Shown: piece after piece, positions 1 to 32,616 of the stretch
Position numbering within the stretch: position 1 is the first letter of the stretch
Layout of the letters: each line of letters opens with the position of its first letter
NCBI GenBank assembly: GCA_027063065.1
Contig: JAMOSO010000047.1
Coordinates: forward strand, 1 to 32,616
DNA from: Planctomycetota bacterium
GTDB lineage: Bacteria; Planctomycetota; JAMOSO01
DNA: 32,616 nt
Direction: 5' to 3'
Notes under the pieces: model-generated
What the model saw: the letters and a program-made list of their open reading frames with translations, nothing else
What the model was told of the DNA's origin: nothing
Database searches by the model: none
Program-made: the position numbers and the translations under genes

Positions 1-771
1 TGTTCCTTGTTTGTTTGGAGCTCCCTTACCAATCATTGTTTTGGCAATAATTAATGCTGGTTTATCAGCTTTTTTAGCACTATTTAAAGCTTCTGTTATC
101 GCATCAATATCATTGCCATCTTCAACGGTAGTTACATACCAATTATATGATTCAAAACGCTTGCCAACATCTTCAGTAAAAGACACGTCAGTTGAGCCTT
201 CAATAGTGATTTTATTTGAATCATAAATAATAACTAAATTGTCTAAATGCAAATGACCTGCTAATGAAGCAGCTTCAGCAGAGATGCCCTCTTGCATACA
301 ACCATCACCACACAAGGTAAAAATAGTATTATCAATAATTTTATGCTCATCAGTATTAAACTTTTTTGCCATAATTTTGCTTGCCAACGCCATACCTGTC
401 GCATTAGCAATACCTTGACCTAAAGGGCCAGTAGTAATTTCAACGCCATCGGTATGTTTATATTCTGGATGTCCAGGTGTTAGCGAATTATATTGACGAA
501 AATTTTTAAGATCTTCTATGCTTAACTTATACCCAAATAAATGCAACACTGAATAAGCCAACATAGAACCATGCCCCGCAGAAAGCACGAAACGATCGCG
601 ATTATACCATGAACTATCAGCAGGATTATGCTTTAACACTTCACCATAAAGCGCTGTAGCAATATCTGCACAACCCATTGGTAAACCAGGATGACCTGAA
701 TTTGCAGCTTGGATTGCCTCAGCACTTAAAACGCGAATTGTATCCGCAACTTTTTTCATTTGATCACTCAT
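1..771 (-). CDS. tkt: Transketolase, N-terminal part (runs off the window)
   Basis: Thiamine diphosphate enzyme of the non-oxidative pentose phosphate pathway, cytoplasmic, transferring two-carbon ketol units between sugar phosphates. The 257 visible codons begin MSDQMKKVADTIRVLSAEA, followed by GHPGLPMGCADI (start of the cofactor domain), DRFVLSAGHGS, LGQGIANATGMA and the ThDP/Mg motif GDGCMQEGISAEAASLAGH. This matches the first 40% or so of a roughly 660-residue transketolase; the remainder lies beyond base 1. The ATG at 771 is preceded by GGAG about 6 nt away, a clear ribosome site. The gene is transcribed away from pyrD, across a 346-bp gap. A promoter with TTCACA and TATAAT lies about 60-85 bp upstream. 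Identification is firm; completeness beyond the edge cannot be judged. Confidence 0.96.
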   Translation of the reverse strand, partial: MSDQMKKVADTIRVLSAEAIQAANSGHPGLPMGCADIATALYGEVLKHNPADSSWYNRDRFVLSAGHGSMLAYSVLHLFGYKLSIEDLKNFRQYNSLTPGHPEYKHTDGVEITTGPLGQGIANATGMALASKIMAKKFNTDEHKIIDNTIFTLCGDGCMQEGISAEAASLAGHLHLDNLVIIYDSNKITIEGSTDVSFTEDVGKRFESYNWYVTTVEDGNDIDAITEALNSAKKADKPALIIAKTMIGKGAPNKQGT

Positions 772-830
772 TTTTTCTCCACTTTGACTTCAAAAAATGC
801 CTCCACAGGAACTATCCTTAGAACTTTGCA

Positions 831-858
831 ATTATACTGATTTCAAACAAATTGTGAA
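831..858 (-). promoter_or_regulatory. Putative promoter of the transketolase gene
   Basis: On the minus strand, TTCACA (858 to 853) and a perfect TATAAT (836 to 831) are separated by 16 bp. The start site would fall near 824, giving an untranslated leader of about 53 nt that contains the GGAG ribosome site. Based on consensus match only. Confidence 0.5.
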
Positions 859-1046
859 CAAACAGCATAATAAAGATTATAAACATTTTAAATTATCAAA
901 ATTTTTAAACTATTCTGACCCTTGAAATTTGAACAGTAAAGTGATTACCAATCAACGGACAGATTAAGAGATAATAATAAAAAAAATATTAGGATTGATA
1001 AAACGCCCATTTTACATGTAGCAAAATTAGCATAATTATTTATTCA

Positions 1047-1069
1047 GGAAGCATTGTTTAAATGCTTTC
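1047..1069. repeat. Inverted repeat upstream of the pyrD promoter
   Basis: GGAAGCATT and AATGCTTTC form a 9-bp stem (8 Watson-Crick pairs and one G-T) around the loop GTTTA. It lies about 13 bp upstream of the putative pyrD -35 box, so if that promoter is right it is not in the pyrD transcript. It could be an operator or a leftover of a mobile element. No T-tract follows on either strand, so it is not a classical terminator. Confidence 0.4.
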
Positions 1070-1081
1070 GCCATATTAATC

Positions 1082-1110
1082 GTGGCATAATTGTAATTTT
1101 TCAATATAAT
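1082..1110 (+). promoter_or_regulatory. Putative pyrD promoter placing the start site at the ATG
   Basis: GTGGCA (1082-1087, 4 of 6 matches to TTGACA) and a perfect TATAAT (1105-1110) are separated by 17 bp. Only 7 nt separate the -10 box from the pyrD ATG at 1118, so transcription would begin at or next to the start codon. No Shine-Dalgarno sequence is visible, which fits a leaderless mRNA. Confidence 0.5.
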
Positions 1111-1117
1111 TTTTTAT

Positions 1118-2215
1118 ATGATTTCACCATTTATGCTTGCCAGAATCGATCATCGATTACGCTACTTTTTAAGTCAAAGCTTATCACCTGCAATGTATAC
1201 TAAGCTATACTCAGCGACTCGATCTTGGTATTTAAAATTATTATCCAAAGAATTAATAACCTTGCATCCCAGCAATTACAAGCCTACATCCATTTTAGGA
1301 TTAAATTTTCGTAATGATTTAGGCAATGCGGCAGGACTTGATAAAGACGGTTCTTTACTGGCATTCAACTATCATATGGGCGCTGGTTTTGCCATTGTTG
1401 GCACTGTACTTAATAAACCCCATACTGGCAACTTAATCAAAAGTTTACCGTTTTTACCTAAAACTAATCCATGGGCACCACTACCGTATAGCAATTCATG
1501 TTTAAATTCTATGGGTTTGCCTAGCAAGGGATATCAAATAGCTTTAGATTCTATTAAGAAATTTCGCGATATATACCAAGCTACTGATTTTCCAATAGGC
1601 ATATCCATCATGGGACATCCTTTAGAAACAGGACAAGAAAAAATAGATGGCGTTTGTAATGTAATAAAAGCTGTTTGTAATGATGTAGATTTTATTGAAA
1701 TTAATGAAAGTTGCCCAAATGTCAAAGGTCATAATAATGACGGCTTAAATATCCGACTTGCTAGTTTTGTACAAGCTAGAGATTTAGGCTCCAAACATAC
1801 CCCACTACTAGTAAAGTTTGGCAATGTGCATAATACAAAAGAAACTATTAAAATTTTAGATTCTAATAATATAGATGGCATCACAGCTGTTAACACCCAA
1901 ACAAATTATGAGGATTTAATTTTAAAACTAAATCCTAAAGATAAAACATTGTTTAATTATTATACAAAAAATCATAATGGTGGCTTAAGCGGAAGCATTA
2001 TTAATCAACACAGTTTTAAAACCATTACAAACATTGCCACTGAAATAAAAGAGTTAAAATCCAATTTATGTCTAATGCACGTAGGAGGCATTACTAATAA
2101 TGATGACATACAAAAATCAAGGGCTATAGCCCCACTGCGTCAATGGTACACTGGCTACATGGGTGCATTGGGATCTATGCAACCAAATTTAATATATAAG
2201 ACAATGACCAAATAA
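1118..2215 (+). CDS. pyrD: Dihydroorotate dehydrogenase (class 2-like with a Cys active-site motif)
   Basis: Flavoenzyme of pyrimidine synthesis that oxidises dihydroorotate to orotate. The 365 residues have an N-terminal helical extension of about 55 residues typical of membrane-associated, quinone-using class 2 enzymes. An FMN-binding barrel follows: GNAAGLDKDG (69-78), GFAIVGTV, NSMGLPSKG, then INESCPNVKG, LLVKFGN, GGLSG and VGGI near the C-terminus. Oddly, the catalytic-base loop reads SCPN with Cys199. Class 2 enzymes normally have Ser here (SSPNT), and the Cys is characteristic of class 1. The gene stands alone on the plus strand, and its end overlaps the convergent small lipoprotein gene by 27 bp. 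The start rests on the first ATG after a TATAAT box; ATG at 1133 is an alternative. The family is sure; the subclass and redox partner are not. Confidence 0.88.
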   Translation: MISPFMLARIDHRLRYFLSQSLSPAMYTKLYSATRSWYLKLLSKELITLHPSNYKPTSILGLNFRNDLGNAAGLDKDGSLLAFNYHMGAGFAIVGTVLNKPHTGNLIKSLPFLPKTNPWAPLPYSNSCLNSMGLPSKGYQIALDSIKKFRDIYQATDFPIGISIMGHPLETGQEKIDGVCNVIKAVCNDVDFIEINESCPNVKGHNNDGLNIRLASFVQARDLGSKHTPLLVKFGNVHNTKETIKILDSNNIDGITAVNTQTNYEDLILKLNPKDKTLFNYYTKNHNGGLSGSIINQHSFKTITNIATEIKELKSNLCLMHVGGITNNDDIQKSRAIAPLRQWYTGYMGALGSMQPNLIYKTMTK

Positions 2216-2530
2216 ATTATTGTTTAATTGTGCTTTATATATTTTTATAATTTTACCTTGGCATGACACCGAAACCAAATAACGATTTGGTGATTTAACA
2301 AATGTAGCAGACCAAACTTTTGCCCTAGACTGCTCTGGATATGTAATGTTAATTAAGTTTTCCATTACAATATTATCTTTAAGAAATTCTGATTGCACAG
2401 CTTTTAAGACCATTAATTTACCTTTTTTAACATTGATATTATGTTCTGAAGCACTGCTACAAGCAACAAAAAACAAACAAAGACAAATTAAATATTTTAT
2501 ATCCAAATCCAAATTAAAACTAAATAACAT
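2189..2530 (-). CDS. Small hypothetical lipoprotein
   Basis: The protein has 113 residues when started at the ATG at 2530. That ATG overlaps the stop of the ccsBA gene as TAATG, so translation is probably coupled. A longer reading back to 2602 exists but would lie within ccsBA. Residues 1-24 form a hydrophobic stretch ending LFFVACSSASE, with a cysteine in lipobox position, so export and lipidation are likely although the lipobox is imperfect. The mature part of about 90 residues contains TYPEQSRAKVWSATFVKSPN and a short beta-rich end (YLVSVSCQGKIIKIYKAQL). I do not recognise a family. As last gene of the cytochrome c assembly cluster it may act at the outer face of a membrane, but that is inference from position. 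Its 3' end overlaps pyrD by 27 bp. Confidence 0.6.
   Translation of the reverse strand: MLFSFNLDLDIKYLICLCLFFVACSSASEHNINVKKGKLMVLKAVQSEFLKDNIVMENLINITYPEQSRAKVWSATFVKSPNRYLVSVSCQGKIIKIYKAQLNNNLFGHCLIY
2191..2243 (+). terminator. Possible AT-rich terminator hairpin at the pyrD end
   Basis: AATATATAAGACAAT (2191-2205) can pair with ATTGTGCTTTATATATT (2227-2243) with two unpaired bases, across a loop of about 21 nt. The plus strand then runs into TTTATAATTTT. The stem is nearly all A-T, so a weak terminator at best. It covers the stop codons of both convergent genes. Confidence 0.35.
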
Positions 2531-5412
2531 TAAACAATATCTTTTAAGCGCAATTTTGCAATATAATATGTAAATATACATACTATTACCTCTGCAACGC
2601 AAAAAATATATAAATTTCTGGCTACACCATTATCAAAGCCATAATTATGCAAACCAATATTTAATAAATTTACACCAAACCACGCCAGTACAACTGCAAT
2701 AGAGCATAAACCCAATCCTATAGCAAAGCCCAAATCCTTGATATGACCTGAAAACCTACCATGAATTAACAACACTTGACACAATACAATTAAAAGTGCG
2801 CCATTTTCTTTTGGATCCCAACCCCAAAACCTACCCCAACTTTGATCTGCCCAAATACCGCCTAAAATAGTTCCCAGTGTTGTAAAAAATAAAGCAACCA
2901 AAGCAATACCAATACAGTTTGCAAATAAACTTTTAAGCATCTCTGGTTCTTTTGGTTTTAATATCACTTTAAATACATAAGCATGACCAACTATTGACGC
3001 AACCAAGGTTGCCCCATAACCAATTGTAATAGTAACTACATGAGTGGCTAACCAAAAATTAGAATCTAAAACAGCTACCAACATTCCCATGGTATCACCA
3101 TCTAACGCATAGCGTCTAGCTACAAACTGCACAACTGCACCAGATACAGCAGCACCCATTAAACCAATACTGTCTCTACGTCTATACTCCAATAATAAAC
3201 ACATAAAAACAGACGTAAACGCTACAAAAATAATTGATTCATATAAATTGGCAACAGGTGGTCTCCCCATAATTATATATCGATAGACCAGCCCTACAAA
3301 ATTAAACACCAAGCCAAACCATGTACTTATTAAAGATATTTTAACTAATGGTTTTGACCAAATAATCCAACTTAATGCAACTGTGATAAACCCAAAAATA
3401 TACAAAACTAAAGACCAATAAAAAAAGTTTACCCTGTTATAAGTGATTTCTGTTTTAATATTTTTTGTATACCCAACATTTTTAATATATGAATCAATTT
3501 CTGCTTGTGCATTTTTGCCAGCTTCTAATTTTAAAACTATATCTAAAAATTGTTTAAACAACTTCATTTGTCTATCATCAATATGTTCTGTTAATGCAGT
3601 CCAAGGACTTATCCAAGCCCCTTTTGTAGTGGGGATTATACTAAAAGTCTTTGGTTGCCAAGCACTAGCCATTGCATTTAAATCAATTATTAATTTTGAT
3701 AAGGCTGGATCATCTTCTATTTGTTTGCCACTGCTTTGTAACTCAGCTATTAATTGACCAACTTTTTCACGTTTAAATATAAATTCTGCATAAGGTAATT
3801 TCTGACCAAATGGCATTGATAATTCAGCAGCTAATTGTTGATTTTCAATTCTGATACGTGGTAACAGACCAATTAAAGCACTACTAGCATCATTATATTT
3901 TTGCATTTTTGCATACAAGTCTAACAACTGTGACTCTATTAAGCTCTTATGCTTTTTAGCACTAATTTTGCGTAACTCTGGCATTATCCCAGCCATTGCG
4001 TTACTTAAATCTGCATAACAATAACGACTTTTAGGATTTATACTAATACCTAACGCCTTTATCACCGCAGGAGTTCGTACTGTAAACACCTTTTGCTTGA
4101 TACTCAGTTCTGGATGAATTAATACTTCAGTAAGCCATTTAATTGCTGGTTTATGCTCATAAGTAGATTTCTCGCTAAGAGTCTTTAATAAATTTATAGC
4201 ATAAGTATCTAAAGGTTTTAGACGACCCGCATCTTGAATAACCACCTGTGATAAATCGCCATTAGCAAAAGCACTGGAAAAACTACATACAAAAATTACT
4301 ACAAAAATTGATGTAGCTGTTTGTAATTTAAGTATTAATTGCGGTAGCATAATAAACATATGTATTAATAAACCTATACAAATAATAATTGATGATATAT
4401 ATGGAAATGTCCGCCCATAATTTTTAACGACAGCTAAAATAGTAGTTTCTTTATTATCATTTTGTCTAAAAGAGCTTTGGTAAAAAGTAAAACCTTTATA
4501 TCTTAATGGCTCATTCATACTAATAACTTGTTTTAAATTTGACTCGCCATCCTGAATTAAAACAGAAGACGAATAAGATGATGCCATAGAAGTACCAGGA
4601 TATAACTCTTGTTTAAAATCAAGTAATTTAATTGAAAACCCCAACGGATATCTGCGCTTGCGTAAACTAAAAGCATATTTAACACCATCGATAACTAAAT
4701 ACTGTGACGCCAACATATCATCAAATAATATGTAAGTACCATTTTGACTATTATCTAAACCAGATACCTCGACAATTAATCCTTGTAAATTGCGCCCATT
4801 TGCTAAAACAGCAGTCGATTTAATGTCGACCTTAGTAGCAATACCACGATATGGAGCTAAACGCTCTTGAGGTAATGTACTAATATCAATATTGGCGTAA
4901 TGCTTTTTTATAACAATCTGTAAGCTTGTGTTATTAGTGTGTAATTTATTTCCATCAAATAATTTATCTTCGGCAAAGAGAATAGTTTTATTTTTGGACT
5001 GTAAAGCCAACTCTCGCTTATAAGTGTCTACATAAAAATTACTACTTGATTCCTCTGGTATAACCATAGTTCCTTCAAGGCTAAAATATGCAGTAATAAA
5101 TCCTCCTCCTAACAACAATAACACACCAATATGCGTAATGAAAATTCCTGATTTTTTCCAAGACAAACGAGATTTAAAAAAAGTTTTAAAACACATATTC
5201 ACAAACATAATAGCCATAGTTAACCGACCACCTGGTAATGGAATCCCCATAGCATATAAAAACCAAGATGAAAAATATTTTTCTTGAGCTAAATGCAAAC
5301 CCATTGTTTTTTGGGCAACAGTACCAATGACAACTAAAATAATTAGCCAAATACATGTGTAATGAAAAATTTTTGCCGATGCTAAAAAATCTATTATTTT
5401 TTTTATTTTCAT
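2530..5412 (-). CDS. ccsBA: ResB-CcsA fusion, System II cytochrome c biogenesis protein
   Basis: Membrane protein of 960 residues that carries haem across the inner membrane and attaches it to c-type apocytochromes. The N-terminal third is ResB/CcsB-like: TM segments near 15-35, 60-80 and 90-112, then a large extracytoplasmic region ending in a TM pair near 335-382. A middle segment contains GRLKPLDTYA, a motif I associate with fused assembly proteins of PVC and related bacteria. The C-terminal third, from about residue 665, is CcsA-like with multiple TM segments and the haem-handling WWD motif WGRFWGWDPKENGALL near 859-874. Candidate haem-ligand histidines lie in LATHVV and GLHNYGF. The length fits natural CcsBA fusions. 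Its ATG overlaps the stop of the upstream gene as TAATG. No c-type cytochrome gene is visible nearby. Confidence 0.93.
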   Translation of the reverse strand: MKIKKIIDFLASAKIFHYTCIWLIILVVIGTVAQKTMGLHLAQEKYFSSWFLYAMGIPLPGGRLTMAIMFVNMCFKTFFKSRLSWKKSGIFITHIGVLLLLGGGFITAYFSLEGTMVIPEESSSNFYVDTYKRELALQSKNKTILFAEDKLFDGNKLHTNNTSLQIVIKKHYANIDISTLPQERLAPYRGIATKVDIKSTAVLANGRNLQGLIVEVSGLDNSQNGTYILFDDMLASQYLVIDGVKYAFSLRKRRYPLGFSIKLLDFKQELYPGTSMASSYSSSVLIQDGESNLKQVISMNEPLRYKGFTFYQSSFRQNDNKETTILAVVKNYGRTFPYISSIIICIGLLIHMFIMLPQLILKLQTATSIFVVIFVCSFSSAFANGDLSQVVIQDAGRLKPLDTYAINLLKTLSEKSTYEHKPAIKWLTEVLIHPELSIKQKVFTVRTPAVIKALGISINPKSRYCYADLSNAMAGIMPELRKISAKKHKSLIESQLLDLYAKMQKYNDASSALIGLLPRIRIENQQLAAELSMPFGQKLPYAEFIFKREKVGQLIAELQSSGKQIEDDPALSKLIIDLNAMASAWQPKTFSIIPTTKGAWISPWTALTEHIDDRQMKLFKQFLDIVLKLEAGKNAQAEIDSYIKNVGYTKNIKTEITYNRVNFFYWSLVLYIFGFITVALSWIIWSKPLVKISLISTWFGLVFNFVGLVYRYIIMGRPPVANLYESIIFVAFTSVFMCLLLEYRRRDSIGLMGAAVSGAVVQFVARRYALDGDTMGMLVAVLDSNFWLATHVVTITIGYGATLVASIVGHAYVFKVILKPKEPEMLKSLFANCIGIALVALFFTTLGTILGGIWADQSWGRFWGWDPKENGALLIVLCQVLLIHGRFSGHIKDLGFAIGLGLCSIAVVLAWFGVNLLNIGLHNYGFDNGVARNLYIFCVAEVIVCIFTYYIAKLRLKDIV

Positions 5413-5984
5413 TATTCTTCTCCAATAAAATGGATTGTCTTGGCAAAGGCTTTAAACTCATGAGTTAATTTATTTACTGCCATTGAAGAACCTGTCAATT
5501 TAACATAAATCATATTGCCAGAAGCTGGTATCATAGCACCCAACATTGCTAAACTAGGATTTTTAGTATTAATAATTTTAACAACAATAAAATCGCCTAG
5601 TTTGCCATGTAAATTTATAATATGTTTAGCAAAATCAGATTGCTTAATCGCAGGCAAATCTACTTGCGAGCGCCAACGATTTAAATTGTCAAAATTTCCA
5701 CCACCATCGCCACGCAATTTAATAATAGATAAATCAGTGATTTCTGTTTCTCCAGAATCAAATACAACTTTAACATCATAACTACCTAAACGCATACTTG
5801 ACTTTTTTGTTTTTTGCCAAGCGGTAGGAGCAATCCACCCTATAGTTAAGTTTGTATTTTTTTTATGTATTTTTAAAATAGACTCTTGTTTAGGGACACT
5901 TGGCAGTTTTTTGGTATAACTACTTAAATCCAAAGTCAATAAAACAGTGCCAATAGCAATTATTATATATAAGGGAATCTTCAT
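5412..5984 (-). CDS. Conserved exported protein of unknown function, NRWR type
   Basis: The 190 residues start with an uncleaved signal or membrane anchor (PLYIIIAIGTVLLTLDL). A soluble domain follows with TIGWIAPTAWQ, SMRLGSYDV, then LRGDGGGNFDNLNRWRSQV and a C-terminal KAFAKTIHFIGEE. The pattern of a Trp-rich start, an Arg-Leu segment, a GDxGG motif and NRWR recalls a family I know from Verrucomicrobia and Planctomycetes, often found beside cytochrome c assembly genes. Its biochemical role is unknown to me. It sits directly upstream of ccsBA with a TAATG overlap, so the two are probably made together at the membrane. AGGTAAG, 7 nt before the ATG at 5984, is the likely ribosome site, and it can be sequestered by an upstream hairpin arm (see the RNA element at 5984-6034). 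Confidence 0.75.
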   Translation of the reverse strand: MKIPLYIIIAIGTVLLTLDLSSYTKKLPSVPKQESILKIHKKNTNLTIGWIAPTAWQKTKKSSMRLGSYDVKVVFDSGETEITDLSIIKLRGDGGGNFDNLNRWRSQVDLPAIKQSDFAKHIINLHGKLGDFIVVKIINTKNPSLAMLGAMIPASGNMIYVKLTGSSMAVNKLTHEFKAFAKTIHFIGEE

Positions 5985-6034
5985 AAACTTACCTGTAATT
6001 GTAAAATGCGTATTTTAGGTAAACAGATACCTAA
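5984..6034 (-). promoter_or_regulatory. Candidate RNA switch or SD-sequestering leader of the ccsBA operon
   Basis: Read on the minus strand, TTAGGTA (6034-6028), loop TCTGTT and TACCTAA (6021-6015) form a perfect 7-bp hairpin. The same right arm contains TTACCT (6022-6017). This is exactly complementary to AGGTAA (5994-5989) in the Shine-Dalgarno region, with one further G-U pair. The two helices exclude each other: one leaves the ribosome site free, the other hides it. It lies in the 89-nt gap after the galactokinase-family gene. I cannot assign it to a known riboswitch class. Confidence 0.4.
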
Positions 6035-6073
6035 TTCAATATATTATTCACAAAATAACCATTTTTGAGACAT

Positions 6074-7555
6074 TTATTTAATTAACGATGCACCACTAGC
6101 TATATTGGGTTCAATAACAGTTGCTGCAATATCTTGTTTTAATACAGCCTTTGCCCATACAGAATAACTTTCAGCTGTTTTTGCTTTCCAATTTTGATAA
6201 ATATCATCAGAACCGCTATCGACAAAAAACAAAACATTTCCGCCACCGCCACCGCCTAACATACGTCCATAAACAGTAAAATTCAAATCATCTGCCACCT
6301 TAAATCCACAATCTAACAACGCGTCCTGCGCCCCATTTTGCCCCGTGATTTGAAAATCACCACTCATACGCAAAGATTTACCTTCGGCATTTAATAATGT
6401 TCCAAACAAATCTGCATCGCCAATTTCTGCAGCTTTACCAGCCAATGGAACAATTAAGGAAGATGCTTTTTGATGACGCAAACGCCTTAAACCAACAATA
6501 AGCTGCTCTGTAGCAATTGATTTAATTTTATCTATTTCTACATCAGATAAATCACGTCCCAAATCAATTGATTCAAAGTCCACAGGTAAAATTAATGGTG
6601 CTATATCTAATAATGTTAATAGTTTATTAATTGTCTGTAATGACAATGTTGTACTATCTATTTTTTCAGATAATACATCGCTCAATACACTATGTATATT
6701 GGATAATTCTGCCACCCTGATTGCATAATCAGACTCGGCTAATACATGAGGCACATTAGTATTGATAATAACAAAATTCATATTAGTTGGTAATGCCGAC
6801 TTAAAATAATCGATATTTTTATTAGCGTAATCAATCTTAGTTAACTGTTTTGTTTGAGAGTAACAAATTAATAATTGATCTAAAAAACCACAATTACCAC
6901 CAGAAAACAAACCATTTTCTGCATCTCTAGCAAAACTTGCCAACGCAGTTTTATCTTCTAAACCAAGTTTAAATTCAGCATCAAAAACTAATCCTAGCGA
7001 TACCAAATTAGCCGCCGAGTTACTCATTCCTGCCCCAAAAGGTACAGTGCTAGTAAGCATTATTTGCACTCCCTTAAGATTTGCACCACACTTGATTGCT
7101 TCTACAATACCACCCAAACTATGATAAGCCCAAACTGGCAAAGTTCGTTTATCCATAGCTAATCTACTTTCACGTTCTTGTAATGCTATTTTTTCTAGTT
7201 TTTTTAAATCTTTCAACTCAAATTTTAATAATTCTTTTGCATCTGCATGCGCTATTTCAATGACACCACTTTGATTAAAATTAATTGCAATTAAAAATTC
7301 TTGTTCAACAGCACAACCCATAGAAAATAAATGAGCAGGATTTTGACCTACAAATTGACTCTGCGGATAATCTACATGTTCACCAATTAAATTTAATCGC
7401 CCGCCAGCTCTAGCCATCCATTTTGTATGTGTTGAAAAAGTATTAATAAATATCTTTTTTAATACATCAATACGCATATCATTATGATATGTGTTTAATA
7501 TTGTAGAATCTTCTAAATCTATATTAATTTTAGTCAAGTAAACTGATTGTAACAT
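6074..7555 (-). CDS. Galactokinase-family GHMP kinase
   Basis: Probable cytoplasmic sugar kinase that phosphorylates C1 of galactose or N-acetylgalactosamine using ATP. The galactokinase signature GGRLNLIGEHVDY is at residues 51-63. The ATP loop appears as STVPFGAGMSNSAA near 170, the catalytic-Asp motif as CGFLDQ near 228, and the third GHMP motif as GRMLGGGGGGN near 434. NTNVPHVLAESDY matches the typical central segment. At 493 residues it is longer than E. coli GalK (about 380), partly from a 45-residue N-terminal extension. The first motif has GGR where PGR is usual, and the ATP loop has SNS where SSS is usual. The start is well supported by AAGGAG 6 nt before the ATG. No galT, galE or sugar operon is nearby, so the true substrate is open. 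It is flanked by the membrane protein at 7569 and the cytochrome c cluster. Confidence 0.85.
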   Translation of the reverse strand: MLQSVYLTKINIDLEDSTILNTYHNDMRIDVLKKIFINTFSTHTKWMARAGGRLNLIGEHVDYPQSQFVGQNPAHLFSMGCAVEQEFLIAINFNQSGVIEIAHADAKELLKFELKDLKKLEKIALQERESRLAMDKRTLPVWAYHSLGGIVEAIKCGANLKGVQIMLTSTVPFGAGMSNSAANLVSLGLVFDAEFKLGLEDKTALASFARDAENGLFSGGNCGFLDQLLICYSQTKQLTKIDYANKNIDYFKSALPTNMNFVIINTNVPHVLAESDYAIRVAELSNIHSVLSDVLSEKIDSTTLSLQTINKLLTLLDIAPLILPVDFESIDLGRDLSDVEIDKIKSIATEQLIVGLRRLRHQKASSLIVPLAGKAAEIGDADLFGTLLNAEGKSLRMSGDFQITGQNGAQDALLDCGFKVADDLNFTVYGRMLGGGGGGNVLFFVDSGSDDIYQNWKAKTAESYSVWAKAVLKQDIAATVIEPNIASGASLIK

Positions 7556-7568
7556 CGTTTCTCCTTAA

Positions 7569-9602
7569 TTATATTTTTGACTTTAAATTTAAAAATATTA
7601 ATCCAAAAACAGACATAAATGTGATTATTAGAGCTATCTGACGTAAAAAATGACGCGCATCTGCAAATAAGTATTTATGTGATAACCATTTATCAATTGA
7701 CGGATAGTAATAACCGCCTGTAATTTTTGCTATTTTTTTTGCCAGCGATATGTTAGCAGCCTTAAAGGTAGATTCTGCATCAACCTGCGTGCATACAATA
7801 TAAAAAGGTCGCCACATATTTTTTTCAAATAAACTTATATTGCTCACACCAATTAGTCCTGTTGGTATAGTTACAATAAATTGATCCGCAACTTTATTGG
7901 CAATATAAATTTTTTGATTTATTTTTAATTTAAATGGTAAATGAGATTTAGCTATAAAATTACCTGAATGTAAAGAAACATCAATATGAGCACCGACAAT
8001 ATTATTGACTTTCTTGTTACCCAATACTTTAAAAATACGCCGTAAAATTAAACCTTTGTTTAACTTAGACTGTAAATTAATCGTAAATACTTTTCCTGCA
8101 CCGATGTCTGTTTTCAGCAACAGTGGATAACCGCTATTTTTATCTCGTAAAACAACGCTCGCATCGTTTAAAATTTTTAAGTCAAAAGCATATATATTAA
8201 CATCTTTTTTCTTTGATAATACTTTAACCATTTTTAAATTATGTTCTGGTATATTATTTTGCAATAAATTAATACTAACGTCTTTGTTAACGGGCAATGG
8301 TAAAACCTTAACTTTAGTAATATTTTGCAAATCTTTAATATACTTGCCTGTTAATGACGTCAAAAACATTGTTATTGGCAATGCGTTAATAGGGGCTGGT
8401 ACAATAGCCTTATCCTTTGATTGCGCAGAAAAAACAAATAGTCTATGGGGTATATTATTTTCTTTACGGTACATATTTAATAATTTTGTAATGCCTTTAA
8501 CCATAGAAATATTATCAGTAACTGACGTTTTAATTAAAGAACGTGTTAATGTCTTTCCGTCCCAATAAAACCTTCGCACTTGTGAACCATTAATATTTAA
8601 TTGTTTAATCGTTGCAATTGATAAGCTTTGTAAAGTAGTATCAATTAAAATATCAATATGTTCTTGTTTAAGTTTTTCAGAAGCCGACACTGCAAAAATT
8701 GATTTTAAATTATTTTTTTTTAATAAAAAGTTTTTATTAATAAAGCCAATTGCTTTACCGCCATCCATAATAAAACTCTGCAATTCTTTGGTACGCTTTT
8801 TATTCCAACTATCACTATCAGGATTAAATATCAAAACTGCACTTGGTGTGCTGTTAAAATCAAATTTTTTATAAACTGGTTTCAAACCAAAATCATAAAA
8901 TAATGAATCTAAAAAAGGAGTTTTTAACCCCTCTATAACAATATTTTTTTGAAATGGAGAATGCAAAATAATGGACTGCTTTGATAAAATAGAATTAGCA
9001 AATAATAATTCTACATCTATTTTAACATCAGTTAATTTACGAACTGCAAAATCTAATGGAAATTCCAATTGGGTTTTTAGATTAACATCTTTAGTCAAAA
9101 TCTTTTTGCCATCTATTCTTAAAATTAATTTACAATTAAATGCTATTCCCTGCAAAGATACCCAAATTTTAGTATTTCCAATAGACGCAAAACAATTAGG
9201 ACTAACAACAGAAGCAATAGCTGGACGAGCCAATCTATTAACCAAAACAGAATTTACCACTAAGTTAGATTTATTTTTAAGATAATTTAATGACGAGCCT
9301 ATTGTTTCATTAAAATCACTGACTATTGTTATTTCGTGATATTTATTTTTTATGGCGTTACGCAATACAAACTCAATATCACTCACCTGTTTAGATCCAG
9401 TATCACGACTTTGATTAATACTAGATGAAAAATAAAATATTTTTGTACCTGCTTTAGTTATATTTATATCACCTACAGAATCAGAATTATCAACAAATAT
9501 ATTATTTGGAAATATGTTAGTTAATTGATATGGAAAAAACTCTCCCAATCCAACAATTAAAGATATAATCGCACTAAAAATTAAAATATATTTAAATTTC
9601 AC
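7569..9602 (-). CDS. Large uncharacterised membrane-anchored protein, possibly GATase1/vWA-like core
   Basis: About 677 residues from the GTG at 9602, which has GGAA just upstream; a TTG at 9635 would add 11 residues. A TM segment lies at the very N-terminus (YILIFSAIISLIVGLGEFF) and another at the C-terminus (QIALIITFMSVFGLIFLNL), so the central 600 residues probably lie outside the cytoplasm. Motifs are faint. IFYFSSSINQS followed by ITIVSDFNET is arranged like a degenerate von Willebrand A fold. LIFNPDSDSW, then LQSFIMDGGKAIGFI and later PLLLKTDIGAGKVFTINL, resembles the class I glutamine amidotransferase-like and beta modules of large membrane proteins that accompany BatA-type genes in PVC bacteria. 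No catalytic Cys or intact MIDAS is evident. It follows the double ECF/anti-ECF array and precedes the kinase, so it may be a target or sensor of that system. Confidence 0.65.
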   Translation of the reverse strand: MKFKYILIFSAIISLIVGLGEFFPYQLTNIFPNNIFVDNSDSVGDINITKAGTKIFYFSSSINQSRDTGSKQVSDIEFVLRNAIKNKYHEITIVSDFNETIGSSLNYLKNKSNLVVNSVLVNRLARPAIASVVSPNCFASIGNTKIWVSLQGIAFNCKLILRIDGKKILTKDVNLKTQLEFPLDFAVRKLTDVKIDVELLFANSILSKQSIILHSPFQKNIVIEGLKTPFLDSLFYDFGLKPVYKKFDFNSTPSAVLIFNPDSDSWNKKRTKELQSFIMDGGKAIGFINKNFLLKKNNLKSIFAVSASEKLKQEHIDILIDTTLQSLSIATIKQLNINGSQVRRFYWDGKTLTRSLIKTSVTDNISMVKGITKLLNMYRKENNIPHRLFVFSAQSKDKAIVPAPINALPITMFLTSLTGKYIKDLQNITKVKVLPLPVNKDVSINLLQNNIPEHNLKMVKVLSKKKDVNIYAFDLKILNDASVVLRDKNSGYPLLLKTDIGAGKVFTINLQSKLNKGLILRRIFKVLGNKKVNNIVGAHIDVSLHSGNFIAKSHLPFKLKINQKIYIANKVADQFIVTIPTGLIGVSNISLFEKNMWRPFYIVCTQVDAESTFKAANISLAKKIAKITGGYYYPSIDKWLSHKYLFADARHFLRQIALIITFMSVFGLIFLNLKSKI

Positions 9603-9675
9603 ACTATTCCATATAATATTGTTTAAATATATCAATTATAATAAAATTATATGTCAAACGCCAAATAAACACTTA
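9603..9675 (-). promoter_or_regulatory. Possible promoter between the second anti-sigma gene and the membrane protein
   Basis: The minus strand carries a perfect TTGACA at 9657-9652. No good -10 box lies at 16-18 bp: TGATAT at 9634-9629 is the 17-bp candidate, and the TATAAT hexamers here are too close. A promoter, possibly recognised by one of the alternative sigma factors, is plausible but weakly supported. Confidence 0.25.
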
Positions 9676-10332
9676 TTAATTAAACAAACTAGCTTGTTTA
9701 ATATCTACTGGATATTCATCTAAATAACTAGACAATGTTTGTGTATTCCAAATTTCTAACCTATCTACAAATTTTAATAATGTTACATTTTTGTTGTATT
9801 TAAAATAATTTTTAGTTTGAAATTTATTTAATAAAATAGCTTTGTTTTTTGCTACTTCTACTTCTTCAAAACCCAACTCACTTTCATAAGCACTACGAGT
9901 AACAGATGCCAAACTTTGCCACTGATTATAAGTAAAAACCCCAATACATTCCTTTAAAGGAACTAAACGCAAAACAGAACCAGCTCTAACGCCTGATAAT
10001 ACTACGAAACCAAAATCGTCAACCGCAGTTATATCTGCCTTGTTAATCGCCTCACTACGTTGATTATATAATATTTTTCTTAAACTAATTTGATTTGAAC
10101 TGCTGTCAAAATGTAAATAAATATTTGCAATCAAAAACAAAACAGCAGCATGCGCAAATACCGCAAAAACCCAAGGTCTATACTTTTGCCACAAGGTCGA
10201 TGACGTACGCTTTGCACCTAAATCATAAATACGTTTTTTCACCTTAGATTTAAACATTGATGATGTTTTTACGCTGGGTAATTGTGCCATTTTAGATATA
10301 ATTTGCCTATCTTCTTTATCAATCTGGTGCAT
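9676..10332 (-). CDS. Putative membrane anti-sigma factor paired with the downstream-encoded ECF sigma
   Basis: The 218 residues have a charged cytoplasmic N-terminus of about 50 residues, one TM segment near 53-74 (WVFAVFAHAAVLFLIANIYL), and an extracytoplasmic domain of about 140 residues with no motif I can name. The ATG at 10332 lies 14 nt inside the end of the preceding ECF sigma gene, a coupling typical of sigma/anti-sigma pairs. Topology and position make an anti-sigma factor the best call. There is no zinc-finger HxxxCxxC motif, unlike its neighbour at 10900, so it would be a different anti-sigma class. The domain after the TM may sense a periplasmic cue. Function is inferred from context only. 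Confidence 0.6.
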   Translation of the reverse strand: MHQIDKEDRQIISKMAQLPSVKTSSMFKSKVKKRIYDLGAKRTSSTLWQKYRPWVFAVFAHAAVLFLIANIYLHFDSSSNQISLRKILYNQRSEAINKADITAVDDFGFVVLSGVRAGSVLRLVPLKECIGVFTYNQWQSLASVTRSAYESELGFEEVEVAKNKAILLNKFQTKNYFKYNKNVTLLKFVDRLEIWNTQTLSSYLDEYPVDIKQASLFN

Positions 10333-10867
10333 GTTTTTCTCGCAATAATTCCTGCATTTTTTTTAAACCATGATGTAACCTACTTTTAACTGTTCCAACA
10401 GCAATATTTAAAGCATCGGACACCTCTTTATACGTCAAATTTTGAAAAGCTATTAATAATACAACCTCTCTATGCTTACTACTTAAAGAATCTAAGGATT
10501 GGGCAACATCTTTTTGAGCCTCGTCAAACAATAAATTTTCTGCTGGATCTACCTGATAACTATCAATTTGATATTCATCAATATCTATTTCACGTCTAGT
10601 TGCTTTGCGTCTGCAAAAATCAACCCAAAGATTATATGCGATAGAATACATATAGCCCTTACCTATTGATTGTCTAAATTTAAATTGATGACGCCGTGTA
10701 TATAATTTAACAAATAACTCCTGACATAAATCCTCAGATAATTCCAAACTCCAACAGTGTTTGTAAAAATAATTAAGCATTTCATCTGCATATAAATCCA
10801 TTAGAGAATCAAGCGCTCCATCAATATCATCACTAACACTCTGCATTAAAAGAGTAAAATCTGTCAT
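10319..10867 (-). CDS. ECF-type RNA polymerase sigma factor (second of the array)
   Basis: The 182-residue protein has the two-domain ECF layout: region 2 (residues about 20-90, with DLCQELFVKLYTRRHQF and YMYSIAYNLWVDFCRRK) and region 4 (about 120-175, with LDSLSSKHREVVLLIAFQNLTYKEVSDALNI and GTVKSRLHHGLKKM). It would direct RNA polymerase to a small regulon when released from its anti-sigma factor. The partner is probably the overlapping gene at 9676-10332. The upstream anti-sigma gene ends 32 bp before its start, so all four regulators are likely co-transcribed. Its DNA target cannot be read from this sequence. Confidence 0.9.
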   Translation of the reverse strand: MTDFTLLMQSVSDDIDGALDSLMDLYADEMLNYFYKHCWSLELSEDLCQELFVKLYTRRHQFKFRQSIGKGYMYSIAYNLWVDFCRRKATRREIDIDEYQIDSYQVDPAENLLFDEAQKDVAQSLDSLSSKHREVVLLIAFQNLTYKEVSDALNIAVGTVKSRLHHGLKKMQELLREKHAPD

Positions 10868-10899
10868 TATTAATTATTACGTTACAAAGCTGATAAAGT

Positions 10900-11433
10900 T
10901 CAAAGAATATCTAAATATCGATCTAAATCCTGACTAAACAATTCTGTGTCAATAATAGCAAAGTCATATTCCGCCCGCTTAAAAATATCATCAATAATTT
11001 GATCGTTAGCTACACTTTCAACAATAGCTAATTCATTATCATAATTCTTTAACAAATCAACTTCATCAATTGCAAAATTAGTATCTGCAAAATCGAGTCT
11101 CACATCATTCTCTGAAGGTAAACTAAACAAAGTCAAACTCGCCATAATCAACACAGAAGCTACCAAAGTACGCCAATGATTTATAAAATTAAATTTAATT
11201 ACTTTTGTTGGGCAATTTTTTGTTGCCTCTGCCAAAATAGCCTCACTTATGTTATTATCAGGTATTTTAGCATTTACAATTAACTCTTTATCTATACGCA
11301 CATAACTCTGTTTTAACTCAAATAAAGATTGTGCACATTTTGTGCAAGAGTTTAAATGCTGTTTCATTTCCTCTGTTAAATCAATATCATCATAAGCTAA
11401 CAGTAAAATAGTATCACTTGTTAAACAATTCAT
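10900..11433 (-). CDS. Zinc-finger anti-sigma factor (ZAS type), single-pass
   Basis: The 177-residue protein has an N-terminal anti-sigma zinc-binding motif, HLNSCTKC (H25-x3-C29-x2-C32). An amphipathic segment and one TM stretch follow near 88-104 (TLVASVLIMASLTLFSL), then a short acidic extracytoplasmic tail with no recognised domain. ZAS proteins hold an ECF sigma factor inactive at the membrane. Its ATG overlaps the TGA of the ECF gene at 11430 in an ATGA junction, marking that sigma factor as its partner. The tail has many Asp and Glu residues and few Cys, so thiol sensing would have to occur at the zinc site. Confidence 0.85.
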   Translation of the reverse strand: MNCLTSDTILLLAYDDIDLTEEMKQHLNSCTKCAQSLFELKQSYVRIDKELIVNAKIPDNNISEAILAEATKNCPTKVIKFNFINHWRTLVASVLIMASLTLFSLPSENDVRLDFADTNFAIDEVDLLKNYDNELAIVESVANDQIIDDIFKRAEYDFAIIDTELFSQDLDRYLDIL

Positions 11434-11960
11434 AAGATTTTCTCCCGCAAATATTCCAAGCCTCTGTGTACACGTGACAATACAGTACCTATTGGCGTCG
11501 AAGTTGTTTCCGCTATTTCTTTAAAGCTTAAACCACTAAAATGACGCATCATTAATAACTCTCTTAACTGCACCGGTAATGCATTAATAGCATTATGTAA
11601 AATTTGTTTTTTTTCATTAGATTCAGCAATTGTTTCAGGATTGTTTTTTAAATCGCCGTATTCCCAACCATCTGATATTGCCACGTCTAAATTTGCTTTT
11701 AAACGCCCTTTATCAATTAGTTTATTTCTGGCTATAGTATAAATCCACGCTTTAAAATTTTGTGTTTCACAATATTTAGGCATTTTTTTTATTACCTGTA
11801 AAAAAACTTCCTGAAAAATATCCTCTGCCACAGCCGTAGACAAACAAGATCTATACAAATAGTTAAATAAAGGCATCTGATAACGCCGATATAAGGTTTC
11901 AAAAGCTCCTTTATCGCCATCTAAATATTTACGTACTAATAAAGCATCGTCATCAACCAT
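11430..11960 (-). CDS. ECF-type RNA polymerase sigma factor (first of the array)
   Basis: The 176 residues comprise sigma region 2 (FETLYRRYQMPLFNYLYRSC, AEDIFQEVFLQVIKKMPKY, FKAWIYTIARNKLIDKGR) and region 4 (LPVQLRELLMMRHFSGLSFKEIAETT, PIGTVLSRVHRGLEYL). This is the RpoE-like ECF layout. It heads a long minus-strand block. TATAAT at 11972-11967 lies 6 nt from the ATG, so its mRNA may be leaderless. The next gene is its zinc-finger anti-sigma factor, joined by an ATGA overlap. It differs in sequence from the ECF factor at 10319, so the array is not a simple tandem duplication. Divergent pgsA starts 85 bp away. Confidence 0.92.
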   Translation of the reverse strand: MVDDDALLVRKYLDGDKGAFETLYRRYQMPLFNYLYRSCLSTAVAEDIFQEVFLQVIKKMPKYCETQNFKAWIYTIARNKLIDKGRLKANLDVAISDGWEYGDLKNNPETIAESNEKKQILHNAINALPVQLRELLMMRHFSGLSFKEIAETTSTPIGTVLSRVHRGLEYLREKIL

Positions 11961-11966
11961 ATATTA

Positions 11967-11972
11967 ATTATA
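11967..11972 (-). promoter_or_regulatory. -10 box of the ECF array, 6 nt from the ATG
   Basis: A perfect TATAAT on the minus strand ends 6 nt before the ATG at 11960. No convincing -35 box is present at 16-18 bp, so either a weak or extended -10 promoter or an alternative sigma factor is used. The spacing puts the start site at the start codon. Confidence 0.45.
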
Positions 11973-12008
11973 ACGAATCAATTGAAAATTTATTGCAAAT
12001 ACTTTTAC

Positions 12009-12038
12009 TTGTTTTAACTATATAAAATCTTCTATAAT
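12009..12038 (+). promoter_or_regulatory. Putative pgsA operon promoter adjoining the ATG
   Basis: TTGTTT (12009-12014) and a perfect TATAAT (12033-12038) are 18 bp apart, with only 7 nt from the -10 box to the pgsA ATG. The predicted start site coincides with the start codon, and no ribosome site is visible. Confidence 0.45.
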
Positions 12039-12045
12039 AAAATTT

Positions 12046-12600
12046 ATGAATATTGCCAATTTATTAACTATTTCTCGTATAATCATGTCGCCACTTATCT
12101 TGATTATGTTTCAATTAAGTGATATACCTATGCATATATCATTAATTATATTACTAATAGTCCTATGTGTTTATTCAGAAATAAGCGATATTTTGGATGG
12201 ACACCTATCCAGAAAATTTAACACCGCTTCAGACTTTGGAAAGTTGGCTGACCCATTTGCCGATTCAATATACCACTTAACTATCTTTTTTTGCTTTGCA
12301 CAACAAAACTGGATACCCCTATGGATGCCAATGGTTTTACTTTATAGAGATTTAATTGTCTCGGCATTGCGTATGTATGCACTCAATAAAAAAATTATTA
12401 TTGGAGCACGTGGAAGTGGCAAAATAAAAGCCATAGTACAAGGTACTTGTAGTATTGTTATTTTAGTTTTAATCCTAAAAGAAGGTGGCAGTATAATTAG
12501 AATTGATAATAAAATTTATTGGCTTGGGCTTATTGCTGTATTAACTACAGTTTGGTCTGCTATTGATTATAGTTTTGGTATTCTGAGAAAAGTTAATTAA
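12046..12600 (+). CDS. pgsA: CDP-diacylglycerol-glycerol-3-phosphate 3-phosphatidyltransferase
   Basis: Integral membrane enzyme that makes phosphatidylglycerophosphate, the committed step to phosphatidylglycerol. The 184-residue length is normal for PgsA. The CDP-alcohol phosphotransferase signature is complete near residues 47-73: DG, SR, then G and two Asp in GKLADPFAD, with Ser in place of the common Ala before the Arg. Several hydrophobic TM segments surround it. The start follows a TATAAT box by 7 nt. Its stop overlaps the ATG of the FHA-kinase gene as TAATG, so the kinase is probably translated by coupling. Other CDP-alcohol phosphotransferases share the signature, so the exact acceptor is inferred from size and overall resemblance. 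Confidence 0.88.
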   Translation: MNIANLLTISRIIMSPLILIMFQLSDIPMHISLIILLIVLCVYSEISDILDGHLSRKFNTASDFGKLADPFADSIYHLTIFFCFAQQNWIPLWMPMVLLYRDLIVSALRMYALNKKIIIGARGSGKIKAIVQGTCSIVILVLILKEGGSIIRIDNKIYWLGLIAVLTTVWSAIDYSFGILRKVN

Positions 12601-15275
12601 TGGCATATTTAATTTATAAAGTAGAAGATAGCGAAGAAACCCGTATTGAAATAAAAAACGATATCAGCGTAGTTGGAAGACATAGCGAATGTGATATTAC
12701 CATACCAGACGATATGATTTCACGCAGACATATTGAAATCATTCATAAAGAAGATAGATTTTTTGTAGTAGATTTAGGCAGTAGAAACGGTTGTTTTCAT
12801 AATAGTAAACGCATTACAGCCATGCGAGAACTACATGACGGCGATTTGTTAGAGATGGGTAAAACGGTTATTAATTTTTTTAATCCAGCCGAGCCAAAAG
12901 AAACTCTCAAAGGTTATCAACTTAACAACCGTATCAGCAAAGGTGGTATGGGTACAGTTTATAAAGGTAGACAGCTATCTTTAGATCGTATTGTAGCCAT
13001 TAAAATTTTACATGAAAAGCTATCCAGCCGACCCAAGTTTGTTGAACAATTTCAAGCAGAAGCTCGTGCGGCAGGCATATTAAACCATCCCAATATTATA
13101 CAAGTTTATGATTGCGGTGAAGAAGGCGGGCGACAATTTTTTGCCATGGAATATGTAGATGGGTTAACTCTACGTCAATTACTAAATAAAAATGGACCTG
13201 TAGATTTAAAAGAAGCCTTGCGTATAGGTGCAGATATTTGCAAAGGCATTGGCTTTGCTCACGAAAAAGACATTATACATAAAGATATTAAGCCAGAAAA
13301 TATTATGTTAACCCGTGATAACAAGGTTAAGATTGCAGATTTAGGCTTGGCAGAGTCCATTGCCGTAGCCGAAAGCGACCTTGAAGAACGCCCAATTGTT
13401 GGCACTCCACAATATATGCCACCAGAACAAGCCAATGGAGATATATTAGATGAACGTACCGACATTTACGCCATTGGAGGCACTTTATACCATTTAATAT
13501 CTGGACATTCTGTGTTTCCTGGTAAAAAATCACAAACAACACTAATTGAAATGCAGCGCTCGACACCTGCCCCAGATTTATATACTGAAATGGACGAAAA
13601 AATCCCAAAACGAATTAGCCGTATGATTATGCGTTGTTTAGAAAAAAAACCAAAAAACAGATGGCGAAATTGTGATCAATTACTAAATGAAATAGAATTA
13701 TGTATAGAAGAATTAGAAAACCCAAATCAAGAAAAGCCTAAAATAACTTCTACTAGACGCAAATCATCAATAAACAAAAATAGAAATTCCTTTAGCACCA
13801 GTAATTATAAGCCCAAAAGAGATTTTACACCTATTTTTATTGGTATAGCAGTTGTCATAATTGGTTTGATTTTTGGCATTGGTTATATCAACGATAAAAA
13901 CTCAAAAATAGCAACTTATAATGATATGCTAAATCAAGAAAAAGCATTGATAATGGAAGGCAAGCCCATTGCAGCCCTGAGCTTACATTATAATTTTTTA
14001 AATAAAACTAAATCTCACCCACGTTTTCAACAAGCCAAAACTGATAAACAAAAATTATTAGAAAGCAGTATTAACGAAATTAATAATAAAATTGAAACTG
14101 CTACAAATATGATTGTAAATAATAATGTAGGCGAAGCTAAACGGTTTATGCAAGATATACCTAATTTACCTGACAAAGAAATACCAGAACAATTACGCTC
14201 TGAAATACAAGACACAGGACTATTTGATTTGTTTTTAGAATTAAACGCTGTTAAAAAAGCATCAGAAAAAATTGAAATAATCAATAAAATGATTATAAAA
14301 AAACAATATCAACCAGCCCTACTTAAAATAGATGAGTTTATTAATCAATTTCCACATACAAAAATTGCTAATTATTTTGAAGACCAACACTCCAAAATTA
14401 CCAAGCTAATACAAAGGGATATAGACGACCTTATTGAAAATACTAATGCCGAATCTAATCCAGCCAAAGCAATCAAGATGTTACAAACCTTTATTGACAA
14501 ACACAACCCTCCCGCATTTGCTAAGCAACAAATAAAAAAAGAAATACACAAACTTAGACAAGCCAATAGTTTTTTTAAACTGTACCATAACCACACTGTT
14601 TTCTTAAAACAAAATGATTATGTTAATGCAATTAATTCTTTAGAACAATGCGCTAAAATCAAGCACCCTTCCGCAAAACGCATACCAGCAGAAATACGAA
14701 ATATAAAAAACAGGATTTTACAGACAACTCAACACAAGTTAAACATGGTTAATTCTGAAATAAAACATAATAATTTTAAAAATGCCCGTAAAATTATAAC
14801 TGATTTTACCACTAAATATAAACTACCAAAAAATTGTTTAAAAATGTTGCAAAAACCAAAACAACAAATAACTCAAATGATTAAAAATGATTTTGTTAAA
14901 TCTATAGCTAAAATTAATCAATTAACTAAAGATAAAATGTACAATCAAGCATTAAAAATTATTCAAGAAAAAGAAAAAAACGCTCAAAAATGGGGTGTTA
15001 AATTTAAAGGGTTAAAAAATAAAGACGAAATACTTAACTTGGCAAAACAACACAACAAACTTATTCATAATATGCAAACATACCTACCTATTAATCCATC
15101 ATTTAATTTGACAGGCCTTCAAAGCAGTGTACCTTTAAAAGGTATGCCAATTACTAATGTAGATGATATAGGTATAAAATTTAAAAAAGTCATAACAGTA
15201 ACAATCCCATGGAAAGATGTACCAAAACCATTTTACACTTTTCTTATTTTAAAATATAAAAATCCGAGAAAATAA
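12600..15275 (+). CDS. FHA-domain transmembrane Ser/Thr protein kinase with extracytoplasmic helical tail
   Basis: This 891-residue signalling protein has an N-terminal FHA domain (about 20-90), with GRHSECD, SRRH and SRNG motifs for phosphothreonine binding. A complete Hanks-type kinase domain follows (about 105-370): the glycine loop SKGGMGTVY, VAIK with Lys135, HKD at 227-229, KPEN, DLG at 247-249 and GTPQYMPPEQ. The catalytic loop carries HKD rather than HRD, and DLG replaces DFG. A basic linker leads to one TM segment at about 410-430, then about 460 residues rich in Lys, Asn and Gln. The tail has repeated helical units resembling TPR or coiled-coil arrays, and lies outside the cytoplasm if the topology is right. 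No PASTA repeats are seen. A PP2C phosphatase partner is not visible. It lies between pgsA and hisB, probably in one operon, without an obvious functional link. Confidence 0.9.
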   Translation: MAYLIYKVEDSEETRIEIKNDISVVGRHSECDITIPDDMISRRHIEIIHKEDRFFVVDLGSRNGCFHNSKRITAMRELHDGDLLEMGKTVINFFNPAEPKETLKGYQLNNRISKGGMGTVYKGRQLSLDRIVAIKILHEKLSSRPKFVEQFQAEARAAGILNHPNIIQVYDCGEEGGRQFFAMEYVDGLTLRQLLNKNGPVDLKEALRIGADICKGIGFAHEKDIIHKDIKPENIMLTRDNKVKIADLGLAESIAVAESDLEERPIVGTPQYMPPEQANGDILDERTDIYAIGGTLYHLISGHSVFPGKKSQTTLIEMQRSTPAPDLYTEMDEKIPKRISRMIMRCLEKKPKNRWRNCDQLLNEIELCIEELENPNQEKPKITSTRRKSSINKNRNSFSTSNYKPKRDFTPIFIGIAVVIIGLIFGIGYINDKNSKIATYNDMLNQEKALIMEGKPIAALSLHYNFLNKTKSHPRFQQAKTDKQKLLESSINEINNKIETATNMIVNNNVGEAKRFMQDIPNLPDKEIPEQLRSEIQDTGLFDLFLELNAVKKASEKIEIINKMIIKKQYQPALLKIDEFINQFPHTKIANYFEDQHSKITKLIQRDIDDLIENTNAESNPAKAIKMLQTFIDKHNPPAFAKQQIKKEIHKLRQANSFFKLYHNHTVFLKQNDYVNAINSLEQCAKIKHPSAKRIPAEIRNIKNRILQTTQHKLNMVNSEIKHNNFKNARKIITDFTTKYKLPKNCLKMLQKPKQQITQMIKNDFVKSIAKINQLTKDKMYNQALKIIQEKEKNAQKWGVKFKGLKNKDEILNLAKQHNKLIHNMQTYLPINPSFNLTGLQSSVPLKGMPITNVDDIGIKFKKVITVTIPWKDVPKPFYTFLILKYKNPRK

Positions 15276-15276
15276 T

Positions 15277-15858
15277 ATGTGTCGCCAATCTACAATAACT
15301 AGAAAAACAAAAGAAACTGATATTACATTGTCAATAAACCTAGATGGAAATGGCAAAAGTAAAATTGAAACGCCTATTGGTTTTTTAAATCATATGTTAG
15401 ATGCGTTTGCCAGACATAGCGGATTTGATTTAGAAATTAAAGCAAATGGAGATACCCATATAGACGGTCATCATACTGTTGAAGATATTGGCATTTGCCT
15501 TGGACTAGCCATACAAAAAGCTCTTGGTGATTGCTGTGGCATCGAACGTTATGGTAGCTGTAGCCTACCTATGGATGAAGCTCTAGTACATGTCAATTTG
15601 GATTTATGTAATCGAACTGCATTTGTGTGGAAAGTAAATATTGATGCACCTTTTGTTGGGGAATTTGACACGCAATTAACCTCAGAGTTTTTTCAAGCAT
15701 TAGCTAGCAACAATCCTATGAATTTACATTTGCGTTTAGAATACGGTAAAAATGCCCACCATATTATAGAAGCATTATTTAAAGCCACAGCCAGAGCTTT
15801 TGCGCAAGCAACCAAAATCACAAGCGATAAGATTCCTTCTACTAAAGGCGTGTTATAA
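15277..15858 (+). CDS. hisB: Imidazoleglycerol-phosphate dehydratase
   Basis: Cytoplasmic histidine synthesis enzyme (sixth step) that dehydrates imidazoleglycerol phosphate with Mn. The 193 residues match the length of monofunctional HisB. Metal and substrate motifs are present: FLNHMLDAFARHSGFDL, HIDGHHTVEDIGICLG, the central SLPMDEALV, and GKNAHHIIEALFKATARAF near the C-terminus. It has no phosphatase domain, unlike E. coli HisB. Its ATG follows the kinase stop by 1 nt, and proB starts 7 nt after its stop. No other his genes are in the window, so the pathway is scattered. Confidence 0.96.
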   Translation: MCRQSTITRKTKETDITLSINLDGNGKSKIETPIGFLNHMLDAFARHSGFDLEIKANGDTHIDGHHTVEDIGICLGLAIQKALGDCCGIERYGSCSLPMDEALVHVNLDLCNRTAFVWKVNIDAPFVGEFDTQLTSEFFQALASNNPMNLHLRLEYGKNAHHIIEALFKATARAFAQATKITSDKIPSTKGVL

Positions 15859-15865
15859 TTAAATA

Positions 15866-16987
15866 ATGACAAATCTAATAAGCAAGCATTATCAAAATGC
15901 TTCTATTATAGTTATAAAGGTAGGATCTAATATCTTAACTGATCCAAAAAATGGTGCCAATCGACAAGCTATTAATAATCTCGTTGATGGTATTGCTCAA
16001 TATCGTAAAGATGGTAAATTTGTAATTTTAGTGTCATCTGGCGCAGTTGGATGTGGTAAAACAAGTACGCATTTTAATAAGAAAAAAATATCTGTTCCAC
16101 AAAAACAAGCCTTGTCTGCCATTGGACAGATTCAATTAATGCATTTTTACTCAGAAGCATTTAATAAAAAAAAGCTTACTACTGCCCAAGTATTATTAAG
16201 TCGCAACAGCCTTAAAGACCGTAAACAATACAATAATTTACATTACTGCATAACAGAACTATTTAATCAGGGCGCTGTACCAATCATTAATGAAAACGAT
16301 GCTCTAGCCACTGAAGAATTATCAATAGGAGATAATGACACCATTGCATCATTAATTGCCACTAGAATTGGCGCGGATATACTAATATTATTAACTGCAG
16401 TAAATGGTTTGCTTGATTCTAAAGGACAAACCATAACAAACTTAAATAAAATTAATACTAACGAATATAACTTTACCTCAATAGCATCCAAATCTAGCTT
16501 TGGCACTGGCGGTATGAAAGCTAAACTAGATGCAGCAAAGTTATCAGCAACAAATGGCATACCTGTCATAATTGCCAACGGCAGTACAAAAAATATATTA
16601 TGTAAAATTATAACTAATGATGCACCAACAACATTTATTCAACCGCTTGGAACTAAATTAAAAAGTAAAAAATCGTGGATTTTAGCGGCTAGCTCTAAAA
16701 AACGTGGATTTATAGAAATAGACAACGGCGCTTGCCAAGCTATTACAAAAAAAGGCAAAAGTCTATTGCCTGCTGGGGTTAGCCAAATTCATGGCACATT
16801 TAAAGCTGGTGATGTCATTAAAATATTTAATAATAAGCAACATATTGGTGTAGGTATTACAAATTTTAATAATCAAGATACCCAAAAAATAGCTCGCAAA
16901 CACTCTAGCCAAATATCAAAGATATTAAATGAAAGTACATATAATGAAATTATTCATAGGGATAACCTTGTTATTCTTGAACACTAA
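15866..16987 (+). CDS. proB: Glutamate 5-kinase with C-terminal PUA domain
   Basis: First enzyme of proline synthesis, phosphorylating glutamate with ATP in the cytoplasm. The 373 residues comprise an amino-acid kinase domain and a PUA domain. Kinase motifs include IVIKVGSNILTD, LVSSGAVGCG, the IPIINEND-like AVPIINENDALATEE, IGDNDTIASLIA, and FGTGGMKAKLDAAKLS. The PUA domain (about 275-365) includes KRGFIEIDNGA and SLLPAGVSQIHGTF. The length fits the E. coli-type enzyme, which is feedback-inhibited by proline. proA is not adjacent; the gene lies between hisB and a sigma factor. Confidence 0.96.
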   Translation: MTNLISKHYQNASIIVIKVGSNILTDPKNGANRQAINNLVDGIAQYRKDGKFVILVSSGAVGCGKTSTHFNKKKISVPQKQALSAIGQIQLMHFYSEAFNKKKLTTAQVLLSRNSLKDRKQYNNLHYCITELFNQGAVPIINENDALATEELSIGDNDTIASLIATRIGADILILLTAVNGLLDSKGQTITNLNKINTNEYNFTSIASKSSFGTGGMKAKLDAAKLSATNGIPVIIANGSTKNILCKIITNDAPTTFIQPLGTKLKSKKSWILAASSKKRGFIEIDNGACQAITKKGKSLLPAGVSQIHGTFKAGDVIKIFNNKQHIGVGITNFNNQDTQKIARKHSSQISKILNESTYNEIIHRDNLVILEH

Positions 16988-17010
16988 ATAACAGATGAAA
17001 AAATAAATTT

Positions 17011-17823
17011 ATGGCAATTGATTATAATAACCGACAAGATTTACAAAGCTACTTAGAAGGTATTCAGCAATATAAGCTACTTAGTGCAGAAGAAGAAGTT
17101 GATTTGGCTCGTAAAGTACAACAAGGTGATGAAGCCTCAAGAGATAAAATGGTTTTAGCTAATTTAAGACTAGTTATTGCTATAGCGTCAAATTACCATA
17201 CACGCGGATTGGTCATATCCGATTTAATTGAAGAAGGCAACCTTGGTTTATTAAAAGCTGTCAAAATGTTTAATCCAGAGCTTGGCTTTAGATTTTCTAC
17301 CTATGCCTCTTGGTGGATAAAATTATATATAAAACGTGCCATCACTAATAATTCTCAAACAGTAAAAATTCCTTCGTATATGATTGAAGATATATATAAA
17401 TGGATGAAAACTCGCAATCGTCTACGTGATGAAACTGACAATAATCCATCACTAGAAGATATTGCTGAAGCAATGAATGTTAACAAAAAGAAGGCTACCT
17501 CTATCGTTAAAGCTATGAAATTAATGGAAAATTATAATATTAACGAAAATGCTGATATGATTTTACAAGTAGCCTCTAAAGATAATAGTGAAGATTCTAT
17601 TTTTGGAAATTTTGATAAAAATATTATTAGGCGAATTGTTGACGAGCTAGATGAACGTGATCGTTTTATAATTATCAGACGTTTTGGTTTAGATGGTGAA
17701 GGCAGTCAAACCCTAGATGAAATTGGCAAAGACTTAAACTTAACCAGGGAACGTGTGCGCCAATTGGAAGCTAAGGTAGTATCTAAATTAAGTCAACTTT
17801 TCAAGCGAGAATCCAACCTGTAA
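17011..17823 (+). CDS. Sigma-70 family factor, RpoD-like with regions 1.2 to 4
   Basis: The 270-residue factor contains region 1.2 (LQSYLEGIQQYKLLSAEEE), a full region 2 including NLRLVIAIASNYHTRGL, LIEEGNLGLLKAV and the -10 recognition helix FRFSTYASWWIKLYIKRAI, region 3, and region 4 ending in a helix-turn-helix (TLDEIGKDLNLTRERVRQLEAK). It lacks the long N-terminal region 1.1 and the non-conserved domain of a large RpoD, so it is either a compact primary-like factor or a group 2/3 alternative. It is the third sigma factor in the window and the only non-ECF one. No clear Shine-Dalgarno sequence precedes the ATG. Its last 31 bp overlap the convergent dprA end. Confidence 0.9.
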   Translation: MAIDYNNRQDLQSYLEGIQQYKLLSAEEEVDLARKVQQGDEASRDKMVLANLRLVIAIASNYHTRGLVISDLIEEGNLGLLKAVKMFNPELGFRFSTYASWWIKLYIKRAITNNSQTVKIPSYMIEDIYKWMKTRNRLRDETDNNPSLEDIAEAMNVNKKKATSIVKAMKLMENYNINENADMILQVASKDNSEDSIFGNFDKNIIRRIVDELDERDRFIIIRRFGLDGEGSQTLDEIGKDLNLTRERVRQLEAKVVSKLSQLFKRESNL

Positions 17824-18896
17824 TTATTGCCTGCTTCTTTACGCACTAATTTATCTATTTCTAACAATGTTAATCTAGCTAAAATATCGGCTCGATTATC
17901 TTGACAGTACGTTAGGATTTCTTCCAATTGCATAGATTTATTATTTAACAGATTGCAAATTGTCTTACCTAATTTATCATCGGGTAAGTTTAATTTTTCC
18001 TCGCAAATATCATGCAAATCCCAATCACTAAAATTATCAATAATATCTGTAGCATTTCTCAATAAAATTGCCCCATCTCTAATAAGGTGGTGGGCTAACT
18101 CTGAACCAGGCATATCAACAGGCCCAGGCAATGCAAAGACATCTCTACCCTGATCTAAAGCCCAATTTACCGTTGATAATGTACCGCTACGCATACCACC
18201 TTCAATTACAACAACAGCCCTGGATAATGCCGAAATCAGCCTATTGCGCTTTGGAAAGTGATAAGCTAATGGCGGTGCATCTAATGGATATTCGCTTACT
18301 AATAAACCACAGTCTGATTCGACAATTTCCTTAGCTAAATATTTATTTTCGGCAGGATAAATCTGAGCTAACCCCCTACCCATAACGGCTATTGTAGCAC
18401 CGTTAACATCTAATGCACCACGATGCGCAGATGTATCAATACCTCTTGCCAAACCACTAAAAACAATACCACTTTGTTTTGCAATATCGCTAGCAATAGT
18501 ACGCGCATTATCTTTGCCATAACAACTACATCTTCTAGAACCAATAATAGAAACAGACTTAGAAAAATCAAATTGACCATTTCCCATAACATATAACATC
18601 AAAGGTGCTTCGGCTAAATTTGCTAATTCTTTTGGAAATGATTCATCTACAATAGATAATAAATCAATACCGATTTTATCACATCGCTCTTTTTCTTTGC
18701 CAATAGCTTGTTCATCAATATTTAACCAACGCACTGCCCTAGCTTTACCCAACAAACTAATTAAGTTTTTTTCTGGAATTTTTAATGTAGCTAAAACATC
18801 ACCACCGACTGCATCTAATAAGCTTAAAAATTCAAAATTACTAATGCCTCCAGCCAATGCCGCACGAATACCAATATCTATATTAAACCCCTCCAT
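17793..18896 (-). CDS. dprA: DNA-processing protein DprA
   Basis: Cytoplasmic protein that binds incoming single-stranded DNA and loads RecA during natural transformation. The 367 residues contain an N-terminal helical SAM-like part, then the Rossmann core with IIGSRRCSCYG, SGLARGIDTSAHRGAL, PAENKYLA, HFPKRNRLISALS, SGTLSTVNWALDQGRDVFALPGP and DGAILL. The C-terminal winged helix is also present (about 310-362). Full-length DprA conservation suggests a working competence or recombination role, although no com genes are in view. It lies 4 bp after aroB at the end of a minus-strand block, and its 3' end overlaps the sigma gene by 31 bp. Confidence 0.95.
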   Translation of the reverse strand: MEGFNIDIGIRAALAGGISNFEFLSLLDAVGGDVLATLKIPEKNLISLLGKARAVRWLNIDEQAIGKEKERCDKIGIDLLSIVDESFPKELANLAEAPLMLYVMGNGQFDFSKSVSIIGSRRCSCYGKDNARTIASDIAKQSGIVFSGLARGIDTSAHRGALDVNGATIAVMGRGLAQIYPAENKYLAKEIVESDCGLLVSEYPLDAPPLAYHFPKRNRLISALSRAVVVIEGGMRSGTLSTVNWALDQGRDVFALPGPVDMPGSELAHHLIRDGAILLRNATDIIDNFSDWDLHDICEEKLNLPDDKLGKTICNLLNNKSMQLEEILTYCQDNRADILARLTLLEIDKLVRKEAGNNYRLDSRLKS

Positions 18897-18900
18897 ATAG

Positions 18901-20001
18901 TTAATCCAAAGACCCTTCGTTTTCTAAAACTGCAACAATTTCTTCACGGCTAATATCATCAAATAACTCTACTTTGCCCTGCTTAACTGGTAAAATAAAA
19001 CGTATATTACCTGCTAAAGCTTTTTTGTCTTTAGACATTATCTTTAATATCTTAGAGATATTAAATGATGTCATTTTTTCATCAAACTTTAAACGCATTC
19101 CAAAATTATTTAATAATGCATACTGACGTTCATATACTCGCTTTGTGCACAACCCGCGATTCACTGCAATAGCACACGCATAAATCATTCCTGCTGAAAT
19201 AGCCTCTCCATGTAAATAGCCTTTGTAATTACTGATAGATTCAAAAGCATGGGCTATTGTATGTCCATAATTAAGTATGGCTCTTAAGCCTGACTCTTTT
19301 TCATCTTGAGCCACAACAGATGCTTTAATCTTACAAGAACGAATTATCATCTCTTCTAATGCAGTAATCTGACGTTTTTTAATGGGAACAATATTTTTTT
19401 CTAAGTACAACATAAAAGAAGTGCCCCAAATCATTCCATATTTTATAACTTCAGCCAAACCTGCATAATATTGTTCTTCACTTAATGTATTTAAAACTTC
19501 TGGATCTATTAAAACCATACTTGGCTGGTGAAAAGCACCCAACATATTTTTACCGCGTGGGTGATTAATTCCTGTTTTGCCACCAACCGAAGAATCCACC
19601 TGAGCCAATAAGGTTGTTGGTACTTGCACAAATTTAATACCGCGCATATAACTAGATGCAGCAAAACCGCTAATATCACCTATCACACCACCACCTAATG
19701 CAACTACAACTGAATTACGATCTAAGCCTTTACTTAACATAAAATCCCAAAGTCTATTTAGCTTTTCTATAGATTTTGTTTTTTCGCCAGCTGGTAAAAC
19801 AATTTTATGTATTGTACAATCCAATATTTCTAAAGACTTTTGAACACGTTCTGCGTATAGTTTTGCAACATTGCGATCAGTAATTAAAACAATTGCTGTA
19901 GGTGCTAAAGTTTTTATTTCTTGACCAATATTATCTAATAATTTAGATTCTGTTTTTATGCAATATTCATGTGCTGGAACTTTGACTTGTATCTTCTTCA
20001 T
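18901..20001 (-). CDS. aroB: 3-dehydroquinate synthase
   Basis: Second shikimate-pathway enzyme, converting DAHP to dehydroquinate with NAD and a divalent metal in the cytoplasm. The 366 residues carry VVALGGGVIGDISGFAAS, VPTTLLAQVDSSVGGKTGIN, KNMLGAFHQP, a metal-ligand segment AGLAEVIKYG, and LNYGHTIAHAFE. I chose the ATG at 20001 (MKKIQVKVPA) because AAGGA precedes it at a suitable distance; the TTG two codons earlier is unlikely. The start lies inside the end of the preceding gene by 35 bp. It is followed closely by dprA. No other aro genes are adjacent. Confidence 0.96.
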   Translation of the reverse strand: MKKIQVKVPAHEYCIKTESKLLDNIGQEIKTLAPTAIVLITDRNVAKLYAERVQKSLEILDCTIHKIVLPAGEKTKSIEKLNRLWDFMLSKGLDRNSVVVALGGGVIGDISGFAASSYMRGIKFVQVPTTLLAQVDSSVGGKTGINHPRGKNMLGAFHQPSMVLIDPEVLNTLSEEQYYAGLAEVIKYGMIWGTSFMLYLEKNIVPIKKRQITALEEMIIRSCKIKASVVAQDEKESGLRAILNYGHTIAHAFESISNYKGYLHGEAISAGMIYACAIAVNRGLCTKRVYERQYALLNNFGMRLKFDEKMTSFNISKILKIMSKDKKALAGNIRFILPVKQGKVELFDDISREEIVAVLENEGSLD

Positions 20002-20920
20002 CTTCAATCCTTTTTTTATCTTTAGAATGTCGTTTGCGAATAGAAACCTTTTTAGGATTTAATTTTTTACGACCGCGATTTGCATACATAAATTCTCTAA
20101 AATCTTTATCGGCATTCATCGTTGATTTATGCAATATAAATGCAAAAATACCAGCTAAAATTAAAACACCTATTACTAAATATTGTAAATAATCTTCTGC
20201 TTTATGTTTAGGAGGTAGAATTTTATTTAACTGACGACTAAATAATAGCGGTGTCCACTGCCATTTATTACCTCGATTGCGATAACACCAACGCTTCATA
20301 AAAATACCAGTCATAGTAACCATATCATCTACTTTAACATCAAGGGCATCCAAAGTCTGAAATGAATATAAATTATGATCCAAATCCATTATCTGACCAT
20401 GATAATTATATTTTATTTGTGCTGGATTATTCGGAGCTAACTCTTGCTTAAATAATGTCCTAATTTGACCTTTAAGCGTAATTATTTTGCCACGATGTTT
20501 ATCTGGATATTGCATTAAATCACTAAACCTAATATCCGTTGGTATTCGCAAAGACTGTGCCTTCCAATAAGCATCAGTTTGTGTGCATAACTTAATTAAC
20601 ATATAATAATAAACACCTGCCTCTAAACTCAAGTTAGCTACATCTTCAGGATATTTATAATCATCAAAAACAGATTCGTAAATTCTTGGCATTTCCTGAA
20701 AATCCTTATGCGCAGGCAACTGTCTTGGAACAACCTTATCTGGAACAACAACATTAGAATTAACAAACTTATCATTGGCAGTTGGCACAATAACCTTAGT
20801 TACTTTTGACATATCATAAATTACAACTACTACTAATAACAATGCCATTAATGCCAAGCCTAAACGAATTTGCAAAGCTGGTAATATTGGTTTCTTTTTT
20901 TTAGGTTTAAAATCTATCAT
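19967..20920 (-). CDS. Uncharacterised membrane protein with possible OB-fold-like domain
   Basis: The 317 residues have a TM segment near 19-37 (LGLALMALLLVVVVIYDM), an extracytoplasmic domain of about 200 residues, a second TM segment near 246-264, and a very basic tail (many Lys and Arg, then Asp/Glu and Ser). Within the central domain, HRGKIITLKGQIRTL, a beta-rich stretch, and VDDMVTMTGIFMKRWCYRNRGNKW followed by TPLLFSR resemble OB-like domains of membrane proteins found in Planctomycetes and Verrucomicrobia. No function is established to my knowledge. It starts 1 nt after the pdxB stop and overlaps aroB, so co-translation is likely, but I see no metabolic link to either neighbour. Confidence 0.65.
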   Translation of the reverse strand: MIDFKPKKKKPILPALQIRLGLALMALLLVVVVIYDMSKVTKVIVPTANDKFVNSNVVVPDKVVPRQLPAHKDFQEMPRIYESVFDDYKYPEDVANLSLEAGVYYYMLIKLCTQTDAYWKAQSLRIPTDIRFSDLMQYPDKHRGKIITLKGQIRTLFKQELAPNNPAQIKYNYHGQIMDLDHNLYSFQTLDALDVKVDDMVTMTGIFMKRWCYRNRGNKWQWTPLLFSRQLNKILPPKHKAEDYLQYLVIGVLILAGIFAFILHKSTMNADKDFREFMYANRGRKKLNPKKVSIRKRHSKDKKRIEDEEDTSQSSST

Positions 20921-20921
20921 T

Positions 20922-22055
20922 TTACTTATCGTTAACCTTAAAGCCTAAATGCTTAAATATATCTTTTAATTGATTATCAGATATGTCCAAATTAATCATA
21001 TCCCATTGACGACGCATGGGGTAAGTTCGTCTTTGATTTTCAAAAGTAGTCGATTTATCTGGATTAGTATTTGGTAACAATCTAAAACGTTTATCATCTG
21101 CCATAATATTATAGCACTGTTGTATAACCGTATTTAAAACATCTTGTACAGTTTTTTTGTTAGTTTCAACACATATATTATTAGGTTCTACAATGGGCAA
21201 AACATCGTTAATATTATAGTTTAAATCACAATTTAAAAACTTACATAACGATGTGTATAACATTGTTGTACCATTTAATTTACCTTCGTAACTATGTCCA
21301 GCAATATGTGGTGTGGCTATATCAGCAGTTGCTAATAAATCCAAAGAGATATCTGGCTCATTAACCCAACAATCAATAACTTTTGCTTGCAAATTTGCAG
21401 TAATTAATGCATCTTCATCTACAATGCCACCACGAGCTGCATTAATAAAAATAGTTTTATCATTTAATTGCTCAATTATTTGAGCCGTTATCATCCCTTT
21501 AGTCTTATCCTTGCCTACATCAGTAAGTGGGGTATGCACAGTAATAATATCTGCCTGCATAGCAGTAGTTAAATCAACAAAATCACCTTCTTCTTGACGC
21601 TGTCTTGGAGGATCGCAACAAAGAGGCTTTAAACCAAGAGCCAAAGCCTTTTTTAAAACATTTTTACCGACATTGCCCACACCAATTATGCCTATGGTTT
21701 TACCTGCCAAAGTTATATTTTTTTGTGTCGCTATATGCAATAAAGAAGCTGTTATATATTCTGATACAGATACAGCATTACAACCTTGGGCAGATGCAAA
21801 ATAAATACCACGATTTTTTAAATAATCTTGATCGACATGATCTAAACCTATAACACCCGAGCCAACAAACTTAACAGGCGTACCATCCAATAAATCTGCA
21901 TTTATTTTTGTGCGTGAACGCACCAATAAAACATCTACGTCTAATAAATCTTGTTTACAAATTAAACGACCTGCCTTGGTGGTTACTTCGCCAAGCGATG
22001 AAAAACATTCTACCACTAAAGGTAAGGCATCATCTGCTAAAATTTTCATTTTCAT
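20922..22055 (-). CDS. pdxB: 4-phosphoerythronate dehydrogenase
   Basis: NAD-dependent cytoplasmic enzyme of DXP-dependent pyridoxal phosphate synthesis, oxidising 4-phosphoerythronate. The 377 residues almost equal E. coli PdxB. Motifs: VGSGVIGLDHVD, QGCNAVSVSEYI, the nucleotide loop GIIGVGNVGKNV, INAARGGIVDEDAL with the substrate Arg, CWVNEPDI with Glu, and TPHIAGHSYEGK with the catalytic His. The roughly 85-residue C-terminal extension after this is the PdxB dimerisation domain and separates it from simple phosphoglycerate dehydrogenases. GGAG lies 10 nt before the ATG. The upstream neighbour is the SLC12-type transporter. Confidence 0.93.
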   Translation of the reverse strand: MKMKILADDALPLVVECFSSLGEVTTKAGRLICKQDLLDVDVLLVRSRTKINADLLDGTPVKFVGSGVIGLDHVDQDYLKNRGIYFASAQGCNAVSVSEYITASLLHIATQKNITLAGKTIGIIGVGNVGKNVLKKALALGLKPLCCDPPRQRQEEGDFVDLTTAMQADIITVHTPLTDVGKDKTKGMITAQIIEQLNDKTIFINAARGGIVDEDALITANLQAKVIDCWVNEPDISLDLLATADIATPHIAGHSYEGKLNGTTMLYTSLCKFLNCDLNYNINDVLPIVEPNNICVETNKKTVQDVLNTVIQQCYNIMADDKRFRLLPNTNPDKSTTFENQRRTYPMRRQWDMINLDISDNQLKDIFKHLGFKVNDK

Positions 22056-22093
22056 ATAATAATACTCCGTTTATGCACATTCAAGTATGCATA

Positions 22094-24277
22094 TTATAAA
22101 CTCATATCCTGAGCAGAATGTACATAAAGTAAACGATTAATTCCTGTTGCTAATTTAGTCATATTTGACAAAGCATCCATATCCATAGAAGTTGGTTCAG
22201 CCATACCTAAAATTACCATTGCCGAACCTTGGGATTGCTCTTGCAATGTTTTAGTAAAATCAACTCCAACTATAACCTCGGTCTGAGTTTTAATTCTGGC
22301 AGCATTACTTAAATCAACCAAATGCTTAATAGAATCTTCCTTGCCAGCCTCATCACTTATCATGCGTAATAATCTAATATTTTTATCACGCCAACCTATA
22401 TTTGTTTGCAAAATATGAGCTAACAATAACATTAACTCACCATTGCCTCTGCCTAACCACCAAACATCAATTCTGCCTTTAGGTACATTCCAAGGCTTAA
22501 TATCAACATCAACACAATGCAATAAGCCTATACTTTTACCCAACCGATTTGCAATACGCAAATACGATAATATTTCATCATGCTTATCCACAGCATTTTC
22601 TATCAAGACCATATTAGGTTTTAAAGCCCCTACGCCACTGGATTGCATTAACGAAGAAAATGCATCCTGTAATTTAGGTGCCATCGTAATAAAAGGAAAT
22701 GCCTGTAAGCGATGGGTGTTAATTAAATTTCGCATCGCTGTAATGACAGTACGATGTCTATCAAGATATTCTTCTTCTGGAGCCGCCAAAACTTGCGCCA
22801 ACATCAACATACCATGTTCACCTGCTAACCACCTACCCTGCACTGCCAAATATATTTTTTTATCACTTAATGCCCCCATCACCATAATAGATGGACGCCA
22901 ATTTTTAGGATGGTATTTTTCTTCCTCTAACATTAATAGATTTTGTCTTGCCCGTTCAAGAGCTACTCCAGAATTAATATCACCCCACGAGGTTTCCAAC
23001 TGCTTGCGAATTAAATACCGATAAATTATCACCATAACAATTATAGCTATAAATGCCCATAAAGGATCAATCAATATCATCACAGCAGTACACAATAATG
23101 CACCCAATAAAGCAACGCTCCAGTGACACCATCTAAAAGTTGGTCTATAACTTGGATTGTGAGAATATGACTCCATAAAAGTTGCAAAATTAAGTACCCC
23201 ATAGGTTATCATAAAAAACATTGTTATAATTGGAGCTATAGCATTTAAATCACCAACCGCTATACCTATTTGCGAAACAATCAAAGTCAATACAACTGCC
23301 CTGCGCGGTTCTTTGGCTTTGCCACTTTTAACAGCAAAAAAATTTAAAAATACAAATGCTTTATCCGCTGCCAATGCTTGTAAAATTCTAGGCGCTCCCA
23401 TCATAGATCCTAAAGCTGACGATAAAGTCGCAGCAAAAATGCCAGCCAAAATTAATGGTGCCGAAATTGACAAATGTGATACAACCATAGTATCGTCAAG
23501 TAAACTATTTCGATTAGTCGAGCCAGCCAATAAAAATACAAAACTAAAATATACTAGAGCTGTTACCCCTATCGATGCCAAAGTTCCATTAGGTATAGCT
23601 TGGGCAGGTTTTTTTAGATCACCACTCATATTTGCACCAGCCATGATGCCTGTTGCTGCTGGAAAAAACAAAGCAAACGCTGTCCAAATACTAGAATGTT
23701 GAGGATATGCTGGTTGTAAATTACTTAAAAAAGTCGCTGTCTGCCAATTGCCAATTGCCCCTAAAAAAAAAGAAATGACCGCTAAAATCAAAACTGCCAA
23801 AATGCCATATTGTAATTTTATAGTCCAGCCAGCCCCAATAAATACACATATAAAAACAATAAAATTAACACCACTTGCTACTAATCGATGGTATTCTTGC
23901 AATAATGGATATACCGTTTCTAAGGTCTCGGTAAAACCAATTACATACATTGCCACAGATAAAGCTTGCGACAAAAAAAACACGGCACCAATTGCCCCAC
24001 CAAACTCAATACCTAATGATCTACTAATTAGATAATAAGCCCCACCACCTTTTACTTTAATATTAGTAGCAATTGCGGATAATGACAAAGATGTGATTGT
24101 AGTTATTGTTTTAGCCATCAAAACTATCAACAAACCATGCAACACGCCGCTTTGTCCAACCACCTGACCAAAACGCAAAAACATTATCACGCCCAAAATT
24201 GTCAAAGTACAAGGCACAAAAACACCACCGAATGTACCAAAACCATTTTGAGAATTATTTTTTATCGTAGTAGCCAT
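22094..24277 (-). CDS. SLC12/CCC-type cation-chloride cotransporter or amino acid permease
   Basis: The 727-residue inner membrane transporter belongs to the APC superfamily. The N-terminal signature is GTFGGVFVPCTLTILGVIMFLR, followed by SLSAIATNIKVKGGGAYYLISRSLG, which is the hallmark of the SLC12 (Na-K-Cl cotransporter-like) branch. About 12 TM segments fill the first 420 residues, including PAATGIMAGANMSGDLKKPA. The remaining 300 residues form a soluble domain (QGRWLAGEHGMLMLAQVL, WWLGRGNGELMLLLAHIL), also typical of this branch. Bacterial members are poorly characterised; ion or amino-acid symport is inferred. It starts 1 nt after the stop of the radical SAM gene. Confidence 0.88.
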   Translation of the reverse strand: MATTIKNNSQNGFGTFGGVFVPCTLTILGVIMFLRFGQVVGQSGVLHGLLIVLMAKTITTITSLSLSAIATNIKVKGGGAYYLISRSLGIEFGGAIGAVFFLSQALSVAMYVIGFTETLETVYPLLQEYHRLVASGVNFIVFICVFIGAGWTIKLQYGILAVLILAVISFFLGAIGNWQTATFLSNLQPAYPQHSSIWTAFALFFPAATGIMAGANMSGDLKKPAQAIPNGTLASIGVTALVYFSFVFLLAGSTNRNSLLDDTMVVSHLSISAPLILAGIFAATLSSALGSMMGAPRILQALAADKAFVFLNFFAVKSGKAKEPRRAVVLTLIVSQIGIAVGDLNAIAPIITMFFMITYGVLNFATFMESYSHNPSYRPTFRWCHWSVALLGALLCTAVMILIDPLWAFIAIIVMVIIYRYLIRKQLETSWGDINSGVALERARQNLLMLEEEKYHPKNWRPSIMVMGALSDKKIYLAVQGRWLAGEHGMLMLAQVLAAPEEEYLDRHRTVITAMRNLINTHRLQAFPFITMAPKLQDAFSSLMQSSGVGALKPNMVLIENAVDKHDEILSYLRIANRLGKSIGLLHCVDVDIKPWNVPKGRIDVWWLGRGNGELMLLLAHILQTNIGWRDKNIRLLRMISDEAGKEDSIKHLVDLSNAARIKTQTEVIVGVDFTKTLQEQSQGSAMVILGMAEPTSMDMDALSNMTKLATGINRLLYVHSAQDMSL

Positions 24278-24278
24278 T

Positions 24279-25544
24279 TTATTTTATTTTTAATTTACCT
24301 AAAGTTTGTTTTGCAAAATCTTGTTCAAATTCATCGTTATTAGCATAATGCCAGCCAAAAACTTCATCCCAAAAACGCTTGTGTTCCATACACAAATATC
24401 TAAAGACTTTACCTCGCCAATTTTCAAATGCTAAATCTATGTGCTTAAATAATTTAATTTTAATATGATCTGGGTATGATAATTTGCCATGTGGATCAGG
24501 AGTTGGTTGCATCTGCAAAATTTTAGTAGCCTCACCCCTTTGACGTATCGCTTGCATCACTGGCTTAATTAAGGTTACTGTGCCAAAGGAGATAAATTGT
24601 ACCTGTTGCGAATCAAACATTTCCATTACAGTATTGGCCAAATTTGTATAATCTTCCTGCCAATTTTTATAGTAAATCATAGGATGAAAATGAAAAGCTA
24701 CTTTGATACCTTTTTGTGCTACTTGCTTAGCAGCGTTTAACCGTTGACTTAAGCTAGCTGTAAAATGCTCTTCACTATCAATAATAGTTTGGGGGTTTAA
24801 ACTCCACGAACACACAACATTTGCTGGAACATCATTATCCAACAGCCAAGAAATATTATCGCTTTTTGTCTTAAACTCTAACATTACATTTGGATATTGA
24901 CGGGCCCAATCACATAATATTTGTAAATTATTTTTTTTATTACCCCAAGCTAATGAATCACTGCTTTGTCCAGTTCCAAAATGATAATATTTATTAATAT
25001 CAATTTTTATTTGTGATAATTTTTGTTTTAAATCGACATCAAAACGCACTTCATTACCATAAAAAGTTTGAATGGTACAATAACTACAACCATATAAACA
25101 ATTTTCTACTGCATCAATTGTCTTTAGATTACAACAAACTGTTTTTGGTGATTGCACTGGGCATTCTCCAAAAATCTTACGTTGAGTATCGCAAGCGACT
25201 GTTTTTAATTTTTTACGCTGTACAATATTAATTTTATCCGAATAATCAGTCGGTTGAGAACGCAACAAATCTAATTTAGTACGTAACAATTTAAATAGCT
25301 TTTTACGCCTTTGAGAACCCACAATATGCTCGGGTATTTTTATTTCTAACGTATCCCATAATTGTCGTAAAGAAACTTCGTTCCACATATTTAAATCACA
25401 TGAATACTCCACCAATTCACGAAATTCTTGCATTGTGCAATAATATGCAAAACAAATAGATTTAATCTCATCTTGTTGAACATCATCTAAACTATTGAAT
25501 AATTTATTACTTAAATAGCCTTCGTAGCGCTGTACATAATCCAT
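24279..25544 (-). CDS. Radical SAM protein of the spore photoproduct lyase (SplB-like) family
   Basis: The 421-residue protein contains a radical SAM cluster motif, CLYGCSYC (C149-x3-C153-x2-C156), of the CxxxCxxC type. YHFGTGQSSDSLAW, FKTKSDNI, WSLNPQ and KVAFHFHPMIYYKNW follow. These match the spore photoproduct lyase group, whose founder repairs UV damage in spore DNA. Four further Cys at about 118, 128, 137 and 138 precede the cluster. The organism is probably not a spore former, so the substrate may differ. Such homologues are common in non-spore formers and largely untested. TATAAT lies 6 nt upstream of the ATG at 25544. It heads the block with the SLC12-type transporter. Confidence 0.82.
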   Translation of the reverse strand: MDYVQRYEGYLSNKLFNSLDDVQQDEIKSICFAYYCTMQEFRELVEYSCDLNMWNEVSLRQLWDTLEIKIPEHIVGSQRRKKLFKLLRTKLDLLRSQPTDYSDKINIVQRKKLKTVACDTQRKIFGECPVQSPKTVCCNLKTIDAVENCLYGCSYCTIQTFYGNEVRFDVDLKQKLSQIKIDINKYYHFGTGQSSDSLAWGNKKNNLQILCDWARQYPNVMLEFKTKSDNISWLLDNDVPANVVCSWSLNPQTIIDSEEHFTASLSQRLNAAKQVAQKGIKVAFHFHPMIYYKNWQEDYTNLANTVMEMFDSQQVQFISFGTVTLIKPVMQAIRQRGEATKILQMQPTPDPHGKLSYPDHIKIKLFKHIDLAFENWRGKVFRYLCMEHKRFWDEVFGWHYANNDEFEQDFAKQTLGKLKIK

Positions 25545-25735
25545 ATCAATATTATATAATATTTTAATTTAGATAACATTTATTTACAAAAAAAAGACTA
25601 TTATTAGTTAATTTAACATATTAAACTGAAGTGGTACCCAAACACCGGACAGTTTTAGCAAGAAATAAGAAAATAAATCATTAAATATTAAAAATTAATT
25701 AATGACTGCATAGCAGTCACCACTGCTGATTTTCC
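25545..25735. other. Gene-free flank with nested inverted repeats and a possible IS3-type end
   Basis: No ORF is supported. TGAAGTGGTACCC and CCGGACAGTTTTAG (25627-25661) have the TG, CCC and GGACA layout of many IS3-family ends. At 25703-25727 two alternative hairpins overlap: TGACTGC/GCAGTCA (loop ATA), and AGCAGT/ACTGCT (loop CACC), the latter followed by GATTTT. The IS66 remnant begins at 25736. Confidence 0.4.
25551..25556 (-). promoter_or_regulatory. -10 box of the radical SAM gene, 6 nt from the ATG
   Basis: A perfect TATAAT on the minus strand ends 6 nt before the ATG at 25544. No good -35 hexamer is seen. The spacing again puts the start site at the start codon. Confidence 0.4.
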
Positions 25736-25758
25736 GTAAGCATCCGACAAAGACGATT
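25736..25758 (+). repeat. IS66 left terminal inverted repeat
   Basis: This 23-bp end starts GTAAGCATCCGA, identical over 12 bases to the inverted right end at 26376, with 6 of the next 11 bases matching. Confidence 0.8.
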
Positions 25759-25808
25759 GAAATTATGCACTAACCTTTGACAAAATCTTCTTTTTTTGGA
25801 GAAGATAG

Positions 25809-25925
25809 GTGAAGAGATATAGTATTGAAGAGGTGGTTGAAATAAATGCCACGTATAAAAACGGCAAGTTAAGCATTAAAAAGTTTGCGCAGTCCATCGA
25901 TATTAAAAAACATACAATGGCTTGA
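25809..25925 (+). pseudogene. tnpA: IS66 tnpA remnant (N-terminal helix-turn-helix part)
   Basis: From GTG at 25809, preceded by GGAG, 38 codons read KRYSIEEVVEINATYKNGK and then LSIKKFAQSIDI, ending in TGA. This resembles the N-terminal DNA-binding helices of IS66 TnpA. Just beyond, another frame reads WLESELGLS, so a frameshift or small deletion broke the gene. It is not functional as it stands. Confidence 0.65.
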
Positions 25926-25949
25926 ATCAGAACTAGGGTTATCCGTCAC

Positions 25950-26355
25950 TTTGTGGGCTTATGCATGATGTTCGAAAAGATAGCAAAAAACAAAAATTAA
26001 ATCTACGCCTAGAACAGCGTTATATAGAAGTTTAGGGTATATTCAAAAATTACGCGACGATTTACAGGTATACCTTAATAATGGCGCTTTGCCTATAGAC
26101 AATAATGCTGCCGAAAACGCCATTAGGCCGATGGTCATAGGGCGTAAAAATTATTTGTTTGTAGGTAGTGAGGACGCTGGACTGTGAGCGGCAACTGCAT
26201 ACTCTATAATCGAAAGCTGTAGGCTTATTTGTATTGATTTTCGATCATACTTAAATTTCGTTACAAAAGCATTACATGAAGGACGTAACGATTATAAAAA
26301 TTTAACCCCACAGGCACTAAAAAAAGATATTCAAAAAGTTATCAAGCCAGGCTAA
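25950..26355 (+). pseudogene. tnpC: IS66 tnpC transposase C-terminal remnant
   Basis: From about 26008 one frame reads LGYIQKLRDDL, PIDNNAAENAIRPMVIGRKN, LFVGSEDAGL, AATAYSIIESCRL and ALHEGRNDYKNLTPQALKKD to TAA at 26355. This is the highly conserved IS66 transposase C-terminus. An in-frame TGA at 26185-26187 stands where the family usually has Arg, consistent with a CGA to TGA change. Before 26008 the frame shifts, and a fragment near 25955 resembles the CxAHxRRKF segment (here MHDVRKDS). It is clearly inactive. Confidence 0.85.
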
Positions 26356-26376
26356 CTGCCTCTATCGGATGCTTAC
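26354..26376 (-). repeat. IS66 right terminal inverted repeat
   Basis: Read on the minus strand it starts GTAAGCATCCGATAGAGGCA, matching the left end at 18 of 23 positions. It overlaps the last codon of the tnpC remnant. Confidence 0.8.
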
Positions 26377-26390
26377 TCTACACCCGCCTA

Positions 26391-26418
26391 TTGACAGATT
26401 TTATTTACATGTAAAAAT
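26391..26418 (+). promoter_or_regulatory. Putative promoter of the hspQ-like/ispF pair
   Basis: A perfect TTGACA (26391-26396) lies 14 bp beyond the IS66 right end. At 16 bp spacing follows AAAAAT (26413-26418, 4 of 6 to consensus), ending 6 nt before the ATG at 26425, as at other starts in this window. The -10 match is weak. Confidence 0.35.
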
Positions 26419-26424
26419 ACCATA

Positions 26425-26946
26425 ATGAATGACACAATTACAGATTCTACATTATATAATCGTATTAATAGTTTGGTATCACTTATTGACGATCCGTCTC
26501 CAGTGGTACAAAAACATATTGGTAAAGCTATAATTCAATACGATGATAAATTTGAAGCTATTTGCCAAAAACTACAAATTTATTTAAGCCAAACGGATAA
26601 AGAACATATTAATAGATTAATTAATCAAAATAATACTCAACCTATATATAAAATAGGACAGATAATTAAGCATATCAGATATGGGTATACAGGTGTTATT
26701 GTAGATATCGATACTAAATTTAATTCTAAATTTATACTTAAAACCACACATAAAAAACCAACTAACACTAATCAACCATGGTATCATATCTTAGTCAACC
26801 AAAGCGATACTGCTACTTATGCTGCTCAAAGCTCTTTAAATGGAAATATTCCATTTCAGGAAGTTATCAACCCTGATGTAGCAACTTTTTTTGATTCGGT
26901 TAAATCAAATTATTACATACGCAATAATAAACCTTGGATAAAATAA
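26425..26946 (+). CDS. HspQ/YccV-like hemimethylated-DNA-binding domain protein with helical N-terminus
   Basis: The 173 residues comprise an N-terminal helical part (1-75) with LVSLIDDPSPVVQKHIGKAI, resembling a HEAT-type repeat or the SirB1-linked helical region. A YccV/HspQ domain follows (about 78-165): YKIGQIIKHIRYGYTGVIVDIDTKF, QPWYHILVNQSD and TYAAQSSL. HspQ in E. coli is a small protein of about 105 residues that modulates protein quality control and was first described as binding hemimethylated oriC DNA. The extension here is not part of that protein. The stop overlaps the ispF ATG as TAATG. The exact role in this organism is unknown. Confidence 0.8.
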   Translation: MNDTITDSTLYNRINSLVSLIDDPSPVVQKHIGKAIIQYDDKFEAICQKLQIYLSQTDKEHINRLINQNNTQPIYKIGQIIKHIRYGYTGVIVDIDTKFNSKFILKTTHKKPTNTNQPWYHILVNQSDTATYAAQSSLNGNIPFQEVINPDVATFFDSVKSNYYIRNNKPWIK

Positions 26947-27431
26947 TGTACCGCATAGGACAAGGATACGACTTACACGCAACAACTGAAGGAAATAGTA
27001 TTTATCTAGGAGGTGTTAAGATACCTGCCCCATTTGGACTGCGTGCCCATAGTGATGGCGATGTATTAATCCATGCTATTATAGACGCATTATTAGGTGC
27101 AAGTGGTGGACCAGACATTGGCACATTATATCCTGATACAGACCAAAAATTTAAAGATTGTAATAGCTGTGATTTATTAATTGAAACTTTTGAATTAATT
27201 ACACAAAGAGGTTTTAAAATAGTTAACATTGACTCGACAATTATTGCCCAAAGCCCAAAACTAATGGACTATAAACTACCAATAGCACAAAACTTGGCAA
27301 GAATATTATCTTTAGATATAAATACAATTTGTATAAAAGCTAAAACCAATGAAAAAGTTGATGCTATTGGTCAAAAAAAAGCTATTGCTGTGCAAGCTGT
27401 AGTACTACTAAAAGTTAGTAGTACCAAATAA
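26946..27431 (+). CDS. ispF: 2-C-methyl-D-erythritol 2,4-cyclodiphosphate synthase
   Basis: Fifth enzyme of the non-mevalonate isoprenoid pathway, which forms the cyclic diphosphate with a Zn site. I start at ATG 26946 (MYRIGQGYDLH), giving 161 residues. The TTG at 26934 is inside the preceding gene and would add a non-conserved MDKI. The metal ligands GYDLH and HSDGDVLIHAIIDALLGA are present, followed by DIGTLYPDTD and KAKTNEKVDAIGQKKAIAVQAV, as expected. The start overlaps the hspQ-like stop (TAATG). The last 24 bp overlap the convergent HU/IHF gene, and a perfect 10-bp hairpin sits there. Confidence 0.95.
   Translation: MYRIGQGYDLHATTEGNSIYLGGVKIPAPFGLRAHSDGDVLIHAIIDALLGASGGPDIGTLYPDTDQKFKDCNSCDLLIETFELITQRGFKIVNIDSTIIAQSPKLMDYKLPIAQNLARILSLDINTICIKAKTNEKVDAIGQKKAIAVQAVVLLKVSSTK
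27402..27424. terminator. Perfect 10-bp hairpin in the ispF/HU 3' overlap, possible bidirectional stop signal
   Basis: GTACTACTAA (27402-27411), loop AAG and TTAGTAGTAC (27415-27424) form a perfect inverted repeat. It spans the HU stop (27408-27410) and ends just before the ispF stop (27429-27431). Neither strand has a T-tract after it, so it is not a classical intrinsic terminator. It could protect both mRNA ends or assist factor-dependent termination. Confidence 0.5.
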
Positions 27432-27767
27432 AGATGATGTATCTAAGCCCCCACCATTACTAGGTGGCAAAGGTGATTCTTTTGGTTTTGAACCTGGATT
27501 TAATAGCTCTTTACCAGGCTTAAAAACTACTGTTTTCTTTTCTGGTACTTGAACTTTTTCACCAGTGCGAGGATTACGTGCAACCCTGCTTTTGCGTGTG
27601 CGAACTTCAAAAACACCAAAATTTCGCAATTCTATACGATTACCGTCATTAAGTTCGCCTATAATTTGATCAAGAAATTTTTGAACGATTTTTAAACTAA
27701 CATTATGACTGATATTAAACTGCTCAGAAATTTCTAAAGCCAACTCTTTTTTTACTACGGTTTTCAT
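27408..27767 (-). CDS. HU/IHF-family DNA-binding protein with C-terminal tail
   Basis: A nucleoid protein that bends DNA as a dimer. I start at ATG 27767 (MKTVVKKELALEI), with GGAG 6 nt upstream, giving 119 residues; the TTG ten codons earlier is unlikely. The HU fold covers residues 1-90: helices with VQKFLDQIIGELNDGNRIELRNFG, the DNA arm FEVRTRKSRVARNPRTGEKV, and VVFKPGKEL. A tail of about 28 residues rich in Pro, Gly and Ser (PKESPLPPSNGGG) follows and is not part of classical HU. Its 3' end overlaps ispF by 24 bp. The 165-bp upstream gap holds a pair of direct repeats. Confidence 0.92.
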   Translation of the reverse strand: MKTVVKKELALEISEQFNISHNVSLKIVQKFLDQIIGELNDGNRIELRNFGVFEVRTRKSRVARNPRTGEKVQVPEKKTVVFKPGKELLNPGSKPKESPLPPSNGGGLDTSSLFGTTNF

Positions 27768-27807
27768 CAAAACTCCGACAATCTTATAATTTTGCAAAAA
27801 AAAGGAT

Positions 27808-27873
27808 AGATACCTAAAGCATTACTAAATATTAACTTACAAAAACAAGTAAGATATCTATTGCATTGCTAAA
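27808..27873. repeat. Pair of imperfect direct repeats upstream of the HU/IHF gene
   Basis: AGATACCTAAAGCATTACTAAA (27808-27829) and AGATATCTATTGCATTGCTAAA (27852-27873) match at 18 of 22 positions, with 44 bp between their starts (about four helical turns). They lie upstream of the HU start. CTTAC/GTAAG half-sites lie between them. They could be regulator sites; no known operator is recognised. Confidence 0.4.
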
Positions 27874-27932
27874 AAAACTTATATTACGTTAAATATCACC
27901 TAAACACAATGAAAATTTAGAGTTATGTCAAA

Positions 27933-29333
27933 TTACTCAGCTATAAAATCACCATTCAACAGTATCTTGTGGGAGCGTACACCATAAAGCACAGGATATA
28001 GTTTACTCGTACTTAACATAATTTCTTGTCCATGCTCTGCTTCAGATGCCGCTGGCCTTGGTTTAAAATAAATATAAGGTTCGTGAGTTATTGGACATAA
28101 AATTTCCTGTGCATTTTTTATATAGCCTAAAGTTACTAAACTTTTTAAGTTTTCTGGCCATAAGCCAGTATCAACCCTAAAAAGTAATATCGCAGCACGC
28201 AATAATTTCATTCGTAATTTTGCTTTATCTAAACCAGAACTCACTATATCAGAATTTTGTTGACCCTCCAGTAATGAAGCAACCACTTTTTCATCCCATT
28301 GAGTTGGCAATGTTCGTCCATCAATCAACGCGTACTGCTCCTTTGCCCAAGACACAATCGATTGCGGAGCCCCTGGTATTTGTTTAACTGCTTTTAACCA
28401 ATACTTTGCCCTTGCACCTTCATCGTTACGGCGTAATAATTCGCCAGTTAAATATGTTAATAAAGCAACTTCGTTTTCGCGTACCTTTTTAGAAAACAAT
28501 GCATCCATAAAGAATTTAATCGCTTTGCCCCTATATGTTTGAGCTGTTTTTAACAATCTTTGATGATATTGAATTAAATTTTTAATTTGAGGTTCCCACG
28601 CCATGCTTTCAGCGGCAGCTAAATATCTTCTAGTTGTACGCCCATCACCTATACGATCACTCAGCCCAGCCAATACAACATAAATGCAATACTTTACTCT
28701 TGAACTACTCTTTGCCAATGCCTGACGATAAACACCTAACCATTCTTGCGGACCCTTAATTGTGCGCTTGCCAACAATCTTACTGACAATACTATTCATA
28801 CGCACCATATACTCATTGGTAATAGCTGATACTGGTGGATTTAATAACAATTGACGACAATACCAAGAAGCCTCTAAAGCCAACTTAGCACGAACAACCT
28901 TATCTAGGTTCAAAATCTCATAAGTTTTTTCTGCATTTTGAAATTTTAATAACCCAGGTATATCATCTTGTACTAATTTAACATTTAATGCTTTATAACG
29001 TTTTTTTAAGCTAGATAAACGCTTTGCAGTAATAGCGCCCAATTCTTGTTTTATTTTAAGTTTTGCCGCTTCACTAACAGGAGACTCAAACCTTTGTGTA
29101 TATACTGCATAACCACATTCAGGACACAACGTGATGCTTTTTCCGTAATGATCGGCCCCAGAGTATATTCTAAATAAATCACGATCCTGCTCTTTAGATG
29201 GTGGTTGTTGATAAACCAAACCTGTTACATGGGTGCCGTCAACAGGACAAATCATATCAAACTCTTTAAAACTTAACTGTGCCATAACTGTACTTGATAT
29301 AACAAGCATCAAAATTAAATTTATATATCGCAT
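27933..29333 (-). CDS. Exported DUF2225-like protein with helical repeats and prepilin-like C-terminus
   Basis: The 466 residues begin with a signal peptide (LILMLVISSTVMA, then QLSF). A Cys-containing module with ICPVDGTHV and LCPECGYAVY follows, resembling the zinc-ribbon-like start of DUF2225 proteins. A long helical region (about 150-330) may be TPR-like. The last 100 residues contain LLRAAILLFRVDTGLWPENLKSL, CPITHEPYIYF and a final KILLNGDF. That is the layout of the C-terminal part of type II secretion pseudopilins, but without the N-terminal prepilin helix. I know no function for this combination. Its ATG overlaps the LpxH stop (TAATG). Confidence 0.65.
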   Translation of the reverse strand: MRYINLILMLVISSTVMAQLSFKEFDMICPVDGTHVTGLVYQQPPSKEQDRDLFRIYSGADHYGKSITLCPECGYAVYTQRFESPVSEAAKLKIKQELGAITAKRLSSLKKRYKALNVKLVQDDIPGLLKFQNAEKTYEILNLDKVVRAKLALEASWYCRQLLLNPPVSAITNEYMVRMNSIVSKIVGKRTIKGPQEWLGVYRQALAKSSSRVKYCIYVVLAGLSDRIGDGRTTRRYLAAAESMAWEPQIKNLIQYHQRLLKTAQTYRGKAIKFFMDALFSKKVRENEVALLTYLTGELLRRNDEGARAKYWLKAVKQIPGAPQSIVSWAKEQYALIDGRTLPTQWDEKVVASLLEGQQNSDIVSSGLDKAKLRMKLLRAAILLFRVDTGLWPENLKSLVTLGYIKNAQEILCPITHEPYIYFKPRPAASEAEHGQEIMLSTSKLYPVLYGVRSHKILLNGDFIAE

Positions 29334-30067
29334 TATTTCTCCATTAAGTTATGTACAATTAAACTATCATTATCTAATAACTCAGCATATTCTGGTGCGT
29401 CAACGTACCAAGCAGGAATTACACTAAAACGCTTATCACAACCATCTATCTTTTTAATAAAATCTTGATAATCATGTAAATGACCACATATTATACCATC
29501 ATAACCATTTAAACATTCATAATTTTTCATCACATCATATAAAGTGCGTTCTCGTAATTTACCACGCTTCGTAACACCACGACTTAACTTAATAATTAAA
29601 GCAATCATCCAATCCACCACTAACGGTGGTAGCAAACTCCAAAAACACATTGTGATTTTACGACGCATAACAAAACACCATAAATGATAAGTAAAATCAT
29701 TACCCATTTGTAAATCACCATGCTCTAATCTATATAGTTTATTATTATGACGTAAATCGTATTGAGTGTATATTTTCATACCAGTGATTTTTTGTAATGT
29801 ATCACCAACTGTAAAATCATGATTGCCAACAATAAAATTAACTTTCCAACCAGTATTAGTTAAACGTCTAAGACTCTCTAACACCGAAAAATATGAGCTC
29901 ATAATAAAATTTTTATATTCAAACCAAAAATCAAAAAAATCGCCCATAATAAATAATTGTCCAGCATCTTCATTTAAAAGCTCTGTAACAAATCTATTAA
30001 AAATTTTAAAAGTTCTCTCATCACCTGGAGTTAGGTGCGCATCTGCTATAAATAAAACTCTACCCAT
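29333..30067 (-). CDS. lpxH: UDP-2,3-diacylglucosamine diphosphatase (LpxH-like)
   Basis: Peripheral membrane metallophosphatase that splits UDP-diacylglucosamine to lipid X in lipid A synthesis. The 244 residues carry the full two-metal set: D9-x-H11, G42-D43-x-x-D46 (MGDFFDFWFE), G81-N82-H83-D84, H116-G-D118 and G195-H196-L-H198. FDFWF after the second Asp is typical of LpxH-type enzymes rather than general phosphoesterases. Its presence implies an LPS-bearing outer membrane. It is coupled to both neighbours by TAATG overlaps at 30067 and 29333. Confidence 0.88.
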   Translation of the reverse strand: MGRVLFIADAHLTPGDERTFKIFNRFVTELLNEDAGQLFIMGDFFDFWFEYKNFIMSSYFSVLESLRRLTNTGWKVNFIVGNHDFTVGDTLQKITGMKIYTQYDLRHNNKLYRLEHGDLQMGNDFTYHLWCFVMRRKITMCFWSLLPPLVVDWMIALIIKLSRGVTKRGKLRERTLYDVMKNYECLNGYDGIICGHLHDYQDFIKKIDGCDKRFSVIPAWYVDAPEYAELLDNDSLIVHNLMEK

Positions 30068-30873
30068 TATTTATTTTTAGAAATTATATGATATAAGCTT
30101 GCCGATACTGCACAGGCAACATTTAAAGAATTTTTGCGACCGTACATAGGTATACTTAAACACGCATCACATTTACTTAATACCTCATGTGATAAACCTA
30201 ACTGTTCATTACCTGCCACCAATGCAATTGGCATTGGTAAATCAGCCTGGAATAAATCCAAAGATGGTTCAGCTGTCTCTAAAGCTAATACTTTTATATT
30301 ACGTTTTTGTAAATCATCTATAGCCTCCAATGCTGTTGCCCAACTACGCCACTGTACAGTTTCCGTACTACCCAAAGCTGTTTTCTCTAGTTTGGCATTA
30401 CCAGGCTGTGGAGTATATCCACATAGATGGATTTCGCTAACGCCAGTTGCATCGGCTGTCCTAAAAATACCACCAACATTAAATGCACTGCGAATATTAT
30501 CTAAAATCATATACATTTCAAATTTAGTTTGCTTGGTTTTTGGCACATCAGTTGTACGAATATTAAAATCTTTTTCAGATAATTCTAAACCTGCTTCAAC
30601 CGATAATGCATCAACTAAACGCAACCAAATATCTTGAGCATTAATCATAGGTACATCTTTGCCTAGAGCATCTAAGGCTCGTTGAATTAATACAACGCCA
30701 CCTAAACGATTAGAATATTCTTTTAATGTGGATGTTTCATTATGTAAACTCAAAACTAAATTAGGTGATTGACATAATTTTTCTATTTTTGCCAAAGCTG
30801 ACTTAGCCGATTTTAACATTTCTTTAAATTGTTGTTGCCTATTTAAACGGGCAAAGCGTTGTGCGGATAACAC
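30067..30873 (-). CDS. TrmH/SpoU-family RNA 2'-O-methyltransferase
   Basis: A SAM-dependent enzyme that methylates the ribose of tRNA or rRNA. The 268 residues have an N-terminal helical substrate-binding part and the knotted SPOUT domain from about 120: ILDNIRSAFNVGGIFRTADA (motif 1), ALVAGNEQLGLS (motif 2) and IPMYGRKNSLNVACAVSASLY (motif 3). The GTG start at 30873 is supported by GAGG 8 nt upstream, placed at the end of the STAS gene. The precise RNA target (tRNA Gm18 or another) cannot be told. It lies between the STAS protein and lpxH. Confidence 0.88.
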   Translation of the reverse strand: MLSAQRFARLNRQQQFKEMLKSAKSALAKIEKLCQSPNLVLSLHNETSTLKEYSNRLGGVVLIQRALDALGKDVPMINAQDIWLRLVDALSVEAGLELSEKDFNIRTTDVPKTKQTKFEMYMILDNIRSAFNVGGIFRTADATGVSEIHLCGYTPQPGNAKLEKTALGSTETVQWRSWATALEAIDDLQKRNIKVLALETAEPSLDLFQADLPMPIALVAGNEQLGLSHEVLSKCDACLSIPMYGRKNSLNVACAVSASLYHIISKNK

Positions 30874-30876
30874 TAA

Positions 30877-31173
30877 TCAGTCCTCTATATTTAAAAGCTC
30901 GTAACCTCCGAGACACTTAAAAACCATAGAAACCTTTTGACATAAATTAATTAGCTTGAGAGTAGCACCCTTACTTGCCAACACCTGTGAAATATTAACC
31001 GTATAACCAAACGCACTGGAATTAACATACATAGTGTTTTCAAAATCAAAAGTTAATGATTTGATTTGTTCTTCTTCTATTAAATAATCTAAAGCACTCC
31101 AATTTTCTGTAGAGTCAAATTCTACACCTATATTCACAAGATATTCACCTGTGGAAACCTCGATAATTTTCAT
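30877..31173 (-). CDS. STAS-domain protein (anti-anti-sigma-like)
   Basis: The 98 residues match a single STAS fold: an N-terminal beta region, then TFDFENTMYVNSSAFGYTV, LASKGATLKLINL and a C-terminal VSMVFKCLGGYELL. The usual DSSG phosphorylation loop reads NSSAFG, with Ser52/Ser53 available but Asp replaced by Asn. It starts 1 nt after the stop of the HATPase protein at 31175, so the two likely form a partner-switching pair, in which the kinase-like protein binds or phosphorylates the STAS protein. No PP2C phosphatase or cognate sigma gene is adjacent. Confidence 0.8.
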   Translation of the reverse strand: MKIIEVSTGEYLVNIGVEFDSTENWSALDYLIEEEQIKSLTFDFENTMYVNSSAFGYTVNISQVLASKGATLKLINLCQKVSMVFKCLGGYELLNIED

Positions 31174-31174
31174 A

Positions 31175-32044
31175 TTAATCTTGATCCTTACATTTATAAA
31201 AACTAACCACTGTACTTTTAGCTTTTAGCGTCTCAATAGCCCAACCATCCATAAAAGAATCAACTATTGCCATTCCAGATTTTTGTCCAGGGTTCTTTTC
31301 TATATTGCGCATAATATCCTTACGACTAATATTACAACCGCCCTCATCTTTAATACGCACAAAAAATGTTGAGCCATCAACTATAAAACTAACTCTAATA
31401 CGACTTTGACAATATCTAGGTGAACCATGCTTAAACGCATTAGTATAAACTTCATCAGTGGCTAACTTGATTTGAAATGCACTCAACGAATCAAACCCTG
31501 CCAAAGTAGCTAATTCCTCAGCCATATCACGAATATATTTAACATAAAAATGGCGAGCTGGAAATGTCAAAGCTATTACATCAGGATCAGATTCTTGTAA
31601 TGTTTTTAATAATTGTTTATCTTTTTCATCATCAAAAGAAACATCAGCCATTTCTTTTTCAAAGCTAGTAGAAACCTCTGATGTTGTTAAACTGTCTGTA
31701 TATTTACAACCTAAAAATAACTCATAATCACGCTCCCAAGAACGCTCACAACGAACTACAGTGCATTCACGCAATTTACCAAAGCACTGATTATTATTAT
31801 CTAAATAACTAATTGTAAATTTTTTGCCTAAAAATTTTTTAGTTAATGCATCTAAATCTAAAAAATCATTAAAAATACTGGCCTTTTCTACATTATGTGT
31901 AAAAATTTTAATAAATGCCGAAAAACCATTAGCACTTTGATCCCACATCATTCCATTATAAGACGTGTTCGCATCAGCAACAAAACACACTGGAGATGAA
32001 CGTTTAGAGCGTTCTTCACGATTTATAAAATCTTTAGCTGTCAT
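31175..32044 (-). CDS. PilZ-like domain fused to RsbW-type HATPase
   Basis: The 289 residues consist of two modules. Residues about 8-115 look PilZ-like: basic start NREERSKR, WDQSANGFSAFI with D35-x-S37-x-x-G40, and LFLGCKYTD at the end. The strict RxxxR of c-di-GMP-binding PilZ is not present (spacing is RxxR), so ligand binding is uncertain. Residues about 155-285 are a HATPase_c_2 domain as in RsbW/SpoIIAB: N-box LATDEVYTNAFKHGSP (E197, N201, H205), VRIKDEGG and SGMAIVDSFMDGW. Such proteins act as anti-sigma factors or serine kinases on STAS partners, and a STAS gene follows after 1 nt. No clear Shine-Dalgarno sequence precedes the ATG. Divergent trkH lies 110 bp away. Confidence 0.78.
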   Translation of the reverse strand: MTAKDFINREERSKRSSPVCFVADANTSYNGMMWDQSANGFSAFIKIFTHNVEKASIFNDFLDLDALTKKFLGKKFTISYLDNNNQCFGKLRECTVVRCERSWERDYELFLGCKYTDSLTTSEVSTSFEKEMADVSFDDEKDKQLLKTLQESDPDVIALTFPARHFYVKYIRDMAEELATLAGFDSLSAFQIKLATDEVYTNAFKHGSPRYCQSRIRVSFIVDGSTFFVRIKDEGGCNISRKDIMRNIEKNPGQKSGMAIVDSFMDGWAIETLKAKSTVVSFYKCKDQD

Positions 32045-32078
32045 ATATTATATAATCCCCAAGATGTTCATTTAATAG

Positions 32079-32146
32079 TATAATAACGGTATCAAAAACA
32101 AGGTCAAGATTTTTAAGCTTTGCCTAGCGACTAAAATCATTAAAAT
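32079..32146 (+). promoter_or_regulatory. Two candidate -10 boxes for trkH
   Basis: TATAAT at 32079-32084 would give a leader of about 64 nt. TAAAAT at 32141-32146 ends 8 nt before the ATG and would give a nearly leaderless mRNA. Neither has a clear -35 box, and no ribosome site is visible before the ATG at 32155, which slightly favours the second. Confidence 0.3.
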
Positions 32147-32154
32147 AGACAGTC

Positions 32155-32616
32155 ATGCGTTCAACTCATATTTTATCATCTTTGGGCAATATGTTGGTAG
32201 TCTTTGGGATATGCCTATTTGTACCGTGTCTTTTTGCATTTGGATACCAAGAAGAGCGTGCTTATATGTATTTAATAAACATTGCTGGCTGTTTAATTAT
32301 TGGCGGACTATTAAAATTATGCAAAAGAGGCAGCTTTGAACTAACCACAGCTGAAAGCTTTGCCGTAGTGTCAGGTTCATGGTTGGCTTGTTCTTTTTTA
32401 GGTTCGTTGCCCTATGTAATGATTTTACATATAGGTTTAAGTGATGCTTTTTTTGAAACCATGTCAGGGCTAACGACAACTGGCGCATCTATTTTTAGCG
32501 ATATTGATGCCCTCCCAAAAAGCATTCTAATGTGGCGGGCTTTAACACAATGGCTTGGTGGTATGGGTATTATAGTCTTAATGTTAGCTATTTTTCCTAT
32601 GTTAGGTTCTGCCGCT
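32155..32616 (+). CDS. trkH: TrkH/KtrB-type potassium uptake protein, N-terminal part (runs off the window)
   Basis: Inner membrane subunit of a K+ uptake system. The 154 visible codons start MRSTHILSSLGNMLVVFGI. Hydrophobic helices alternate with short loops, with the first pore-loop filter MSGLTTTGASIFSDIDALP, then MWRALTQWLGGMGIIVLML, a TrkH hallmark. About one third of a roughly 480-residue protein is present. It needs a TrkA-type regulatory subunit, which is not in view. It is transcribed divergently from the PilZ-like/HATPase gene. Confidence 0.93.
   Translation, partial: MRSTHILSSLGNMLVVFGICLFVPCLFAFGYQEERAYMYLINIAGCLIIGGLLKLCKRGSFELTTAESFAVVSGSWLACSFLGSLPYVMILHIGLSDAFFETMSGLTTTGASIFSDIDALPKSILMWRALTQWLGGMGIIVLMLAIFPMLGSAA

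Follow-up and report, generated by a model that had tools for sequence, protein, structure and literature searches.

The gene pair and its features

The window, the whole 32,616-nucleotide stretch of planctomycete DNA that was analysed, carries on its minus strand a pair of genes for a switch kinase of the RsbW/SpoIIAB type, fused at its N-terminus to a PilZ-fold domain, and a small STAS protein. The features on which the analysis turns are as follows.

31175-32044, minus strand: PilZ-HATPase (RsbW/SpoIIAB-type) fused switch kinase, 289 aa, ATG start (open reading frame, HATPase_c_2 match, four aligned kinases, model)
31694-32020, minus strand: N-terminal PilZ-fold domain, residues about 9-117 (six-strand barrel model, structure matches, orthologues)
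32009-32020, minus strand: R9-E-E-R12, an RxxR at the site of the RxxxR of c-di-GMP-binding PilZ domains (R9 and R12 in all five members)
31925-31942, minus strand: D35QSANG40, the second PilZ motif (D/N)xSxxG, intact in the window (alignment of five members)
31181-31588, minus strand: HATPase_c_2 (GHKL) kinase domain, residues about 153-288 (Pfam, structure match, profile)
31427-31453, minus strand: N-box E198-VYT-N202-AFK-H206 (E198 and N202 align with RsbW E49 and N53)
30877-31173, minus strand: STAS antagonist, 98 aa, ATG start (open reading frame, TIGR02886 at E 1.2e-5, model)
31006-31023, minus strand: acceptor loop N51-S52-S53-A54-F55-G56 (Ser52 aligns with RsbV Ser56)
27933-30873, minus strand: downstream genes for a SpoU-type RNA methyltransferase, an LpxH-like phosphoesterase and a DUF2225 protein, overlapping or separated by no more than 3 nt

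The STAS gene comes after the kinase gene, from which a single nucleotide (31174) separates it. The initial annotation had described an RsbW-type kinase and a PilZ-like domain in one protein, encoded 1 nt before a STAS gene; the two reading frames bear out the spacing, and the fusion is upheld by the HATPase_c_2 match and by the PilZ fold of the model and of orthologues. The open frame of the kinase comprises 290 aa and opens only one codon upstream of the ATG, and therefore conceals no upstream N-terminal RxxxR. The methyltransferase, phosphoesterase and DUF2225 genes probably form an operon with the pair; they lie outside the conserved module, and the pairs of relatives have different neighbours. 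Upstream of the kinase gene is a TrkH-type transporter gene that points away from it.

Recurrence of the module

A search of 59 genomes, that of the window and relatives, yielded three full-length kinase homologues, in genomes G036, G005 and G004 (34, 33 and 21% identity, respectively). A profile built from the four kinases matches 49 of the 392 phylum genomes scanned at E <= 1e-8. Four of the matches, the window's included, are full-length, with E below 1e-130; the remaining matched places listed cover the ATPase part alone, the earliest starting at profile position 118. The kinase of a further genome, G035, is split by contig ends into an N-terminal part (L075) and a C-terminal part that is accompanied by the STAS gene (L074), and owing to this split G035 does not count as a match in the per-class tally.

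A PilZ-kinase gene with a directly following STAS gene is thus present in five of the 392 sampled genomes, one copy being split over contig ends, and these five span three lineages. The module occurs in all four sampled genomes of two other small classes (G004 and G035; G005 and G036), and the nearest sampled relatives of the window genome share only the phylum with it. The 1-nt gap between the genes in the window is replaced by overlaps in the other four genomes. Because fusion and adjacent STAS gene recur together in five genomes, with kinases only 21-33% identical to that of the window in the three that could be aligned whole, their association goes beyond chance. A scan of 84,980 species with two short patterns, a search of low sensitivity, returned four loci: those of G005, G036 and G004, and a lone HATPase (L044).

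The kinase domain

The HATPase_c_2 match on the window kinase spans residues 161-282 (E 4.1e-12; 46.7 bits against a curated cut-off of 27.4). In a comparison of the kinase profile with solved structures the top hits are SpoIIAB (1til_A, E 1.8e-11) and RsbW (2.1e-7). The predicted structure aligns with SpoIIAB (1l0o_A) at Z 15.3 over 134 residues (rmsd 3.4) and with RsbW (6m37_C) at the same Z over 113 residues (rmsd 2.1). The protein remains below the SpoIIAB and RsbW equivalog level, scoring 27.7 bits against 135 for TIGR01925 and 26.4 against 145 for NF003144. Confidence in the model as a whole is moderate (mean pLDDT 67.3), and residues 1-15, 49-61 and 118-152 fall below 50; the arginines of the first PilZ motif are therefore unplaced in the model and are aligned by sequence only.

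In the RsbV-RsbW crystal structure, RsbW residues R23, D42, K44/S48, E49 and Y118 are reported to touch RsbV residues D23, R84/R87, Y53, S56 and I91 (PMC7340262). R172, K193, E198 and N202 of the window kinase correspond to RsbW R23, K44, E49 and N53 and are identical in all four aligned kinases; RsbW D42 is not retained, and the position of RsbW S48 is occupied by Asp in each of the four. In SpoIIAB, Glu46 is described as the catalytic base, Asn50 as a magnesium ligand and Arg105 as steadying the transition state (PMC10345196). Glu46 and Asn50 align with the same two positions, E198 and N202, both of which are kept in the four kinases; at the position of Arg105, read by eye, the window kinase has Lys, three relatives have Arg and G035 has Leu. 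HATPase residues incompatible with ATP binding had been named at the outset as grounds for abandoning the initial reading. With the equivalents of the catalytic Glu and the magnesium-binding Asn retained, the window HATPase appears, by its residues, to be consistent with both ATP binding and catalysis.

The STAS protein and its predicted acceptor loop

Pfam STAS is below threshold for the window protein (18.7 against 22.6 bits, E 0.0015) and matches all four scanned family members (E up to 10, best 5.8e-10). Among NCBIfam models the closest is SpoIIAA, TIGR02886, at E 1.2e-5 but under the equivalog cut-off. The predicted structure is a confident STAS fold (mean pLDDT 90.7), the closest solved structure being SpoIIAA (1thn_B; Z 14.5, 97 residues aligned, rmsd 1.8), and a STAS profile compared with solved structures places TM1442, RsbV and SpoIIAA within the first four. 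The kinase and STAS halves of the module belong to the RsbW/RsbV kind without being SpoIIAB or RsbW equivalogs.

In the STAS model a helix runs through residues 52-67, with Ser52, the equivalent of the phosphorylated acceptor, at its start. Y49 and S52 correspond to RsbV Y53 and the phosphorylated S56, and both are kept in the four aligned STAS proteins and in the fifth member. Identity in these five extends to N51 and F55 (the fifth, from G035, reads YINSCGFG), and the five loops are NSSAFG in the window and NSSGFG, NSCGFS, NSSGFG and NSCGFG in the others. In RsbV the residue that pairs with RsbW R23 is D23, and only two of the four aligned proteins have Asp at this position.

The loop had first been singled out as altered, NSSAFG in place of DSSG. 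It does read NSSAFG, but the weight placed on the alteration does not stand, Asn being present in all five members and in three of four single-chain relatives. These relatives, STAS-HATPase proteins of the phylum, read MNSTGFG, MSSTGFG, MNSTGFG and ANSSGFG; the comparison took in ten loci, five of them without a frame that fitted the search pattern and one, L044, without a STAS domain. At the Asp position of the eight STAS matches elsewhere in the window genome, read by eye, D is found in four, S in three and N in one. The four with D are three SulP-type transporters and one other protein (L038). Asp is absent from three of the four other free-standing STAS proteins of this genome, and three of those four have V, S or I at the Gly position. 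The idea of an altered phosphorylation loop as a novelty was rejected in view of the family-wide Asn together with the Asp-less STAS proteins of the same genome: Asn for Asp is common to the family and frequent in planctomycete relatives, and what sets the window protein apart is only the replacement of Gly by Ala.

In four single chains from other genomes of the phylum (L049, L050, L051 and L070), as judged by eye, a STAS domain at the N-terminus and an RsbW-like ATPase domain at the C-terminus flank a cysteine-rich stretch that resembles a zinc ribbon, so that each chain holds antagonist and kinase within one polypeptide.

The PilZ domain

The model of the window kinase has six strands within residues 18-115. 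Its matches to PilZ structures include c-di-GMP-bound PA0012 (8u0i; Z 9.0, 75 residues aligned, rmsd 2.7), c-di-GMP-bound VCA0042 (2rde_A; Z 8.9, 91 aligned, rmsd 3.4) and the PilZ domain of BcsA (9b8v; Z 8.6), Z values that lie only slightly above those of models without a clear match. The three matches fall on residues 12-127 of the window protein (VIA-align) and belong to one family, in agreement with the Pfam PilZ matches in orthologues. The PF07238 cut-off of 22.5 bits is passed by two of the five members, at 32.3 and 28.8 bits (1.3e-7 and 1.6e-6), the G036 orthologue having the best score; the Pfam PilZ search gave no match in the window kinase or in the G004 and G035 members. When the five N-terminal domains were aligned with seven PilZ domains from the window genome (hhalign), the probability was 21.7 and E 0.00099 over 36 columns, and in a profile search of the PDB the first PilZ chain, cellulose synthase 4i86, came fourth at E 0.6, after unrelated chains. 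The assignment is made because two orthologues exceed the Pfam cut-off and because of the fold, sequence-only evidence for the window protein being weak. An N-terminal domain that folds otherwise than as PilZ would have spoken against the initial annotation; modelled against PilZ structures, the domain matches PilZ folds.

The exact RxxxR of c-di-GMP binders is missing, as had been remarked at the outset: the window reads R9xxR12xxR15, with N8-R9-E-E-R12 at the place of the motif. At position 8, where RxxxR has its first Arg, the window, G036, G005, G004 and G035 show N, Q, L, R and R; at position 40, which holds the Gly in DxSxxG, they show G, G, G, S and S in the same order. Only the members from G004 and G035 accordingly have RxxxR, and these two have lost the Gly that the other three keep. 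Each of the five members has one canonical c-di-GMP motif and an incomplete version of the other, none having both intact. At identities to the window domain of only 16-30%, the residues invariant in all five, besides the start Met, are R9, R12, V19, G31, D35, F44, R98, E100, S102 and W103; position 37 is S or T throughout.

Judged by its motifs, the PilZ domain of the window kinase fails the canonical c-di-GMP receptor test. PilZ domains that lack the motifs are reported to be able to forgo c-di-GMP binding and serve as scaffolds (PMC10333796), and the motifs are described as an imperfect guide to binding in either direction (PMC8316039, PMC4624772).

Genome setting and candidate partners

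The window genome (2.13 Mb in 71 contigs, 90% complete) encodes eight GGDEF domains, seven Pfam-level PilZ matches besides the window kinase, four other HATPase_c_2 matches (one under the cut-off) and the eight other STAS matches. Its six matches to sigma-70 region 2 comprise RpoD, a FliA/WhiG sigma factor (253.6 bits against a cut-off of 189.6), an RpoS-like sigma factor and three short, ECF-sized proteins; none of the three long sigma factors reaches the SigB/F/G cut-off. One SpoIIE-type phosphatase match was found (family searched: PF07228). The parts that an input of this kind would use, namely GGDEF proteins, other PilZ proteins, a FliA/WhiG sigma factor and a SpoIIE-type phosphatase, are therefore present in the genome.

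The phosphatase match is a GAF-PP2C-HATPase protein of 584 aa (contig C48, 61637-63028; L029, L036, L082), a partner-switch phosphatase and kinase fused in one chain, whose gene adjoins a STAS gene of its own with the loop LSSAVLG. Within the window, a gene at 17011-17823 encodes a group-2 sigma factor that resembles RpoS/RpoD but lacks the long N-terminal part, a further possible target. Two short ECF-like sigma genes lie on the minus strand at 10319-10867 and 11430-11960 and are each followed by a gene for a small protein (9676-10332 and 10900-11433) which by eye shows a possible membrane segment and could be the matching anti-sigma factor.

In the flanks read in the five genomes no phosphatase, sigma factor or GGDEF gene was seen beside the pair, and the sigma genes of the window are at least 13 kb away. 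No conserved neighbourhood that could point to the target was found. Downstream of the pair is lspA in G005 and G036, and in G004 and G035 a DUF349 gene lies downstream and an HTH-PilZ gene upstream; none of these adjoins the window pair.

Genes for a LacI-type helix-turn-helix fused to PilZ were found at L091 1501-2064 (in the window genome itself, contig C17, 5433-5996), L043 3285-3944 (minus strand) and L075 4376-4897 (minus strand). Both Pfam domains of the own-genome protein are over their cut-offs, and RxxxR and NxSxxG are present (RRKYSR, NISTGG). In G004 and G035 the HTH-PilZ gene lies beside the PilZ-kinase/STAS pair and is oriented divergently from it. Matches at E <= 1e-6, many of them partial, occur in 44 of the 392 phylum genomes, with none for G005 and G036.

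Proposed mechanism and alternatives

The folds, the conserved catalytic and interface residues, the coupling of the genes and the recurrence of the module are observed, and in light of them the two genes rather probably encode a working partner switch with a PilZ signal input on the kinase. By analogy with RsbW and SpoIIAB, the kinase domain would bind the STAS protein and, with ATP, phosphorylate it at Ser52; the unphosphorylated STAS protein would hold the kinase, whereas the phosphorylated form would release it and leave the kinase free for a second partner. A ligand, be it c-di-GMP or another that binds more weakly or atypically, or else a protein, would act at the R9/R12/D35 face of the PilZ domain and alter how the kinase handles the STAS protein or the target. 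The architecture alone suggests that the PilZ domain modulates the kinase. The signal would then enter at the kinase and not at a phosphatase as in RsbU/SpoIIE systems, a placement that we infer because no phosphatase gene was seen beside the pair. For the target, the leading guesses are the FliA/WhiG-type sigma factor and one of the eight GGDEF proteins. Second-messenger coupling through the PilZ domain is plausible, and c-di-GMP is a reasonable ligand given the GGDEF proteins of the genome and the persistence of the PilZ arginines and aspartate. The narrower proposal, in which a cyclic dinucleotide gates a partner-switch serine kinase directly via a fused, non-canonical PilZ domain, is a tentative one and somewhat doubtful.

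A strong competitor, with not quite an even chance of being right, is that the PilZ domain has degenerated into a docking module without a ligand and only localises the switch by binding a partner protein, such as the target, a diguanylate cyclase or a pilus or motor part. The failure of every member to keep both c-di-GMP motifs intact speaks for such a module, but R9, R12, D35 and S/T37, which lie at the motifs that bind c-di-GMP in canonical PilZ domains, are kept in all five at 16-30% identity, a pattern more in keeping with a binding site that has been retained than with free decay. The loop NSSAFG, which is not DSSGLG, could also mean that the STAS protein is not phosphorylated and that the pair works through binding alone, as a fixed antagonist. 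This is quite improbable: the acceptor Ser persists in five of five STAS proteins, as does the Tyr located three positions ahead of it, and the catalytic Glu equivalent persists in four of four kinases; the Asp position is Asn in three of the four single-chain relatives and commonly Ser in the same genome.

The remaining alternative concerns the output, which might be a diguanylate cyclase and not a sigma factor, with the STAS protein or the kinase controlling a GGDEF protein and c-di-GMP feeding back via the PilZ domain. SiaC-SiaD (PMC7647112) and HsbA-HsbD (PMC5085249) are cited as precedents, eight GGDEF domains are available in the genome and no sigma gene adjoins the window pair; the flanks of all five genomes, however, show no GGDEF gene beside the pair, and such an output seems unlikely. 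Among these readings, a partner switch with PilZ input on the kinase is preferred.

Relation to known systems and implications

The pair resembles SpoIIAB-SpoIIAA and RsbW-RsbV of Bacillus in its folds, catalytic Glu and Asn, interface Arg and Lys, acceptor Ser and adjacent genes, but differs from them in the N-terminal PilZ domain of the kinase, in having no sigma factor or phosphatase gene seen adjoining it and in scoring far under the equivalog cut-offs. With the c-di-GMP-binding PilZ proteins PA0012, VCA0042/PlzD and BcsA the window protein shares the barrel fold and the second motif, DxSxxG; it differs from them in having RxxR instead of RxxxR as the first motif and in the fusion of its PilZ domain with a GHKL serine-kinase domain. 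SiaABCD and HptB-HsbR-HsbA-HsbD of Pseudomonas aeruginosa likewise tie a partner switch to c-di-GMP (PMC7647112, PMC5085249). In these systems c-di-GMP synthesis is, by the same accounts, the output of the switch, whereas the window PilZ domain would be an input to the kinase. In Streptomyces, c-di-GMP acts directly on an anti-sigma factor, RsiG of sigma WhiG; it is held within the RsiG-sigma complex itself, and in the portion of the account available RsiG is not described as having a GHKL kinase, a STAS or a PilZ component (PMC13232838). A literature search of partial coverage found no PilZ-RsbW or PilZ-HATPase_c_2 fusion.

In the Rsb and SpoII switches the signal is reported to enter through the phosphatase (PMC8256260). 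A conserved sensor of the c-di-GMP type on the kinase would be a different wiring and, if the proposal of direct gating is true, would place second-messenger input at the kinase instead. The conserved R9, R12 and D35, in a family without a complete canonical motif pair, offer a test case for a PilZ ligand site that has drifted, and the proteins are small, so that binding and phosphorylation are directly testable. With an HTH-PilZ gene at the same locus in at least one class, the messenger might there be read twice, through a protein switch and through DNA binding. The PilZ-kinase itself would join second-messenger and anti-sigma control in one polypeptide.
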